From: Thermoplasmata archaeon
Lineage (GTDB): Archaea; Thermoplasmatota; Thermoplasmata; Methanomassiliicoccales; Methanomethylophilaceae
Direction of reading: 5' to 3'
Length of the DNA stretch: 64,000 nt
NCBI GenBank assembly: GCA_015063165.1
Contig: SUSZ01000005.1
Span: 46,223 to 110,222 of the forward strand
Below are positions 1 through 64,000 of this stretch, in pieces (position 1 is the stretch's first letter; every line of letters starts with the position of its first letter). A program made the position numbers and the translations under genes. Under the pieces are notes generated by a model that was not told the DNA's origin, did not search any database, and saw nothing but the letters and a program-made list of their open reading frames with translations.

Positions 1-1
1 C

Positions 2-154
2 AACAAGATCCATTCCCGTGGTCCTGTGGGCATGGAGGGGCTGATGATCTACAAGTACGTCCTGATCGGGAACGGACAGGTCGTCAAGGAATACGTCGGA
101 AAGGACGCTAAGCCTTTCAAGCACACGCCTTCGGAGAAGGAGTATCCGTTCTGA
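2..154 (+). CDS. proA: Glutamate-5-semialdehyde dehydrogenase, C-terminal end (partial)
   Basis: The window opens inside this gene; only the last 50 codons are present, ending at a TGA 8 nt before proB. The visible part contains a KIHSRGPVGMEGL stretch followed by YKYVLIGNGQ, which matches the conserved ProA C-terminus (KIHARGPxGLExLxxYKY). ProA reduces gamma-glutamyl phosphate to glutamate semialdehyde in proline synthesis. The tight spacing to proB indicates a proA-proB operon. Confidence 0.85.
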   Translation, partial: NKIHSRGPVGMEGLMIYKYVLIGNGQVVKEYVGKDAKPFKHTPSEKEYPF

Positions 155-162
155 GGGATGGC

Positions 163-1281
163 ATGTCGGAGAGGAAGGAGCTTCTGGGAGACGTCAGGCG
201 CGTCGTCGTCAAGATAGGCACCACGTCCCTGATCAAGGACGGGGCGGTGTCGAAGGATTTCATGGACTCGGTGGCGGATCAGGTCTCCCGTCTGAGGGAG
301 GAGGGCCGCCAGGTCCTTATCGTGACGTCCGGAGCCGTAGGCATCGGGTTGAAGGCCATGGGGGTGAAGCCCAAGCCCAAGGAGATGCCTATAAGGCAGG
401 CCGCGGCCTCCGTAGGCCAGAGCATCCTGATGCAGAAGTGGTCCGAGAGCTTCCAGAAGCATGGGATACTGGTGGCCCAGATCCTCATGACATTCGACGT
501 CTACTCCGACAGGGACAGCGCCAACAACCTCAACAACACGGTCGAGTCCCTTCTGGACAACTCGGTGGTTCCCATAATCAACGAGAACGACGCCGTGTGC
601 ATCAACGAGATCAAGTTCGGAGACAACGACACCCTGTCGGCCATCGTCGCCAGCAGGACCGATTCCGATCTCCTGGTGATACTCTCGGACATCGACGGCC
701 TCTATGACAGCAACCCCCGCGAGAACAAGGACGCCAAGTTCATCCCTGTGGTGACCAAGATAGACGAAACCGTCAAGGCCATGGCAGGCGGGACCGGCTC
801 CGGCTTCGGGACCGGAGGCATGAAGACCAAGATCGAAGCCGCCATGATCTGCAGGGATGCCGGATGCAATATGATAATCGCCTCCAGCAGCGTCTACGGG
901 GCCGTCTACCGTACCGTGGCGGGAGACGACGTGGGAACTCTGTTCGTCTCCGGAGACGAGGTCCCCAAGAAGCGCAGATGGATAAAATCGGCTCACGCCG
1001 GCGGTCGCATAACAATCGACAAGGGCGCCGAGAAGGCCGTCCTCGATCATAAGTCGCTCCTGCCCGTTGGGATACGCAAGGTCGAAGGCGAGTTCAAGAA
1101 GGGCGAGGTGGTTGACATAGTGTGCGACGGAGCGGTCATAGCCAAAGGCTCCCCCAGCTACAGCTCCAAGGAGCTCTCGGCCATCGCAGGGAAGCATAGC
1201 GAGGAGATCGAGAAGATCCTCGGCTACAGGCTGCACGCCGATGCAATCCTCTCGGAGAACATCGCGCTTCTGATAATCTGA
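163..1281 (+). CDS. proB: Glutamate 5-kinase
   Basis: 372 residues. ProB phosphorylates glutamate on its gamma-carboxyl, the first step of proline synthesis. The N-terminal amino-acid-kinase domain starts with VVVKIGTTSL near residue 14. It contains the FGDNDTLSA segment and the diagnostic GTGGMKTKIEAA loop. A PUA domain fills roughly residues 280-372, as in full-length ProB. The ATG at 163 follows a GAGGG ribosome-binding site 8 nt after the proA stop. An ATG at 158 is out of frame. A G-rich hairpin terminator follows the stop. Confidence 0.93.
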   Translation: MSERKELLGDVRRVVVKIGTTSLIKDGAVSKDFMDSVADQVSRLREEGRQVLIVTSGAVGIGLKAMGVKPKPKEMPIRQAAASVGQSILMQKWSESFQKHGILVAQILMTFDVYSDRDSANNLNNTVESLLDNSVVPIINENDAVCINEIKFGDNDTLSAIVASRTDSDLLVILSDIDGLYDSNPRENKDAKFIPVVTKIDETVKAMAGGTGSGFGTGGMKTKIEAAMICRDAGCNMIIASSSVYGAVYRTVAGDDVGTLFVSGDEVPKKRRWIKSAHAGGRITIDKGAEKAVLDHKSLLPVGIRKVEGEFKKGEVVDIVCDGAVIAKGSPSYSSKELSAIAGKHSEEIEKILGYRLHADAILSENIALLII

Positions 1282-1289
1282 ATAAAAAG

Positions 1290-1308
1290 ACGGGGGGTTC
1301 GCCCCCGT
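1290..1308. terminator. Bidirectional terminator hairpin
   Basis: A 7-bp stem ACGGGGG/CCCCCGT with a 5-nt loop lies between the proB stop (1281) and the stop of the convergent small membrane protein gene (1317). It is preceded by AATAAAAA. Its place between two converging genes suggests it ends both transcripts. Confidence 0.6.
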
Positions 1309-1316
1309 AAATCGTT

Positions 1317-1541
1317 TCATTGCTTCTTCTGGGAATAGTCCTTCTCGTGGATCTTCCCGTACTCGTCGTTGTCCCTCTTCGTGATGAGCTGGTAGAAGAT
1401 AGCTATCACGACGAACCCTATCAACAGAGGGATGAACGCCAGGTTCACGTCGTCGGTGTGCCTCTCGATGTATGCCATGGAGATTCCGAGCGCGACGGCG
1501 ATCAGGCCTACTACGGCGATTGCGTTGCTTATCGGCTTCAT
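1317..1541 (-). CDS. Small membrane protein linked to the AGCS symporter
   Basis: 74 residues, with predicted membrane helices at about residues 6-23 and 34-52 and a charged C-terminal tail rich in Lys, Asp and Glu. It begins 4 nt after the stop of the alanine:cation symporter on the same strand, so the two are almost certainly cotranscribed. Codon third positions are GC-rich, as in neighbouring genes. I do not recognise the family. A role as accessory subunit of the transporter is an inference from position and size. Confidence 0.65.
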   Translation of the reverse strand: MKPISNAIAVVGLIAVALGISMAYIERHTDDVNLAFIPLLIGFVVIAIFYQLITKRDNDEYGKIHEKDYSQKKQ

Positions 1542-1545
1542 GATA

Positions 1546-3015
1546 TCATCTCCACTCCGTGACTCCGCTCGAGTCCGAAAGGATGTCCTTGTGGAACTCG
1601 GGCTCTTCGATTCCGGCCTTCTTCTGGTTGCGCCAGTCCGCATAGGCTTCGAACACCTGCCTGCTGAGCAGCGCGACGATGACCATGTTGACCGAAGCCA
1701 TCGCCGCCATGAACGTGTCGCTGATGTCGTCCACGACGGTGACGTCCGCGATGATCGCGGCGACGAGCGCCGAGACGATGACGATGATGCGCACGAGGTT
1801 GATGGTGACCTTGCTGTCCTTGATGAACCTGGCGTTGGACTCGCTCATGGTGTAGTATCCGATCATGCTGGTGAAAGCGAAGATGAACATGAACACCGCG
1901 ATGATGTAGTTGGCGGCCTCTCCCATGGGAGTGCTGCTGATGACATCCTGGACGAGGACCGATCCCTTGTCTCCGAAGGCCATGATGGAGTCGAAGCTGC
2001 CGTAGGACAGGATGACGAGGGCAGTGACGGTACAGACCAAGAGGGTATCGACGAGGACACCGAAGGACTGGATCTTTCCTTGCTTGACGGGGTGCTTGAT
2101 GTCGGAGGTCGCAGCGACGTTGGCGATGGAACCCAGACCAGCCTCGTTGGAGAACACTCCTCTCTTCAGACCGGTGATGATGATCGTACCGATTCCACCA
2201 CCGATTATGCTGGGGATGTCGAACGCGTTGGCGAAGATCATTCCGATGGCGTTTCCGAGGTTCTCTACGTTGAAAGCCATGGCGATGATGGCGAAGATGA
2301 TCCAGAGGACCGCCATGATGGGGACGACGGTGGAAGAGAACTTTCCAATCAGCTTGAATCCGCCGAACACCAGGACCGAGGCGATGGCCGCGATGATGAC
2401 CGCGAAGATCATGTGGTTGTTCTCGAAGTCGAACGCTCCGCAGAGCGCGTTGGATGCGTTGCAGGACTGGACCATGACGAACCCGACTCCGAAAGTCAGG
2501 ACGAGCAGCATGGCGACGAAGATTCCGAGCTTTCTGCTCTTGAGTCCCTTCGTCGCATAATATGCGGGCCCTCCGTGATAGCCGCCGTCGGTCTTCTGCT
2601 CCTTGTAGATCTGCGCCAGGACGGATTCCATGAAGCTGCTCGCGGAACCGATGATGGCGAAGATCCACATCCAGAACACAGCACCGGGTCCTCCGGTGAC
2701 TATAGCTGTGGCCACTCCGGCGATGTTTCCTACACCGATACGAGCGCCCATGCTGATGCAGAACGCTTCGAACGACGACAGCTTCTTCTTTCCTTTCCCT
2801 TCGCTGACACCTGACAGCGCCAGCTTGGCGTTGCGCCCCAGGTGTGTGATCTGGATGCCCTTCAGCTTGATGGTGAAGACGATGCCCAGACCGATGAGGA
2901 AGACGAATGCGATGCGCCAGAAGTAAGCGTTCCAGACGCAGACCATTCCGTCTATTGCCGTGATTAGGTCGACCATTTTATCTCTCCCCATGCTCAGCAT
3001 GAGTGATTGCTCCAT
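1546..3015 (-). CDS. Alanine/glycine:cation symporter (AGCS family)
   Basis: 489 residues with about ten or eleven hydrophobic helices. The family signature GNIAGVATAI...GGPGAVFWMW lies near residues 90-120. AGCS proteins import alanine or glycine with sodium or protons. The first ATG at 3015 is used; ATGs 8 and 13 codons in are alternatives. A TATA-like CCATAAATT (minus strand, around 3047-3057) or TCATTATAA (around 3083-3091) lies upstream. Two copies of a CTACGA-N3-TCGTAG palindrome precede it. The same palindrome stands upstream of the aspartate dehydrogenase gene at 40148, which hints at shared amino-acid control. Confidence 0.9.
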   Translation of the reverse strand: MEQSLMLSMGRDKMVDLITAIDGMVCVWNAYFWRIAFVFLIGLGIVFTIKLKGIQITHLGRNAKLALSGVSEGKGKKKLSSFEAFCISMGARIGVGNIAGVATAIVTGGPGAVFWMWIFAIIGSASSFMESVLAQIYKEQKTDGGYHGGPAYYATKGLKSRKLGIFVAMLLVLTFGVGFVMVQSCNASNALCGAFDFENNHMIFAVIIAAIASVLVFGGFKLIGKFSSTVVPIMAVLWIIFAIIAMAFNVENLGNAIGMIFANAFDIPSIIGGGIGTIIITGLKRGVFSNEAGLGSIANVAATSDIKHPVKQGKIQSFGVLVDTLLVCTVTALVILSYGSFDSIMAFGDKGSVLVQDVISSTPMGEAANYIIAVFMFIFAFTSMIGYYTMSESNARFIKDSKVTINLVRIIVIVSALVAAIIADVTVVDDISDTFMAAMASVNMVIVALLSRQVFEAYADWRNQKKAGIEEPEFHKDILSDSSGVTEWR

Positions 3016-3100
3016 GCTCGCCCATACGAAAGACGGACCAGACGCAGCAATTTATGGCTTTACCGTATCTTGACTATCCTTATAATGATTTTTCACCAGT

Positions 3101-3115
3101 CTACGAATTTCGTAG
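3101..3115. promoter_or_regulatory. Palindromic operator copy 1 (CTACGA-N3-TCGTAG)
   Basis: CTACGAATTTCGTAG has perfect 6-bp inverted arms around ATT. It lies 86 nt upstream of the symporter start, just upstream of a TATA-like TCATTATAA on the minus strand. Copy 2 starts exactly 50 bp away. A third copy lies at 40045-40059. Confidence 0.55.
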
Positions 3116-3150
3116 AAATCAAGTCTAATTTCTAAGATAAAATATGTTTT

Positions 3151-3165
3151 TTACGAATTTCGTAG
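3151..3165. promoter_or_regulatory. Palindromic operator copy 2
   Basis: TTACGAATTTCGTAG differs from copy 1 only in its first base. Its offset of exactly 50 bp is close to five helical turns, so two bound regulators would face the same side of the DNA. The surrounding region is strongly AT-rich. Confidence 0.5.
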
Positions 3166-3174
3166 CAGTTTTCA

Positions 3175-3629
3175 TTTTGGTACCTTCTATTCATCAATAA
3201 TTGTCGATTATGCATCCAATCAGAATCCAAACTCGTTCTGTCGAACTGTCGAGGCTTCAGTTTGGACTGCATAGGGGATCAAAAGTGCTGCCGACGTTTC
3301 GCGTCATCCCGGGCGCAATCCCGATCACGAATCACCGAAGCGATATTGTCTACCATCGGAGGGAACGACCTTTGCCATTGGGATCGAAGTCCGGTACGCA
3401 TAGCGTTCTCGGGAAATGGAATCTAAAAGAGGTGGTCGTCGGCCAGACCTTGTGGGTCGAAGCCTCAGACCGTCCATGTTATCCTAGTATTGATATTTAA
3501 AAATATACACGGAAAACCTGGAATCTTTGCTTGAAACGATGGGTTCCCCCACACCAACGCATCGGAGAACGACTTGATTGAGACACAGAAACAAGCAGAA
3601 ATGACAAGAGTTGGAAGAGAAGAGATGAG
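3175..3629. other. Gene-poor stretch with a strong minus-strand TATA box
   Basis: About 450 nt with no convincing coding sequence. Reading frames on both strands lack the GC-rich third positions of neighbouring genes. On the minus strand an ATATTTTTAAATATC block at about 3489-3503 is a strong archaeal TATA candidate pointing toward 3470 and below. A small RNA or a short peptide of about 50 codons starting near 3480 (minus) could be made. I could not assign either. Confidence 0.3.
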
Positions 3630-3703
3630 TGGACCCGGCCGGATTTGAACCGGCGACCTCCGCCATGTCAAGGCGACGTCATAACCATCTAGACCACGAG
3701 TCC
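3630..3703 (-). tRNA. tRNA-Val (GAC)
   Basis: A complete cloverleaf reads on the minus strand: acceptor GGACTCG/CGGGTCC with one U:G pair, anticodon stem TCGCC/GGCGG around loop TTGACAT (anticodon GAC), T-arm GCCGG-TTCAAAT-CCGGC, discriminator A. No CCA is encoded, so maturation needs the CCA-adding enzyme. A CTTATATAAT TATA box lies about 25 nt upstream (around 3727-3736). Confidence 0.93.
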
Positions 3704-3761
3704 GATAAGTGCAGTATAGAGCTGCATTATATAAGGTTTTCCCACAGCCAGCCTTGGCATA

Positions 3762-4001
3762 TCATACCCTGACGACTATCTTTCCGTTGGCTTTTCCGCC
3801 GTCCAGAACGGTGGGGGTCCTCCCCACGATGTTGTCTGGTCTCGTGAACATGTTCCTGATCCTCTTGGCCACCCGCACGGTTTCCTTGGAGGATTCCAAC
3901 CTGCTGTCCCATGGGATGATGAACGTCGGTTTGAGGACAGTCCTTCGCGACAACTTCGGGATATACATCGGATTCGTGTCGATGAAGCCGCTGGACCACA
4001 C
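3762..4001 (-). CDS. Small conserved-looking protein divergent from Kae1
   Basis: 79 residues from a GTG at 4001. The codon third positions are strongly GC-rich and few codons are rare, so this looks genuinely coding. The sequence has no cysteines and is rich in beta-forming segments and in Arg/Lys (for example SRRTVLKPTF and KRIRNMF). A longer reading from the ATG at 4067 would overlap the divergent kae1 gene and its promoter, so I prefer the shorter form. A short leader could begin under the CTTAATA element at about 4019-4026. I do not recognise the family. Confidence 0.5.
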   Translation of the reverse strand: MWSSGFIDTNPMYIPKLSRRTVLKPTFIIPWDSRLESSKETVRVAKRIRNMFTRPDNIVGRTPTVLDGGKANGKIVVRV

Positions 4002-4050
4002 GTGAACGGTTCCGACAGGTATTAAGGACGGTTCGCGGTACAGCAGGGCG

Positions 4051-5034
4051 ATGATAACGCTGGGCATCGAGGGAACTGCTCACACGCTGGGCGTAGGGAT
4101 TGTCGATTCGGACTGCAAGGTCTATGCTAACGAGATCGACATGTTCAAGCCCCCGACCGGAGGCCTCCATCCGAGGGAGGTGGCCAACCACCATGCGGAT
4201 GTCGTCGCCCGCGTCATATCGGAAGCCCTCGACAAGGCGGGGATGACGCCCAAGGACATCGATCTGGTGTCTTTCTCCATGGGTCCAGGCCTCGGGCCGT
4301 GCCTTCGCATAGCGGCTACAGCAGCCCGCGCCTTGTCCGGATACCTGAAAGTCCCCATCGTCGGCGTGAACCATTGCATAGCGCACATCGAGATCGGACG
4401 CGCCCAGACCGGATGCACCGATCCGGCTCTTCTGTACGCATCGGGAGGCAACACCCAGGTGATAGCCTACTCCGAAGGCCGCTACCGGATCTTCGGCGAG
4501 ACCCAGGACATCGGGATAGGCAACATGCTGGACAAGCTCGGGAGGGACCTCGGGATGGGGTTCTACGCCGGCCCCGTCTTCGAGAAGCTCGCCAAGGAGG
4601 GGGACAAGTACTACGAGCTCCCGTACTCCGTCAAAGGCATGGATGTGGCTTTCTCGGGCCTCATGACCGCCGCCCTGGCGCTTCACAAGAAGGGCGTCCG
4701 TCTGGAGGACATCGCGCTCTCCGTGCAGGAGACAGCGTATGCGATGCTCACGGAGGTCACCGAGCGCGCCATGGCCCACATAGGCAAGGACGAGGTCCTT
4801 CTGGGAGGAGGAGTCGTCCAGAACATGCGTCTGAGGGAGATGGTGGCCGACATGGCCCACGAGAGGGGAGCCGAGATGTTCGTTCCCGACCGCAGGTTCT
4901 GCATGGACAACGGCGCCATGATAGCCTGGCTCGGCAGCGAGATGTATTCTTCGGGGGTCAGGATGGACGTCTCAGACACGGCGGTGATGCAGAGGTTCAG
5001 GACCGACGAGGTCGAGGTAACCTGGAGAAGCTGA
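4051..5034 (+). CDS. kae1: KEOPS subunit Kae1 (tRNA t6A threonylcarbamoyltransferase)
   Basis: 327 residues. Kae1 transfers threonylcarbamoyl to A37 of ANN-decoding tRNAs within the KEOPS complex. The metal-binding HCIAH motif is near residue 110, preceded by SFSMGPGLGPCLR. DIGIGNMLDKLGRDLG and the C-terminal DNGAMIAWLG block are also present. The kinase Bud32 is not fused here, unlike in some euryarchaea. A TATTAAGG element 25 nt before the ATG suggests a nearly leaderless mRNA. The gene converges on the DHH nuclease with 2 nt between them. Confidence 0.95.
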   Translation: MITLGIEGTAHTLGVGIVDSDCKVYANEIDMFKPPTGGLHPREVANHHADVVARVISEALDKAGMTPKDIDLVSFSMGPGLGPCLRIAATAARALSGYLKVPIVGVNHCIAHIEIGRAQTGCTDPALLYASGGNTQVIAYSEGRYRIFGETQDIGIGNMLDKLGRDLGMGFYAGPVFEKLAKEGDKYYELPYSVKGMDVAFSGLMTAALALHKKGVRLEDIALSVQETAYAMLTEVTERAMAHIGKDEVLLGGGVVQNMRLREMVADMAHERGAEMFVPDRRFCMDNGAMIAWLGSEMYSSGVRMDVSDTAVMQRFRTDEVEVTWRS

Positions 5035-5036
5035 GC

Positions 5037-6383
5037 TCACTGGGAGGAAGCCAGCTGCTCGCCGATCTTCGCGTCGAGGTTCTTGAGGAACTGCTCGATC
5101 TTGTCCAGAGGAACCGATCCACCGGAAGCGATCTTGTGCCCTCCGCCGGACCCTCCGACGGATGCGCAGGACTCCCTCATGGCGATGGACAGGTCCACGC
5201 CCTTCTCGAGCTGGCACCACATCCCTCTGGACGACAGGTTCACAGGGTCGTTGGACATGTTCAGGCCGATGGTAGGCTTGTCGGGGTCACCGATGGACTG
5301 CATGGCGATTCCGCAGAGCATCCCAGTGAATCCGGAGTCGCTGGTGTCGAACCACTGGATGTGCTCCATCTGGTTGAGGCCCTTGTTGTCGAGCTCGACC
5401 ATGCTGGCCACAATCTGCGCGGCGGACTCCTTGGTGACCTCCTCTCCCTGAGCGAGGCTCTTCTGGTCTCCCATTCCGGCCGCAATCCCGACTCCTCCGA
5501 TCCCGGCGCGTCCGCAACTGTTGAGGACGGACGAGAGCACCTCCGCATCTATGTTAAGGCCTTTGAGGCGGTACCTGTTGCGGGCGACCTCGTTCATGGA
5601 GGACACCTGCATCCCCTGAGCGGTCAGCTTGACGGCTATCAAGGATGAAAGCTTCCTCTTCTCCTCCTCGTCTAGGCTCTCGTACGACCTTCCGCTGGAG
5701 ATTCCCGCGTCCTTCATCAGGGCGGCCACTCCATCGGTGTTCCCGCTGACCCCGCGTATGTACGGGTCGGTCATCAGGTACAGGCCGGTCATGATGTCCC
5801 CGGACGGGATGAGCGAGCCAGGCATCTCCTCGATGTATCCGCGCTTGACCCCTTCGGAAAGGAGGTAGGTGTTCAGGCCGGACAGGCCGTTGATGTGCTG
5901 CCTGTCTCCCGCAATTCCGGCGAAGGCGACCTGCACGAGGTCCCAGTTCCTCTCGTCGACGGTGACCGAGAACAGGAGAGACATGGTGGCTCCGCATCCC
6001 GAGGTCATCCCGTCGATGCCGTAGAGGTGGGGGTTGGCGTAGCAGACGCGCTTGGCTTCTGATATGATCGTGTGGTGGTCCAGGACGACGACGTCGAAAG
6101 GCATCTCGTCCAGCTGGGAGATATAAGACGCTCCCAGGTCGGTGATTATGACGCACTCGGACTTGCAGCCGCGTATGATGTCGATCCCGCGGTCGTTCAG
6201 CGTCGTGAAGAGGGTGACGCGGAACTCCTTTCCCAGGCGGAGAAGGGTCTTCGCGATGATGGCCGCGGAAGATACCCCGTCGGCGTCGTAATGAGAATAG
6301 ACTTGGATGAAATCATGGCCGCGGACGATATCCGCAGCCTTGGATAAGGTGGTAAGGAGTTTAGGTGGGACCTGGTTGTCCAT
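5037..6383 (-). CDS. RecJ-like DHH/DHHA1 phosphoesterase (archaeal GAN type)
   Basis: 448 residues. The DHH domain shows YSHYDADGVSSAA near residue 30, DHH within VVVLDHHTI, and GDRQHINGL. The DHHA1 domain shows GGSGGGHKIASGG near the end. Family members are 5'-3' single-strand DNA exonucleases or RNA-degrading enzymes; the GINS-associated nuclease is one. I start at the ATG at 6383, 5 nt after the rpsO stop, because the upstream 16-codon extension overlaps that gene. The rpsO-recJ gene order is common in euryarchaea. Confidence 0.9.
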   Translation of the reverse strand: MDNQVPPKLLTTLSKAADIVRGHDFIQVYSHYDADGVSSAAIIAKTLLRLGKEFRVTLFTTLNDRGIDIIRGCKSECVIITDLGASYISQLDEMPFDVVVLDHHTIISEAKRVCYANPHLYGIDGMTSGCGATMSLLFSVTVDERNWDLVQVAFAGIAGDRQHINGLSGLNTYLLSEGVKRGYIEEMPGSLIPSGDIMTGLYLMTDPYIRGVSGNTDGVAALMKDAGISSGRSYESLDEEEKRKLSSLIAVKLTAQGMQVSSMNEVARNRYRLKGLNIDAEVLSSVLNSCGRAGIGGVGIAAGMGDQKSLAQGEEVTKESAAQIVASMVELDNKGLNQMEHIQWFDTSDSGFTGMLCGIAMQSIGDPDKPTIGLNMSNDPVNLSSRGMWCQLEKGVDLSIAMRESCASVGGSGGGHKIASGGSVPLDKIEQFLKNLDAKIGEQLASSQ

Positions 6384-6388
6384 TTGTC

Positions 6389-6844
6389 TCACTTGAGCAT
6401 GAGCTCCGCGTTCTTGAGAGAATATTTCCAATTAGCGGAAAGGACGCCATTCTTCTTGTAGTAGCGCTCGAGCCTTCTGATCTTTGCTTCGATCATGTTG
6501 AGGCCCCTCTTGTTGGAGACGTCTCCCTTGTTCTCCTTAAGGTGAACGTTGAGGGAGATGGCGCGCTTCATGAGGTTGGAAAGGTCCTCGGGAAGGGAAG
6601 GCTTGACTCCCTTCTCGTCCATGATCTGGGTGATGGTCTTGCCAGTGGCGAGCTTGACGCTGGGGACACCGTACTGGTCTCTGAGAACAAGCCCGATCTT
6701 GGCGGAGACGAGTCCATCCTTCGCGAGCTTCACGATGAGGTCCTCAATTTCGGTGGCGTTGAGAGGAACCCATTCGGGATTCTCGGAAATCATGGGGCGT
6801 TTCGAACAGGATTTACCTTTCCTTCTAGTGTGCATTCTTGCCAT
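6389..6844 (-). CDS. rps15: Ribosomal protein S15 (uS15)
   Basis: 151 residues, the archaeal/eukaryotic long form. The N-terminus is basic (MARMHTRRKGKS). The core helices include HLKENKGDVSNKRGLNMIE and KIRRLERYYKK, followed by the C-terminal LSANWKYSLKNAELML. The protein binds 16S rRNA in the small-subunit platform. A TTAATTAATTATAAGG element at about 6903-6918 (minus strand) is a plausible promoter serving rps15 and recJ. Confidence 0.95.
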   Translation of the reverse strand: MARMHTRRKGKSCSKRPMISENPEWVPLNATEIEDLIVKLAKDGLVSAKIGLVLRDQYGVPSVKLATGKTITQIMDEKGVKPSLPEDLSNLMKRAISLNVHLKENKGDVSNKRGLNMIEAKIRRLERYYKKNGVLSANWKYSLKNAELMLK

Positions 6845-7015
6845 AGTGTGATCCTCCGAATCATCTATATGGGGCGAGGCTGAACGAACCAATGACGACC
6901 CCTTATAATTAATTAACTGAACGGGCCGAGGCAAGGGCGCATATAAAAGGCTCGAGCATCCGTAGTGTTTTGCATAATATAAATTAGTAAACAACCTATA
7001 CGAGCCCGGGTTGGA

Positions 7016-8398
7016 ATGAAGCGGCTCAATCAGATCGTCTGGTACCTGGGGTATTTGATATCGATCATTCCGGTGTGCATGATAGTCATCTACAGCTTCG
7101 GCGCCGATATCCTGGTGTACATCCCTCTTGTGATAGGCATCGTAGGGACCCTGGTCCTGGTGGCTGTCGGCAACGGAGGCGACCTGAACATGGCCCCTCC
7201 GCCTGTCACGGACTATCCTGTGCCGTTCATCGGTCTGAGCAAGATCGGCGGGAGCCAGGTGTACTATCTGGCCAAGAACGGGTTCATGATGTTCGTGGTG
7301 CCATTCGGCGCTGTCAGCGCTCCGATCCTCGCGGTCCTCATAGCGCTCATCACCATTCCGATCGGGCTGGTCATGTTCATAATGGCCGCCTGCCTGATAC
7401 CATATCTCGCCGTCGTGGACGCGCTGTACCTTGCGACGCTGTTCCTTGCCAAGGTTATCGACAGGCACCAGTACAGCGTCAACACCTCCAGGTTCGTCTG
7501 TCCGGAGTGCGGGAAGAAGTCCTACCGTCCTGTGTACGATGTCGAGGGCAGGATGATCCAAGGCTTATGCCCCACAAACAAGGGGATATTCAGCCAGGAG
7601 ATGGAGGTCCGCAGCGTCCCGTGCTTCGGATCCAAGGGCGGAAGGAAGAAGCTCAATCAGTACTGTCCCGACTGCAAGGCCACCGTGGAGACCGAGGAAG
7701 GAAGGTCGTTCGTCGTGAGCATGGCAGGAGCCAAGTCCTCCGGCAAGACCAGCTTCTCTTTCTCCGTCCTGGGCGAGTTCATGTCCACCAACGGGAACCA
7801 CAAGGCCTCCAGCGAGAATTTCTACTTCTCCAGGGACGACGGCCTGCTCGACGACTACCGCAGAGGCATCTGCAATCCTACTCCGCTGAGCTACAACACG
7901 CCCCACATCCTGACATTCGAGGCCGGCCGTTTCGTCACCAAGAGGCACATCTTCATGTGCGACGTGAGCGGAGGCTTCTTCTCCAGCGACTACAGCACCG
8001 ACATCCAGCCTCAGTACGAGTACAACGACGCGATAGTGTTCACCCTGGACCCTACATGCTACAACGCCCAGGACGTCGCGTACGCGGCCTATGTGGGATT
8101 CATGGAGAAGTACCGCCTCTACAACAAGATGGACGCCTCCAAGAAGATCACCGTCCCTATCGCCGTGGTAGCAACCCGCGCAGACAAGCCGGGATCCTTC
8201 GGGAACCTGGTCGGAGCCGAGCTCAGGGAGAAGATGGTCGAGGAGGGCTACTTCCCTCTGATAAACATGATCGAGAAGGACTTCCTGGCGGTGACGTTCT
8301 ATTCCTGCGACGTGTCCAAGGAGGGAACGGCCTCGGAGATAATGAAGCATCTCAGTGATGCCACGGCCTACAAGATCGGGCCTCTCTTCAAAGAATGA
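7016..8398 (+). CDS. Membrane-anchored P-loop GTPase with zinc ribbon (chaperone-GTPase cassette)
   Basis: 460 residues. Predicted membrane helices lie near residues 8-28, 33-52 and 92-145. A zinc ribbon follows (CPEC at 162-165, CPDC at 217-220). The C-terminal half is a TRAFAC-like GTPase: P-loop GAKSSGKT 238-245, Walker B-like DVSGG 316-320 and G4-like TRAD 387-390. It resembles the second GTPase of the cassette (10206) in order of parts and in having a zinc module before the P-loop. It likely works at the inner face of the membrane. Its partners are the Hsp70 and GAP1-like proteins next door. The biochemical role is unknown. Confidence 0.75.
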   Translation: MKRLNQIVWYLGYLISIIPVCMIVIYSFGADILVYIPLVIGIVGTLVLVAVGNGGDLNMAPPPVTDYPVPFIGLSKIGGSQVYYLAKNGFMMFVVPFGAVSAPILAVLIALITIPIGLVMFIMAACLIPYLAVVDALYLATLFLAKVIDRHQYSVNTSRFVCPECGKKSYRPVYDVEGRMIQGLCPTNKGIFSQEMEVRSVPCFGSKGGRKKLNQYCPDCKATVETEEGRSFVVSMAGAKSSGKTSFSFSVLGEFMSTNGNHKASSENFYFSRDDGLLDDYRRGICNPTPLSYNTPHILTFEAGRFVTKRHIFMCDVSGGFFSSDYSTDIQPQYEYNDAIVFTLDPTCYNAQDVAYAAYVGFMEKYRLYNKMDASKKITVPIAVVATRADKPGSFGNLVGAELREKMVEEGYFPLINMIEKDFLAVTFYSCDVSKEGTASEIMKHLSDATAYKIGPLFKE

Positions 8399-8402
8399 AT
8401 GG

Positions 8403-8431
8403 GGCCGGAGGGGGCAGATTCCCCCTCGGCC
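8403..8431. terminator. GC-rich terminator hairpin between convergent genes
   Basis: GGCCGGAGGGGG and CCCCCTCGGCC form a stem with one bulge around loop CAGATT. It lies just after the GTPase stop at 8398 and before the convergent Hsp70 stop at 8440. Confidence 0.55.
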
Positions 8432-8439
8432 AGAAGTTT

Positions 8440-10020
8440 TCATCCGACCAGATATCTTCTGGCGTTGCGGATCTGGTCGTCGTTCAGCAGACCCTTGGCG
8501 GAGAGCGTGTGGCTCTTCGTGATGTCCCTGAACGTGCAGGTGCATATGATGTCGGCCTTGTCGTTGGCCTCGATGGAGACCTGGACGGGCTCCCCTGCGC
8601 GGCTGTCCGAGGGGATGTCCACGATGAAGGACCCGACCTCCTCGCACTCCTCCTCGGCGACCTCGAGGTTCTCGTCGCTCTCCTCGAACTCGCTCTGGAA
8701 GATCACCACTCCGAGGGCGGTCTGTCCGTCCTTGTGGACGTAGTACTCCCCCTTGTTGGCGATCGGCAGGGTGCGGTTCTTGAAGATGATGTTGGAGATG
8801 AGGTACTTTTGCTGGCTCTCGTCCCAGACTTTGACCCCCATGGTGTGGGAGAGGACCTTCTCGATCTCGATGTCCCCGATCTTGGGGGCGAACTTGGACA
8901 GCTTCGCGTCGGCCTCTCCGACAGGCTGGCCGTCGGTTCCGGTCTCGACGACGACGTCGCGGGTGTTCTGATAGATGGCGGCTCCGGTGGCGATGGCCAG
9001 ATCGGGGTCGTGGAGAAGGATCTTGGACTCGCAGGAAGGGTACGTGGCGATGAGCCCGGCCTTGACCTGGGGCATGCGGGAGGACCCTCCGACCATGACG
9101 AAGTCGTCGATGTCGTCGATGGTGAGCTTGGCGCTCTCGAGGGCGCTGTCGATCTTCATCATGGTGGCCTGGAGCTCACCGGCGGTGGCCGCTTCGAACT
9201 CCTCGCGGGTGACCGTGTATCTGACGGTGGAGGTTCCGATGCGGATTCCTCCCTTGACCTCCTTCAGGGTGCTCAGGGAGATCTTCTGGCCCTCCGCCTT
9301 GGACTTGATGTCGGCGATGACGTCCTTGTCGGCCTCGAGCTCCTCCATGGTGATGTTGGCCTGCTCGCATATCTTGTCCTTGATGATCTGGATGAGGGCC
9401 GCGTCCCAGTCCTTTCCTCCCAGGTTGCAGTCTCCGTCCGTGGAGAGCACTTTGAACCTGTTGTTGTCGATGCTCATGATGGTGACGTCGAAGGTTCCTC
9501 CTCCGAGGTCGTAGACAAGGATGTTCTTCTTTCCGGTGCTCTTGAGGCCGTAGGAGATCGCTGCCGCGGTGGGTTCCTCGATGATGTTGACCTCCTCGAA
9601 CCCGGCGATGAGTCCAGCCTGGCGGGTGGCCTCCCTCTCTTTTGGTCCGAAGTAGGCGGGACAGGTGATGGTGGCGCTTTTCAGCTCCGCGTCGGGGTAT
9701 TTCTCGATGAAGTCGTCGACCAGCTTGCGGACGATCCTGGCGGACAGCTCGATAGGCCCGTATTCCACTCCGCCGATGTTTATGCGCCAGGTGTCTGCCT
9801 CGCTCATGTTCCTCTTGACCGCTTCCACGGTGATCTCCGCGAAAGGGGCCTGGTCCTTGGCGGTCTCTCCGACGCAGAACTCTCCGTTGTCGTAGGTGAT
9901 GACCGATGGAGTGGTGTCATGCTCCTGGTTGTTCTTCACCACGATCGGAGTGCCGGTCGCGTTCATGATCGAAAGGCAGGAATACGTAGTTCCCAGATCG
10001 ATGCCTATGTCGTATATCAT
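8440..10020 (-). CDS. Hsp70-family protein (short DnaK-like chaperone)
   Basis: 526 residues, about 100 shorter than typical DnaK. The ATPase domain is intact: GIDLGTTYS at 6-14, VYDLGGGTFDVT at 169-180, and VMVGGSSRMPQV near 318. The substrate-binding part (about 380-526) is short and the usual lid is reduced, so client handling is probably specialised. It is transcribed divergently from the GTPase gene at 10206. A second Hsp70 fused to a vWA domain and a GrpE homologue lie within the same cassette; no canonical DnaJ is seen. The housekeeping DnaK-DnaJ-GrpE set could lie elsewhere in the genome. Confidence 0.9.
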   Translation of the reverse strand: MIYDIGIDLGTTYSCLSIMNATGTPIVVKNNQEHDTTPSVITYDNGEFCVGETAKDQAPFAEITVEAVKRNMSEADTWRINIGGVEYGPIELSARIVRKLVDDFIEKYPDAELKSATITCPAYFGPKEREATRQAGLIAGFEEVNIIEEPTAAAISYGLKSTGKKNILVYDLGGGTFDVTIMSIDNNRFKVLSTDGDCNLGGKDWDAALIQIIKDKICEQANITMEELEADKDVIADIKSKAEGQKISLSTLKEVKGGIRIGTSTVRYTVTREEFEAATAGELQATMMKIDSALESAKLTIDDIDDFVMVGGSSRMPQVKAGLIATYPSCESKILLHDPDLAIATGAAIYQNTRDVVVETGTDGQPVGEADAKLSKFAPKIGDIEIEKVLSHTMGVKVWDESQQKYLISNIIFKNRTLPIANKGEYYVHKDGQTALGVVIFQSEFEESDENLEVAEEECEEVGSFIVDIPSDSRAGEPVQVSIEANDKADIICTCTFRDITKSHTLSAKGLLNDDQIRNARRYLVG

Positions 10021-10205
10021 GTCGAATCCCCTGGTTCATTTGAGTAAAACGACCCGATTCCGCATGATTTACTTATCATAAAGCGGTTTCGGAACGCTAT
10101 CATGTTCGTAATGTGGGCATGTCCTGCCACCTGTCTGTTGCTCTTGTCCTATGGTGTTTTTCCTTGACAACATTAGTAAAATAATCGGAAAATGATAAGG
10201 GGTGC
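10021..10205. promoter_or_regulatory. Divergent promoter region of the cassette
   Basis: This 185-nt AT-rich gap separates the Hsp70 gene (left, minus) from the GTPase gene (right, plus). ATAAGTAAA reads on the minus strand at 10068-10076. TTAGTAAA reads on the plus strand at 10173-10180, 25 nt before the ATG. The same octamer lies at 6984-6991, 24 nt before the other GTPase gene. These are likely TATA-region elements of one regulon. Confidence 0.4.
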
Positions 10206-11414
10206 ATGGCCTTCATCTGTCCGTACTGTTTCGAGTCGATAGGAAGGATAGACGACGTGCATTACATGTGCACGGACGTCGGGCATAACAGCAGGTCAAT
10301 CCTCGAGGAAGATCCCGAATACGCGAGCTACCGCGGTCTCGAGACGTACACTCGCACCACCCATGTCGTCAGGGATTACAACAGGAGGGACCCCAGATGC
10401 GACGTGTGCGGTTCCCGTCTCTCGAGGATGCTGTGCCCGGTGTGCCACAACACGCTCCCGTACGGGATAGACAAGTGGGACCTGAACTTCTTCGCGATAT
10501 TAGGGCCTCGTGCCGTCGGAAAATCGCATTACATAGGCGTGCTGATCAAGGTGCTTGAACGTATGAGCAAGGAGTTCCAGTGGTCGATCAGCCCTATAGA
10601 CTCCAAGGTCAACGACCTGTACAACAAGAAGTACGCCAATTCGTTGTTCAACAAGAAGAAGGGCATAGACCCTACCCGCCGTGTGACGCTGGACATCTAC
10701 GAGCCCCTGGCGTACACGATCAAGGCCTACAACGGGAAGGTGGCGGGCCTGTTCTTCGTGGACACGGCAGGAGAGGACGTCTCCGCCGACGATTACGCCT
10801 ACACGATCCAGAAGTACATCGCGAACTCGTCCGGAATCATATTCCTGGTGGATCCGCTGCAGTTCGACTACGTCAAGGACAGGATAGGGGCCAGGGACAG
10901 CAACAGGGCGAACTACACCCATACTCTTTCGGTCATAAGCCAGGTCTACCGCGCTGGGAAGGGGATGAGCATCAACAAGAAGATCGGAATCCCCCTGGCA
11001 GTCGTGGTCACCAAGTGCGACGTCCTCATCAAGGAGCCCACCAACGAGATGGAGGAGGAGGTCTTCCTCGGGTCGGACTCAGCGATCAACAACCCCCGCA
11101 AGTACGGCGTGTTCGACGAGGAGAACAGCCAGCAGATAAGCGCGGAGATAGAGGCCTTCCTGGACCGCGTGAGCGAGGGGCAGTTCCCCCAGGCCGTCAA
11201 GAACGATTTCAAGGATTACAGGTACTTCGCCGTGTCCGCTTTGGGATCCGAGCCGGACGCCAGCGGGAGCATCAGCGGAGTGTCCCCGATAAGGGTCGAG
11301 GACCCGATGCTCTGGCTGATGGAGAGGGAGACCGCGGTTATCAAGGCTCAGAACACCCAGGAGTCGGTAAAGAAATCCTTCGGCGGATTCTTCAGGAGGC
11401 GTTTCGGTGTCTGA
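10206..11414 (+). CDS. Zinc-ribbon P-loop GTPase, DO-GTPase-like
   Basis: 402 residues. N-terminal zinc-binding cysteines: CPYC 5-8, C22, CDVC 65-68 and CPVC 77-80. The GTPase domain carries P-loop GPRAVGKS 100-107, Walker B DTAGED 186-191 and G4 TKCD 269-272. The P-loop context (FFAILGPRAVGKSHYIGVL) resembles, from memory, the double-GTPase families found beside GAP1 proteins in bacterial conflict systems. The GTG start of the GAP1-like gene overlaps its end by 8 nt, so translation is coupled and the two products probably interact. No transmembrane segment is seen. Confidence 0.8.
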   Translation: MAFICPYCFESIGRIDDVHYMCTDVGHNSRSILEEDPEYASYRGLETYTRTTHVVRDYNRRDPRCDVCGSRLSRMLCPVCHNTLPYGIDKWDLNFFAILGPRAVGKSHYIGVLIKVLERMSKEFQWSISPIDSKVNDLYNKKYANSLFNKKKGIDPTRRVTLDIYEPLAYTIKAYNGKVAGLFFVDTAGEDVSADDYAYTIQKYIANSSGIIFLVDPLQFDYVKDRIGARDSNRANYTHTLSVISQVYRAGKGMSINKKIGIPLAVVVTKCDVLIKEPTNEMEEEVFLGSDSAINNPRKYGVFDEENSQQISAEIEAFLDRVSEGQFPQAVKNDFKDYRYFAVSALGSEPDASGSISGVSPIRVEDPMLWLMERETAVIKAQNTQESVKKSFGGFFRRRFGV

Positions 11415-13788
11415 GCAGCTCGTCTACACCCTCTGCAGGAGCGGGGTCGGGGTGGTGGCCGGATACGGGGTGTATTCCGCCTCCGCAGGCATGGCGACCT
11501 CGGACAGGACAGAGATAGAGTCCAGGTACAGCACATACATCGCCCCCGAATCCATACCGGTCTCCGGAGGCGACGACCCAAACATCGCGAAGATGCCCCG
11601 CAGCCTCGGGTTCTCCAAGCTCGCTTCGGGTCACGAATGCATCACCCACCAGCTGTACACCGGAGCCGACTACGACAATCCTTCCAGGATGGGCAACTAC
11701 ATCTCGCATTCGATAGTCGACCCTTGCTTCGGCTTCTATCCTATCGAGGCCCAGGGATTCGACGGATTCTGCCTGGACATGCGCTACGACGAGATGGACT
11801 GCGATGTGGCTCCTCCGGTCTAGCCGGCTGTGGAGGTCGCCTGTCCTCCAATTATGGGCCGCGTCAAGGCGTTCGTAGGAAGCCACGACAAGATCTTCCT
11901 CCGCGAGCTGGCCTACAGGATTCTCGATTCAATGGACGACAAGCTGAAGAAGGTGTTCGTCGCGGAGAAGTACGACAACGCCGACTGGATGGCCGCAGCG
12001 ACACTCCTGTTCCCGCTGGAGATGTCCAAGCAGGTGTCGTTCGTGACGTACACCGGAAGCCCGGACAGATGCTTCCAGAAGCTCGCAGGGCTGTTCGATA
12101 CTGACGACCTCACGCCGACGGTCTCGCTGTTCGCCATATCCGTCAGGGATCCCAAGGAGTCCGCCAGGGACGAGCTGTTCGACTCCTATGTGGACAACGC
12201 CTATTCCGAAGGCTCCGACAGACAGGCGTTCTTCGACTTCCTGTCAAGGGTCGGATGGAAGGATATCGGGAAAGGGGTCATCGACGCGTACCACATGTTC
12301 GCTGTATGCGAGAAAGGTGTCGTCCCTCCGGAATCGGCCCGTCTGAGATGTCTGGACGCTCTGAAGCAGACTATGGTCTCCGCAAAGGACGATGACATCG
12401 CATCGGTGTATAATGTCGTCAAAGACCGCATGGACCCCGCCATGGCCGACTTTTTCGGCAGCGTGGCCGTGCCCAGGATGAAGGACAGGACGACCGCCGA
12501 AAGGATACTGGCGGAGGTGACGGCATACACGCTGGAACCGTCACGCAGCCTCGGCGTGGGATCCGAGGTCGTCGAGAATTACAGCAGATACAAGGATCCC
12601 GTTCTGAGATGCGTGGACCTGGGCGCCTTGGACCTCATCGACTATCCGGCAGCTAGGTATTACTGTTACAAGGCGTGGTCCGAGTCCAAGGATTCCAAGA
12701 TGGCGGACATCATCTCGGGATACGGCCCTCTGGATGACCTGTTCATAGACGCTTCCTGCAGCGACGGCAGATCCTGCATAGAGGCTCTGGACAAGCTATG
12801 CCCGCTATCGGATGCCGCCAAGGGAAGCATCAAGGACGGCATAGTGTCGCGTGCCGGAAGCCTTCCCAGCGCTCTTCTGAACGACGTGTACGGATTCGGA
12901 TTGACCGAAGACAAGGAACTGGCCGATCGTCTTTCCGAGGCGGTCTCGCAGAGGGACGACCGCCAGGCGATGGAGAGGTCGTTCGTGGACGTCGCGATAG
13001 AGAAGGGCGACAACACCGCCGCCACATCGCTGGCCAAGAAGATCGCGGACTCGTGCATGGAGAGCAACGGGGACATAGCCTCGACCATACGCTTCATAGG
13101 CCAGAGGGCCTCCTCTCTCGATTGGAAGTGCTCGGCCAGCCTGATCACCGCTCTTTCCAAATCCATCGATTTCACCGGGTTCGGCCCGCTGCCCGCTGTC
13201 AGGGAAGCTCTGGCCGCTTTCCCCGACATGGAGGGAATGGTCACCTCCGAAGAGGCTTCCCGCATACGCCTTCTCGACATGGCTGACAGGGTGACCAAGG
13301 ATAGCACCATGGTCGACCCTATGGACGTATCGTCTTTGAGTGCCGAAGACAGGGAAGCGTTCGTGAAGCTCTGCATGGGAAAGACGATTCCAAGGAAGGG
13401 AGGGGACAAGTGGGTCTCCGACCGCTTGAAGCTGTTCTCCGGATGTCCGGAAGAGGCCGCCAGACGTATGGGGACTATAGTCTCCCAATCGGTGCTGGAC
13501 AAGCTGGACGCCGAGATGGTCGCCGCGTTCATCGTCTCCGCGAAAGAGAACGGGGCGTCGGACGAATCCGTCTACGCCAATCTCAAGCTGGACGGCAAGC
13601 AGGCTTCCAAGGTGAGGAAGCTCTTGAAGGACGACATCTTGGAAGCGTTCAACAGCCACTTCAAGGAGGGGGACGCTGGCTCCCACAAGGGCCTGTTCTC
13701 CAAGCCGTCGGAGGAATCGGAAAAGAAAGATGACAAGCCCGAGAGCAAGCCCAAGAAAGGAGGGCTTCTTGGGCTCTTCAGGAGGTGA
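11407..13788 (+). CDS. GAP1-like protein with in-frame UAG codon at residue 139 (probable pyrrolysine)
   Basis: Read through the TAG at 11821-11823, this is one 793-residue protein. Residues 1-138 look like a GAP1 N-terminal domain (QLVYTLCRSG, YGVYSASAGM, GADYDNPSRMGNYISHSIV). Residues after the UAG carry a GAP1 middle-domain pattern (WMAAATLLFPLEM followed by VSFVTYTGSPDR). The rest is helical repeats ending in a Lys/Glu-rich tail. The reading frame is unbroken, and the domains are contiguous in the family. UAG as a true stop would leave a 138-residue N-domain, with restart at GTG 11830 or ATG 11854. A GGAGGT lies at 11832-11837 but is 16 nt from that ATG. Start GTG overlaps the upstream GTPase gene. 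GAP1 proteins are known as partners of conflict-system GTPases; the function here is inferred. Confidence 0.75.
11821..11823 (+). other. In-frame amber codon, candidate pyrrolysine site
   Basis: The TAG interrupts an otherwise open 794-codon frame. Seven nucleotides downstream, TGGAGG (11831-11836) can pair with CCTCCA (11845-11850) around an 8-nt loop, a position reminiscent of the hairpin after UAG in Methanosarcina mtmB. Whether such hairpins matter for read-through is disputed. Confidence 0.6.
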
Positions 13789-13792
13789 CGCC

Positions 13793-15820
13793 ATGAAGGT
13801 AGGGATAGACCTGGGTACGACATATTCGGCCGTCGCATACGTCAACAAGGACGGCCAGCCCGAGATAATCGAGAACGAGTTCGACGAGGAGACCACCCCC
13901 TCCATTGTGGCGTTCTGCGACGGCGATATCGTGGTGGGACGCGAGGCCAGGGAGCTCCAGGCCGCCGGGCTCAGCTCCGTCGTCTCCTCCTTCAAGAGGA
14001 ACATGGGGGACCCCGAGTACTTCTACGAGTACGACGGCAAGAAGTACAGCGCCACCGACCTCTCCGCGATACTCCTCAAGCATATGAAGGAGGTGGCGGA
14101 GCAGCGCATGGGACAGACGGTCGATTCCGCGGTCATCACCGTTCCCGCCTACTTCAACGATCTCCAGAAGATAGCGACCATGGAAGCCGGACGCGCCGCC
14201 GGGCTGAACGTGGAGATGCTGGTGCACGAGCCTACCGCCGCATCCGTGTGCTACGGGATGAAGAACTCCAAGAACAGTACCATGATGACATACGACCTGG
14301 GCGGAGGGACCTTCGACATCACCATCCTCCGCATCACGGACGGATCCATAGAGGTCGTAGGAACCCTAGGCGACCCCAACCTGGGAGGAAAGGACTGGGA
14401 CGAGGTCGTCAAGGAGATCCTGGCCGACCAGTTCATGGACGAGTTCTCGATAGACCTTCACAACGACGACGAGTTCGTCACGAAGTTCTCCGTCGAGGCA
14501 GAGAAGATCAAGAAGATGCTGTCGTTCAACTCCCCCATCCGCGTTCCGCTCAGGTTCTCCGGGAAGAGCATGGTCGCCGTCGTGACCAGGGAGGACTTCG
14601 AGTTCAGGTCCTCCGGTCTGGTGGATTCCACCGTCCAGATGTGCGAGCAGCTCCTGAGCGACCTGTCGATGACCTGGAGCGACCTCTCCGACGTGATCCT
14701 GGTGGGCGGTTCCACCCGCCTTCCTGCTATCAGAGAAGCCCTGAAAGCCTCCGGAGTCAACCTGATAATCAACGAGGACACCGACACCGCCGTGGCCAAG
14801 GGAGCGGCTCTGCTGGCGACCTCGGACGAGGGACGCATATCCAAGAGGAAGCCCGGGGAGGTGGACACCCGCATCATGAAGGTCAGCGACGCGATAGCGC
14901 ACAGCCTGGGCGCCCTCGCCGAGGATTCCTCCGGGACCCGTTACATCAACGACGTCATCATCCCCCGCTCGTCCAAGATCCCGGCGGTCGAGAAGCGCCC
15001 GTTCGAGATCAGGAAGGGGAACTTCACCGAGAAGATAGACATCTACACGCTTCAGGGGGAGAGCAAGCATCCCCTGGAATGCACCGTCTTGAAGATGGTC
15101 ACCGCCGAAGGGATAGAGAACGACGGCAGAGGGGTCAAGATCGAGATCGAGTACTCCTACGACAGGAGCGGCATGGTCAACGTCCAGGCCTTCCAGGACG
15201 GAAAGCCGCTGACCATGGTCAAGGGGGAGGTCCCCGAGGACGTCTCGTGGATGGGGAAGCCGATAGAGAGGCAGAAGATGGAGTCAGTCCCGGTGTATGT
15301 CATCCTGTCCATGGACCTCTCCGGCAGCATGTGCGGCAAGCCTATCAAGAACGCCACCAAGGCCGCCCACGACTTCGTGAGCATGCTCCCCAACGCGAGG
15401 TTCGCGGTCATAGGCTACGCCAACAAGACCAAGGTCCTCTGCACCGACAAGAGCGCCAAGGAGGTCGGACGCTACATCGACGCCCTCCAGGACACCGAGG
15501 TCGGAGGAGGGAACACCGCCCATCCGTTCGACGAGATCCTCCGCATAAGCCCTCGCGGAAAGTTCAAGGTGTTCGAGATAACGCTCACCGACGGGATGTG
15601 GAGCTGCTGTCCCGCCGCCATTGAATCGGCCAGCAAATGCATGGATGTCGGCATCGGATGCATCGCGGTGGGATTCGGGTCCGCCGACTACAAGTTCCTG
15701 AAGAAGATCTCCTCCATGGACGAAGGCGCCCTCATGAGCAGCGTGGACGGACTGTCGGCGACGTTCTCGACCATCGCATCCACGATCAGCACCGGCGGAT
15801 TCAACAGGTTCATCAGGTGA
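13793..15820 (+). CDS. Hsp70-von Willebrand factor A fusion protein
   Basis: 675 residues. The N-terminal 380 or so form an Hsp70 ATPase domain (GIDLGTTYSAV at 4-14, TYDLGGGTFDIT, VILVGGSTRLPAI). A substrate-binding-like beta domain follows. Residues from about 499 form a vWA domain with an intact MIDAS start, DLSGS near residue 507, then GGNTAHPFDEI and TLTDGMW. Direct fusion of Hsp70 to vWA is unusual. It suggests metal-dependent protein recognition coupled to Hsp70 cycling. The ATG at 13793 sits 7 nt after GGAGG and 4 nt after the GAP1 stop. The gene lies in one operon with the GTPase, GAP1-like and zinc-ribbon genes. Confidence 0.9.
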   Translation: MKVGIDLGTTYSAVAYVNKDGQPEIIENEFDEETTPSIVAFCDGDIVVGREARELQAAGLSSVVSSFKRNMGDPEYFYEYDGKKYSATDLSAILLKHMKEVAEQRMGQTVDSAVITVPAYFNDLQKIATMEAGRAAGLNVEMLVHEPTAASVCYGMKNSKNSTMMTYDLGGGTFDITILRITDGSIEVVGTLGDPNLGGKDWDEVVKEILADQFMDEFSIDLHNDDEFVTKFSVEAEKIKKMLSFNSPIRVPLRFSGKSMVAVVTREDFEFRSSGLVDSTVQMCEQLLSDLSMTWSDLSDVILVGGSTRLPAIREALKASGVNLIINEDTDTAVAKGAALLATSDEGRISKRKPGEVDTRIMKVSDAIAHSLGALAEDSSGTRYINDVIIPRSSKIPAVEKRPFEIRKGNFTEKIDIYTLQGESKHPLECTVLKMVTAEGIENDGRGVKIEIEYSYDRSGMVNVQAFQDGKPLTMVKGEVPEDVSWMGKPIERQKMESVPVYVILSMDLSGSMCGKPIKNATKAAHDFVSMLPNARFAVIGYANKTKVLCTDKSAKEVGRYIDALQDTEVGGGNTAHPFDEILRISPRGKFKVFEITLTDGMWSCCPAAIESASKCMDVGIGCIAVGFGSADYKFLKKISSMDEGALMSSVDGLSATFSTIASTISTGGFNRFIR

Positions 15821-15824
15821 TCGG

Positions 15825-18740
15825 GTGGGCACGGAATGCTTCAGGGAGCTCGGCGTGGATCCCTTCAAGACATACACGCCCTCGGAGCTGGACCGCATCG
15901 TCAGCGAGAAGAGGAGCGAGTACGAGGTCCTGAAGTCGAAGGCCCAGACCGTTCCCGAGAAGAACAAGATAGGGAGGGAGCTGGACGCCCTTCCCGGGTA
16001 CCGCAAGGACCTGGCCGACGCCGGGTGCCGTTCCAAGGCTCAGGAAGAGGTCCTGGCCATAGTCACGAAGGACCTGGAGCGCCATCTCTTCCACCGCATC
16101 GACGGATCCTCCGTGTTCTTCGAGAAGCAGATAGACGACATACTGGAGCCGGCTAGGAAGAAGAACTGGAACGTCGGACCGGAAGTCGTGGGCCACATCA
16201 AGGGAGCGTCCCTGGTCAGCGAGAGCGACTTCAAGGACATCCCCGCGGACAACGCGTTCAACATCCTGAAGCTCCTCGGAACCGACGATATCGTGTCTTG
16301 GACCAACGGGGCCATCAGCAAGCTGTACTCCGAAGGAAGCGACAAGGTCCCCGCGAAGGTGTCCGCCGAGACCTCTTTCCCGACGTTCAAGTCGACCATC
16401 ATGACCCTGGCCGCCAGGGCGCAGAAGTTCCAGAAGAACTCGCACTATCCGGATGCCGAGAAATACTCCGCCCTTCTGAAGAAGGTCACCCCGATGTTCA
16501 TGAACGAGGCCTCCTACACGAAGTTCAGGACCGCCATGGTCATGTACTCCGTCGAGGAGGAGCTCCAGTCCAGCACCACGTCCATGGACTTCCAGTCGAT
16601 CTCCTCCCTGATCAACACCAAGGTCGCCGGCAGGGGCGTGGATGTCAACGACGCCCTCCGCGAGCTTGAGAGGTTCTGCCTGTCCAAGGGTATAGTCGCC
16701 GACTTCTCCAAGGTGACCAAGGAATGCACCGTGTGCGGTTTCTGCGGGTGCAGGTTCGAGGCCGACAAGGAGACCAACTTCTGCCCTTACTGCAACAAGC
16801 CGATAGCGATAGACTGCCCTCGCTGCGGGGTCCGCAACCCCTCTTCCAATCTTCACTGCAAGGGGTGCGGCATCGATTTCTCTCTGATCTCCAACCTTCC
16901 GTTCATCGAGAAAGGCCTGAAAGAGGACATAAGGAACGGGAACCTGCTCTCCGTGAAGGAGACCCTGGCCAAGTTCGAAGGCTACGAGGATTTCGTGGAC
17001 AAGTCCCTGCTCAAGGAGGCGGACGGATTCCTGAAGGACACCAAGGCCCTGTTCGAGGAGCTGGATTCGATGGAGGCCGCCAAGAGGTACTGCGCCGCCT
17101 TGGAGAGGTGCGACGAATACCTCCGCGGACACTCCGCTTTCGACGAGATCAGCGACAGGAGGGCCGAGTACGCCGCCATAGTGGACGACATAGGCAAGAG
17201 GTTCAGAGCCGTCCCGGCGGGCTCCAGCGACCGCTACATAGCCCTCGTAGGGGAGTGCTCCGACCATCCCGACCTGATCAGATACTTCAACAGTAACCGT
17301 CCGCCCTCTCCCGCCAGCGTCACGGTGTCCCAGAACGAGGACGGCCATGTCCTCGTCTCGATGGACTCCCTTCCCCCGAAAGACGCCAGCTACCTCCTGG
17401 TCCGCAAGGAGGGCTCGTCCCCTCTGAACGAGAACGACGGGGTGCAGGTGGCGGAGACCAAGGACAAGGCGTACGTGGACCGCTCCATCTCGTTCGGAGT
17501 GGAGTACCGCTACGCCGTCTACGCCAAGCGCTGGGGGGTCACTTCCACTTCCGCCGCCCTTTCCAAGCCCATAGCGGTCTTCGCAGACGTCATAGACGCG
17601 TCCGCATCGCCTTCGGAGACAGGCATCCGTCTGGACTACAAGGTCCCGAAAGGATGCTCCAAGGTGCTGGTATACAGGTCGGAAGGGTCCGAGCCCTCCG
17701 CATCCGGGGTGCCTTACGCCGACAACGGGACGAAAAGCTTCTTCGTGGACAAGGACGCCCAGGACGACTCGACGACATACAGCTACAGGATCGTCGCCGA
17801 ATACTCGCAGAAGAGGGCCATACCCATGAGGACGAAGGGGGTCGTGGTCTCCTGCAAGCCGATGTCTCCGCCCGACCCGATATCGGACCTCTCGGTGAAG
17901 TTCGCTGGAGGGAGGTTCTCGGTCGGATGCACCTCCGAGGAGGACTACGAGCTGTACTTCTCCAAGGACGCAGCCGACATAGGCATGTCCACCTGCACGG
18001 TAGCGGATTTGGCCCACAGCGCGGAACGCATCGAGGGCATCATGAAGAGCGTGGAAGGGGTCCGCTCCTTCACCCTTCCCCCAGGGGCCGTCGGCAAGGT
18101 GTATCCTGTGGTCACGATAGGCGGCACGGCCATCATAGGCAACGGCGTCCACGTCTCCATGCTGGAGGACGTCTCGGACATCAGGACCGTGATGGACGGG
18201 GACGTCTGCAGCCTGACTTTCAAGTGGCCGAAGGACTGCGGGATGGCCAAGGTCGTCATGAGGTCCGACCGCTATCCTGCGGACGCTTCAGACGGCGAGG
18301 ACGACGTCACGATAATGCAGGAGAGGTACATCCGCGACGGGAACTTCAGGTTCAAGGTCCCGTTCCAGAGGACCTACGCCACTGTCTACGCCCAGTACGG
18401 ATCCAAGGGCAACTCCCAGGGATCCTCCATGATGCTGTCGTCCAGGCAGAACTTGCCCGAGATAAGGTACTCCTTCTCCTATTCGTTCCTAGGCAGGAAA
18501 TGCACCTGCAAGATTTCGGTATCGGACGATATCGACGCTCTGCCGGCGATGATCCTAAGAGGATTCGACAGGTCGATGCCGACGAAGAGCTCCATCGGGA
18601 AGACCTTGGAGGAGATCCCGGCGCAGGAGCTGCGCGGTTTCAATCTGGCCGTTCCCGTGGGAGCCCCGGCTAAGAACATGAAGCTGTTCTTCGTCGATGC
18701 GGACGATAACAGGAGATACCGCCTCATCCACCCTGTCTGA
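15825..18740 (+). CDS. Large zinc-ribbon and beta-sandwich (Fn3-like) protein of the cassette
   Basis: 971 residues from a GTG 4 nt after the Hsp70-vWA stop. Residues 1-60 (CFRELGVDPFKTYTPSELD) look like a degenerate J-domain, though no HPD motif is present. A helical region spans about 60-295. Clustered zinc ribbons lie near 302-350 (CTVCGFCGC, CPYC, CPRCG, CKGCG). A helical segment follows, then repeated beta-sandwich units resembling fibronectin type III from about 495 to 970. No signal peptide or membrane helix is visible, so it is probably cytosolic. It may act as a scaffold or co-chaperone for the neighbouring Hsp70s. That is inferred from position and the J-like start. Confidence 0.65.
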   Translation: MGTECFRELGVDPFKTYTPSELDRIVSEKRSEYEVLKSKAQTVPEKNKIGRELDALPGYRKDLADAGCRSKAQEEVLAIVTKDLERHLFHRIDGSSVFFEKQIDDILEPARKKNWNVGPEVVGHIKGASLVSESDFKDIPADNAFNILKLLGTDDIVSWTNGAISKLYSEGSDKVPAKVSAETSFPTFKSTIMTLAARAQKFQKNSHYPDAEKYSALLKKVTPMFMNEASYTKFRTAMVMYSVEEELQSSTTSMDFQSISSLINTKVAGRGVDVNDALRELERFCLSKGIVADFSKVTKECTVCGFCGCRFEADKETNFCPYCNKPIAIDCPRCGVRNPSSNLHCKGCGIDFSLISNLPFIEKGLKEDIRNGNLLSVKETLAKFEGYEDFVDKSLLKEADGFLKDTKALFEELDSMEAAKRYCAALERCDEYLRGHSAFDEISDRRAEYAAIVDDIGKRFRAVPAGSSDRYIALVGECSDHPDLIRYFNSNRPPSPASVTVSQNEDGHVLVSMDSLPPKDASYLLVRKEGSSPLNENDGVQVAETKDKAYVDRSISFGVEYRYAVYAKRWGVTSTSAALSKPIAVFADVIDASASPSETGIRLDYKVPKGCSKVLVYRSEGSEPSASGVPYADNGTKSFFVDKDAQDDSTTYSYRIVAEYSQKRAIPMRTKGVVVSCKPMSPPDPISDLSVKFAGGRFSVGCTSEEDYELYFSKDAADIGMSTCTVADLAHSAERIEGIMKSVEGVRSFTLPPGAVGKVYPVVTIGGTAIIGNGVHVSMLEDVSDIRTVMDGDVCSLTFKWPKDCGMAKVVMRSDRYPADASDGEDDVTIMQERYIRDGNFRFKVPFQRTYATVYAQYGSKGNSQGSSMMLSSRQNLPEIRYSFSYSFLGRKCTCKISVSDDIDALPAMILRGFDRSMPTKSSIGKTLEEIPAQELRGFNLAVPVGAPAKNMKLFFVDADDNRRYRLIHPV

Positions 18741-18748
18741 GGACGGAC

Positions 18749-19399
18749 TCACTCTTCGTGCTTCCCGATGTAGCGGTACACGTTGACCTTCTCGGGCAGG
18801 AGAACCTTGTCGTCGAGCACGTATCCCGAGCTGACCACCTCGGCCACGGTCTTGTTCAGGGCGGGGTTCTCGGTGTCGATGACCTTCGCCTTGTTGTGCC
18901 TCGGGTACTCGTAAGGGGTGCCGGCCTCGTCGCGGAACCTGACCGCTCCGTTGACCAGGAGGATCTCCTCCAGCATGTCTCCGAAGTTGCACACCGCGTC
19001 TATGGCGTCATCGATGGTGACGCTGTCCCTGTTCTTCTCCATCCTCTCCACGAGGTCGTCCGCGGCCTCTCTGACGTTGGCAACCTTGATCAGGAGCGAC
19101 TTCACGGAGGACTTCTTGACGTCCGTGAGCTCGCCCTTCATGGTCTTGTCGAACTGGGACAGGACCTCGTAGGACATCATCCTCTCGGAGGCCAGGGAGG
19201 TCAGCTTGTCCATCTTGGCCAGGAGCTCGTCGATCCTTGCATCTGGGGCAGGCGCTGTCTCGGGGGCCGGAGTCTCCACGCATCCGGGGCATTCTTCGAC
19301 AGGAGTCTCGGTGGTCTCCTCGACCACGGGCTGCTCTTGGGGCTCTTCGCAGGGCGAAGCGGTGTTCTCGGGTTCGTTGTTGACCTGCATCTCTTCCAT
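18749..19399 (-). CDS. GrpE-like nucleotide exchange factor
   Basis: 216 residues. Residues 1-70 are acidic, Pro/Thr-rich and likely disordered, with a lone CPGC pair. Then comes a long helix (ARIDELLAKMDKLTSLASERM) and the GrpE head domain, ending in the diagnostic VVSSGYVLDDKVLLPEKVNV, compared with the usual GYxLxDRVLRPAxVxV. GrpE releases ADP from Hsp70. The gene converges on the zinc-ribbon gene with 8 nt between stops, so it has its own promoter, yet it belongs functionally with the two Hsp70s of the cassette. Two in-frame ATGs (codons 1 and 4) could serve as start. Confidence 0.8.
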   Translation of the reverse strand: MEEMQVNNEPENTASPCEEPQEQPVVEETTETPVEECPGCVETPAPETAPAPDARIDELLAKMDKLTSLASERMMSYEVLSQFDKTMKGELTDVKKSSVKSLLIKVANVREAADDLVERMEKNRDSVTIDDAIDAVCNFGDMLEEILLVNGAVRFRDEAGTPYEYPRHNKAKVIDTENPALNKTVAEVVSSGYVLDDKVLLPEKVNVYRYIGKHEE

Positions 19400-19559
19400 G
19401 GGCTGTCATCGTCTAGCAGATTTAAACAAGGTCGCACGGGTTTCTCAGAATCTTAGGCTGAAAGGATCAGATTGACGATAACATTCCGAAGAGCATGGTC
19501 GTGCTGCCCAGGCTTATCGGCCTTGCCGAACGTTATTAGGATGCAACTGTTGCTGGATC

Positions 19560-19910
19560 TCAGCCCATTCTGTCAAGAACGCTTCTGGCCCAGGGTACGG
19601 TGTCCTCATATTCCTCCCTGTCGAACGAGAGCTGCTCGGGGATCTCGGAGAAAAGCTCGGACCTCATCTCGCATTCGCCGTCGGTCTTCCCGACTATGAC
19701 CGCTGCGCACACGTCGCAGTAGCCCAGGTCGCGGACTTCCAGGACCTTTATCCTGTATCCGGCCTCCTCCTCGAACTCGCGGACGGCCGCCTCTTCGGAG
19801 GTCTCCCCTTCCTCCACATGGCCGCCGGGCATCTCCCAGCCGCCGCGGCGCTCGTTGTAGACCATCAGGAAGCGGTCCTCGTCGAAAGCTACAGCGTAGG
19901 CGGTCCTCAT
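19560..19910 (-). CDS. Nudix hydrolase
   Basis: 116 residues. The Nudix box is intact: GGHVEEGETSEEAAVREF followed by EEEAGY matches GX5EX7REUXEEXGU. The enzyme hydrolyses a nucleoside diphosphate linked to another group; the substrate cannot be told from sequence, though 8-oxo-dGTP or dinucleotides are common. It starts 1 nt after the fibrillarin stop on the same strand, so the two share a transcript. Confidence 0.88.
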   Translation of the reverse strand: MRTAYAVAFDEDRFLMVYNERRGGWEMPGGHVEEGETSEEAAVREFEEEAGYRIKVLEVRDLGYCDVCAAVIVGKTDGECEMRSELFSEIPEQLSFDREEYEDTVPWARSVLDRMG

Positions 19911-19911
19911 G

Positions 19912-20571
19912 TCAGCGCCTCTCGAACACGATCATCTCGTGGGACTTCTCGTAGGGCTCGATGGACTTGGCATCTAGGATATGGAAGCCTCTGTCGCGTA
20001 TCCTGGCCTCCGCCATGGAGAATATGCTCTCGGGCGAAGCGGTCACGTCCTCGGAGCGTGCCTTGACGGCCACCATCCCGAACTGGGCGTTGTACGCGTC
20101 CATGTTGTCGCAGATGATGTCCGCCTGTCTCTTCTGGGCCACGTCCTGGTAGACCACGTCCACGGAGTCCACGAAAACGGAGTACTCCTCGGGCTTGGTG
20201 GCGTCTCCGAGGATGGGCATCATGTTGGGACGGGTGTCGCAGGTCCCTACCAGGTCCCTGAACATCCTCTGGGCGAACTCCACACAGTAGACCTTGCCTT
20301 CCGGGCAGATGTCCGCCACATGTGAAGCCGTGGTCCCGCTGGAAGCTCCAAGATACAGGACCTTGCTGTCGCTTCTGAAGGGGAAGGCCCTTCCTCCCAC
20401 GGACAGGTATGCGGAGAGCTTGCTCCTCCTGGGATCCCACTCCCTGTATTCCGTCTTGGAGACGGTTACGAGTCTCTCTCCGTAGATCCTCTTCCCGGGC
20501 GAGAGCGATTCCGTGTACAGGCGCCCTCTTTCAGAGAAGACCCTTCCGAACGTGCGGTCGACAGCTTCCAT
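19912..20571 (-). CDS. flpA: Fibrillarin-like rRNA/tRNA 2'-O-methyltransferase
   Basis: 219 residues. The SAM-binding core VLYLGASSGTTASHVADI is near residue 71, and DVVYQDVAQKRQADI and VAVKARSED are further catalytic-region motifs. The C/D box RNA-guided complex (fibrillarin, Nop5, L7Ae) methylates rRNA and tRNA ribose. Nop5 is usually adjacent in archaea but is not seen here. A Nudix gene follows directly. Confidence 0.92.
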   Translation of the reverse strand: MEAVDRTFGRVFSERGRLYTESLSPGKRIYGERLVTVSKTEYREWDPRRSKLSAYLSVGGRAFPFRSDSKVLYLGASSGTTASHVADICPEGKVYCVEFAQRMFRDLVGTCDTRPNMMPILGDATKPEEYSVFVDSVDVVYQDVAQKRQADIICDNMDAYNAQFGMVAVKARSEDVTASPESIFSMAEARIRDRGFHILDAKSIEPYEKSHEMIVFERR

Positions 20572-20650
20572 TATGCTGGCCCATAGTTGCCCGAATATAA
20601 ACCGTTGAGGGAGACGTGAAAGATGAACGAGATGAAAGAGAAGAGAAAAG

Positions 20651-20772
20651 TGCAGACAGCGTGCCTGAGTTCCCGTACGCTTGCGCAGTACAGTACAGAC
20701 AGGTACGCGGGCGGACTTTACTGCCGGGTTCGGGATGGGACCGGGTGTTGCCCCGCCGCTATGGCCGTCTTG
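20651..20772 (-). rRNA. rrf: 5S ribosomal RNA
   Basis: On the minus strand the sequence carries the conserved 5S loop, CCCATCCCGAACCCGG, and terminal helix I formed by AGACGGC (20770-20764) and GCTGTCT (20660-20654). Length is about 120 nt, and the ends are approximate. No 16S or 23S gene lies beside it, in line with unlinked rRNA genes in Thermoplasmata. A TTTAAATATT TATA box lies about 25 nt upstream, around 20794-20803. Confidence 0.88.
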
Positions 20773-20953
20773 CAGATACGCGTATCATGCACCAATATTT
20801 AAAATTTGTGTAAGAAAAGGGTATCTGGATTCTGTTAAATTTGTTTTCAGGGAATCAGTTGGACGAGTTCCGATTCGATTTCTTGAGGGGCGTCCTCGCA
20901 TCCATTTTTCCTGCAGGGAAATGACCATCTATACGCACGTTATCGGGGTGCGC

Positions 20954-22564
20954 ATGATAACGATCGAGACGCTCTCCGGCATCGCAGATGCGGTGCAGGA
21001 AGCGATCGCCAAGATTCCCGATTCAGCTTCCAAGAGGGAGAAGGTCTGCATGGGCGCAGATGGAACTCCGACGTCGCAGATCGATAAGATTGCCGAGAAC
21101 GCTGCTCTGATGTACATAGAGCGCAACAGCATCCCTCTCAACATCCTCAGCGAGGAGATAGGCTTCGTCGACAACGGCTCCGAGGAGACGCTCGTCATGG
21201 ACCCCATAGACGGAACCTCCAACGCTATCGCCTCGATCCCTTACTACACCGTCTCTCTGGCTGTAGGGAAGTCCCGCCTCTCCGACATCCGTCTGGGATA
21301 CCTCCGCAACCTGGCCACCGGCGACGTCTACTGCGCCGAGAAGGGCAAGGGCGCATACAAGAACGGGGAGCCCATGCACGTCCGCAGGGCTGACCTCAAC
21401 GAGCTTTTCATGATGATATATCAGGGCAACTGCGCCCATCCGGACTCCGTCGCGCTTGCTAAGAGGGTGAAGTCGTCCCGCTCGTTCGGATGCGCCTCCT
21501 TGGAGATGGCCATCGTGGCCGAGGGAGAGTCCGACGGATACTACATGAACTCCGCCAGGTACACCCGCGCCATCAGGGTCGTCGACATAGCGGCGAGCTA
21601 CATCATCCTCAAGGAGGCAGGAGGAGAGGTCTACGACCTGGACGGAGCCGTCATGGACATGCCCTTCGACCTGGACCACAGGTCCAACTTTCTGGCCGTC
21701 GGAGACCGCAAGGTGTTCGACTTCGTGATGAAGAACGACGTCTTGCCGCACGACGGCCTAGTGTACGGGGTCTACACCAACGTGTCCATACGCAATGCCG
21801 CCGAATACACGAAGCAGGTCATAGACGCTCTGGAGGGCCAGGATTACATCGTGGACAGCGAGATAGCCGCTGTGCTGGGCATCCCCGGGACCCCCCTTCA
21901 GGAGATGGACGCCGATATCGTGATAGTGATAGGAGGCGACGGAACCCTTCTCAGAGCCATGCAGAATACCGACGTCCCTGTCATCGGGATAAACGGGGGG
22001 AGCGTGGGATTCCTTGCCGAGATAGATAAGGAGCACATCGCCGAGGGTATCTCCCGCCTGCTGGCAGGGGATTACGCCATGGACACCCGTTTCAAGATAG
22101 CCTCCTGGTACGACGGAGGGTACCTTCCGGATTCGGTGAATGAAGCCGTCGTCCACACCGACACCGTGGCCAAGATTCGCCATTACAGGGTGTACGTGGA
22201 CGACATCCTCGCAGCGGACTTCCGCGCGGACGGGGTGGTCATATCCACCCCTACCGGGTCCACCTGCTACGCCATGAGCCTGGGAGCGCCGTACATGGAT
22301 CCGAACGTGGAGGCCATGCTGATCGTCCCCATGGCGCCGTACAAGTACACCACCCGTCCGTTCCTGGTGCCGGCGACCTCCAAGGTCACGGTCGAGAACG
22401 TGATGAACAAGGGCTGCATGATTGTCCTGGACGGCCAGAGCGAGACCAAGATGCATGGCGAGTCTTCCATCCAGTTCATGATGTCGTCCAAGAAGGCGCG
22501 CCTCATCCGCTTCAAGGACGACTTCTACTCCCGTGTCCGCGAGAAGCTGGTGAACGGCGAATGA
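20954..22564 (+). CDS. Bifunctional NADP phosphatase/NAD kinase
   Basis: 536 residues, a fusion of two enzymes. The N-terminal half is an inositol-monophosphatase fold, with SEEIGFV and the metal-binding DPIDGTSNAIA near residue 82. The C-terminal half (about 265-536) is an ATP-NAD kinase with GGDGTLLRAM, NGGSVGFLAEID and TPTGSTCYAMS. The same fusion is known from Methanocaldococcus jannaschii (MJ0917), where it both makes and removes NADP. I use the ATG at 20954, since the upstream open frame overlaps the 5S rRNA gene. The stop overlaps the ATG of the JAMM gene. Confidence 0.92.
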   Translation: MITIETLSGIADAVQEAIAKIPDSASKREKVCMGADGTPTSQIDKIAENAALMYIERNSIPLNILSEEIGFVDNGSEETLVMDPIDGTSNAIASIPYYTVSLAVGKSRLSDIRLGYLRNLATGDVYCAEKGKGAYKNGEPMHVRRADLNELFMMIYQGNCAHPDSVALAKRVKSSRSFGCASLEMAIVAEGESDGYYMNSARYTRAIRVVDIAASYIILKEAGGEVYDLDGAVMDMPFDLDHRSNFLAVGDRKVFDFVMKNDVLPHDGLVYGVYTNVSIRNAAEYTKQVIDALEGQDYIVDSEIAAVLGIPGTPLQEMDADIVIVIGGDGTLLRAMQNTDVPVIGINGGSVGFLAEIDKEHIAEGISRLLAGDYAMDTRFKIASWYDGGYLPDSVNEAVVHTDTVAKIRHYRVYVDDILAADFRADGVVISTPTGSTCYAMSLGAPYMDPNVEAMLIVPMAPYKYTTRPFLVPATSKVTVENVMNKGCMIVLDGQSETKMHGESSIQFMMSSKKARLIRFKDDFYSRVREKLVNGE

Positions 22565-22935
22565 ACCGCATCGTCGGCATCGACATAGACTTCATCGACG
22601 GGTTCAACCAGGCCGCCCGCTCCACCTATCCGGACGAGTTCCTCTGCATGACCCGCGAGATAGACGGGATAATCTCGGAGATGATTCTCCTCCCCGGCAC
22701 GGTCTACGGGGACAGCCACAGCTTCCTCAACCAGTGGATGGCCCCGATAGACTACAACATCGCTGGTTCCGCCCATTCCCATCCGGGGTACTCCAACCAG
22801 GCCTCGGACGCGGACCTGGACTGGTTCAGGAACATGGGCGGCGTGCATCTGATTACGTGCCAGCCGTACGACCGTCACAGCTGGAAGGCCTACGACTCCA
22901 GCGGCAACGTCCTGGACCTCGAGATAATTTACTGA
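22561..22935 (+). CDS. JAMM/MPN-domain metalloprotease-like protein
   Basis: 124 residues. The JAMM zinc motif is present: HSHP in GSAHSHPGYSNQASDAD, giving H-x-H-P followed by S-x-x-D spacing, with an upstream Glu in MTREIDGI. Single-domain archaeal JAMM proteins can cleave ubiquitin-like SAMP conjugates or activate sulfur-carrier proteins. The target here is unknown. Its ATG overlaps the NAD kinase stop (ATGA), so the two are translationally coupled. It converges on the phosphohexomutase-like gene with a 7-nt overlap. Confidence 0.82.
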   Translation: MNRIVGIDIDFIDGFNQAARSTYPDEFLCMTREIDGIISEMILLPGTVYGDSHSFLNQWMAPIDYNIAGSAHSHPGYSNQASDADLDWFRNMGGVHLITCQPYDRHSWKAYDSSGNVLDLEIIY

Positions 22936-24242
22936 GTGCGGGAGCAGGACTTCACCAGGTCGGTCGCCGTCTCCATCAGGCCGATGAGGTAGGCCTTGTC
23001 GGTGGATTCGGCGAAGATCTCCACGGCGGACTCCACCGGAGGACCTACGAGGAACCATCCCTCGTCCATGTCCACGCGCCACCCGTCGGAGCATGCGTAT
23101 CTGAACCCTCCGGATTCCTTCATCCTCTCGTTCAGGGCGTGGACGAAGATGTTGTCCTCGCACTCCAGACGGATGCAGGCGGAGCTCCTGTAGAGAGCGG
23201 GCATGGATTCCGCCATCCTCTTCAGGCTTTCAGAGTTCGCTATGTGGGAGATGACAGCTGCGGTGTGGATCCCGTCGGGTGCAGGAAGGCCTTTGTAGAG
23301 AATCCTGTCCCCGCAGACGGCGAGGTCGGCGTTCTCCTTCACCATCGCGGAAGCTACATCGGCGATGTGGCGGGAGGAAAGAAGATATTCGGATCCGTCC
23401 ACGTTGTTCTCGGCGAACGCCATCTCCACCAGGGAGGAAGTGTCCATCGAGGCTATCATCCTCTTGGGCCTGAGGGCCTTGACGACCATGGACATGGCTT
23501 TGATCGGGTCCACGACATCTCCGTCCTCGTCTATGACGGTGGCTCTGCTCCCTATGCGGTCCAGCCCTATGCCGACGCATCCTTCCTTGTTGGAGATGAA
23601 GTCGTGGAGCCACTCGAACTCCTGGGTGTCGGCGCTGGGCTCCTTGGGCACGAAGTCCTCGTCGCAGTGAGCGTTGATCGAGATGACCTCTATCCCCGCC
23701 TTGGTCAGGATCTGGGGAGCGGATTCCGCTACGGCGCCGCATCCGCAGTCGATGACCACGGGGGCTCCGGTTATCTCTCCCAGGACTGATGCCATGTAGT
23801 CGTTGTAGTCCTTCACCGCGCGGGTGTAGAGGATCCTCTTCCCCAGATTGCTGTGGTCAGGAGACTTGAGTCCGCTGCTGATCGTGGAAAGGTGACGGAC
23901 CTGCTCCCCGGTGAAGGGGCTGCCGTCCTTGTTGAACATCCTGTATCCGCTCAGATGGCCGTAGACGCTGCTCTCGGTCACGAACACGGAGCAGTCGCAC
24001 ATCCTTGCAACGTAAGCTGCTGCTGGCTCCGGGGCGCATCCCGCGTCCATCACGTCCGTTCCCTGGGATAGTATCCCGGAGATCAGGGTCTCTTTCATCA
24101 TGCGGCTGCTCTTCATCCTGTCCGAGACCACCGCTACGCATCTGTGGCCAGAGGCTATGGCGCGGCCCAGCTCGATGCCCGATTCAGGGGTCATCGTGCC
24201 GCCTGGGGCGTACCTCAGCGGGAGGCTGACATTCTGAAGCAT
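22929..24242 (-). CDS. Phosphohexomutase-family protein with altered active site
   Basis: 437 residues, the normal length for archaeal phosphomannomutase/phosphoglucosamine mutase. The four-domain pattern is recognisable (RYAPGGTMTPESGIELGRAIA at the start; a C-terminal domain with SDGWRVDMDEGWFLV). The catalytic TASHNP loop is replaced by TESSVYGHLSGYRMF. The metal loop DGDGDR is replaced by DRIGSR in GIGLDRIGSRATVIDEDGD. Sugar-phosphate contacts near the C-terminus remain. It is probably not a normal mutase; a regulatory or binding role is possible. It stops at TAA. Confidence 0.8.
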   Translation of the reverse strand: MLQNVSLPLRYAPGGTMTPESGIELGRAIASGHRCVAVVSDRMKSSRMMKETLISGILSQGTDVMDAGCAPEPAAAYVARMCDCSVFVTESSVYGHLSGYRMFNKDGSPFTGEQVRHLSTISSGLKSPDHSNLGKRILYTRAVKDYNDYMASVLGEITGAPVVIDCGCGAVAESAPQILTKAGIEVISINAHCDEDFVPKEPSADTQEFEWLHDFISNKEGCVGIGLDRIGSRATVIDEDGDVVDPIKAMSMVVKALRPKRMIASMDTSSLVEMAFAENNVDGSEYLLSSRHIADVASAMVKENADLAVCGDRILYKGLPAPDGIHTAAVISHIANSESLKRMAESMPALYRSSACIRLECEDNIFVHALNERMKESGGFRYACSDGWRVDMDEGWFLVGPPVESAVEIFAESTDKAYLIGLMETATDLVKSCSRTQ

Positions 24243-24424
24243 GGACCCGCCTATACTCCAATGTTCATATGCGTTTTGGTGGTTTATATGATAGAAAATG
24301 GATGTTACATCCAGTATTTAGTAAATATAATGCAGTTGGATTGATTCAACATCAATTTTTTTCTTTTATTGTTTTAACGATGTTTTTTATACTGAGTCTG
24401 GCCATATGTCTACGAGGTGTCCAA

Positions 24425-24685
24425 ATGTCTATGGAACTCATCAGCGTGGAGAAGGCAAAGAAGATAGCCGAAACAAAAGGATTGAAGCCTGGAAGAGTAA
24501 AGGGCACCGAGGGAATTCAGTTCACCAAGGGCAGCAACAACAGGCTCGAGGTGATTTCATGGGCCGATTTCGAGAAGATCCTCAAGAAGAGGAAGCTTGC
24601 GATCTACGAGTCTGGCGGCTGGATGAAGATCATGAACGCTCCCTCGGGAAAGTCTGCAACAAGTTCAAATAAGAAGAAACAATGA
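24425..24685 (+). CDS. Small basic protein of unknown function
   Basis: 86 residues, Lys-rich, starting MSMELISVEKAKKIAETKG and ending in a low-complexity SSNKKKQ tail. No cysteines, signal peptide or membrane segment are present. The ATG at 24425 follows an AT-rich promoter with TTTTTTATAC at about 24381-24390; longer in-frame upstream reading is AT-rich and non-coding in composition. tRNA-Leu begins 14 nt after its stop. I do not recognise the family. Confidence 0.6.
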   Translation: MSMELISVEKAKKIAETKGLKPGRVKGTEGIQFTKGSNNRLEVISWADFEKILKKRKLAIYESGGWMKIMNAPSGKSATSSNKKKQ

Positions 24686-24698
24686 GGGTGTCTGGACT

Positions 24699-24783
24699 GC
24701 AAGGGTATCCGAGCCTGGCCAAAGGAGATAGGTTCAGGGCCTATTCTCGTAGGAGTTCGAGGGTTCAAATCCCTTCCCTTGCA
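24699..24783 (+). tRNA. tRNA-Leu (CAG)
   Basis: 85-nt class II tRNA. Acceptor GCAAGGG/CCCTTGC, anticodon stem ATAGG/CCTAT around TTCAGGG (anticodon CAG), a variable arm TCTCGTAGGAG, and T-arm GAGGG-TTCAAAT-CCCTT. Discriminator A at 24783 is followed by CCA at 24784-24786, so this gene encodes its CCA end, unlike the other tRNAs in the window. It lies 14 nt after the small basic protein gene and may share its transcript. Confidence 0.93.
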
Positions 24784-24967
24784 CCACTCTTTTGATTTCA
24801 CCGGATGCATTTCGACCAGTATCGACGTAGGAAACCTTACCGCATCCAGATCTCTTTATCTAACCCGGTTAGAATCGATGGATTGTTGGCAAATAGCTTT
24901 CAAACGATTTCGACAGCGCTGCCGCTCGCCGAGAGCATCTTGCACGCGGATCCTGCCATCCTGTTCT

Positions 24968-25234
24968 TCACAGCATCGCTATTCCGAGGCCCACGGCCGT
25001 TATCGCCAGCAGTATTGCGGCGATGGTGACCCAGTACCAGTCCTTCTCCTGTACCAGAGCGATGAAGGTGACTATGACCCCTGCGAACGGGGAGACGATG
25101 AGCACGAGGATCCCGGCGTAGAGGACGGCGTCTCCCATGTCCATGAGAGACATGGCCAGCCCTGCGACCATCATGGCTATTCCGATGACCACGAAGATGC
25201 GGAGGGTCAGCGCCGTCGCGTGGTTGAGATTCAT
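24968..25234 (-). CDS. DUF1634 membrane protein, TauE partner
   Basis: 88 residues with three hydrophobic helices (about 9-30, 37-58 and 67-87). Its ATG overlaps the TauE stop by 4 nt (ATGA), so it is translationally coupled. DUF1634 proteins commonly pair with TauE/SafE permeases in archaea and bacteria. The upstream stretch 24787-24967 holds nothing recognisable. Confidence 0.78.
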   Translation of the reverse strand: MNLNHATALTLRIFVVIGIAMMVAGLAMSLMDMGDAVLYAGILVLIVSPFAGVIVTFIALVQEKDWYWVTIAAILLAITAVGLGIAML

Positions 25235-26055
25235 AGGATCCCTCCTGCCTGGAGAAGAACCAGGGTGGCGACGATTATCAGCAGGATCGAGAAGTATTTC
25301 CTCAGGTGCTTGGTATGGAGCTTCCTTGCCAGGGATGTCCCGACGATGGAGCCTGCGAAAGCGCCTATGGCGATGGCCGCGGCGTATTCCAGGAGGACCT
25401 GTCCGGCGATGAAGTAGGTGATGGCTCCGGAGAACGCGGTTATGCCTATCATGTAGCTGCTGGTCGGGCTGGCCGCCTTGATTGGCACGTGCATGTATAT
25501 ATTCATCAGAGGCACCTTCACGGCTCCTCCTCCGACTCCGGTCATGGACGAGATCATCCCTGCTACGGTGCACAGGGCCATTCCGCTCTTGACGTTCTCG
25601 ACCTTGTATCTCACGTGCTCCCCGTTGGCCTCGTCGTTGTACTCGAAGGAGAACCTGCTGTCATCGTCCTCGGACGGGGGTATGACCTTCTCGGGGTTCA
25701 GGATCATCCTGAGAGCGCTGTAGAAGACGATGACCGAGAAGATGCACATCAGTATCCATTCTTCGAGGAAGCCCGCCACGATGGCTCCCATGATAGCTCC
25801 TGCGGCCGTCGTGATCTCCATCAGGAGCCCGAGGCGAATGTTGGACAGCCCCTTGTCCACAAAGACCGTGGATGCGCCTACAGACCCGGCTATGATGCCT
25901 ATGAGGCTCACGGCCACGGCCTCCGTCGGAGCCAGTCCGAACACTAACATCAGCACAGGGACGAAGATGAAACCTCCGCCGAGGCCGAACAGTGCTCCGA
26001 GGATACCGGCTGCCGATCCTGTGAAGAGGAGACCGGCTAGTATGAGCGCTTCCAT
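25231..26055 (-). CDS. TauE/SafE-family sulfite or organosulfonate exporter
   Basis: 274 residues, about eight membrane helices, and the paired repeat signature of the family: LGALFGLGGGFIFVPVL near residue 18 and MTGVGGGAVKVPLM near 165. A charged loop (SEDDDSRFSFEYNDEANGEH) lies between the halves. TauE proteins move sulfite, sulfonates or sulfoacetate across the membrane. The start is the ATG at 26055; the 23-codon upstream extension enters the divergent promoter. In a methanogen it may also handle sulfur compounds tied to coenzyme M; that is inference. Confidence 0.85.
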   Translation of the reverse strand: MEALILAGLLFTGSAAGILGALFGLGGGFIFVPVLMLVFGLAPTEAVAVSLIGIIAGSVGASTVFVDKGLSNIRLGLLMEITTAAGAIMGAIVAGFLEEWILMCIFSVIVFYSALRMILNPEKVIPPSEDDDSRFSFEYNDEANGEHVRYKVENVKSGMALCTVAGMISSMTGVGGGAVKVPLMNIYMHVPIKAASPTSSYMIGITAFSGAITYFIAGQVLLEYAAAIAIGAFAGSIVGTSLARKLHTKHLRKYFSILLIIVATLVLLQAGGIL

Positions 26056-26145
26056 ATCTCTGCGTATACAGGCATTTGCTTTATGGTTTGCTCGTGAACG
26101 TCGGCAGAACGACATCTTTTTCATATAGCGGGCGATGGAGATGGC

Positions 26146-26982
26146 GTGACTATACTCCTGTTGAGATACGCCGAGATCGGCCTTAAGAGCGAACCGGTCC
26201 GCAAGAGATTCGAGAATCAGCTGAAGGACAACATAGTGTCCATGCTGATGAAGGACGGGGTCGAGGCCTTCGTCACCAAGAAGGGCGCCAGGTTCTACGT
26301 CGAGGCCACCGACGCCGACGACGCCATAAGGTCGGTCAGGAAGGTGTTCGGGGTCGCGTCCATCTCCGTGGTCGAGACCTGCTCATCCGACATGGAGGAC
26401 ATCTGCAGGTCCGCGGCGGCGTATTCCAGGGGAAGGCTGTCGGAAGGCCAGACCTTCGCGGTGGACGCCCGCAGGGAGGGAAGCCATCCGTACACGAGCA
26501 TAGATGTCGCCCGGGAGGCCGGATCGGCTATCTTCCTGGAGAACGAGCATCTCGGGATCAAGGTGAAGCTCACCAACCCGGACGTGAAGATTTTCATCGA
26601 GGTCCGCGACAACATGGCGTACATCTTCCAGGACGTCATCGCATGCCACGCGGGGCTCCCTATAGGCACCCAGGGGAAGGTCATAGCCGATGTGGACGAC
26701 GACAGGGGTCTGGTGTCCGCCTGGCTCGTCATGAAGCGCGGATGCAGGGTCATATTCCGCGGCTCGGGGGACTTCGAGGCCCTCAGGAACTACGATCCCG
26801 AGATGAGGATGGTCGACGACAAGAACGTGAAGTACGCCCTCGCATACGTCCAGGGCAGGGATCTCCAGGGGCTCGAGGGCTTCGACGCTTCCGCGTACGA
26901 CCTTCCGGTGTTCTTCCCGACCGTCGCCATGTCCGATGAGGAAGTGGCCAGGATGGCCGACGGGATCAGGTCCGGATTCTGA
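26146..26982 (+). CDS. ThiI-like protein with THUMP domain and degenerate PP-loop
   Basis: 278 residues from a GTG at 26146. The N-terminal ferredoxin-like and THUMP domains are clear (LLLRYAEIGLKSEPVRKRFE; SVRKVFGVASISVVE; VKIFIEVRDNMAYIF). ThiI normally continues with GLPVGTxGxVLxLLSGGIDS. Here the stretch is GLPIGTQGKVIADVDDDRGLV, so the SGGxDS ATP motif is gone while MKRGCRVIF after it remains. The protein is also short, with no rhodanese domain. It likely keeps tRNA binding but not adenylation, or uses another mechanism for 4-thiouridine or thiazole sulfur. Confidence 0.8.
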   Translation: MTILLLRYAEIGLKSEPVRKRFENQLKDNIVSMLMKDGVEAFVTKKGARFYVEATDADDAIRSVRKVFGVASISVVETCSSDMEDICRSAAAYSRGRLSEGQTFAVDARREGSHPYTSIDVAREAGSAIFLENEHLGIKVKLTNPDVKIFIEVRDNMAYIFQDVIACHAGLPIGTQGKVIADVDDDRGLVSAWLVMKRGCRVIFRGSGDFEALRNYDPEMRMVDDKNVKYALAYVQGRDLQGLEGFDASAYDLPVFFPTVAMSDEEVARMADGIRSGF

Positions 26983-27031
26983 TCCTATGACCCTGTTTTT
27001 AATATGAAGATCAAAAAATAAAGAGGTTTTA

Positions 27032-27055
27032 CCGCCTGGAATTATGCCCAGGCGG
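27032..27055. terminator. Terminator hairpin between ThiI-like and L15e genes
   Basis: CCGCCTGG and CCAGGCGG form a perfect 8-bp stem with an 8-nt loop, 9 nt beyond the L15e stop. An AT-rich tract with TTTTTAATATGAAGATC precedes it. It lies between converging genes. Confidence 0.6.
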
Positions 27056-27063
27056 CATGAATC

Positions 27064-27687
27064 TCACTTGATTCTCCTGTTGTTGGCTCTGACGGAAGGC
27101 CTGGCCTTCTCAGCACCCTTTCCGGTGTGCCTCATTCCGCGGCCCTTCTGTCCGGCAGAGGTCTTTCCGCGGTACACACGGTTCTTGTGCTCGCTGTCGC
27201 AAATCCAGTTGATCTTCTTGTCAGATTTGATGACAGGGTGCGCGGGATCGACGAGGATGACCTCGTACCACTCCTGCTGTCCGTCGGCTCCTACCCAGTA
27301 GGAGTTAAGGACCTCAAGGTTGGGGTATCTCTTCGCAGTCCTCTCCTCAGCCATCCTCTGGAGGCTCTTTCCGACGGTAATCTGGTTGATTCCCTTCCTC
27401 TTGGCTCTCCTTCCGGTGACGATGGCCCTCTTCTGGAAGCTTCCCTTCCTGACCCTCGCCCTGACGATGACGTATCCCTGCTTGGCCTTGTATCCGAGAG
27501 CCCTGGCTCTGTCGAGGCGGGTGGGCTTCTCGATGCGGAGGAAGTTCTCCTCTCTCCTCCACATGATGCGGCGCTCGTAGTTGAGCTCCTTCACGTAGGA
27601 TTTCGAGGGAACGTCCCAAGCCTTTGCGATATAGCTGTACATGCTTTTCCCGTTGACCGGGCGTGTTTCCTGAGTCTCTTCGCTCAT
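27064..27687 (-). CDS. rpl15e: Ribosomal protein L15e (eL15)
   Basis: 207 residues, slightly longer than usual because of a 15-residue N-terminal extension before MYSYIAKAW. Family landmarks include [33 protein letters not shown], and the basic C-terminus [12 protein letters not shown]. It binds 23S rRNA in the large subunit. Minus-strand CGCTTTTAAATAAAGC at about 27763-27778 is a likely promoter. If ATG 27642 (MYSY) were used the protein would match the family start exactly. Confidence 0.95.
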
Positions 27688-27868
27688 TTGATCACCTTTA
27701 CGGATTCACCCGAAGGCACATTTCCGTTCGCAGAACTAATCGTTCCACAAGGTGCGGATGGATGTGCTTTATTTAAAAGCGACGGTCGCTCGGAATAGAA
27801 GAAAGGGGAAGATATGGGGACGGGCCCCAAGGTTTTGCATAGGTGCTGCGGCGAAGGTTCCGGGGACG

Positions 27869-28045
27869 TCATTGGACGATCATCCAAGACTCGACCGCAT
27901 CCTTCACCGCTAACGCCGCTTCGACGACTTCCTCCTCCTCGTCACCAGCGGGTGCTCCGATGGTGTTGAACCAGACCACGAGGAAGATGACGATCAGCGC
28001 TACGACGATCACGATCTTCAGGATTGCTGCTTTATCCTTATCCAT
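27869..28045 (-). CDS. Small single-span membrane protein
   Basis: 58 residues: a short basic N-terminus (MDKDKAAILK), one hydrophobic helix (about residues 9-27, IVIVVALIVIFLVVW), then an acidic GDEEEEVVEAA segment and a short helix. It is too short for most gene calls, but GC-rich third positions and the membrane-anchor pattern support it. It stands alone between L15e and polB. Function unknown; similar tail-anchored peptides often assist membrane complexes. Confidence 0.5.
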   Translation of the reverse strand: MDKDKAAILKIVIVVALIVIFLVVWFNTIGAPAGDEEEEVVEAALAVKDAVESWMIVQ

Positions 28046-28122
28046 ACGAATCTAAGGCGGTTAAACAGTCTGCATATTAATTATTTTAGTTGGTCCTAAA
28101 ATAATATAGGGTACACTAAATA

Positions 28123-30516
28123 TCAGAAGAAGTCGTCCAGCTTCGTCTTCTTGGTCGACGGCTTCCGCGGAGCCGTCCTGTTGCTCTTCTCTTTGGGCGA
28201 GAAGGCGAACAGGGTGGACTGCTGGTTCCCGACCACCAGGTCCTTCTCGGTCCATCCGAAGACCTCTGTGATGCGGGAGGCGGTCTGCGCGATGCGTTCC
28301 GCGTAGTACCTGTAGTCGGGCTTGGCGGTGAACGGGAATCCGCTGACGTAGGGCTCCACCTTCTGGGGAGCGCTTCCGCCGTCCGTGACTATCCATGAGA
28401 CCTTCATCCCGGGGATGAACTCGTATCCGAGGGCGATCATCTTCTTCGCTGCCTGGACGTTGGCCATTCTGTCGGGGTTCTCGTAGGCGTCCAGCCCCTT
28501 GCAGGTCCTGGATATCACCAGGCTCTCCAGCGGGACATTCCCGGACAGGGTGTTCTGGACGGTGCGCCTGACGGTGTCCAGCGCCTCGTCGTTCTTCTCC
28601 TCCAGGATCTTCTCGAACAGTCCGGTCAGGAGGTCGCTCTGGAGGTCGAACGAGTCCGAGCGGCGTATCTCGTATCCCCTGACCAGAAGCTCGTCGGATG
28701 CCGTGGGCCACACGACCTTGCCGACGTACCTCTTCTTCATCCCATGGGTGAACATAGGCTCCAGGAGCTTCTCGAACTCCAGCACGCCTCCATCTTTGGA
28801 GAAGCGGTCCGCCATCCTCGTCCCGAACTCGATGGACCCTTCGAGGGTGTGTTTCGGGGACTGCATGAAGACCGAGTCCGTATCGGAGTAGATCACGGGT
28901 ATCCCCTCCCCTTCGACCTCGGTGATTATGCCCTTGACGTTGGCTCTGGCGAAGGATGTGATCGCAGATCCGATGCTCTTGTCCGTGAAGCGGTAGAACG
29001 TGGATGCGAACACTCCGTAGAAGGTGTTCATCAAGACCTTGACTGCGGCCTGAAGACCGTCCAGATAGCGCCTCTCGTGCTCGTCGGTCGTCTGCTTCAT
29101 CCTCTTCTTGATGCTGTCCCTCTCCTCCATGAGGTCCGATAGCAGCCTCGGAAGCAGGCCTAGCCTTCTCTCCTTGGCCATGAACCTGGCTCCGGACGGG
29201 CTCTGTATCTCCCCGTCGGGCGAGAGCGTGGTGAAGCAGATGTTCTTCGCTATGATCAGCGAGGGATACATCGATTTGAAGTCCAGCACGCAGACCCAGT
29301 GGTACAGGCCAGGGTTCATGCTGTGCACGTATCCGCCCTCGATCTGGTCGGTGGACGCGGTGCGGTTCCCCATCGCCGGCACCCCGACCTTGTTCCTGTC
29401 CGCCATGCGTATCAGAAGGGAGTCGACCAGCTGGGAAGATCCCGAGGTCAGGACATCCTCCAGGGTGAGCTTGGAAACGGTGGAGAGGTCCATGCCCTTG
29501 CGGACGGTTCCCACCTCGATGAGTATGCGGAGGGCCAGCTCGGCGTCCTTGGTGCAGTACTCGAGGACCTTGTCCCTGTTCTCCGCCCATTCCGCATCCA
29601 TGCGCTTGGGGTCGACGTCCAGCTTCTGCTCTCCGAGGATCTCCATGGACACGGCGTTGAGGGTCTCCTGCTTCGGGCGGAGCTCCCTGCGGACCGCCCA
29701 CCAGGCGTCGCACACGACCCTTCCCTTGACCCTCCAGAACCTGTCTCCGACGAGCCTGGGCTGGCTGCCGTCGCGTCCCCAGGGCATGGCGTCCTTCAGC
29801 CTGTTGGCCTTGGCGCGCTCGTCTATCTTCCTGATGTCGTAGTTGTCGATGTTGTATCCTGTGATGACGTCCGGGTCCTCCTTCGCTATGAGGTCCCCGA
29901 AGGCTGCGATTATGTCCTTCTCGTCGCCGTAGATGGGCTCGCAGGCGCGAAGGCCGTCCTTGTCGGATATGACGCAGCATATCGTGTAGATGGTCTCGTG
30001 CTCGATGCTGTTCTCGATGTCGAACGAGAGCATCCTCAGGCCGGGGTCGAAGGGTTCTATGTTCTCGAACGACTCCATCTCGATGACCGCGTCGGTGCGG
30101 TACTCCCTCTCGACGGGATGCCCGGTCACCCGTATGCAGGCGCCCATGTCTTGGTCGTAGAAGAAGCGGTGGTGGTGGGGGATGTCGCCCGCCAGGATCC
30201 TGTTGGTCCTCCTGATGCGGTTCTTCCACTCCGCCAGCTTGCGAGGGTCCGAGAACACGACCTTCAGCACGTCGTGCATCTCCGACTTGTACAGGAGCCT
30301 GTCCGGAGTCGCAGACTCGATCCCCCCCTCTTTGGGGAGAAGATTCTCCAACGAGGGGTCCGGGTCCACTATGAAGAAATAGGGCTTGAAACCCGGGACC
30401 AGGACCGTCACCGACTCTCCGGTGCGGGCTCTTCCGTACAGTTCTATAACGGATTCGTCCCCGTCCTGCTGGAAGGAGGAGCTTATCAGCCTCAGGTCCC
30501 AGGTTCCCATGTCCAT
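28123..30516 (-). CDS. polB: Family B DNA polymerase
   Basis: 797 residues. The 3'-5' exonuclease motifs are intact: SFDIENS (Exo I), TGYNIDNYDI (Exo II) and YCTKDAELA (Exo III). Polymerase motifs follow: DFKSMYPSLI (A), the KVLMNTFYGVFAS helix (B) and YSDTDSVF (C). The C-terminus ends in KKTKLDDFF, a PIP-box-like sequence that would bind the PCNA clamp. The ATG at 30516 shares its A with the TGA of the upstream YchF-type GTPase gene; an ATG two codons later is an alternative. The open frame upstream of 30516 is antisense shadow. Confidence 0.95.
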   Translation of the reverse strand: MDMGTWDLRLISSSFQQDGDESVIELYGRARTGESVTVLVPGFKPYFFIVDPDPSLENLLPKEGGIESATPDRLLYKSEMHDVLKVVFSDPRKLAEWKNRIRRTNRILAGDIPHHHRFFYDQDMGACIRVTGHPVEREYRTDAVIEMESFENIEPFDPGLRMLSFDIENSIEHETIYTICCVISDKDGLRACEPIYGDEKDIIAAFGDLIAKEDPDVITGYNIDNYDIRKIDERAKANRLKDAMPWGRDGSQPRLVGDRFWRVKGRVVCDAWWAVRRELRPKQETLNAVSMEILGEQKLDVDPKRMDAEWAENRDKVLEYCTKDAELALRILIEVGTVRKGMDLSTVSKLTLEDVLTSGSSQLVDSLLIRMADRNKVGVPAMGNRTASTDQIEGGYVHSMNPGLYHWVCVLDFKSMYPSLIIAKNICFTTLSPDGEIQSPSGARFMAKERRLGLLPRLLSDLMEERDSIKKRMKQTTDEHERRYLDGLQAAVKVLMNTFYGVFASTFYRFTDKSIGSAITSFARANVKGIITEVEGEGIPVIYSDTDSVFMQSPKHTLEGSIEFGTRMADRFSKDGGVLEFEKLLEPMFTHGMKKRYVGKVVWPTASDELLVRGYEIRRSDSFDLQSDLLTGLFEKILEEKNDEALDTVRRTVQNTLSGNVPLESLVISRTCKGLDAYENPDRMANVQAAKKMIALGYEFIPGMKVSWIVTDGGSAPQKVEPYVSGFPFTAKPDYRYYAERIAQTASRITEVFGWTEKDLVVGNQQSTLFAFSPKEKSNRTAPRKPSTKKTKLDDFF

Positions 30517-31703
30517 CACTTGTTGGCTACGATCCTTATTATGTCGCCGTCCTGGAGCTCGTAGTCGGCTCCGACGGTGCGCTTGGTGCGGGCGTTCACC
30601 GCGCGGATGAACTTGTCCCCGAGGTCGGTGTGTATCTTGTACGCGAGGTCCTTGGCGGTGGATCCGCGGGGCACCAGGAAGGCGTCGGGCAGGACCCTCC
30701 CGAAGTGGTCGGTGAACTTGTTCTCGTCCTCCACGGGATATACGACGATGAGGTCCAGCATCTTGTACGCGGCGTCCTCTATGCACTGCTGTATGCCGGT
30801 GCCGCCGTACTTCTCCATGTTGGCCTTCATGTAGTCCAGGGCTTTCTTCTGGGCGTCGTTGAGGGTCTTCCCGGGAGCTATAGTGAACGTGGGGTCCCCG
30901 GGCACGTACTCTATCAGCCCTGCGGCGGCGGCCTTCTTGAGAGCCAGCTCGGTCTCCGCCATGGTGACGACGCACATCTCGTTGATGGCCTTCACCTTCT
31001 CGATGTTGCCTTCGGGCGCGATGTCAGCCTTGTTCATCGCGGCTATCATCGGCTTTGCCTTGGCCCTTATCTCGGTGCACAGCGCCAGGAGCAGGTCGTC
31101 GTCCCATTTGGTGGGGTCGTCGGGCAGGGAGACCACCTTGAGAGCCTCCTTCACCTGCGTTTCGGTGACGTTGAGCCCTGCGAGCCTCTCGTGGAGGATT
31201 AGCTCGGGCTTGCTTCCCTGCATCCTCGCCTGCCTGGCAATCTTGGAGAATCCGTTCTTGATGATCTCGCGCATCCAGCACTCGATCTCCCTCCTGAGGA
31301 ACAGGATGTCCTCGGTGGGGTCGTGGGTTCCGGGGTCGACCGGAAGGCCCTCTATGTCGGTGGATCCGCTGACGTCCACCACGTTGATGAGCGCATCGGC
31401 CTGCCTCAGGTCGTCCAGGAACTGGTTGCCCAGCCCCTTTCCCTGCCATGCGTCGGGGACGAGGCCTGCGACGTCCAGGAGCTCCACGGGGATCATCCTG
31501 GTGCCGTTCACGCAGAGTGAGTTATGCGGGGTGCAGGTGACTCCCAGCTCTTTGCAGGGGCACGGAGCGCGGACGTAGGCGACTCCTTTGTTGGGTTCAA
31601 TGGTTGTGAAGGGATAGTTGGCAATCTCCACAGGCGCCATAGTGGCCGCTCCGAAGAATGTGGACTTTCCAACGTTCGGCTTCCCTACTATTCCAATCTG
31701 CAT
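30516..31703 (-). CDS. YchF/Obg-family translation-associated GTPase
   Basis: 395 residues. G1 GKPNVGKST at 7-15, G3 DVAGLV, G4-like NKAD, and a C-terminal TGS domain (TAKDLAYKIHTDLGDKFIRA; LQDGDIIRIVANK). YchF/Ola1-type GTPases bind ribosomes. The archaeal form has an inserted helical domain between G motifs, as seen here. A minus-strand TATA box ACAATATAATCC near 31733-31744 suggests a promoter of its own. Its stop overlaps the polB start, so polymerase and GTPase are translationally coupled. Confidence 0.92.
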   Translation of the reverse strand: MQIGIVGKPNVGKSTFFGAATMAPVEIANYPFTTIEPNKGVAYVRAPCPCKELGVTCTPHNSLCVNGTRMIPVELLDVAGLVPDAWQGKGLGNQFLDDLRQADALINVVDVSGSTDIEGLPVDPGTHDPTEDILFLRREIECWMREIIKNGFSKIARQARMQGSKPELILHERLAGLNVTETQVKEALKVVSLPDDPTKWDDDLLLALCTEIRAKAKPMIAAMNKADIAPEGNIEKVKAINEMCVVTMAETELALKKAAAAGLIEYVPGDPTFTIAPGKTLNDAQKKALDYMKANMEKYGGTGIQQCIEDAAYKMLDLIVVYPVEDENKFTDHFGRVLPDAFLVPRGSTAKDLAYKIHTDLGDKFIRAVNARTKRTVGADYELQDGDIIRIVANK

Positions 31704-31762
31704 ACGATCAGAGGTGTATGCCCATCGTCGGATTATATTGTATCGTTGGAACGAGTGATCTT

Positions 31763-32554
31763 TCAGGCGTCGGGATGCCTCTGCCTGTACACGGCATCGG
31801 CCAGCTCCCCGATCTCGGACGGGCGGAGCTGCTCTATCCTCATGTCCACGTAGGGGATCCCCTCGGTGGACCTCACCATGCCCGACGACTTCAGGGAGGT
31901 CCCGATCTTCTTCCTGCGGTGGTTGAAGGCGACCTCGGTGACCTTGAAGAACGTCCTCTCGTCCAGGACGTCGAACGGCGCCTTGCGGGGGGTTATCCTC
32001 ACTATGGCCGAGTCCACCTTGGGACGGGGATTGAACCTGGATGCGGGGACGTTCTCCATGATCTCGCAGTCCGCGCGGAAGAACAGGTTCACGGTGAGAC
32101 GGGAATAGTCGGGGCTTCCGACGTCCGCCACCATGCGGTCCGCGAACTCTTTCTGGACCATGACGACGGCCGTCCTGAAGTCGTGTTCCAGAAGCTTGAA
32201 GATGATCGGGGTGGAGACGCTGTAGGGTAGGTTGCTGACGAACACGTCGAACTCCGGGAAGGGCACCTTGACGGCGTCGCCGTGGATAAGGGTCAGGCGG
32301 CCCCCATAGTTCTTCTCGATGTACTCTGCCAGGATGTCGTCCAGCTCGATGCATGTGAGGCTGTCGGAGACCTCCATGAGCCTGGTTGTGAGGATCCCGA
32401 GGCCGGGTCCGACCTCCAGCACCCTGTCTCCCTTCTCGATCCCGGCGTAGCCGATGTGCCTCTCGGCAACGCGTTCGTCCGTCAGGAAATTCTGCCCCTT
32501 GCTCTTCTTGGGGACGATACCGGTGTCGGCGATCAGCCTGCCTGTGTCGGTCAT
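31763..32554 (-). CDS. rsmA: 16S rRNA dimethyladenosine transferase (RsmA/KsgA/Dim1)
   Basis: 263 residues. Signature segments are KSKGQNFL near residue 17, VLEVGPGLGILTTRLM (SAM loop), and VSNLPYSVSTPIIFKLL (catalytic NLPY). The enzyme makes two adjacent N6,N6-dimethyladenosines near the 3' end of 16S rRNA. The start overlaps the DUF655 stop by 4 nt. It is the last gene of the translation operon from aIF1A. Confidence 0.95.
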   Translation of the reverse strand: MTDTGRLIADTGIVPKKSKGQNFLTDERVAERHIGYAGIEKGDRVLEVGPGLGILTTRLMEVSDSLTCIELDDILAEYIEKNYGGRLTLIHGDAVKVPFPEFDVFVSNLPYSVSTPIIFKLLEHDFRTAVVMVQKEFADRMVADVGSPDYSRLTVNLFFRADCEIMENVPASRFNPRPKVDSAIVRITPRKAPFDVLDERTFFKVTEVAFNHRRKKIGTSLKSSGMVRSTEGIPYVDMRIEQLRPSEIGELADAVYRQRHPDA

Positions 32555-33102
32555 TTGGACACGAACAGGTAGCGCTTGAGGTCGGGGCTCTCGATCTCCT
32601 CGACGATGCGCTTGGCTATGAGCTTCTCGGGGACCTTGACCTTCGCCCTCTCGGTGAGGTCGGCGAAGCTGGTGAACTTCTGCTTCTCCCTCTCCCTGAG
32701 GATCTCCTCCACGGATTTCTTCCCCAGTCCGGGGATCTCCTCCAGGAGGTGCTTGCGGACGCTGATCCCCTGGGCCTCGTTGAAGAACCTGAGGAACCTG
32801 GGCTCGTTCGCTTTGACGATGGTCGTGATGGCGAACTCCAGCTCCGCAAGGGCGTTGTTGGTGAGCTCGCTGTAGCTTATGCGGCTCTTGACATGGTCTA
32901 TGACGTCGCGCTTGTTCGTGGCGTTCTCCTTCCCGATGTATACCCTGTCTCCGACCCCGAACACGGCTTGAGGCTTGGGGACCAGGATGAAGAGCTTGAA
33001 CTCGTCGTCTCCGACAGCGTACACGACAGGCTCTTTCTTTCCCATTCCGGAGCCTGACATGCCAGTCGGCAGATAATCTAGGATGTATGCGAACTCTTCC
33101 AT
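32551..33102 (-). CDS. DUF655 RNA-binding protein
   Basis: 183 residues from the ATG at 33102; a GTG three codons upstream is an alternative, but the GGTGAT placed 7 nt before the ATG favours it. An N-terminal OB-like domain (EFAYILDYLPTG, VFGVGDRVYIG) is followed by a helix-hairpin-helix (IPGLGKKSVEEILREREK). DUF655 proteins stand between rpoF and rsmA in many archaea and are thought to act in translation or rRNA handling. Exact role unknown. Confidence 0.88.
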   Translation of the reverse strand: MEEFAYILDYLPTGMSGSGMGKKEPVVYAVGDDEFKLFILVPKPQAVFGVGDRVYIGKENATNKRDVIDHVKSRISYSELTNNALAELEFAITTIVKANEPRFLRFFNEAQGISVRKHLLEEIPGLGKKSVEEILREREKQKFTSFADLTERAKVKVPEKLIAKRIVEEIESPDLKRYLFVSK

Positions 33103-33120
33103 TGCGATCACCTTGGCGGC

Positions 33121-33450
33121 TCAGTTCTCGTGCTCGATGTACTTCGCCACGATGTCCAGGATCTCCTGGATGTCATCGGCTGTGAGTTCGACTCTTTCCT
33201 TGTAGAAAATCGCACGGACATCGTTGGGGTATTTCGGCAGGATGTCCGCGATCTTGATCGCTATGCGGTCGGTGACCTTATCGAGTTTGCTTACTTCCTC
33301 GACAATGCTCTGGGTGTCCTCTACGGACAGGTAGGAGACTGCCTGAGCGTGGTCCAGCGCAGCCTTCTGCGACGTGAGAAGCTCTCTCTTGTCGCTTTCC
33401 TCCAGTAGGAGTCTCTTAACTTCAGCCAGTGTAACGTAACGCTCAGACAT
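33121..33450 (-). CDS. rpoF: DNA-directed RNA polymerase subunit F (Rpo4/RpoF)
   Basis: 109 residues. It matches archaeal Rpb4-like subunits: VTLAEVKRLLLEESDKRELL near the start and VRAIFYKERVELTADDIQEIL toward the end. With subunit E it forms the RNA polymerase stalk. It sits between L21e and DUF655, the classic archaeal order. It starts 13 nt after the L21e stop. Confidence 0.93.
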   Translation of the reverse strand: MSERYVTLAEVKRLLLEESDKRELLTSQKAALDHAQAVSYLSVEDTQSIVEEVSKLDKVTDRIAIKIADILPKYPNDVRAIFYKERVELTADDIQEILDIVAKYIEHEN

Positions 33451-33463
33451 GTTCTTCCTTCCT

Positions 33464-33757
33464 TCAGTTGATGTTTCTTACGAGGTGCTCGGGGCGTGCA
33501 ATGACGGTCTTGGTCTTGTTCCCGTCCTTGACGCTGATCTCATAGGCGCTGCCCCTCTCTCCGATGACGACTCCGGTGAGTCCGTGGAATCTGGAGAAAG
33601 GCATGCCCTTGTGTACGCTGGGGTCAATGATGATGTTGACCTTCTCTCCGGCCTCAAAGGTCTGGAGACCTTTGGTTATAGGGGAGAGTCCGCGTGCCCT
33701 GACCTTCTTCTTCAGAAGGTTGCGGGTCTTGGTCCTTGTTCCTCTGGATGCCTGCAT
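33464..33757 (-). CDS. rpl21e: Ribosomal protein L21e (eL21)
   Basis: 97 residues, full length. Landmarks are a basic N-terminus (SRGTRTKTRNLLKKKVRARG), DPSVHKGMPFSRFHGLTG, and VIARPEHLVRNI at the end. It binds 23S rRNA near 5S. It starts 9 nt after the Pus10 stop. Confidence 0.95.
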   Translation of the reverse strand: MQASRGTRTKTRNLLKKKVRARGLSPITKGLQTFEAGEKVNIIIDPSVHKGMPFSRFHGLTGVVIGERGSAYEISVKDGNKTKTVIARPEHLVRNIN

Positions 33758-33766
33758 TGCTATTCC

Positions 33767-34993
33767 TCATGGTTCGTGGTAGTTGATCGCCAGGACATCG
33801 AGGGTCTCGACCTTGCACTGTATCCCGAGCCTCTCGGAGAAGCTGGGAACGCTGCGCCCGTCGTCGCCGGACACGAATTCCTTGACGTAGGTTCCCGAAT
33901 CGGTCTCGAGCTCGAGATCGAAGGAGTCGTCGGTGATCGAGTCCGCCTTAACCCAGTGTATCATCCTCTTCCTCACAAGGTCGGCACGTCTGTGCTCGAC
34001 TCTGCGTGGAGTCCTCTGATCGATGGTGGCGTTCTTGAACGATAATGCAACGTCAATTACTAGTTCTTTATTAACTTTACCATCTGCTTTGACGTGCACG
34101 CGATAAACCTTGTCCGAAGCCGCTCCTTTGTATCTCTCGACCGCTTCGCGCTTTACGAAGTGCAGCTCCCTGTATCCGGCGAGCTCGTTGTCGTTGGCGC
34201 GTTCCGCCAGCTCGTCGAGGTCTATGTTCCTGACCTTGGGGTCGCTTATCTCGAGGACGAACGGCCTTCCGTCTCCCAGCATGCACGCGTCGATGTCCTC
34301 GCGTCCCATGCCGTGGAAGAAGTGCTCCTTGCCCCGGGTCATATCGAGCGCGATGTCCCCGATGATCTCCTGGACGGAGGTCTCGTACATCTTCCCCTTG
34401 CCGTGGCAGTGGTCGCAGCCCTTGCCGTGGCAGACCCTGCAGGGCCAGATGGTCTGGGGTATCTCCCTGCTGTACTTGTTGTAGCGTCCCGCTATGAACA
34501 GAGGGGCTATGTCGAGGGCGACGTCGGCGAAGCGGGTGTCCACGCACGCCACGACCTGGGGGTTCTTGAACTCCACCGGGCGGTGGATGGACTGTATCGC
34601 GATCTTTCCGATCTCGCGGTTGAGCTCCGATTTTATGCCTTCGGCGTTCTCCAGACCGAGCTCCTCTATGAGCTCCCTCTCCCTCTTGGCGACCTCCGGC
34701 TCCACCTTGGTGCCTATGAGGAAGTTGTCGGACTCCACCTCGTTGACCCTCTCGGCCGCGGCCTCGGCGAACCTTCCGATGAGGTCGAACACGTTCTCGC
34801 AGAGTGGGCAGAACTCGTCTGCAGGTGCGTCCGCTCCCTTCTCGGCGAGGGCCTCGCGTATCATTCTTCCGCGGACGTCGTTGGTCATGCACGTGCCGAG
34901 CTTCCCGAACATGCGTCCAAGGCAGCGGTCGCACAGCCCTCTGGAGGCTAGCTCCTGGGCTTTGTCGAGGTTCTCTTCGATCCAGGTCTCCAT
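33767..34993 (-). CDS. pus10: tRNA pseudouridine synthase Pus10
   Basis: 408 residues. The N-terminal zinc and THUMP-like part has CDRCLGRMFG and CPLCENVFD; a second CxxC pair is CRVCHGKGCDHCHGKG. The catalytic domain shows GREDIDACMLGDGRPFVLEI, with the conserved Asp in ED-ID. Pus10 makes pseudouridine 54 and 55 in archaeal tRNA. It lies between the KH protein and L21e. Confidence 0.93.
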   Translation of the reverse strand: METWIEENLDKAQELASRGLCDRCLGRMFGKLGTCMTNDVRGRMIREALAEKGADAPADEFCPLCENVFDLIGRFAEAAAERVNEVESDNFLIGTKVEPEVAKRERELIEELGLENAEGIKSELNREIGKIAIQSIHRPVEFKNPQVVACVDTRFADVALDIAPLFIAGRYNKYSREIPQTIWPCRVCHGKGCDHCHGKGKMYETSVQEIIGDIALDMTRGKEHFFHGMGREDIDACMLGDGRPFVLEISDPKVRNIDLDELAERANDNELAGYRELHFVKREAVERYKGAASDKVYRVHVKADGKVNKELVIDVALSFKNATIDQRTPRRVEHRRADLVRKRMIHWVKADSITDDSFDLELETDSGTYVKEFVSGDDGRSVPSFSERLGIQCKVETLDVLAINYHEP

Positions 34994-35002
34994 CCCTGTC
35001 CC

Positions 35003-35551
35003 TCAGAGGTCGAATCCCATCTCGGTGATCCTAAGCATCGGGCGCTGGCTCTCAAGATAATGGTATACTGTGGCGTGCTCGCTTCCGCCGAGGAGCAGCT
35101 CCACCGCATGCTTGGCCACGGGGAGGCTCACGCTGTTGCCTATGAGCGCCACGGTGTTCCCGTAGACGACCATGTCGCATCCCGTGAGCTCCTCGATGAT
35201 CCTGCGGGTCTTCCCGTTCTTGCCTATCAGGCGGCCCCTAACGCGGGACACCTGGCTGGAGCGGTCTCCTACGAACTCCTTTATGTCTACGACTTCGAGG
35301 TACTCGTCGTCGTCGAACAGCCTCATGGCCTTCTCGGGGTTGAATCCCCTGCCCACGGCCTTTATGACATCGAGGATCTTCAGCGCCATGACGGGGTCTT
35401 CCAGCTCCACGTCGTCGTGGATGGTGACCTCCCCTTCCTCGGTGTCTATGTCAATCTTGATTCCGGAGATGCTTTGAAGGGTCTTCTTGGTCTCCCCGTT
35501 CTTTCCTATAAGGGTGCCCACTCTGTCTGCCGGGACCCTGATCGATCTCAT
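35003..35551 (-). CDS. KH-domain RNA-binding protein (Dim2/Pno1/Krr1-like)
   Basis: 182 residues with two KH domains, each with a GxxG loop: LIGKNGETKKTL near residue 13 and LIGKNGKTRRIIEELTG near residue 109. Eukaryotic homologues assist small-subunit maturation with Dim1 and Rio kinases. The archaeal gene is coupled to Rio1 here: its ATG overlaps the rio1 stop by 4 nt. Confidence 0.92.
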   Translation of the reverse strand: MRSIRVPADRVGTLIGKNGETKKTLQSISGIKIDIDTEEGEVTIHDDVELEDPVMALKILDVIKAVGRGFNPEKAMRLFDDDEYLEVVDIKEFVGDRSSQVSRVRGRLIGKNGKTRRIIEELTGCDMVVYGNTVALIGNSVSLPVAKHAVELLLGGSEHATVYHYLESQRPMLRITEMGFDL

Positions 35552-36342
35552 TCCTCTTCCTCCTCGTCGTCTTTTCCGTTCAGGGTCTCATCCAGTATGA
35601 CCGCGTCGTCGATGATGTCTGCTCCCCTGTTTCTGAAGAATCTGTTGATGTTGCGTATGTCCCTCTCCAGGTACTCCTTGGCGTTGTAGAAATCCGAAGT
35701 CATGGCCTGGCCCACGTCTATCATGATGGGCTGGTCGTCGAGCATCAGTATGTTGTACTCGCTGAGGTCCCCGTGGACGAGATGGGCCTTCTGCCATCCG
35801 TCTATGATGAACGACACGACCTCGTCATAGGTGTCCGTAGGATCTTCCAGGACGCAGTCCTTCAGCTGAGGGGCGGGGCCTGTCTCGTCGCCTATGTACT
35901 CCATGAGGAGGCAGTTGTTGTCGAACGCTATGGGTTCGGGGACGGGGATCTCCGCGTCGTAGTACCTGATGAGGTTCTTGTACTCCTTGTTCACCCATGC
36001 GTAGATCATCTTCCAGCGGTTCCCCCTGACTCCTCTGAATCTGGGGTCGCCCTCCACGTACTGGGACACCCTCTTGAACGTGGATGTGGAAGTCCTGAAT
36101 ATCTTCAGGGCGAGGGGGTCCTCGTCCTCGTCGGTAGCATAGAAGACGTTCCCTTCCTTGCCTGTGGAGATGGGGTAGTGGACCCTGTCTATGAGGCCGT
36201 CGGTCATGAACCCGTAGATGGTCATGAGGGTCTTCTTGTCGAATACCTCGCCGTCGGTCTGCCTCTCGTCCCCGGTCTTGTTGGTCTTGAGGGCGTCCAC
36301 ATGCTTTTCCAGATATGCGTACTTCTCTTCGTATGAAGGCAT
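35548..36342 (-). CDS. rio1: RIO1-family serine/threonine protein kinase
   Basis: 264 residues. Kinase motifs: glycine-poor loop STGKEGNVFYA, LALKIFRTS (catalytic Lys), HGDLSEYNIL (catalytic loop) and MIDVGQAM (DFG-equivalent). The Asp/Glu-rich tail (DDEEEEE) is typical. RIO1 acts late in 40S or archaeal 30S maturation. It stands between aIF1A and the KH protein, as in many archaea. Confidence 0.95.
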   Translation of the reverse strand: MPSYEEKYAYLEKHVDALKTNKTGDERQTDGEVFDKKTLMTIYGFMTDGLIDRVHYPISTGKEGNVFYATDEDEDPLALKIFRTSTSTFKRVSQYVEGDPRFRGVRGNRWKMIYAWVNKEYKNLIRYYDAEIPVPEPIAFDNNCLLMEYIGDETGPAPQLKDCVLEDPTDTYDEVVSFIIDGWQKAHLVHGDLSEYNILMLDDQPIMIDVGQAMTSDFYNAKEYLERDIRNINRFFRNRGADIIDDAVILDETLNGKDDEEEEE

Positions 36343-36358
36343 GCGGACACCTCCTGGA

Positions 36359-36688
36359 TCAGAAAATGTCCAGGTTCTTCGGGACCTTGTTCCTTCTGCT
36401 GAGGTTGACCGCCTGCGTCTTGGTGTATCTGAACCTGATGTCGCATTTGTCGGGCTGGAAGTCCCACACGGATATGATCAGGAGGTCTCCCTCTCTTATC
36501 CACATGCGCTTCTTGATCTTGCCGGGAATGCGGCCGACGCGGGACACTCCGTCCTCGCACATCACTTTGATCTTAGATGCTCCCAGAAGCTGGTCTGCTA
36601 TGCCGAACATCTCCCCCTCTTTGATGTTGGGGAGACGCACGCGCGTGACATCCTCGTCTGGGGATTCCAACGGTTGATTGTCGCTCAT
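36359..36688 (-). CDS. eif1a: Translation initiation factor aIF1A
   Basis: 109 residues with the S1-like OB fold: VRLPNIKEGEMFGIADQLLG, VGRIPGKIKKRMWIREGDLL and FQPDKCDIRFRYTK. It binds the A site of the small subunit during initiation. It heads the operon with rio1, KH, pus10, rpl21e, rpoF, DUF655 and rsmA. A minus-strand TATA box ATATTTTTATAAAAG lies near 36724-36738. Confidence 0.95.
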   Translation of the reverse strand: MSDNQPLESPDEDVTRVRLPNIKEGEMFGIADQLLGASKIKVMCEDGVSRVGRIPGKIKKRMWIREGDLLIISVWDFQPDKCDIRFRYTKTQAVNLSRRNKVPKNLDIF

Positions 36689-36823
36689 CTTATCTACTCC
36701 AATAATCGCACCATGTAAACTCCTTTTATAAAAATATGCCTTTTTACGGAACCCTCCGCCGGGCTCTGCCAACAAGGTTTTCCTTTGCAAATGATTATAA
36801 ATGATAGGTCGATGAGGGTCTAG

Positions 36824-36896
36824 GCTCCGGTAGTGTAGTGGCCAATCATTCAGCCCTTTCGAGGCTGACACACGGGTTCGAATCCCGTCCGGAGCA
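36824..36896 (+). tRNA. tRNA-Glu (TTC)
   Basis: 73-nt cloverleaf: acceptor GCTCCGG/CCGGAGC, anticodon stem CAGCC/GGCTG around CTTTCGA (anticodon TTC), T-arm CGGG-TTCGAAT-CCCG. No CCA is encoded. An ATGATTATAAATG TATA region precedes it. The HAD-like gene converges on it, ending 1 nt beyond the tRNA. Confidence 0.95.
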
Positions 36897-36897
36897 C

Positions 36898-38001
36898 TCA
36901 CTTTCCTAAGATTCTCTCACGCGACTTCTCGCACTTCTCGGTGAGCTCGTCGATGTCCTCGTTCTCGGTGATGTAGACCTCCGGGAACGGCGTCTTCTCG
37001 CTGAGGAGCTTGTCCCCGAGGTTCCTGTCCGGGAAGTCCCCGCTGTCCAGGAACCCTCTGTCCCAGGCGTCGGCCAGGTCCAGGACGGCCTGAATGCCCT
37101 TGTCGTAGAACACATGGGCGAACACGGCCCCCACGGTGGCGCTCTCGGATATGATCGCGATGTTGCTCCCCCTGATGGCGAAGTCGGAGCCGTTGAACGC
37201 GATGGCCAGGCCGGACCCGTCCCTGACGAGGTCCATCGTCTGGTAGTCGGTGTGGTCCCCTCCGATGTAGACGGTGCCGTCCAGGTCGACGCTGTTCTGC
37301 CTCCTGAGGTCCAGCAGCCTGTAGGCCTTCTTGCTGGAGTTCATCGGGACGCAGGACTCCATGAGGGCCCTCCCCGGCTCGATCATGTTGTCCGCTAGGG
37401 CGCTGTCCAGGGTGTTGGTGATCTTGATGTCCTTCCTGTCGAGGCTCATGGGGACGTTCAGGCGGTACTTCACGTCGGGGATCTCCAGGGAGCATATCTC
37501 CTCGGCGACCTCCCTGAGCTCCTTCGAGGCGACGCGTCCGAGCATGCAGTGGTCGATGTCGGACTCGGTGCAGGCAGATTCGCAGAGGGGCACGTCCAGC
37601 TCGATCTCCAGCGCCAGCATGCTCTGCTCGTAGGCGGAGGTGGTGATGAACGTGGGCATGAGGTTCGAAAGGTACTCCATGGACTCCTTGGCCTCGGGCA
37701 TCAGGGTGAGGGCGTCCTTCGAGTACTCGTACAGGAGGTTGTTCGTGGCTCCGTGCGCCTTGAGGAACGGGATGGCGAACTTCGGGACGTTCCCGGCGAC
37801 GGCCTCCTCCCTTCCCAGGACGTAGGTGACCAGGTTGTCGTATCTGGTCAGGACGTCGTAGAAGTGCCTTCCGTTCGGGATTATCCTCTCGCAGAGGTCC
37901 CTGACGCTGTCGTTACGGGTGAGGAATCCCCTGCTCCCGCAGATGAACATCTTGTCGTTAGGCAGTCCCAGCTCAAGCGTCGGATCGAATTCTCCTGACA
38001 T
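36898..38001 (-). CDS. HAD-like protein (COG4030/EhaR-like), probably not catalytic
   Basis: 367 residues. It resembles a euryarchaeal HAD-superfamily group recalled as COG4030, which includes proteins labelled EhaR. Such proteins open with a DxEGPLTxND motif. Here the segment reads FICGSRGFLTRNDS, with the nucleophilic Asp replaced by Gly. A later IGGDHTDYQTMDLV resembles HAD motif IV. The substitution suggests loss of phosphatase activity. It is followed after 5 nt by the formyltransferase-like gene, upstream on this strand. Confidence 0.6.
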   Translation of the reverse strand: MSGEFDPTLELGLPNDKMFICGSRGFLTRNDSVRDLCERIIPNGRHFYDVLTRYDNLVTYVLGREEAVAGNVPKFAIPFLKAHGATNNLLYEYSKDALTLMPEAKESMEYLSNLMPTFITTSAYEQSMLALEIELDVPLCESACTESDIDHCMLGRVASKELREVAEEICSLEIPDVKYRLNVPMSLDRKDIKITNTLDSALADNMIEPGRALMESCVPMNSSKKAYRLLDLRRQNSVDLDGTVYIGGDHTDYQTMDLVRDGSGLAIAFNGSDFAIRGSNIAIISESATVGAVFAHVFYDKGIQAVLDLADAWDRGFLDSGDFPDRNLGDKLLSEKTPFPEVYITENEDIDELTEKCEKSRERILGK

Positions 38002-38006
38002 CTTCC

Positions 38007-38828
38007 TCACTCCAGAGCGGCGTCCACCTGCTCCGACAGGTCGTAGGGCCCGTCGATCGGCTTCCCGTCGGCGTACAGCTTCTTGTCCTTCATGGACACC
38101 TTCCCGTCGGCGAAGGCCTTGATCGTGGCCACGATGAGGGGGAGCTCCCTTCTGGAGCCGTCCTCCCTGATCTTCTTGAACAGGGGCTCCTCGGCCCCCT
38201 CGTTCTTCTTTATATCCTCGAGGGTGGACGTCTCCAGCTTCCTCTCCATGTCCTCCCAGAGGCGGTCGTACTCCCCGCCGCGAATGGGGAACTCGCAGTA
38301 GGTGAGCGCGGCTCCCCTGTCCCACTCCTCGGTGCAGATGTGCATCATGGCGCCCTGGCTATCCGCCTTCTCGGCTATGAGCTGCCAGATGACCTCCTGC
38401 CAGGTCCCCTTGGGCCCGTCGGGAAGGGCGGGATGCAGGTTGAGCATGTCGAACGCCCTGCAGGTCTCGTCGTCCATCCACATCATGTATCCTGCCAGAA
38501 TGCCCAGGTCGAACTCGTAGGGTGAGGTCTTCTCTCTCAGGAGCTTGCCGTACTCCGCCCTCCACGCGTCCTCGTCCTCCTTGCGGAGCTCCGGCTCGAA
38601 CCTCTTCCAGGACGCGGTCACCAGCGGGATGCCGTATCCCTCGACCATGTCGAAGAAGATCTGCCTCTGCTCCTTGCGGGGGTTGTCTTCCTCCTTGTTA
38701 TCCCAGTTGCAGAAAACGAACGGAATTTCGATATCTAGGGCTCCTTCGGCCTTCTTGTCCATGACCGCTTTGAGGAGATTGCGGGACCCTGGGCCCCTGC
38801 CTGTGGAGAACCAACCTAACCTGAGCAT
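38007..38828 (-). CDS. Formyltransferase-fold protein (PurN-like)
   Basis: 273 residues. The N-terminus (RLGWFSTGRGPGSRNLLKAV) and NLHPALPDGPKGTWQEVIW match the glycinamide-ribonucleotide formyltransferase fold, including the NxH catalytic pair near residue 135. The C-terminal 70 residues are extra and charged. The exact reaction is uncertain, since many archaea use PurT-type formate-dependent enzymes instead. It could act in folate- or tetrahydromethanopterin-linked formyl transfer. It lies between archease and the HAD-like gene with short gaps. Confidence 0.75.
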   Translation of the reverse strand: MLRLGWFSTGRGPGSRNLLKAVMDKKAEGALDIEIPFVFCNWDNKEEDNPRKEQRQIFFDMVEGYGIPLVTASWKRFEPELRKEDEDAWRAEYGKLLREKTSPYEFDLGILAGYMMWMDDETCRAFDMLNLHPALPDGPKGTWQEVIWQLIAEKADSQGAMMHICTEEWDRGAALTYCEFPIRGGEYDRLWEDMERKLETSTLEDIKKNEGAEEPLFKKIREDGSRRELPLIVATIKAFADGKVSMKDKKLYADGKPIDGPYDLSEQVDAALE

Positions 38829-38863
38829 CGTCCCACCATTGTCGAGCATATAGATAAAAAGAA

Positions 38864-39271
38864 TCAGACATCGAAGACCACGGTGACCGAAGGAGCGGTC
38901 CTGTCGACCTCCATCATGTGGTAGGTCACCGCCTTGATCTCCGACCTGGTCCTGTGCTTGGACCTGTCGAGCTTCTCGCCTCTGCCGTCGCAGACGACCT
39001 TATTCCCATCGAAGCCGACTTTCAGCTCCTTGAAGATCATCTCGTCGCAGTCCAGCATGAACAGGAGCTCCGAAAGGAAGGAGTACAGCATATCCTCGTC
39101 GTCCATCCCCTCCACCTCGAAGCGGACCTCTTCCGAAGTCCCGACGTTGGCTAGGTCTACGGTCTGGTCGAACAGGGCGAACCCGGCGTTGGCGAAGCAT
39201 TCCTCGACGGTGCTCCCGAACGCCTTCACCATAAGGTCCGCGGTGTGGTCGATGAGGATGTACCTTTCCAT
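38864..39271 (-). CDS. Archease
   Basis: 135 residues, full length. Signature YILIDHTADLMVKAFG at the start with the metal-binding Asp of DHTAD, then a C-terminal EIKAVTYHMMEV. Archease activates the RNA ligase RtcB, which joins tRNA halves after intron removal. It is divergent from the HD-domain gene. Confidence 0.92.
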   Translation of the reverse strand: MERYILIDHTADLMVKAFGSTVEECFANAGFALFDQTVDLANVGTSEEVRFEVEGMDDEDMLYSFLSELLFMLDCDEMIFKELKVGFDGNKVVCDGRGEKLDRSKHRTRSEIKAVTYHMMEVDRTAPSVTVVFDV

Positions 39272-39359
39272 GATATACCGAATTTCAAGGTCCGATATCA
39301 ACGTTGCCGACGAAATCAGGTCGGGGCGGGTAAATATCCGTATGTCGTGCGCGACAGGG

Positions 39360-40010
39360 ATGGAAGAAGAAGCGTTCGAGAGGGCCAAGGAGTTCGCGGA
39401 GAAGGTGTTCGAGGGGGATTCCAGCGGGCACGACATCCACCACACCCTGAGGGTCCATTCATTGGCGAGGTCCATATGCGCCGAGGAGGGAGGCGACGAG
39501 GACGTCGTCCGTATGGCCGCTCTTCTCCATGATGTCGACGATCCGAAGCTGTTCCATTCCACCGGATATCCCAACGCCCGCAGGTTCATGGAGGGGGAAG
39601 GTATGGACTCGGAAACGATCGAGAGGGTCGTCAGGATAATCACCCAGATCTCGTTCAAGGGCACAGGCACCGTCGTTCCGGACAGCTTGGAAGGCAGGAT
39701 AGTCCAGGATGCCGACAGGATGGACGCCATCGGCGCGATAGGCATAGCCAGGGCGTTCGCCTACGGAGGCAGCCGCGGGCGTCCCATGCACAATCCCGGG
39801 GAGAAGCCGAAGGAGAACATGACCGAGGCCGAGTACCGCGTGAACCAGGGCACGACGGTCAACCACTTCTACGAGAAGCTTCTGAAGCTGAAGAATCTGA
39901 TGAACACCGATGCCGCGAAGAGGATGGCCGAGGCCCGCCACAGGTACATGCAGGGCTTCCTGGACGAGTTCATGGACGAGTGGGACGGAAAGCGCCGATT
40001 TCTAGCATAG
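39360..40010 (+). CDS. HD-domain phosphohydrolase (YpgQ-like), TAG-terminated
   Basis: 216 residues. The HD motif set is complete: SGHDIHHTLRV, ALLHDVDDPK, and DADRMDAIGAIGIARAF. Relatives act on nucleotides or polyphosphates; the substrate is unknown here. The ATG at 39360 gives the family start; one at 39342 would add six residues. It ends with TAG where the family ends. The next in-frame stop, TGA at 40068-40070, would add 19 non-conserved residues, so TAG acts here as a real stop. Confidence 0.85.
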   Translation: MEEEAFERAKEFAEKVFEGDSSGHDIHHTLRVHSLARSICAEEGGDEDVVRMAALLHDVDDPKLFHSTGYPNARRFMEGEGMDSETIERVVRIITQISFKGTGTVVPDSLEGRIVQDADRMDAIGAIGIARAFAYGGSRGRPMHNPGEKPKENMTEAEYRVNQGTTVNHFYEKLLKLKNLMNTDAAKRMAEARHRYMQGFLDEFMDEWDGKRRFLA

Positions 40011-40044
40011 CCGGTTTTTAGTAGTTCGATTAAAAGTAGAAATT

Positions 40045-40059
40045 CTACGAATATCGTAG
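40045..40059. promoter_or_regulatory. Palindromic operator copy 3, upstream of nadX
   Basis: CTACGAATATCGTAG has the same CTACGA...TCGTAG arms as the two copies upstream of the alanine symporter (3101, 3151). It ends 88 nt before the aspartate dehydrogenase ATG, and a CTTAATATGG TATA candidate lies between. Confidence 0.55.
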
Positions 40060-40147
40060 ATAAACTGTGATTATCGAACGAATTATGGGTATTTTTCTGT
40101 CAGTATCCCGTAAGTGCTTAATATGGATAACAATTTAAGCCGTCCTC

Positions 40148-40954
40148 ATGCGTATTACGATCGTAGGATGCGGCTCAATCGGGTCCAGGCTTGCTTTGGC
40201 CGCAGATGAGATGGCCGAGGTCAAGAGGATATATCTGACGGACAGCGTTCCCGGAATCGCCGAGGAGCTCGCCGCCAGGATGAAGAAAGCCATCGTCGTC
40301 GAGGACGTCGAGGAGGAGCTCTACCACTGCGACCTCGTCATCGAGTCCGCCACCCAGGCTGCCGCCAAGCAGATCCTGCCCAAGGTGGTCTCCAGAGGCG
40401 TGGACATCATGGTGACGTCCGTCGGAGCCCTGGTGGACGACGAGTTCCGCGAGATGGTCATGCAGAAGGCCAGCGAATGCGAAGCCAAGGTGTACATCCC
40501 GTCTGGAGCCGTCTGCGGAACCGACGGCCTGAGGTCCTCTTCCGTAGGAGAGCTGGAAGAGGTCGAGCTCATCGTCACCAAGGGACCCAAGAGCTTCCAC
40601 AACGTCCAGTATGTCATCGACAAGGGGATCGACGTCGACCAGGTGAAGGAGAAGACCGTCATCTACTCCGGCCCTGCAAGGGAGGCGGTCAAGGACTTCC
40701 CCAAGAACGTGAACGTCGCGGCTACCGTCAGCCTTCTGGGAATCGGATTCGACAGGACCAAGGTCACCATCGTTCTGGATCCCGAGACGCACAGCAACTC
40801 CCACGAGCTCAAGCTCAAGGGCGAGTTCGGGGAGATGGACTGCCACACGTTCAACGTTCCATATCCAGACAACCCCAAGACCTCGTATCTCGCGGCGATG
40901 TCCACGATATCCGCGCTGAAGAGGATCGTCAGGAACGAGTGGATCGGAATCTGA
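40148..40954 (+). CDS. nadX: L-aspartate dehydrogenase
   Basis: 268 residues. The Rossmann start MRITIVGCGSIGSRLALAAD is followed by ESATQAAAKQILPKVV, SVGALVDDEF and PSGAVCGTDGLR, all typical of the archaeal enzyme. It oxidises aspartate to iminoaspartate with NAD(P) for NAD synthesis, and works in reverse in vitro. NadA is not adjacent. A perfect hairpin terminator follows at 40971-40990. The upstream palindrome links it to the symporter at 1546. Confidence 0.92.
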   Translation: MRITIVGCGSIGSRLALAADEMAEVKRIYLTDSVPGIAEELAARMKKAIVVEDVEEELYHCDLVIESATQAAAKQILPKVVSRGVDIMVTSVGALVDDEFREMVMQKASECEAKVYIPSGAVCGTDGLRSSSVGELEEVELIVTKGPKSFHNVQYVIDKGIDVDQVKEKTVIYSGPAREAVKDFPKNVNVAATVSLLGIGFDRTKVTIVLDPETHSNSHELKLKGEFGEMDCHTFNVPYPDNPKTSYLAAMSTISALKRIVRNEWIGI

Positions 40955-40970
40955 TCCTGGTAAACTATTC

Positions 40971-40990
40971 CGGAGCGGCCTTCCGCTCCG
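40971..40990 (+). terminator. Terminator hairpin after nadX
   Basis: A perfect 8-bp stem, CGGAGCGG/CCGCTCCG, around CCTT, 17 nt after the stop. No U-run follows directly. Confidence 0.5.
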
Positions 40991-41263
40991 ATTCGCGCCC
41001 TCGTACGGTGGCAAGGGCCTTCCCATGTCCATGACGGTGTACGCGTCTCCGAGAACGTGACGGAACCGGACGGCTGCGCCTATGTCGCAGCAGACCTCGG
41101 CCCGATTGTCTGCGCGCTGGCGATCCTCGCCCTTGTGCACCACGGCAGAAGCCCTGGATGGGACTGAGGGGATGACCCTCTCGGTCCTCCCGGATGGACG
41201 ATTTACGAAGCGTATGGACCAGTCTACCGACATGGTTATTTTCCACATTTAGATTACCCTAAC
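40991..41263. other. Unassigned region between nadX and the peptidase gene
   Basis: About 270 nt without a gene I can support. On the minus strand a frame beginning near 41233 has GC-rich third positions for about 95 codons, but it has no stop before running antisense through nadX. It may be a decayed gene or chance. The peptidase promoter lies near the right edge, which is AT-rich (ATGGTTATTTTCC). Confidence 0.3.
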
Positions 41264-42352
41264 ATGGCAAAATCAAGGGCCGAGAGGCTCATATCGAACG
41301 CTGAAGGCATGGATGCCGTCGTCATAGCCAACGACGGGGAGCCCTTCCTGGACTCCACGTTCTGGTATCTCACGGAGCAGTCCTCCGGAACCTTCGAAGG
41401 CTCCTTCGCCATCGTCAGGAAGGACGGGACGCTGGACGTCATAGTAAGCATCCTCGAGGAGGAGTCCGCGAACGACGGAGTCGGGGATGTCCACGTGTAC
41501 CACGACCGCGAGGAGAGGGAGAAGTACATCAGGGACGCCCTTTCCGGATGCTCCAAGGTAGGGTTCAACACCCATTCCGCCACCTACGCCGCCGTCCAGT
41601 ACGTCAAGAAGGTAGCCGCGGACATAGAGCCCGTGGACGCCGGGAACGCCATCGATGCGACGGTATCTGTTAAGGACGCCAAGGAGATCGAGGCCACAAA
41701 GCACGCATGCAAGATATCCTCCCAGGTCGCCGCGGAGATCCCCGACTATCTGTCCGAAGGCGTCTCCGAGAAGGAGGTCGCGGCGAGGATGGACAGCAGG
41801 ATGCGCGAGCTCGGAGGCACCGGCAACGCCTTCGACACGATCGCGGCTTTCGGAGCATATTCCTCCCAGCCCCACCACATGCCCTGCGACTACAGGCTCA
41901 AGAAGGGCGACACCGCTCTGTTCGACTTCGGTTCCAAGTACGACAGGTACTGCTCGGACATGACCCGCACCGTGTTCCTCGGGAAGCCCCCGGAGATCCT
42001 GGAGAGGGCGTACGAGGTCGTCCGCGAGGCCCAGCTGGCCGGGATCGCGGAATACCACGACGGAGCCAAAGCCAACGCCGCGGACCTCGCCGCCAGGAAG
42101 ATCATAGACGAATCCGAGTTCAAGGGCAAGTTCATCCATTCCTTCGGGCACGGCATCGGCATGGACGTCCACCAGGCCATATCCGTCTCGCCCAGGTCCG
42201 ACCAGATCCTCCACGCCGGCAACGTCATCTCCGCCGAGCCCGGGATCTACATCCCCGGAGTCGGCGGCATAAGGATCGAGGACACCTGTCTTGTGACCGA
42301 GAACGGGTGCGAGGTACTCACTTCGTTCGACCATTCCTTCACGGTGGTATGA
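41264..42352 (+). CDS. M24-family Xaa-Pro aminopeptidase/dipeptidase
   Basis: 362 residues. The pita-bread catalytic domain carries the metal ligands: DFGSKYDRYCSDMTRTV (two Asp), HSFGHGIGMDVHQ (His), ISAEPGIY (Glu) and GGIRIEDT (Glu). The N-terminal creatinase-like domain is present. It cleaves Xaa-Pro dipeptides. The stop overlaps the TldD start, so peptide breakdown genes form an operon. Confidence 0.93.
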   Translation: MAKSRAERLISNAEGMDAVVIANDGEPFLDSTFWYLTEQSSGTFEGSFAIVRKDGTLDVIVSILEEESANDGVGDVHVYHDREEREKYIRDALSGCSKVGFNTHSATYAAVQYVKKVAADIEPVDAGNAIDATVSVKDAKEIEATKHACKISSQVAAEIPDYLSEGVSEKEVAARMDSRMRELGGTGNAFDTIAAFGAYSSQPHHMPCDYRLKKGDTALFDFGSKYDRYCSDMTRTVFLGKPPEILERAYEVVREAQLAGIAEYHDGAKANAADLAARKIIDESEFKGKFIHSFGHGIGMDVHQAISVSPRSDQILHAGNVISAEPGIYIPGVGGIRIEDTCLVTENGCEVLTSFDHSFTVV

Positions 42353-43755
42353 TGCAGGAGCTCGTCAAAGCGGAGCAGTCCCAGGACGTCCTGTACAAGG
42401 CCGTCGAGAGGATGCAGGACATGGGCGCGGAGTTCGCCGACGCCAAGTCCCAGACCATCAGGAACGTCGGCGTAAGTTCTATGAACGGGGAGCTCAGGCA
42501 GCTCGTCCAGAAGAGCTCCGGCGGGGTCTGCATGAGGGCCTGGATAGGCGGGAGATGGGGATACGGCACCGTCGCCTCGTTCGACAAGGACGCTGTGTTG
42601 AAAGCGGCAGAGGATGCTGTGAAGAACGCCTCGGGAGAGAGGAAGTCAGACCTGGTGCTGGAGCCTTCCGCCATCAGGAAGCATATGCCCGCCCAGGTGA
42701 AGATCCACCCCGACAAGGTCGACATGTCCGAGAAGATAGACGTCGTTCTGGACCTTGACCGGGCGCAGACCATCGACGAGCGCATCGCCAACCGCGTGGG
42801 GGCGTATTCCGAGGAGATCAAGGAGAACCTCCTGGTCAACTCAGCCGGCTCCGACTTGGGCTGGGAGGAGGTCCGCACCCTGTGCAGGGCCATGTCCGTC
42901 GCGTTCGACGGAAGCGTAATGGAGCGCTACTACGACGGTCCTGACAGCACTCTGGGATACGAGGTCGTGAAGGACGCGGACATCGAGAAGATCGGAAGGA
43001 CCGCCGCGGAGGAAGCCATCAAGACCCTCGCGGCTAAGAGGGCCCCTTCCGGGAACCTCACGGTCATCTCCGATCCGATGGTCTCCGGACTGCTGGCTCA
43101 CGAGGCCATGGGACACGCCTCCGAAGGGGACGAGATCACCAAGAAGCGCTCGTTCCTCACCGGAGCGGTCGGCAGGAAGGTGGCCTCCGAGATAATCACC
43201 ATGTACGACAACGGGACCGTTCCCGGAGCCCACGGGTCCATCCCGTTCGACGACGAGGGGACGCCCTCGTCCTGCACCAAGATCATCGACAAGGGGGTCT
43301 ACAACGGCTACATGCACAGTCTGGAGACGGCATCTCAACTGGGATGTAAGCCCACCGGCAACGGAAGGGCGGAGAGCTTCGGGAAGAGGACCTGGGTCAG
43401 GATGACCAACACGTACTTCGGTCCTGGGGACTGGGACAAGGACGACCTTGTCGCCGACACCAAGCACGGCATCCTGTGCGACAAGATGGTTAACGGCATG
43501 GAGGACCCTGTGGGAGGATGCTTCGAGGCCAAGTGCCTGAGGGGGTTCCTCATCGAGAACGGGGAGATCACCGACATGCTCCAGTCGTTCACCCTGACCG
43601 GAAGGTCGGTTGAGATCCTATCTTCCGCTGACGCTCTGACCAAGGAGGTCATCCTCGACGGAGGCATGTGCGGAAAAGGGATCGAGGACTGGGTCCGCGT
43701 GTCGTCCGGAGGGCCTTACATGCGCGCCAGGATGATCGTGGGGGGAGGACAGTGA
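42352..43755 (+). CDS. tldD: TldD-family metalloprotease
   Basis: 467 residues. The zinc motif HEAMGHASEGD (HExxxH) is near residue 250. Other family segments are PSGNLTVISDP and GGMCGKGIEDWVRVSSGGP. TldD pairs with TldE to form a heterodimeric protease that trims unfolded or modified peptides. Here both are present and overlap by 4 nt. Start ATG shares one base with the M24 peptidase stop. Confidence 0.94.
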   Translation: MQELVKAEQSQDVLYKAVERMQDMGAEFADAKSQTIRNVGVSSMNGELRQLVQKSSGGVCMRAWIGGRWGYGTVASFDKDAVLKAAEDAVKNASGERKSDLVLEPSAIRKHMPAQVKIHPDKVDMSEKIDVVLDLDRAQTIDERIANRVGAYSEEIKENLLVNSAGSDLGWEEVRTLCRAMSVAFDGSVMERYYDGPDSTLGYEVVKDADIEKIGRTAAEEAIKTLAAKRAPSGNLTVISDPMVSGLLAHEAMGHASEGDEITKKRSFLTGAVGRKVASEIITMYDNGTVPGAHGSIPFDDEGTPSSCTKIIDKGVYNGYMHSLETASQLGCKPTGNGRAESFGKRTWVRMTNTYFGPGDWDKDDLVADTKHGILCDKMVNGMEDPVGGCFEAKCLRGFLIENGEITDMLQSFTLTGRSVEILSSADALTKEVILDGGMCGKGIEDWVRVSSGGPYMRARMIVGGGQ

Positions 43756-45071
43756 CCGTCTATCCCGACGACAGGGCGATCCAGGCTCTGAAGAGGTACG
43801 ACCAGGCCGAGACCTACGTGTCGGAGACTGTAGTGAACACGGTCTACATCGACGACTCCAAGATAAGCAACATCGAGACGAAGACCGAGTCGGGGATGAT
43901 GTTCCGCATGGCCAAGGACGGCAAGATGGGGAAGTCCTCCGTCTCGCTCAACTCCCCAGGCTCGGTGGACGACTGCCTGAGGATGGCCGAGACAGTTCTG
44001 AAGTATTCTCCGGTGAACAACGTCTTCCAGGGATACGCCCAGCCTACCCAGGCCAAGATCTCCGCTCCCGACGTGTGGGACAAGAAGGTCGAGAACATCA
44101 CCCCCGACGAGCTCAGGGAGCTTGCCAAGATCCTCATAGGGAGCTGCAGGGTGAACATCCCTCGCGCCCAGATACGTGTGTCCTGCACCGAGACCCGCAC
44201 CGTGAACAGCAACGGCGTGGACGTCGGCCACAGGAGCACCCTGGTCTACGGACATTTCACCTCGATGACCGTCAGGGACCACCCCGGAGAGGGGATGGAG
44301 ACCTACCATGGCTCCCATCTATGCCTGGACCCCGTGTTCATCGGGCAGGAGCTGTCCCGCAAAGCCGAGGCCGCCGCCGTCTGCAGGGAGTTCAAGGGCA
44401 CCGAGAAGCTCTCGATGATTCTGCCCCCCAGCGAGCTCGGCGACATGCTAACATCGTCTGTGGGATCCGCCATCAACGGCGAGAACTGCAAGTACGGACG
44501 CAGCATGTGGAAGGACTCTATCGGCAAGGAGGTCGCATCCGGATGTCTGGACATCGTCGACGACCCTACCGTCAAGGCTCCCCTCTCATGCGTGTTCGAC
44601 GACGAGGGGGTCCCTGCCGAGAGGAAGCCCGTCATCGAAGGGGGCATCCTGAAGGGGTTCCTGAAGGACACCTACTGCGGCGGAAGCACCGGGAACGGCA
44701 TGCGCAGGTCCAGTGTGGAGGCCCAGGGAGCCTATGAGAGGACCCCCACCATCAAGCCTCTGAACCTTGTGGTGAAGCCCGGAAAGCTCACCAGGGAGCA
44801 GATCATCGAGCAGACGGACAACGGGATTCTCGTGGAGAAGTTCGCCTGGCCGGAGGCCGACGAGCTCACCGGAAGGTTCGGTCTCAACGTCAGGAGCGGG
44901 TACATAATCAGGAAGGGAGAGATCGCCGGAGTGGTGAACAACGCCCTCCTGATGGGAAACATGCTCGAAGCTGTGAAGGGGATCGAGGCCATAGGCAACG
45001 ACCCTGCCCAGATGGGTGTCATAACCGTCCCCACGATGAGCTTCTCTGGAACGGAGCTCGTAGGGAACTGA
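43752..45071 (+). CDS. tldE: TldE/PmbA-family protein
   Basis: 439 residues from a GTG overlapping the TldD stop. Landmarks are DDEGVPAERKPVIEGGILKGFL, NLVVKPGKLTREQII and SGYIIRKGEIAGVVNNALLMGN. TldE lacks a zinc motif, as expected, and supports TldD activity. A small hairpin GCGGG-TCT-CCCGC at 45080-45092 follows. Confidence 0.93.
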   Translation: MTVYPDDRAIQALKRYDQAETYVSETVVNTVYIDDSKISNIETKTESGMMFRMAKDGKMGKSSVSLNSPGSVDDCLRMAETVLKYSPVNNVFQGYAQPTQAKISAPDVWDKKVENITPDELRELAKILIGSCRVNIPRAQIRVSCTETRTVNSNGVDVGHRSTLVYGHFTSMTVRDHPGEGMETYHGSHLCLDPVFIGQELSRKAEAAAVCREFKGTEKLSMILPPSELGDMLTSSVGSAINGENCKYGRSMWKDSIGKEVASGCLDIVDDPTVKAPLSCVFDDEGVPAERKPVIEGGILKGFLKDTYCGGSTGNGMRRSSVEAQGAYERTPTIKPLNLVVKPGKLTREQIIEQTDNGILVEKFAWPEADELTGRFGLNVRSGYIIRKGEIAGVVNNALLMGNMLEAVKGIEAIGNDPAQMGVITVPTMSFSGTELVGN

Positions 45072-45119
45072 AACCGGGGGCGGGTCTCCCGCTCTCATTT
45101 CTTATTTCAATCAGAAAAA

Positions 45120-45500
45120 TCAGAGCATCGGTTGGACGATGATCCTCTGTCTGTCCCCGATGTCGTCCATGCGGGAGCAGTCTCCGATCATCTTTCCGAT
45201 CCTGATGACAGGATAAGGTGCGACAGGCTTTCCGTCCTCCCCGCTGAGGGGGGTAGGTCCGAAGAACACGCAGAAAGCGCTGGGACCGGGCCAGTACGCT
45301 ATGTCCCCGGTTTCAAGTTCAGTGATGCGGCCCTCTTTGGGCAGTATGACGTCCAAGGGGAGCTCGCAGTACATCATCCCCCCGAGCATGTTCGTCTCGA
45401 GGGTGATGGGCGGGGAGAGCCAGATAGCGTTCGAGATGTCCGACTGGTCGAGGTCTCCTATGAACTCTCCAGCGTGGCTCCTTATGGATATCCTGCTCAT
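45120..45500 (-). CDS. Cyclophilin-like fold protein (DUF369/COG2164-like)
   Basis: 126 residues. The beta-barrel pattern (FIGDLDQSDISNAIWLSPPI; GDIAYWPGPSAFCVFFGPTP; DGKPVAPYPVIRIGKM) matches a family of archaeal cyclophilin-like proteins; isomerase activity has not been shown. It follows ilvC with an 18-nt gap and shares its transcript. Confidence 0.78.
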   Translation of the reverse strand: MSRISIRSHAGEFIGDLDQSDISNAIWLSPPITLETNMLGGMMYCELPLDVILPKEGRITELETGDIAYWPGPSAFCVFFGPTPLSGEDGKPVAPYPVIRIGKMIGDCSRMDDIGDRQRIIVQPML

Positions 45501-45518
45501 CCTTCCGCCCCTTCAGGT

Positions 45519-46505
45519 TCACTTCTTCCTCTCGAAGAGCCTGCGGATCTCTCTTCCGGTGACCTCGAGCTGGAGCTGCTTCTCCTTCTCCTCCATCGCC
45601 TTGAGGTTGACGAGGCCGTCGGCCCACTCCTGCCTCCACTGGGTCTTGAAGGTGCCGTCCTCGATCTCCTTGAGGATCTGCTTCATGTTCTGCTTGGACT
45701 GCTCGGTGACGACCCTCTCCCTTCTGGTCAGTCCGCCGTACTCGGCGGTGTTGGAGACGACGTGCCACATGAGCTCGAATCCGCCCTTGTTGATCAGGTC
45801 TACGATGAGCTTGGTCTCGTGGAGCACTTCGAAGTAGGCCATCTCGGGAGGGTATCCGCCCTCGACGAGGGTCTCGAACCCGCGCTTGATGAGCTCGGTC
45901 TGTCCGCCGCAGAGGACCGCCTGCTCTCCGAAGAGGTCGGTGTAGGTCTCGTTGTCGAAGGTGGTTTCGAAGACTCCTGCACGGGTGGCTCCAAGTCCCT
46001 TGGCGAGGCCGAGAGCGATCTTCTTGGCGTTGCCGGTGACGTCCTGGTAGACGCAGATGAGGGCAGGGACTCCGAATCCCTCGGTGAAGACGAGCCTCTC
46101 CATGTCTCCGGGAGCCTTGGGGGCCATCATGATGACGTCCACATCCTTGGGAGGGACGATGAGCTTGTAGGTGATGGCGAATCCGTGAGCGAACTCGAGA
46201 GCGGCGCCCTTCTTAAGGTTGGGCTCGACGTACTCCTTGTAGATGTCGGGCTGGATCTCGTCGGGGAGGAGCATGAGCACGACGTCCGCGTCCTTGACCG
46301 CGTCGGCGAACTCGGCAACCTTGAGTCCGTCCTCTTTCACTTTCTCCCAGGACTTTCCAGTCCTTCTCGCTCCTACCGTCACGTCGATACCGGAGTCGTG
46401 GAAGCAGAGGGCCTGAGCCCTTCCTTGGGCGCCGTATCCGAGCACAGCGACCTTTTTTCCATCGAATATCCCGAGGTCGACGTCTTTGTCGTGGTAAAGT
46501 TGCAT
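45519..46505 (-). CDS. ilvC: Ketol-acid reductoisomerase
   Basis: 328 residues, class I length. The NADPH-binding motif VAVLGYGAQGRAQAL is near residue 18. Catalytic residues lie in AHGF, PKAPGD and GFETLVEGGYPPEMAYFE. The enzyme makes dihydroxyisovalerate in valine/leucine and isoleucine synthesis. ATG 46505 is preferred to one nine codons upstream because it matches the family start. IlvB/D are not adjacent. Confidence 0.95.
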   Translation of the reverse strand: MQLYHDKDVDLGIFDGKKVAVLGYGAQGRAQALCFHDSGIDVTVGARRTGKSWEKVKEDGLKVAEFADAVKDADVVLMLLPDEIQPDIYKEYVEPNLKKGAALEFAHGFAITYKLIVPPKDVDVIMMAPKAPGDMERLVFTEGFGVPALICVYQDVTGNAKKIALGLAKGLGATRAGVFETTFDNETYTDLFGEQAVLCGGQTELIKRGFETLVEGGYPPEMAYFEVLHETKLIVDLINKGGFELMWHVVSNTAEYGGLTRRERVVTEQSKQNMKQILKEIEDGTFKTQWRQEWADGLVNLKAMEEKEKQLQLEVTGREIRRLFERKK

Positions 46506-46589
46506 TAAATCGCCAGACTCCCGTACCGTCAACGAACTCTTATATCTTTCATATCAACTTAAATAACTCTTAATGTGTTAGTGCATTAT

Positions 46590-47039
46590 ATGGAGCAGGA
46601 ACACTCCGTCAGATTTCATCAGTTTCTAGATAAAGCCACCCGTTTCGTGAGGAATTCGGCAGCGGGAGACGCGGATGGCCAGGGGTTCAGGCATTACCAC
46701 ATCCCCTTCCTGGTTTCCATAGCCCGCTCCCCCGGAATATCCCAGAAGGGGCTCTGCGAAAGGGTTCCGCTCGACAAATCCAGAGTGTCGATCGTCGTTC
46801 GCGAGCTGATCAGCCTGGGCCTCGCCGTCAACAGCAGCACCGGCAAGGTATGGGCGCTGAATCTCACCCAGAAGGGCATGGATGCTTACAAGACCGCTAT
46901 GGAGATCACCATCAGGATGGACGATTCGATATTCTCAGTTCTGACAGAGGAGGAGACGAAGACCTTCCTGGCTCTCACCTCGAAAATCTCTCAGCGCATA
47001 GACGAGTTGTCGGGGGAAGATAAGCTCAAAGACCCTTGA
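46590..47039 (+). CDS. MarR-family transcriptional regulator
   Basis: 149 residues with a winged helix (SPGISQKGLCERVPLDKSRVSIVVRELISLGL). The ATG at 46590 is preferred; a GTG at 46575 is in frame. It is followed by the MFS transporter gene after 67 nt with its own TATA box, as in many MarR-efflux pairs. It lies divergently from ilvC. Confidence 0.88.
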   Translation: MEQEHSVRFHQFLDKATRFVRNSAAGDADGQGFRHYHIPFLVSIARSPGISQKGLCERVPLDKSRVSIVVRELISLGLAVNSSTGKVWALNLTQKGMDAYKTAMEITIRMDDSIFSVLTEEETKTFLALTSKISQRIDELSGEDKLKDP

Positions 47040-47092
47040 TTCGTAGGTTGCATCATAAACCACCCTTTCTTTTATATACAATAACAGATTGC

Positions 47093-47105
47093 GCAACAAA
47101 GTTGC
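47093..47105. promoter_or_regulatory. Possible MarR operator over the MFS start
   Basis: GCAACAAAGTTGC is a palindrome with 5-bp arms around AAA, ending one base before the ATG of the transporter. A TTTTATATAC TATA box lies about 15-22 nt upstream (47070-47079), so the site covers the expected transcription start. A bound MarR protein would block the transporter. Confidence 0.4.
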
Positions 47106-47106
47106 T

Positions 47107-48702
47107 ATGGCTGTAGAACAAATCACTTACAAGAACATAGACCCCAAGGTCCGCAGGATGATAATGCTGGGCCTCGGGCTCGCTATGTTGATCGCTTGTT
47201 TCGACGGTACCATCGTCGGTACTTGCGCACCTAGAATCATTGAGGATCTCCACGGCGCCGAGCTCTACGCCTGGATGATCACGGCCTATATGCTCTGCGA
47301 GACCGTGATGATACCCATCTCAGGGAAGCTCTCCGACCTGTACGGGAGGAAGCCCCTCTTCCTAATCGGACTCGGGCTGTTCGTCGCCGGGTCCTTCGTA
47401 GCGGGTCTCTCCACCAGCATGGAGATGTTCATCGTCTGCCGTGCCGTGCAGGGTCTCGGCGGAGGTATCCTCATACCCGTCGCCACCGCCGCTGTGGCCG
47501 ACCTGTACTCTCCTCGCGAGAGGGCGAAGATGCAAGGGATTCTCGGAGCCGTCTTCGGGATCGGAAGCGGAATCGGGCCCTTGATCGGAGGATACATCAC
47601 CGAGTACATCAGCTGGCACTGGATCTTTTACATCAACATTCCCATGGCCATCGTGTCCACGATCCTTACGCTCAAGAAGTTCCCGACTCCCATCAACAAC
47701 GACAGCGAGGTCCATATAGACAAGGCTGGAATCCTCCTGCTGTCCGTGATGCTGATCGACGTCCTTCTGTTCTTCCAGTTCGGCGGGGACAAGTTCGAGT
47801 GGGTCAGCGTCACGTCCTTCGCCATGATCGCGCTCGCGCTGGTGCTTCTGGTGCTGTTCGTAAAGGTGGAGAACAAGGCTGTGGAACCCATCATCGCTCC
47901 TCACCTTATCCACAACAAGGTCGTCGTCAAGGCAGCCCTGTTCATGTTCATCTTCGGACTGGCCATGATGGGAGGTATGACATATTCGTCCATGTTCTCC
48001 ATCTATGTGCTCGGGTTCTCCGTCCTGGACTCCGCATATTACTCCTTGGCTCTCGTTGCGGGAATGATGATCACCGCCCTTTCCAGCGGTGCTCTCCTCC
48101 TGAGGACCGGATACAGGATCTGGGTCATCGTCGGGCCTATCGTGTCCTTCATCGGAATGTACATGCTTTCCCAGATGACCTTGGGGACCACCGTGGAATA
48201 CTACATATTGTGCCTGTTCGTGTTCGGACTCGGCCTCGGATGCATGATGGGAGTTATCATGACGGCTGTCCAGAACAGCTCCAAGCAGTCCGAGATCGGA
48301 ATGACCACATCCGCCGTCAACCTCATCAGGTCGGTCGGAGCCACCATCGGTACCGCGGTCTTCGCGATGCTGATCGCCAACAAGATAAACGGAGAGCTCC
48401 AGACGCTGCTCCCGCCCGAGGTCTACGATCTGGTGCCCCACAACTCCGGGGTCCTGGACATGCTGGCTCCTGACGCCTCCGGGATGCCACAGCTGTTCAC
48501 CTTGCTCTACACCCAGCTGCACTACACCGCAGATCAGATAGCGCAGACCGTCCACGACATCCTCCTGGCTTTCGCCAACAGCGTGGACTTCGCGTTCATC
48601 GCAGGCGGATGCCTGATACTTCTCCTGGCTCTCATCGGGCTCGTCTTCAAGGTCGAAGAGAACCACGACGAGGACAACGAGGTCGTGCTCCCCGAGGATT
48701 GA
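47107..48702 (+). CDS. MFS drug:proton antiporter (DHA2, 14-helix type)
   Basis: 531 residues with about 14 hydrophobic helices. DHA2 motif A is GKLSDLYGRKPLFLIGLGLF near residue 74; motif C-like GAVFGIGSGIGPLIGGYI is near 150. An acidic tail (NHDEDNEVVLPED) ends it. The family exports drugs or dyes by proton exchange. MarR lies directly upstream, with a possible operator over the start codon. Confidence 0.9.
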   Translation: MAVEQITYKNIDPKVRRMIMLGLGLAMLIACFDGTIVGTCAPRIIEDLHGAELYAWMITAYMLCETVMIPISGKLSDLYGRKPLFLIGLGLFVAGSFVAGLSTSMEMFIVCRAVQGLGGGILIPVATAAVADLYSPRERAKMQGILGAVFGIGSGIGPLIGGYITEYISWHWIFYINIPMAIVSTILTLKKFPTPINNDSEVHIDKAGILLLSVMLIDVLLFFQFGGDKFEWVSVTSFAMIALALVLLVLFVKVENKAVEPIIAPHLIHNKVVVKAALFMFIFGLAMMGGMTYSSMFSIYVLGFSVLDSAYYSLALVAGMMITALSSGALLLRTGYRIWVIVGPIVSFIGMYMLSQMTLGTTVEYYILCLFVFGLGLGCMMGVIMTAVQNSSKQSEIGMTTSAVNLIRSVGATIGTAVFAMLIANKINGELQTLLPPEVYDLVPHNSGVLDMLAPDASGMPQLFTLLYTQLHYTADQIAQTVHDILLAFANSVDFAFIAGGCLILLLALIGLVFKVEENHDEDNEVVLPED

Positions 48703-48766
48703 TCCAGGGGGCCGCCTCCTAAACCTCTTTCTTTTTACCTTTTGCAAGCATTCCGAAGCCGATCAG

Positions 48767-49567
48767 ATGAAGGATTTCAGGCTTGCGACCGTATGCATGC
48801 GCTCCATCGCAGAGGATGCCGAAGCGAATCTCCGCTCCATGCTGGCTTACATCGACAAGGCAGAAGCGGTAGGCGCCGGCATGGTGGTATTCCCGGAGAT
48901 GTCGCTCTCGGGCTATTCCATGGCTTCCCCTCCGGAGGGGCTGTCCTTCGATTCGGAGGAGGTCCGTGCGGTGTCCGAGGCCTCGAAAGGGACGATCGTA
49001 TGCTTCGGATTCGCGGACGACGAAGGTTACATAACGCAGGCCGTGGCCGAGGACGGAAGGATAGTCGGGGTCTACAGGAAGACGCATCTCGGGTACAGAG
49101 AGGCGGAGGTCATGAGGCAGGGGGATTCCCTGGACGTGATCCGCACCTCCGTCGCCGATATAGGGATACAGCTGTGCTGGGAGTCCCATTTCCCCGACAT
49201 AACCCGTACCTACGCTATGCGCGGAGCGGACGTCGTCCTGATGCCGACCGCGTCCGGGCTCTCCAAGGAGCGCAGGGCGGAGGTCTGGGGCAGGATACTC
49301 CCTGCCCGCGCGTACGACAACTCGGTTTTCGTGGCGTCCTGCAACGCCGTAGGGGACAACGGGGCCGGAGTGGTGTTCGGAGGCGGGTCCATGGTATTCG
49401 ATCCTCTGGGGCGCGTCTTGGCGGAGACGCACGGCGACGTCGAGAGCATGGTCGTAGCGGACCTTCGTGCTGAATCTTTGGACAGGATAAGGAACGGCGA
49501 CGGGTACAGGAGCATGAGGAACGTGCACTACCTTTCCAAGCGTCGTTCAGAACTGTATGAGAAATGA
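48767..49567 (+). CDS. Carbon-nitrogen hydrolase (nitrilase superfamily)
   Basis: 266 residues. The catalytic Glu-Lys-Cys triad is visible: FPEMSLSGYS (E), YRKTHLGYRE (K) and IQLCWESHFPDI (C). The group includes omega-amidases and N-carbamoyl amidases; the substrate cannot be assigned. It stands alone. Confidence 0.88.
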   Translation: MKDFRLATVCMRSIAEDAEANLRSMLAYIDKAEAVGAGMVVFPEMSLSGYSMASPPEGLSFDSEEVRAVSEASKGTIVCFGFADDEGYITQAVAEDGRIVGVYRKTHLGYREAEVMRQGDSLDVIRTSVADIGIQLCWESHFPDITRTYAMRGADVVLMPTASGLSKERRAEVWGRILPARAYDNSVFVASCNAVGDNGAGVVFGGGSMVFDPLGRVLAETHGDVESMVVADLRAESLDRIRNGDGYRSMRNVHYLSKRRSELYEK

Positions 49568-49798
49568 TCTTCGGGTTTTGTGGTATACGGCGCCGGTCCG
49601 TGTGATACTACTTTATGCCACTGGACTTCTACGGACCGGCTGGTTTTTCGGCATCGGCATCGGTTTTTCCCTATGCACCTCCTCGGCTTATCTTGTATTT
49701 AGGAATGGCTAAATCATATTTAAATTTAGGCTTTCCTAAAAATCGAATCTTTCGCGGTCCGTGTGTATGTTTAAGAAATATGATTCCGATTACAGGAC
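49568..49798. promoter_or_regulatory. Promoter of the ATPase gene with inverted repeat
   Basis: An AT-rich promoter. TTTAGGAA (49698-49705) and TTCCTAAA (49733-49740) form an inverted repeat flanking CATATTTAAATTT (49714-49726), a TATA candidate. A regulator bound to both arms would cover the TATA box. Confidence 0.45.
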
Positions 49799-51145
49799 AT
49801 GGACGGGTTCGTAGGTCGCGAGGAGCAGCTGAAGATGCTCGAGGAGCTGTACAAGGCGGTTCCGCAGAGCTGCGCGGTGTATGGGAGGATGCGTCTGGGC
49901 AAGACCGCTCTCCTGCAGAAGTTCTGTGAGTTCAAGCGCCACATCTACATCTCCGGATCCAACATGCTGCCGGAGGACTGCCTTCGCAATATCTCCGAAG
50001 CCGTCAGCAGGTACACCGGCACCAAGGAGAGGCTCGAAGACATACAGGACCTGTTCTATCTCATAAAGAAGCACTGCGTCAAGAAGACCGTCGTCATCCT
50101 CGACCATTACTCCGACCTCCTGGAGGTGTTCCCGGACCTGTACAACCACGTGAACCGCTTCGTCTCCCGCGACATCCGCGACACCAGGGTCCTGTTCATA
50201 GCCTGCGATTCCGATGTATCCGTGTTCGGGAGGTTCTCCAACCTGATCGAGGTCAGGCCGATGAGCTATCTGGAATGCACTGGGTTCCATCCGGAATACA
50301 CGCCTTTGCAGCATCTTCAGGCTTACGGGATGGTGGGAGGGACTCCCGAGTACCAGGAGATTGTGAAAGGCGACCCCGTCGAATCCATCAAGGGATGTTT
50401 CCTGGAGCAGATGTCGCCGCTGTTCATGGAGGCCGAGTCCATGGTGAACTCGGAGATCTCCGTCAGGTCGGACAGCATCAGGATCATGCATGCCATGGCC
50501 TCAGGAGCTGACAACCTCCGTAACATATCGTCCATTTCCGGGCTTCCGCCGTCCTCCTGCACCAGAGCGATAGGGGAGATGGAGAACAAGGGGCTTGTCG
50601 TCAGAGAGTCCTCCAGCTCTGTTCAGAGGAACTGGATCTGCTCCTTCGACAGCAACATACTGAGATTCTACTACAGCGTGGTGGCCGAGGCGAGAGCCCT
50701 TCCTGACTTCTATTCGGTCGACAAGGCGTTCGTCGTGGCCAAGGGGCGCATCCCCGGATACATGGAGGGCACGTTCAAGACCGTCTGCGCGGAATACATA
50801 CGTATGCGCTGGTCGGCCACGTCCATAATGAAGGTGCGCAGCAACGGAGGGGCGGTCAGCTCCGATGTGGATTTCATGGCCAGCGTCGTCAACCTCGAAG
50901 GGAGGAAGAGGGCCGCGTTCATAGTCTGCAGGCTGTCGGGCGAGCCGATGGCCATGGCTGACCTGAACAAGATGATAGCCAAGTCCAGGGCCCTGAAGTC
51001 CAGGGACAAGAACTGCTTCATGATGTTCTCCGGATGCGGATTCACGGACGAGCTCAAGGCCGTGTCCGTTCCTGACGCCGAGGTGGAGCTGCTGAGCTTG
51101 GAGGACGTTTACGAGCCTCTTCCGAAGAAGGAGGTCTCCTCATGA
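49799..51145 (+). CDS. Archaeal-type AAA ATPase (ATPase_2/DUF234 family)
   Basis: 448 residues. P-loop GRMRLGKTALL near residue 29 and Walker B-like TVVILDHY near 98. A winged helix (NISSISGLPPSSCTRAIGEM) and a C-terminal nuclease-like DUF234 region with VSSDVDFMA follow. Family members abound in archaea and may be mobile, toxin-like or regulatory. Its stop overlaps the isochorismatase gene start. Confidence 0.82.
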   Translation: MDGFVGREEQLKMLEELYKAVPQSCAVYGRMRLGKTALLQKFCEFKRHIYISGSNMLPEDCLRNISEAVSRYTGTKERLEDIQDLFYLIKKHCVKKTVVILDHYSDLLEVFPDLYNHVNRFVSRDIRDTRVLFIACDSDVSVFGRFSNLIEVRPMSYLECTGFHPEYTPLQHLQAYGMVGGTPEYQEIVKGDPVESIKGCFLEQMSPLFMEAESMVNSEISVRSDSIRIMHAMASGADNLRNISSISGLPPSSCTRAIGEMENKGLVVRESSSSVQRNWICSFDSNILRFYYSVVAEARALPDFYSVDKAFVVAKGRIPGYMEGTFKTVCAEYIRMRWSATSIMKVRSNGGAVSSDVDFMASVVNLEGRKRAAFIVCRLSGEPMAMADLNKMIAKSRALKSRDKNCFMMFSGCGFTDELKAVSVPDAEVELLSLEDVYEPLPKKEVSS

Positions 51146-51696
51146 TGGTAGACATGATATGGGGGAAGAAGATGGCACTGGTCATCGTCGATCCCCAGCG
51201 CAAGTTCTCGCTGAAGGTCCCGGACTGGGACGAGAGGATGGGCTCCGCGGTGGAAGGGATGAACATGTTCTCGAGGATATTCCGCAGATACGGCGCTCCG
51301 GTGATCCTGGTCCGCTTCGAGGGGGCTTCCCACTGCAGCTACGAGGGCGACGACGGAGACGACTGGCTTCCCGGTCTGGAGACATCGCCGTCGGATATCG
51401 TCGTGTCCAAGAGGAACATGAGCTGCTTCAAGGAGACGGACCTTCTGAAGGTCATGCAGGAGAACGGCATCGACTGCGCCCTGTACACAGGGATGCTGAC
51501 GGAGTTCTGCGTCATCAGCACCTACTACGCGTCTTCGGAGAGGGGCGTGATGCCATATATGGGCAAGGGAGCCACGATCGCGTACAATTCCAATGGCAAC
51601 GAGGCCGCCCAGGTGGTCTGCAGCACCGTGGACGAGAAGACCGTGGAGAGGCTCCTGTCCGGGGAGCAGCCAGAGCCTGTGATGCCATTCGAGTGA
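51142..51696 (+). CDS. Cysteine hydrolase (isochorismatase-like)
   Basis: 184 residues. The catalytic Asp lies in ALVIVDPQRKFS, Lys in VVSKRNMSCF and Cys in LTEFCVISTYYA. Substrates include nicotinamide and isochorismate; none can be assigned. The ATG overlaps the ATPase stop, suggesting co-translation. Confidence 0.82.
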   Translation: MMVDMIWGKKMALVIVDPQRKFSLKVPDWDERMGSAVEGMNMFSRIFRRYGAPVILVRFEGASHCSYEGDDGDDWLPGLETSPSDIVVSKRNMSCFKETDLLKVMQENGIDCALYTGMLTEFCVISTYYASSERGVMPYMGKGATIAYNSNGNEAAQVVCSTVDEKTVERLLSGEQPEPVMPFE

Positions 51697-51772
51697 CAGG
51701 ATGTAGTCTATCCTGTGATAAGTTATTAATCGGGGATGGCCTACCATCCTGCGTATTCGGGCAGGTGAACGG

Positions 51773-53398
51773 TTGACATCTAATGGACCCAATGGCATTT
51801 TCAGGATAGATTCGATCAAGAAGAGCTCCAGCAGGAAATCATCCAGACTCACGGCTGCTGTCACCGTCATCAAAGATTCCAAGTCAGGCCATGTTCAGAA
51901 CACGATGGAGCTGTTCTTCGAGGTCCCCAAGGAGTACGGCAAGTACCTGTTGACCGAAAGATGCGATGCTTTCGTGATCCTGTTCCTGCATCGCGCCGTA
52001 TCGAAAGGCTACGACATAGTATCCTCGGTGCCGATGTCCTCCGACCTCTATTACAACATCTCCGCGCATCTTCTTCCGGTGATGAACAAGAACAGCGAGT
52101 TCTCCGCGAGGCTAGATGTACCCGTAGCCGATCCTCCGGAAACGGGATCCGCCGTAGGAACGGGGCTGTCATGCGGCGTGGACTCACTGAGCACCATCAA
52201 GATGTATGTCGACCATCCGGACGAGGACCTGAGGCTCACCCACCTGTGTATAAACAATGTCGGTGCGTTCAACGTTATATACTCCGAGGCAGGCATCGAT
52301 AAGGTCAGAAAGGCGTCGTATGCCAGGTCTAGGAAGGCTGCAGAGATGATAGGCCTCCCTTTCATCGAGACGAACTCCAACGTCCATGACCTGTTCCCTC
52401 AGAATCATTCCTACACCCATTCGTTCTCGTCGATGTTCGCCGTGTTCTGTCTGAGCAAGCTCTGGAAGACCTATCATTACGCCTCTTCGGGCGTGGATCA
52501 TGCCTCCAGCATGAACATGAAAGGCTGGAGCACGAAAGATTCTTCGACATACGAGCTCCTTCTGTTCAGATACCTGTCCACGCGCAGGCTCATGATAAAC
52601 TCGGCAGGCGAGCTGTATTCCAGGCTGGACAAGGTCCGCCTGATAAGCGATTACGATGTCGCCCAGAAGTTCCTCTACTCATGCACGGCATCGGAAACCA
52701 ATTGCGGCAACTGCGACAAGTGCATGAGGAACCTCACGGCCCTGGACTGCATAGGGAAGCTCGACGGATTCTCCGAAGCCTACGACCTCAACAGATATAG
52801 GAACGTGCGCCAGTATTGCCTTGCGTACATCTTCTCCCGCAGATTCGAAGAGATGTATAAACCCGTATTCGACGCCTTTGTCGATTCCGGCGATCCGGAT
52901 ATGGATAAGATTAGGGCCGCCAATGTGGCGGTGGAGATATTCGATAGGCTCTGGAACGAGAACAACGAGGAGTCCGATGTTCTCGCCTTCAAGGCCGTCT
53001 TCCCGTACAGATACACTTCCACAAGGGCTGGTCTGAGGATAGCCAAGGCGTATTCTCTCGGGAGAGGGGTGGAAAGGAATCCGGCGATGAGCCGTAAATG
53101 CCTTCATGTCATAGAGCTCCGCTATCGCAAGGAGATCAAGAACGGGATAGAAAGGTCCAGGTACCAGCTGTTCGACTTCCTGTGGGGTCAGAAAAGGTAT
53201 GACGAGCTCGTTCCGACGATCGAGCCCCTGAAGGACACCGATCTCGGAAAGCTGCGCTATGCTAAGATGTACAGGTACGGGGTCGGTCTCGAGAAGGACG
53301 AGAAGAAGGCCCGCGAGATCATGGAAAGGCTGGTCAGGAAGGATCCGAAGTTCAAGGATAACTACAAGGCGATGTTCCCCGAGACCAAGAAGGATTGA
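51773..53398 (+). CDS. PP-loop ATPase with zinc cluster and C-terminal Sel1-like repeats
   Basis: 541 residues from TTG 51773, preceded by GGTGA at a normal distance; the next in-frame ATG would remove about 44 residues. A PP-loop-like LSCGVDSLSTI is near residue 135, with Cys where SGGxDS has Gly. A cysteine cluster NCGNCDKCMRN near 310 resembles the zinc site of QueC-like proteins. Residues from about 410 look like Sel1/TPR repeats (AKAYSLGRGVERN; KMYRYGVGLEKDEKKAREIM). An adenylating, nucleotide-modifying or cell-surface-related role is possible. I do not recognise an exact family. Confidence 0.65.
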   Translation: MTSNGPNGIFRIDSIKKSSSRKSSRLTAAVTVIKDSKSGHVQNTMELFFEVPKEYGKYLLTERCDAFVILFLHRAVSKGYDIVSSVPMSSDLYYNISAHLLPVMNKNSEFSARLDVPVADPPETGSAVGTGLSCGVDSLSTIKMYVDHPDEDLRLTHLCINNVGAFNVIYSEAGIDKVRKASYARSRKAAEMIGLPFIETNSNVHDLFPQNHSYTHSFSSMFAVFCLSKLWKTYHYASSGVDHASSMNMKGWSTKDSSTYELLLFRYLSTRRLMINSAGELYSRLDKVRLISDYDVAQKFLYSCTASETNCGNCDKCMRNLTALDCIGKLDGFSEAYDLNRYRNVRQYCLAYIFSRRFEEMYKPVFDAFVDSGDPDMDKIRAANVAVEIFDRLWNENNEESDVLAFKAVFPYRYTSTRAGLRIAKAYSLGRGVERNPAMSRKCLHVIELRYRKEIKNGIERSRYQLFDFLWGQKRYDELVPTIEPLKDTDLGKLRYAKMYRYGVGLEKDEKKAREIMERLVRKDPKFKDNYKAMFPETKKD

Positions 53399-53524
53399 GC
53401 CGGTACGGTACGTTTTCGATTCTTTGTCCAGCAGCCGCGGCCGAGATTGGACTATCCGATTCTACAGAAGTAGCCAGACTCCATGTCACGAGTCATAAGC
53501 GCTTGTCTTCAGAATATGATAGGA

Positions 53525-53538
53525 GTGGGCCTGCCCGG
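53525..53538. repeat. Left attachment site copy (14 nt of tRNA-Pro 3' end)
   Basis: GTGGGCCTGCCCGG repeats 62374-62387 exactly. It represents the acceptor and T-stem 3' side of tRNA-Pro, left behind when the element integrated. Confidence 0.7.
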
Positions 53539-53740
53539 GTCCACACTGAAAGCAGCCAGATAGTCACGACAGAACGGAATGCGACAGGGTTCTCTTGTCG
53601 ATTAGCATATTTCGTGACCGTGGGCGCATACACCTTGTTTTTAAACGGTCCGCCAGACGTCGGAAGGCAATCTGCCGCAGCAACGGCAGTCGCTGGCCCG
53701 GAGGCCGATGTCTGAGCCGGCAATCCGGCAGGACTGAAAC

Positions 53741-54106
53741 ATGACAGAAAATGAGATCAGAGAGAAAGCGGTGGAGCTCTTCGGTGCCGCACAGCCGGTT
53801 TCGAAACCCACTAAGAAAGAGAACATACTCTCGTTCAGGAAGGGGCACGTGTTCGTGGCCTTGAAGATGGTGTCCCCTTACAACAAAGAGGAGCAGAGGT
53901 ACGAGGAACCCATCCCGAAGATAACCTTCCTCGTGGACGGCAAGTACGTGAGGATGCCGATAGACAGCTCCCTGCTGAAGTCCCTGGGCAAGTTCCTGGA
54001 GGACCTCGGGGACATACTGGAAGGCGTGGACGTCCCGGAGCAGAGGGTCGACATTGACGCCGCCAAGAGGCTGATGTCGTCGTATGTGGAGAGGGCGTCT
54101 TCATGA
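53741..54106 (+). CDS. Element protein of unknown function
   Basis: 121 residues, Lys/Glu-rich, with no membrane segment. Segments LSFRKGHVFVALKMVSPY and PKITFLVDGKYVRMPID suggest a small beta-sheet; the C-terminal half is a charged helix. It is the first gene inside the left boundary, 131 nt before the replication gene. Family unknown. Confidence 0.6.
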   Translation: MTENEIREKAVELFGAAQPVSKPTKKENILSFRKGHVFVALKMVSPYNKEEQRYEEPIPKITFLVDGKYVRMPIDSSLLKSLGKFLEDLGDILEGVDVPEQRVDIDAAKRLMSSYVERASS

Positions 54107-54236
54107 CATCTTCTTTTGGAAAGGAGCGGCCATGCCTGACGGCGGGCCGCCAGGCGCAAGCCAAGGCCGCCGAGGGCATGGACGCGACCACCCCTACCAA
54201 ATGCTTTGAGAGCGGTGCTTCCTGGAGATCCTGACC

Positions 54237-55607
54237 ATGGCCGCCGAAACCTCTTACGAGGGGGGTTCCCCCTCGGATATCGATTTCGACGAGCTGTCGT
54301 ACAGGATCACGTCCAGGAACGAGCACCCGGTCGTCCAGTACGTCCGCGAGCTGCCCTTCGAGAGCGCCGTGTATCCTGCCAATATGTACCATGGATTATC
54401 GGATGGCAGTAATGGCTGCAGGAAGGGCCTGATCACCTGGTGCCCTCCCGGCCACGATCCGGAGCGCCCGAAGAGGAAGGGATGCGGGTTCATCAGGGAG
54501 AAGGGCTCCGTCGGCGACGAAGGGATTCGCTACACCGCCTGCACCGAAGACAAGACCCATTATGCGAGGGGCAGGAGGTCCCACTGCTGGTCGCTCCACT
54601 GCCCCGAGTGCATGAACGACGCCGTCCTCAGGGCGGGGACGAGGGTGGAGGAGCAGCTGAACGCCTACCGCATCCTAACGGAGAAGCAGGGAGGCGATCC
54701 GGGACCGCTGGGACATTGGGTGGTCTCCCCTCCTCAGGAGGAGGCCAAGGGATGGGTGCAGACCATCGGCGCGTTCGGCGCCCTCAGGAAGTATGTGGAA
54801 GGCTGTCTCCAGGACGTGGGGGCGAAGGCCGGCTGCCTGGTCTTCCATCCCTGGAGGCAGACCCCGGACCTGTGGGAGTTCTCCCCGCATTTCCATTCGA
54901 TACTGTTCGGCTTCCTCGACACGGACAGGTTCAGGCGCGATAACCCTGGATGGATCATCAAGAAGGTGCATGCCGGCGAGGAGGTCGAGTCAATCGGCCA
55001 GACGGCCGCGTACCTAATGACGCACATGGGCCTGGGCATGGTTGAGAGGGACCCCTTGGACGTGGACTACGACTTCAGGTTCCTGTGCCACATGCTCCCT
55101 GGGCTGAGCGACGACTGCAGCAGGGCGGAGGAAGACGAGCCTTTCAGGTTCACGGATCAGGACGAGTCCGACGGGGCGGAGGGGAAGGGCAGGATGGCGG
55201 GGGACGTCTCTGGCATGGACTGGCTGGAGTTCGCCGCGCGCCCCCTGAGCTACCCCACGCGCATGACATACTTCGGCCTCGCATCCCACAGGAACATCCG
55301 CACCGTGGCCGTCGAGAGGGAGTACCGCACGCGCGTGTGCAGGGAGTGCGGGATGCCGCTGAACGTATACGGCGGCATGTGCGACCACGAGGGTGAGCCG
55401 GCTAGGTTCCTGTTCGAAAACCCCATCAGGACGTTCAGGAAGGACTATAGTATAGTTGAGGGTGGCATCCGTCTTCTGTCGTCAAGCTTGGGCCAGAGGA
55501 AGAAGCTGAGGCTCTCGGAGATCTCCCCGGACGTCAGTCTGATAGTGTCCAGGGACGAGGTAACTTCCCAGACACTGGGGCAGAAAGACAGGGAGCAAAG
55601 AGAGTAA
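54237..55607 (+). CDS. Rolling-circle replication initiator-like protein (HUH type)
   Basis: 456 residues. HUH-type metal motif HFH at 218-220 in FSPHFHSILFGF. Upstream is the motif 1-like LGHWVVSPP. A candidate catalytic Tyr lies in TAAYLMTHMGLG near residue 260. Zinc-binding cysteines occur before the core (HCWSLHCPECM) and at the C-terminus (CRECGMPLNVYGGMCDHEG). Similar Rep proteins serve small archaeal plasmids and viruses. It would nick the element's origin and start single-strand replication. A decayed partial copy lies at 59908-60165. It ends with TAA. Confidence 0.72.
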   Translation: MAAETSYEGGSPSDIDFDELSYRITSRNEHPVVQYVRELPFESAVYPANMYHGLSDGSNGCRKGLITWCPPGHDPERPKRKGCGFIREKGSVGDEGIRYTACTEDKTHYARGRRSHCWSLHCPECMNDAVLRAGTRVEEQLNAYRILTEKQGGDPGPLGHWVVSPPQEEAKGWVQTIGAFGALRKYVEGCLQDVGAKAGCLVFHPWRQTPDLWEFSPHFHSILFGFLDTDRFRRDNPGWIIKKVHAGEEVESIGQTAAYLMTHMGLGMVERDPLDVDYDFRFLCHMLPGLSDDCSRAEEDEPFRFTDQDESDGAEGKGRMAGDVSGMDWLEFAARPLSYPTRMTYFGLASHRNIRTVAVEREYRTRVCRECGMPLNVYGGMCDHEGEPARFLFENPIRTFRKDYSIVEGGIRLLSSSLGQRKKLRLSEISPDVSLIVSRDEVTSQTLGQKDREQRE

Positions 55608-55983
55608 CACTATAGCGGTATCCTATTTGTTCGGAAGTTCTGGACAGTCGGCATACTACAGTCGTTTCGTCATCGATGGGAGTTCAAATGGGACGACACG
55701 ACCCACTCCCAAGATGGTCTGCCATTCCATTGAGACGGGGGATGTTACACACGAGCCGGTCTGTGCTCGTACATCGTTCAGAACGAACCAACGAGGTTCA
55801 GAAGCAGCATCTAATTCAATGCCTATCTGCGCATAGGCCGAACACATCACTTTGAATATGACGTAAAAAAAAGAGGTTTGCTGCCATACCTTCGATGCTG
55901 GGTACGGCAGTCTGAGGAGATCGACGGAGCGGTCATATCCATTTTCCCACTCCATCTCCGATCAAGGTTTCAGAGCAAATACG

Positions 55984-56574
55984 TCATATTCCTTCGCTGA
56001 AATGTGAAATGAACTCAGCATATTCTTCCAATGAGATACATGAGTCGGCGCCGATAGCCCACCTGATGGAGCATTCTGCGGCGGTTTCCAACGGACAGCC
56101 GTCTATCATGGTGTGCTTACAGACCATGCCCTCGATGAGCGCATAAGATTTTGACAGGGAGGATTCCGTCGTTACCGACACAGGTCCAGTTAATTCGGAA
56201 TCTAGAGAGTCGATTGCTGCACCCATCACTATAACAGGCACATCGTTGTAGATCTTTTCGGCTATGTCTTTGCTCAATTCAGGCCCCAGTTCTTCCTCGC
56301 TCTGGACGATTATCAGATCCAAGTCGCTGTTCAGATCGTTTGTCAGGATCGCATCCGGTAGAAGAATCTTGATGGTTCTTTCAAGATCCTCCTTGTCGGA
56401 CTGAATGTAAACCTTGTAGTTCGCATCGGACAGCGGGTTGAGGACATTATCGACAGCATCAACGTCTGTCTGAACAGCCCTATCTCCGTTCTCCGAGGGT
56501 AAAAGGCACAAGATACCGGCACCGATTATCGCTATAGCGATTAATGACAGGCATATTGCATTTAGTTTGTTCAT
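55984..56574 (-). CDS. Exported protein A of the element
   Basis: 196 residues. The N-terminal hydrophobic segment (residues 7-25, LSLIAIAIIGAGILCLL) is a signal or anchor. The remainder has a pattern shared with the next gene: DLIIVQSEEEL, VPVIVMGAAIDSLDS, VTTESSLSKSYALIEGMVCKH. The product is probably cell-surface bound. Codon use is AT-richer than in the host genes. Function unknown. Confidence 0.65.
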   Translation of the reverse strand: MNKLNAICLSLIAIAIIGAGILCLLPSENGDRAVQTDVDAVDNVLNPLSDANYKVYIQSDKEDLERTIKILLPDAILTNDLNSDLDLIIVQSEEELGPELSKDIAEKIYNDVPVIVMGAAIDSLDSELTGPVSVTTESSLSKSYALIEGMVCKHTMIDGCPLETAAECSIRWAIGADSCISLEEYAEFISHFSEGI

Positions 56575-56624
56575 ATCTATACCTCCTTGTTTTTATTAAA
56601 AAATGTATTTCAATCACTTTCATT

Positions 56625-57854
56625 TTAATGTTGATAGAATGTTACGTCGTCTTGATTAATATCAATTGTAATATTAAATGTGTCAGTAACTTCACTATCG
56701 TATGTCTGGAAAAACATATAGTCATGACGGACATAAGTTCTCATGGAACATACGGTATCCAGAATCACCCTGCTCTGATCGGATTCGGAGCGAACTAATA
56801 CTCCAGGTTCGACAGTACAGGCAATTCCAACATTATGAGTCTCATTAACGTTATGCCAAGCTGTCGATCCGTAGATGGTGTAATCAGTTACAACTGGAAT
56901 GTCTACTATCTCATAATTCCAAGTATATGCGGCACCGCCCTGTATGAATGAACCTGTAGAGAAGCTGGTACCAACTAATAGGTCAACTGTGGCAGTTGTA
57001 GTGTTAGTGCCGGATGTTGAACTTGGACCTGCACACATCATTTTACCAACTGACATGTTGGTATTAAGGTACAAATCTCCAATTCTTATATCCGAATGAC
57101 CGTTTGTCGATCCATTCTGTAAATAATGAATGGAGTAGTATTTGTAATCAGACTCTCCTACAGGAGTCAAAGGATACACAGCGCATGTTACGGTATCTGT
57201 GCCCCGACTGGGGTTGACATCAGTAAAAGCATCTAATGCAATGAAGCCACTGCTTATTTCATCGAGAACAGATTGCTCCGACGATATGCCCCCAGTGCCT
57301 CCTGCAGACATTAGCCTATTGATAATAGACGAATTTTCGTATTCTTCGAAACTAGCAATCCATGTCGCTAGGTAGTTAGTTGCTTCTTCCAAATCGTCGC
57401 ATATCACCGAATGTGTGTGAACGAAACCGTCAATAGAAACGTATCCTTTGGCCACAGTTCCATCGACCGATGCGATTACTGGTTTCTCCATTATGTTATC
57501 TAGTGCATCGAAATCAGAACCGATAACTATCACAGGAATCAATCTATCTAAGCAATCAATTGCCATTTTCGCCTTATCATCACTGATAAGACTACCCTGC
57601 ATAATAACAAGGTTCGATTCAATCGAAATATCATCAGAAATCTGAGCATTTGGAACTGATGAGCTGATGATTTTATTAATCTCGCTACTGGCTGAGATGA
57701 TGCTGACACGGTTATCATCTTCAACCAATGAAAGTGCACCAGGATCTGAAGCATCATGACTATTCGCATCAGTTATTGTGAATGACGCTGCAATGCCACA
57801 GATTAGTACCATTAGCACGAATGAAACCATCAGGCCACTTTTACCTATTGCCAT
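56625..57854 (-). CDS. Exported protein B of the element, paralogue of A plus extra domain
   Basis: 409 residues. Signal/anchor at 8-28 (MVSFVLMVLICGIAASF). Residues 60-170 repeat the domain of protein A: SNLVIMQGSLIS, IPVIVIGSDFDALDN, VDGTVAKGYVSIDGFVHTH. The C-terminal half (about 190-409) is Thr/Ser/Asn-rich with beta-strand patterns, typical of surface proteins. AT-rich codon use marks it as foreign. It ends with TAA. The two genes form a tandem pair; function unknown. Confidence 0.65.
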   Translation of the reverse strand: MAIGKSGLMVSFVLMVLICGIAASFTITDANSHDASDPGALSLVEDDNRVSIISASSEINKIISSSVPNAQISDDISIESNLVIMQGSLISDDKAKMAIDCLDRLIPVIVIGSDFDALDNIMEKPVIASVDGTVAKGYVSIDGFVHTHSVICDDLEEATNYLATWIASFEEYENSSIINRLMSAGGTGGISSEQSVLDEISSGFIALDAFTDVNPSRGTDTVTCAVYPLTPVGESDYKYYSIHYLQNGSTNGHSDIRIGDLYLNTNMSVGKMMCAGPSSTSGTNTTTATVDLLVGTSFSTGSFIQGGAAYTWNYEIVDIPVVTDYTIYGSTAWHNVNETHNVGIACTVEPGVLVRSESDQSRVILDTVCSMRTYVRHDYMFFQTYDSEVTDTFNITIDINQDDVTFYQH

Positions 57855-58264
57855 CTTTTTACCTCCTTTATGATTGTCGCGGAACTCGAATCCGCAAGAT
57901 TTAATTGATTATGACAGTATTTAATTGTTTGGTTTATTATTATTATTTTACGATAATAGATTAAAATAAAAATATAATCTATTAATATAAAACATTAATG
58001 ACATTTGAATAGTACCGATGAGGGGGGACGAGGTCGATCACGATGTGACCCGAGCAACAATAGGGATTAAGGGCCCCGGACATGCGGGCCATAAAAAATG
58101 ATGGCGACAGAACGATCACCAGGAGCGATGACGCTCGTCGAAAAACAGATAAGATGCTTGGTTCTGGAAAAAGGCTGGACGAATATACGATCGTTACGGT
58201 CATCCTCCAGGGCAGCTCGCCCGGCACCATTCTGTCGCAATGGGGTTGGGGTGATCCCCAGCAT

Positions 58265-58870
58265 TCACCCGGTCCTGTTCAGACGGTATTCGAAGCTCCG
58301 AACATACTCGTTGATCACGCCGTTCTCGGAGACGCCGAGGGTGCATTTGATCAGGAACGGGTCGTTGGAATCGACATTCTCTTTCCACATCATATTTCCA
58401 GAAAAGTGGAGATTGGTACCAGACTCGAACGAGCCTCCCCTATCGATTCCATATCTGACGGTCGATTGATTCGGATTCGAGGATTCAACGATCTGTTTCC
58501 AGCTGACCTGCGGACAGTAACCCCAGCTGCTCGCCATGGTTTTCGCGCCGTCGGGAGCAGTCCATTCGATCTCCATGTATCTGAAACATTTTTGCGGCGA
58601 CGGATAGGTAGCCAGACTGAAAACCATATTCACCACCCTCTCGTCATCCTCAGTTGTTGAGGATGAACTCCCCCAGACGTTCTGGTTCCATAGGTCAGTA
58701 AAAATGAAGTTATCGAAATCGGACAACTTGACATCGGCGGTTTTCGTCTCCAGGATCGTGGTATCGCCCGGCTTCTCCTGATCGATAATGGTGAAACCAA
58801 TGGTGAGCACGGTGAACACGAGGATTGCCGCGATGCCTGCAATGGCAACATATCTGTTCATAGGGTCCAT
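58265..58870 (-). CDS. Membrane-anchored exported protein of the element
   Basis: 201 residues from the ATG at 58870 (others 9 nt up and down are possible). A single hydrophobic segment lies at about residues 7-26 (YVAIAGIAAILVFTVLTIGF). The rest is hydrophilic beta-rich with two cysteines (CFRYME, YCPQVSW), probably outside the cell. No family recognised. Confidence 0.6.
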   Translation of the reverse strand: MDPMNRYVAIAGIAAILVFTVLTIGFTIIDQEKPGDTTILETKTADVKLSDFDNFIFTDLWNQNVWGSSSSTTEDDERVVNMVFSLATYPSPQKCFRYMEIEWTAPDGAKTMASSWGYCPQVSWKQIVESSNPNQSTVRYGIDRGGSFESGTNLHFSGNMMWKENVDSNDPFLIKCTLGVSENGVINEYVRSFEYRLNRTG

Positions 58871-59042
58871 GACGGTCACATCCGTGATTATGAACGCACA
58901 GAAAGCGCATTCGATATGGATAAGATTGGTGATGTGATATATAATTATAATTGATTGTTATATCGTAAAATGATAATTATTTAAACTATTATTATAATAA
59001 ATTAGCATAAATCATTAATAGTCTCTTCTATATACAGAATCC

Positions 59043-59531
59043 ATGGACGAATGTTATCCTGATGAGGGTAAAAAGGCAGGGCACAGATGGGGTGGCATAA
59101 CACTGCTGGTGTCGGCCGCCATAGTAATCGTAGCATTAGCGGCACTATTTGCAGTGGAGGCTGTACAGGACATCCAGAATCTGAGTAAGTTCGGGACCCT
59201 GGAGCCGGCTGCTTCGGATTACCTGTTGAATCTTATCGTCATGATGCTATCGATTGCAATCCTATGCTCGGTGATAAGAGATGTGATGAAAGGAAAGAGT
59301 TTTTTCACAAGTGCCAATGCCGAGAGGTTTCTGATCATAGGCGTTCTGATCATCCTGAAGATTGTCATGTCGATTGTCATCCAATTGGTAATCTTTTCAG
59401 TTTATCCCCATTTGAACAATGGAGTGGTCTTCCCGATAGTGGTGGTTCTATCGGTATTTGTGGTGTTCATACTGTATTATATCTGTAAACAGGGTTCAAG
59501 GCTGCAGGAGGATGTAGACAACATCGTTTGA
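59043..59531 (+). CDS. DUF2975-like membrane protein
   Basis: 162 residues with four hydrophobic helices (about 18-40, 63-81, 97-117 and 126-147). The pattern matches DUF2975 proteins, which travel with an Xre regulator as here. The regulator begins 4 nt after its stop. A strongly AT-rich promoter (58930-59030) precedes it. Confidence 0.72.
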   Translation: MDECYPDEGKKAGHRWGGITLLVSAAIVIVALAALFAVEAVQDIQNLSKFGTLEPAASDYLLNLIVMMLSIAILCSVIRDVMKGKSFFTSANAERFLIIGVLIILKIVMSIVIQLVIFSVYPHLNNGVVFPIVVVLSVFVVFILYYICKQGSRLQEDVDNIV

Positions 59532-59535
59532 TACC

Positions 59536-59775
59536 ATGCCGATCGAGATTCATCTGGACCGCATCCTTGTCGAAAGGAAGATGACGTTGTTAGAGCTATC
59601 CAGGAGGGTGGGAGTGACCAATGTCAATCTTTCCAAGCTCAAGACAGGGAAGGTCAACGGCATCAGGTTCTCCACGCTGGAAGCGATCTGCGACGTGTTG
59701 GATTGTCAACCGGGCGACATAATGGAGTTCCGCAGGGACAGCGATGACGAGAAAGAAGGAAAGACTCAGCTGTAA
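59536..59775 (+). CDS. Xre/YozG-type helix-turn-helix regulator
   Basis: 79 residues. The HTH core MTLLELSRRVGVTNVNLSKLKTGK is near residues 16-39, followed by FSTLEAICDVLDCQPGDIME, the YozG-like signature. It pairs with the DUF2975 protein, and such pairs are common in archaea and Firmicutes. It ends with TAA. Confidence 0.85.
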   Translation: MPIEIHLDRILVERKMTLLELSRRVGVTNVNLSKLKTGKVNGIRFSTLEAICDVLDCQPGDIMEFRRDSDDEKEGKTQL

Positions 59776-59907
59776 TCAGCGTGAGCACTCTAAATATCCA
59801 ACGAATGTCAAAACATTCGATTCAGGGATCGGGCATCCGATGGGATAAGGCCGTATGGGAATCTGGATGACGGTTCCAGAATATAGGGTTTGACGCAGGT
59901 TGTATTC

Positions 59908-60165
59908 TGCCTATGACGTCGGATTCAGGAAAGGTCTGATAACATGATACCCTTCCTGCCACGATCCGGGGCGCCCGAAGAGGAATGGGTGCGGGTCCAT
60001 TAGGGAGAAGGGCCCCGTCGGCGACGAGGGCATACTCTTCACCGCCTGCTCCGGGAACGCTGAGCATTACTCCAGGAGGAGGGGATCATACTGACGGTCG
60101 CTCTATTGCCCCGGGTGCATGAACGAGACCGTATCGTTCCTGGCGGAGACCGAGGCCAGGGCGAC
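59908..60165 (+). pseudogene. Decayed fragment of the HUH replication gene
   Basis: This stretch is close to the 54370-54650 part of the intact replication gene. Shared runs include CGCCCGAAGAGGAA, AGGGAGAAGGG and GTGCATGAACGA, interspersed with stops and frameshifts. It ends where similarity fades, near 60165. The rest of 60166-60428 holds nothing recognisable. It is a relic of an older copy of the element or of a related one. Confidence 0.65.
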
Positions 60166-60428
60166 TTCTTCCGCGGGTGCGGGCCGTATGCCCGGGTCCC
60201 GATGAGAGGATAGACTGGCGACGGCGTCTGTTTGTTTCAATGACATAGGGGACGGGAATCGAAGAATCGGAACGCGTCGCGAGGCGCCCTCCAAGGATGT
60301 GCCCGTCGGCAAGAAGGTCGGCAGGTAAACGGGTTCTACAGGAGGAGGTCAGAACCGAAGGGGCGAAACCCGCCTTGACAGCCGGTCTCGTCAGCATCTT
60401 GTCGGCCAGGCCCATCAGCCCTCCGCAT

Positions 60429-60905
60429 TCAGGGAATCCTCTTCATCCTTATGTTCTCCACGAAGTCCCTCTCCATCCTCAGGGTGCGGAGCTCGGCGAC
60501 GGCGGCGATCCGGGCGTAGTCCTGCAGGTTCCTGACGGCTCCGCCCGGCATCACGAAGCAGGAGTAGATGCAGTCCAGCTGGTACTGCGTTATGTAGACG
60601 GTTATCGGCGTGCGCTCCTCCATCTCGTACTTGTCGCTCCTGTCCTTCAGCCTCTTGAGGCTGTTCTGGGACTTCGCGAGGGCCACCGCAGCCAGTTCCT
60701 CCCCGTCGTAGTCGTCCTGGAGCCCCTCTATCATCACGCGGTCGTGGTTGATCCTCAGGCGGGTGAACGAGCGTATGGCCTCGGTCAAGAACTCCGACCT
60801 GTTGCTGTAGATCCCGATCGCGATCTCGTCTATCTCCGCCACGAGCTTGTCGGACAGGTTGACTATCTTCTTCACCGTCGGCTCCTTCCTCACGCTCTTC
60901 AACAT
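60429..60905 (-). CDS. Ribbon-helix-helix (CopG-like) regulator
   Basis: 158 residues. The N-terminal ribbon-helix-helix is KKIVNLSDKLVAEIDEIAIG followed by SNRSEFLTEAIRSF (residues about 12-47). The C-terminal half is of unknown fold. It starts 44 nt from the operator at 60949-60964, and further copies lie before the integrase operon and beside the tRNA. It is likely the element's master regulator. Confidence 0.8.
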   Translation of the reverse strand: MLKSVRKEPTVKKIVNLSDKLVAEIDEIAIGIYSNRSEFLTEAIRSFTRLRINHDRVMIEGLQDDYDGEELAAVALAKSQNSLKRLKDRSDKYEMEERTPITVYITQYQLDCIYSCFVMPGGAVRNLQDYARIAAVAELRTLRMERDFVENIRMKRIP

Positions 60906-60948
60906 GCGGGGCCTATGTCCGTCTCGGATGATAACGGTTTCGTCAATC

Positions 60949-60964
60949 TATGCTCATAAACATA
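60949..60964. promoter_or_regulatory. Element operator copy 1
   Basis: TATGCTCATAAACATA, 16 nt. With copies 2 and 3 it gives the consensus TATGYTSAWWARCATA, a near palindrome. It lies just upstream of the ribbon-helix-helix gene and likely mediates autoregulation. Confidence 0.5.
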
Positions 60965-60994
60965 TGATGACTGACGTGACACATGACACAATAT

Positions 60995-61010
60995 TATGTT
61001 GATAAGCATA
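60995..61010. promoter_or_regulatory. Element operator copy 2 at the integrase promoter
   Basis: TATGTTGATAAGCATA lies directly before TTTATATAC (61011-61019), the TATA box of the rightward integrase operon. A repressor bound here would block TBP/TFB. Confidence 0.55.
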
Positions 61011-61117
61011 TTTATATACGCATTCCGCCTTTCTTTTCATGACATTGGCTTACCGGGCCAGCGTCGTCAAACGGCTTCTCCGCGCGGGTCGAGGCCCGAA
61101 CGGAGAGGGAGGTCCAC

Positions 61118-61279
61118 ATGAGATCGAGAAACAAGGAAAAGCAGGCAGCAAGGCGCTGCAGTGCGGCGTCCGGAGGTACCTTCGGGAATCCCGTATCCGG
61201 ACTCCGCGCTCACGAGAGAGGTACCGCAGAAACAGAGTTTGAAACTAGAAAGAACAGGCCAGGGAGGGTCCGCGCATGA
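61118..61279 (+). CDS. Small basic protein coupled to the integrase
   Basis: 53 residues, Arg/Lys-rich (MRSRNKEKQAARRC start). GGGAGGT lies 5 nt before its ATG, a strong ribosome-binding site. Its TGA overlaps the integrase ATG (ATGA), so it may serve translation of the integrase or act as an excision factor. A different frame from the ATG at 61039 is open for 67 codons and could be a leaderless product. I prefer this one because of the coupling. Confidence 0.45.
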   Translation: MRSRNKEKQAARRCSAASGGTFGNPVSGLRAHERGTAETEFETRKNRPGRVRA

Positions 61280-62229
61280 CTAAGAACCAGTTCCGCACGG
61301 ACTCCGAGAGGTTCCTGGAGGCCATCAAGGGCAACTACAAGGACTCCACTTTCAACGAGAAGAGGCGGAAGCTGAGCTACTACTCGGACGTCTTGTTCAA
61401 GCTGTACACGGACGGGAAGATATCGTCGTGCAATCCGAAGACCCTCACGAAGGAGGACATAGCCGCGTACGTCGCGTTCAGGCGCGCGACCGGCAAGAAG
61501 GACTCGACCATCAGGAAGGACCTCTCCATGATAGGGGAGCTCCTCACGTTCGTCGGGAACGACGCCATGGACCTGTACAAGGTCGTGTACGGGAACAAGA
61601 GGCCGAAGAGCTACAACGGAAGGCTCGACCCCCTCCCGGACGAGGTCATAGAGAAGGTCTACGCCCTCGCCAGGTCCACCGACAGCTGGAAGGTCATGGA
61701 GGGCTGCATGGCGATCATCCTGGGATGCGCCGCGGGCCTCAGGCCGCAGGAGGCCAGGCAGCTGTACGCCTCGGACGTCCACCACCTGGAGGAGGAGCCC
61801 TACATCCATGTGAGGCATGTCAAGGGGGAGGACTCCTGGGGTCGCCACAGGAGCGTCCCGCTCAACGACGGCGTCTCGGACATCGTCGAGAAGTACATGG
61901 GCATGCGCCTGGAGAAGATGAGGGGCAGAGGAGTCGTCAGCGACGCCATGTTCCCTCCCCTGAGGTCGAAGAAGGAGTTCGTCTCCCAGCAGTCCATGAG
62001 CCGCTTCAAGATGGACGTGGCGAGGATCATCGGGTCGGACTTCGTCCTGAAGGACGGACGCAGGGCGTACGGGCAGAGGATGCTTGACAGGGGCGTGCCG
62101 ATAGAGTACGTGTCGTACTGCATGGGCCACGACTCCGTGGAGACCACCCAGAAGTACTACGCGAGCTACAGGGACAAGTCGGTCCTTAGCGAGGTCCACG
62201 AGATCCTGAGGCGCGGGTCCAAGACGTGA
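61276..62229 (+). CDS. Tyrosine recombinase (integrase)
   Basis: 317 residues. The N-terminal core-binding domain is SERFLEAIKGNYKDSTFNE. The catalytic domain shows the first Arg in CAAGLRPQEARQL, the second Arg region in KDGRRAYGQRMLDRG, then GHDSVETTQKYY with His and the nucleophilic Tyr. The usual His of HxxR is altered (DGRR). It integrates and excises the element at tRNA-Pro, 145 nt away. Confidence 0.9.
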   Translation: MTKNQFRTDSERFLEAIKGNYKDSTFNEKRRKLSYYSDVLFKLYTDGKISSCNPKTLTKEDIAAYVAFRRATGKKDSTIRKDLSMIGELLTFVGNDAMDLYKVVYGNKRPKSYNGRLDPLPDEVIEKVYALARSTDSWKVMEGCMAIILGCAAGLRPQEARQLYASDVHHLEEEPYIHVRHVKGEDSWGRHRSVPLNDGVSDIVEKYMGMRLEKMRGRGVVSDAMFPPLRSKKEFVSQQSMSRFKMDVARIIGSDFVLKDGRRAYGQRMLDRGVPIEYVSYCMGHDSVETTQKYYASYRDKSVLSEVHEILRRGSKT

Positions 62230-62349
62230 ACGCAGGAGGGCGTGGGCCCAACGACAAAAATCCGGACCCACGCCTTCCCGAAGACCCAAAAAACGACTTA
62301 GAAAAACGCAAACGCCATTAGCCAGACCGCGAGAAACAAGGTCATAAAT

Positions 62350-62365
62350 TATGCTGAATAGCATA
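62350..62365. promoter_or_regulatory. Element operator copy 3 beside tRNA-Pro
   Basis: TATGCTGAATAGCATA with perfect TATGCT/AGCATA arms around GAAT lies 9 nt from the attachment core. A site here could mark an integrase or excision-factor site as well as a regulator site. Confidence 0.5.
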
Positions 62366-62373
62366 AATATATG

Positions 62374-62387
62374 GTGGGCCTGCCCGG
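62374..62387. repeat. Right attachment site copy inside tRNA-Pro
   Basis: GTGGGCCTGCCCGG, the 3' part of tRNA-Pro on the minus strand, repeated at 53525-53538. Integration left the intact tRNA at this end. Confidence 0.7.
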
Positions 62388-62447
62388 ATTTGAACCGGGG
62401 TCAACGGCTCCCAAAGCCGCAAGTATACCAAGCTAGCCCACAGGCCC
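62375..62447 (-). tRNA. tRNA-Pro (TGG)
   Basis: 73-nt cloverleaf: acceptor GGGCCTG/CAGGCCC, anticodon stem GCGGC/GCCGT around TTTGGGA (anticodon TGG), T-arm CCCGG-TTCAAAT-CCGGG. No CCA is encoded, so it depends on the CCA-adding enzyme whose gene lies 48 nt upstream on the same strand. Its 3' end is the element's attachment site. Confidence 0.93.
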
Positions 62448-62494
62448 ACAGTTTGGCTCATCCGCTAATCGGTATTAATGGATTCGCATCCAGC

Positions 62495-63817
62495 TCATTC
62501 GATCTCCCAGGGAAGCTTGGGGACCAGCAGCTCCGTCATCATCAGAGCGTCAGCAGACTCCAGCGTCCTGGCGTGATCCAGAACGGTCATCTTCTCGGGA
62601 TCTATGTCCCTTCCTATACCTGCGACGGCGGCTTCGTCCTCCATCATCTCCTTCGCGGTGAAGTACAGCCTTTCCGCTATGACCGTCCACGCGCCGTCCT
62701 CTATGAAGGGCTCCCCGTACTCGTTGTCTTTCCATTTCTCCATGAAGGACTCGGACTTCACCCATACCGGCGGACCGGGGTGCTTGTAAGTCTTCGACAG
62801 GACGTCGCGTTCCAGCTCGAACATTATCACGAGCTTGTCGTCCTTCATGTCGTGGACCGCGCGAAGCACGTTGAACGAGAACTAGTTGAGCTTCCTTCCC
62901 AGCGCGTACTGGGTCTTCCACAGCTGCGAGTACAGCACGTCGTCCAGGACGTTCGGCTTCTCGAATATGACGGTCAGGAGCCTGGATCCGTGGTTCTCCG
63001 CTTTCGAGGCGAGCTCCCTCTTGGACATGGGCGATCTCTCCTTGGGGAAGAAGAACCTCATGTCGGGGTTAGCCAGATAGGCTTTGGCCGCCGCTATGAA
63101 CAGCGCCATGGTATCCTCGTGCACCGCGGAAGCCACGTTCCTGCGGGAGTCCACCGGGTCGTACACCACCAGGGGCGAGACCATGGACGGGCCTTTGCTC
63201 TCTATTATCAGAGTGGCGTTGTCCTTCCACTTCTGCGATCCTTCCAGAACTCCGCGGAACGTCCCGTAGTACACCACCAGGATCTCGCACAGGTACCCGG
63301 AGAATCCTCTGGCATCCTGCTCCGCGCCGTACGCGCCTATCCCTTTCATGAACTTCTTGAGCAGACGGACCTCGTTCTTCTGCTCGTCCGCGAGGTGGGA
63401 CAGTATGTACTGCGTGTGGAAGGGCGTCCTGTCCACTGCGCTCTGGAGCTTAGCTGTGCTCTCCAGGCGGTAGCATGGGACCAGGTCGACCTCTATGCCC
63501 TCGAACTCTCCCCTGGTGTAGGGATGGTCGGAGAACATGCGCACTCCGTGGAGGACGTCCTCGCCTATCTTCAGGCCTATGCGCTCCAGCTCGTCGTGCG
63601 GGACCGTGTCCGGAAACATCATGAACACGTCGAAATCGGGATTCGAGAGGAAGGTTCCTTTGGAGAACGACCCGGCCATCCTGACCTCTACGTCGATGCC
63701 GTGCTCTGCCGCATACCTTATGACGATGGCTTCAAGGCGGTCCGCCTTGTCCTGCAACGATGCCACCACCTCTGCGGAGGGCACGATCATCTCCAATACC
63801 TGCTCCTCTAGATTCAT
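62495..63817 (-). CDS. cca: CCA-adding tRNA nucleotidyltransferase with in-frame UAG at residue 312 (probable pyrrolysine)
   Basis: Read through the TAG at 62882-62884, this is a 440-residue protein, the normal length of archaeal class I CCA enzymes. Nucleotidyltransferase motif GSFSKGTFLSNPDFDVFM near residue 49; third carboxylate in GIEVDLVPCY. The central domain includes PYTRGEFEG. After the UAG, FSFNVLRAVHDMKDDKLVIMF and HPGPPVWVKSESFMEKWK match the family's tail domain. Termination at UAG would remove this domain, which contacts the tRNA elbow. The enzyme is essential where tRNA genes lack CCA, as most do here. So UAG is very likely translated. Confidence 0.88.
62882..62884 (-). other. 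In-frame amber codon in cca, candidate pyrrolysine site
   Basis: Context CTCAAC-TAG-TTCTCG on the minus strand. The frame is open for 129 more codons of family-typical sequence. The aligned position lies in the body-tail connection, where no catalytic residue is expected. No hairpin is evident right after it. Confidence 0.7.
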
Positions 63818-63885
63818 AAAGCCTCGTAGATGGATACCTAATTTAATGGTTGGGGTTTTTCTTTAAACTCTAGCTCCTGGATTTT

Positions 63886-64000
63886 ATGGTATAAGTCCGG
63901 AAGCCTACCTGCGGCCTTCTGGGCCGGATCCGCAGGACCGTGCCGACCGGCGGGGCGATTCGGCCCTCGGACGGGGCCGGGGTCGCGAGCCGACCCCCGT
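63886..64000 (+). ncRNA. Start of a GC-rich structured RNA running off the window (unidentified)
   Basis: About 110 nt of roughly 75 % GC follow a TTTAAAC TATA candidate near 63863. Nested stems include CCTGCGG/CCGCAGG, CGGCCC/GGGGCCG and GGGTCG-CGAG-CCGACCC. No coding frame is convincing. Size and density fit a large structured RNA such as RNase P or SRP RNA, but I could not match signature motifs. The strand is inferred from the TATA box. Confidence 0.4.

What the first reader, a model, noticed from the sequence alone, without database searches (positions are those of the whole stretch)
11407..13788. GAP1-like gene reads through a UAG: candidate pyrrolysine protein in a defence-like system
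The frame is open for 794 codons apart from TAG at 11821-11823. GAP1 N-terminal and middle-domain patterns lie on either side of it, in family order. TAG is almost never used as a stop in this window. If Pyl is inserted, the system is active only when pyrrolysine and its tRNA are available. That would tie it to methylamine metabolism.
Basis: partly seen in the sequence, partly recalled or inferred. Interest (0 to 1): 0.85.

Follow-up and report, generated by a model that had tools for sequence, protein, structure and literature searches.

The report
Pyrrolysine codon inside archaeal GAP1 gene
A rumen methanogen's GAP1 gene, part of a predicted defence-like GTPase and chaperone system, contains a UAG that is almost certainly read as the rare amino acid pyrrolysine, but so do many other genes in the same genome, including a likely essential tRNA enzyme, so the codon is unlikely to be a special switch.

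Summary
Frame 11407-13788 is open except for TAG at 11821-11823, with GAP1-N2 before it and GAP1-M after it. The genome (a Methanomethylophilaceae relative, probably rumen) has a full pylTSBCD cluster with tRNA-Pyl(CUA). The region after the TAG is under purifying selection. Three orthologues are one continuous frame with Leu at that column; a fourth, in an independently assembled genome (52% identical), has TAG at exactly the same column. UAG is therefore almost certainly translated, as Pyl.

The proposed link to methylamine supply is not supported. In a 309 kb sample, most TAGs are sense codons. All three in the window look like sense. One is in the single-copy CCA-adding enzyme, needed because several tRNAs lack encoded CCA. 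UAG reading must then be constitutive, so GAP1 would not be specially gated. This extends the near-complete UAG-to-Pyl use described for "Ca. M. alvus" (Borrel 2014).

The system is a GAP1-N2/double-GTPase/Hsp70-GrpE system (Kaur 2020) in archaea; its defence role is predicted, not tested. More unusual: UAG recurs at one GAP1 column in two non-sister species; another UAG lies in a partner GTPase of G025; and a PHP phosphoesterase keeps UAG in six species.

The parts
11407..13788 (+). GAP1 gene (GAP1-N2 type), 793 codons read through one UAG; GTG start overlaps the upstream GTPase stop
11821..11823 (+). In-frame TAG, codon 139, context GTC TAG CCG; TAG at the same column in G006 (GTT TAG CCT), CTG/CTT Leu in G026, G001, G002
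11407..11769 (+). GAP1-N2 domain (PF20013), residues 1-121
   Evidence: E 7e-15
11869..12114 (+). GAP1-M domain (PF20014), residues 155-236, after the TAG
   Evidence: E 3e-10
12334..13665 (+). C-terminal alpha-solenoid-like region (about residues 310-753), candidate GAP1-C; no Pfam match
10206..11414 (+). Soluble double-GTPase (DO-GTPase2 match), N-terminal zinc ribbons, P-loop GPRAVGKS
7016..8398 (+). Second GTPase-like component: hydrophobic TM-like N-terminal segments, CxxC zinc ribbons, P-loop GAKSSGKT; homologue of the TM GTPase that carries a TAG in G025
8440..10020 (-). Hsp70 (DnaK-like), divergent gene of the system
13793..15820 (+). Hsp70 fused to a C-terminal vWA domain
15825..18740 (+). 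971-aa zinc-ribbon protein, conserved partner; FNIII-like beta repeats suspected by eye only
18749..19399 (-). GrpE nucleotide exchange factor
62495..63817 (-). Single-copy archaeal CCA-adding enzyme, 440 codons with TAG at codon 312 (62882-62884); Glu (GAG/GAA) in most relatives
39210..40070 (+). HD-domain-like frame with TAG at 40008-40010; the 19-codon tail starts PV as in G026 (RPV), so probably sense

Best explanation
The gene encodes one full-length GAP1-N2-type protein of 793 residues whose residue 139, in the linker after the GAP1-N2 domain, is pyrrolysine. Ribosomes decode UAG with tRNA-Pyl(CUA) charged by PylRS, as they do at most UAG codons in this genome, where UAG has become mainly a sense codon. 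The site is a tolerant position held by Leu in close relatives. GAP1 works with two zinc-ribbon GTPases and an Hsp70/GrpE team as the adaptor of a GTPase switch, predicted to be a conflict or stress system. The UAG is not expected to regulate it. Shown: the open frame, the domains on both sides, the pyl genes, selection on the downstream part, the recurrence of UAG and its genome-wide sense use. Inferred: that the residue is Pyl rather than another amino acid, and the function of the system.
For: pylS, pylB, pylC and pylD exceed their NCBIfam cut-offs and tRNA-Pyl(CUA) lies beside pylS. Two mtmB-like methyltransferase genes with the usual in-frame TAG act as positive controls. GAP1 domains lie on both sides. 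Orthologues G026 and G001 (and the N-terminal part in G002) are continuous with Leu at the column, and G006, from an independent assembly, has TAG there. Post-TAG dN/dS is 0.21 between the two TAG-bearing genes with saturated synonymous sites. Genome-wide sense use of TAG, including the only CCA-adding enzyme while at least four of ten tRNAs lack encoded CCA.
Against: No protein or RNA data. A single aRF1 with standard NIKS, GGQ and YxCxxxF motifs is present, so some termination at UAG is likely. The TAG sits close to the GAP1-N2/GAP1-M boundary in both species, so a short GAP1-N product could be meaningful. pylS was not found in G006, an 82% complete assembly.
Confidence: 0.88

Rival explanations
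1. The UAG is a regulatory branch point. Release factor and tRNA-Pyl compete, yielding a free 138-residue GAP1-N2 domain and a full-length protein in a ratio set by Pyl-tRNA supply, so the system senses pyrrolysine or methylamine status.
For: TAG lies between the GAP1-N2 and GAP1-M matches and recurs at exactly that column in a distant relative although synonymous sites are saturated; aRF1 looks standard.
Against: The CCA-adding enzyme and other proteins need constitutive UAG reading. Three relatives have Leu there. There is no unusual RNA structure downstream (z -0.5 to +0.4).
Confidence: 0.07
2. The UAG terminates translation and GAP1-N and GAP1-M/C are made as two separate proteins, the second starting at GTG 11830 or a later ATG.
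For: A GTG start exists 6 bases after the TAG in the window.
Against: G006 has no start codon directly after its TAG. All other orthologues and the described family are one chain (PMC7159879). TAG is rarely a stop in this genome.
Confidence: 0.03
3. Pseudogene or assembly error: a recent nonsense mutation or a sequencing error.
For: The sequence is a draft assembly in 67 contigs with no reads available here.
Against: The same TAG occurs in an independently assembled genome. There is only one stop in 793 codons, dN/dS is low after the TAG, and the operon is conserved.
Confidence: 0.02

Closest known systems
Putative non-methyltransferase Pyl proteins of 'Ca. Methanomethylophilus alvus' (Borrel et al. 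2014, PMC4153887)
   Same: Gut Methanomassiliicoccales, full pyl set, TAG rarely a stop (1.6% there), TAG inside unrelated genes including Cas1 and a lipid-synthesis enzyme, mostly absent from relatives; the authors proposed constitutive Pyl use.
   Different: GAP1, the CCA-adding enzyme and the PHP protein are not named in their Table 7; here one TAG column recurs in two species and another is kept in six.
GAP1-N2 / double-GTPase systems, Hsp70-GrpE theme (Kaur et al. 2020, PMC7159879)
   Same: DO-GTPase followed by GAP1-N2/GAP1-M, zinc ribbons, a second TM-type GTPase, Hsp70, a second Hsp70 protein, GrpE.
   Different: Found in methanogenic archaea rather than the mainly bacterial groups listed there; Hsp70 fused to vWA; carries in-frame UAG. 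FNIII/DnaJ fusion not confirmed.
Pyl in tRNA-His guanylyltransferase of Methanosarcina (Heinemann 2009, title seen in the reference list of PMC4153887)
   Same: UAG appearing by neutral evolution in an ordinary gene of a Pyl-decoding archaeon.
   Different: Different gene and lineage; here the wider genome uses UAG mainly as sense.
MtmB/MtbB/MttB methylamine methyltransferases
   Same: In-frame UAG read as Pyl by the same machinery.
   Different: There Pyl is the catalytic residue; in GAP1 it stands where relatives have Leu in a linker, with no sign of catalysis.

Membership tests
Pyrrolysine-containing protein | Genome encodes tRNA-Pyl(CUA), PylS and PylBCD | tested here: met
Pyrrolysine-containing protein | In-frame UAG with homologous coding sequence on both sides and aligned sense codon or UAG in orthologues | tested here: met
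Pyrrolysine-containing protein | Sequence after the UAG under purifying selection | tested here: met
   dN/dS 0.21 (G000 against G006)
Pyrrolysine-containing protein | Pyl detected at the residue | not testable with these tools
   needs mass spectrometry
GAP1-N2 type DO-GTPase system | GAP1-N2 and GAP1-M domains in one protein | tested here: met
   above curated cut-offs, provided the UAG is read
GAP1-N2 type DO-GTPase system | DO-GTPase gene directly upstream, with zinc ribbons | tested here: met
   DO-GTPase2 27.5 bits, cut-off 27; CxxC pairs, P-loop
GAP1-N2 type DO-GTPase system | Second GTPase with N-terminal TM segments | tested here: met
   hydrophobic segments, CxxC, P-loop; motif level only, no DO-GTPase Pfam match
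GAP1-N2 type DO-GTPase system | Hsp70 and GrpE (second theme of Kaur 2020) | tested here: met
GAP1-N2 type DO-GTPase system | FNIII-repeat protein, often fused to DnaJ or TPR | tested here: inconclusive
   15825-18740 has zinc ribbons; FNIII or DnaJ not matched by Pfam in five orthologues
GAP1-N2 type DO-GTPase system | GAP1-C domain | tested here: inconclusive
   no Pfam match; model gives a generic alpha-solenoid
Anti-phage defence system | Match to a known defence model, or measured protection | tested here: inconclusive
   no PADLOC match for six proteins; protection not testable here
Pyl- or methylamine-gated gene | UAG decoding conditional on substrate | tested here: inconclusive
   indirect evidence against: UAG in the only CCA-adding enzyme and in many other genes; expression itself not measured

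The most novel reading that the evidence does not exclude
The UAG at the GAP1-N2/GAP1-M boundary is kept or regained by selection in at least two species because competition between aRF1 and tRNA-Pyl sets the ratio of free GAP1-N to full-length GAP1, making this GTPase/chaperone system responsive to pyrrolysine supply or to interference with translation (for example by a virus).
Probability: 0.06. Interest if true: 0.85.

Novelty: new member of a known kind. Interest (0 to 1): 0.45.

Why it matters
Standard gene calling cuts this protein in two, and would do the same to the CCA-adding enzyme and others, so genomes of this clade need annotation with UAG as Pyl. A UAG in the sole tRNA CCA-adding enzyme makes pyrrolysine look indispensable for basic translation rather than only for methylamine use, which is testable in culture. 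Recurrent or conserved UAG columns in GAP1 and a PHP enzyme let one ask whether Pyl outside methyltransferases is ever functional or always neutral.

Tried and rejected
First genome-contig scan with the single protein found no relative; the alignment query found four. RNA structure near the UAG: nothing above shuffles. AlphaFold model: N-terminal 310 residues, including residue 139, below pLDDT 50, so no structural statement about the Pyl site; Foldseek gives only generic helical repeats. PADLOC: no match. Shared ancestry of the two GAP1 TAGs: operon genes cannot reject G000+G006 as sisters (p 0.52), RNAP A' does (p 0.014); both give two state changes on the best tree, so two gains against one old gain with losses is not settled. 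Paper searches for a genome-wide 'Pyl code' study found nothing in the held library; I recall from memory, unverified, a 2025 report of archaea using all TAG codons as Pyl.

Full report
Observation. Window 11407-13788 (+) translates as 793 residues with a single internal stop, TAG at 11821-11823, and ends in TGA. The piece before the TAG matches GAP1-N2 (E 7e-15), the piece after it GAP1-M (E 3e-10), each above the curated cut-off and in family order.

Organism. Close relatives of the locus are rumen and omasum metagenome assemblies labelled Candidatus Methanomethylophilaceae or Methanomassiliicoccaceae. The window's own genome is 2.28 Mb in 67 contigs.

Decoding machinery. The genome holds PylS (255 bits, cut-off 178), PylB (432, cut-off 348), PylC (312, cut-off 248) and PylD (203, cut-off 150) in one cluster, with tRNA-Pyl anticodon CTA next to pylS. 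The same contig carries an mtmB-like gene with the usual in-frame TAG (GLGV-O-GPETP), and a second one is elsewhere. A single aRF1 with ordinary stop-recognition motifs is present, so UAG reading competes with a normal release factor.

Is the part after the TAG translated? Orthologues in G026, G001 and the N-terminal fragment in G002 run straight through with Leu (CTG, CTT, CTT) at the column, inside the invariant string APPV-x-P. G006, 52% identical, has TAG at exactly that column (GTT TAG CCT against GTC TAG CCG). Between the two TAG-bearing genes the part after the TAG has dN/dS 0.21 with saturated synonymous sites (dS about 2.2, fourfold identity 0.39).

How special is this TAG? In about 309 kb of the same genome, 19 of 249 called genes end in TAG; 11 of these have a strongly coding extension, against 20 of 209 for TGA (p 1.8e-6). 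Read-through proteins include a nitroreductase, a DUF2099 protein with E 5e-95 across the TAG, a PHP-domain protein and Sel1-repeat proteins. In the window itself, 62495-63817 (-) is the archaeal CCA-adding enzyme (TIGR03671, 419 bits) with TAG at codon 312. It is single copy in this genome, and 17 of 27 relatives have Glu there. Val, Glu, one Arg and one Gly tRNA among ten inspected have no encoded CCA (tRNA-Pyl does encode it), so the enzyme should be essential (plus general knowledge of tRNA maturation). The third TAG, at 40008, also looks like sense. UAG reading must therefore be constitutive, and a special tie of GAP1 to methylamine supply does not follow. This is the situation Borrel et al. 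described for Ca. M. alvus: 16 extra Pyl proteins, 1.6% TAG stops, proposed constitutive Pyl use (PMC4153887). GAP1, the CCA enzyme and the PHP protein are not named in their table.

What remains unusual. At roughly one non-methyltransferase sense TAG per several thousand codons, an independent hit on the same GAP1 codon in a relative is improbable by uniform chance (about 1e-4; my estimate, not corrected for site tolerance). The best trees need two changes; RNAP A' rejects G000 and G006 as sisters (p 0.014) but the operon genes do not (p 0.52). An old TAG with reversions to Leu, or two gains at a tolerant site, are both open. That old TAGs exist here is shown by the PHP protein, whose TAG is in all six clade members for which the gene was found and in none of 23 others (Met, Ala or Ile there). 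In contrast the CCA and DUF2099 TAGs are private to this genome. In G025 a TAG also occurs in the TM-type GTPase of the same system, where G029 has Gln.

The system. GAP1 follows a zinc-ribbon double-GTPase. Upstream lies a second GTPase-like protein with hydrophobic N-terminal segments, CxxC motifs and a P-loop. Around them are Hsp70, Hsp70-vWA, a conserved 971-residue zinc-ribbon protein and GrpE, in conserved order in five genomes. This matches the Hsp70-GrpE theme of GAP1-N2 systems in Kaur et al. (PMC7159879), which they predict to be conflict systems. The FNIII/DnaJ component and GAP1-C were not confirmed. Among 147 genomes of the order, GAP1-N2 was above cut-off in seven, all of one genus. 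Anti-phage function is untested and PADLOC has no match.

Mechanism. Most likely: UAG 139 is read as Pyl by the ordinary genome-wide route, giving a full-length adaptor protein; the residue sits in the linker after GAP1-N2 and replaces a Leu. No RNA element was found. The regulatory reading (two products, ratio set by Pyl-tRNA) is not excluded, because the TAG sits between the two domains in both species, but nothing here supports it positively.

Verdict. Observation confirmed; Pyl read-through well supported; methylamine gating not supported. New member of a known kind, with recurrent and conserved UAG columns as the part worth following.

Noticed in passing
L038:12833-13579 (-) = G000:C17:32833-33579; orthologues L133-L137: PHP-domain phosphoesterase with TAG in the motif VHGETVxEPV-O-PGTN, kept in all six clade members for which the gene was found while 23 other genus members have Met/Ala/Ile: a conserved candidate Pyl site outside methyltransferases, not named in Borrel's table.
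   Followed up: partly
window 62495-63817 (-), codon 312 at 62882-62884: The only CCA-adding enzyme carries an in-frame TAG (Glu in most relatives); would make Pyl decoding necessary for tRNA maturation.
   Followed up: yes
G000:C43:17395-20133 (L098), G026:C13:2480-5227 (L097): Second, divergent RNA polymerase A' genes beside the normal copies (67% and 80% identical); the G026 one has an in-frame TAG.
   Followed up: partly
L026:6103-7443 (G025): TM-type GTPase of the same GAP1 system has an in-frame TAG shortly before the P-loop (Gln in G029).
   Followed up: partly
GAP1 TAG (window 11821) and PHP TAG (L038): Both recurrent/conserved TAGs sit in the same local context Pro-Val-TAG, followed by Pro in all but one copy, replacing hydrophobic residues; may be chance or a decoding context.
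   Followed up: no
window 10206-13788 against relatives: Within the conserved operon GAP1 evolves much faster (52-60% identity) than its GTPase and Hsp70 partners (about 77-85%), especially after GAP1-M, as expected of a conflict-type sensor or adaptor.
   Followed up: partly
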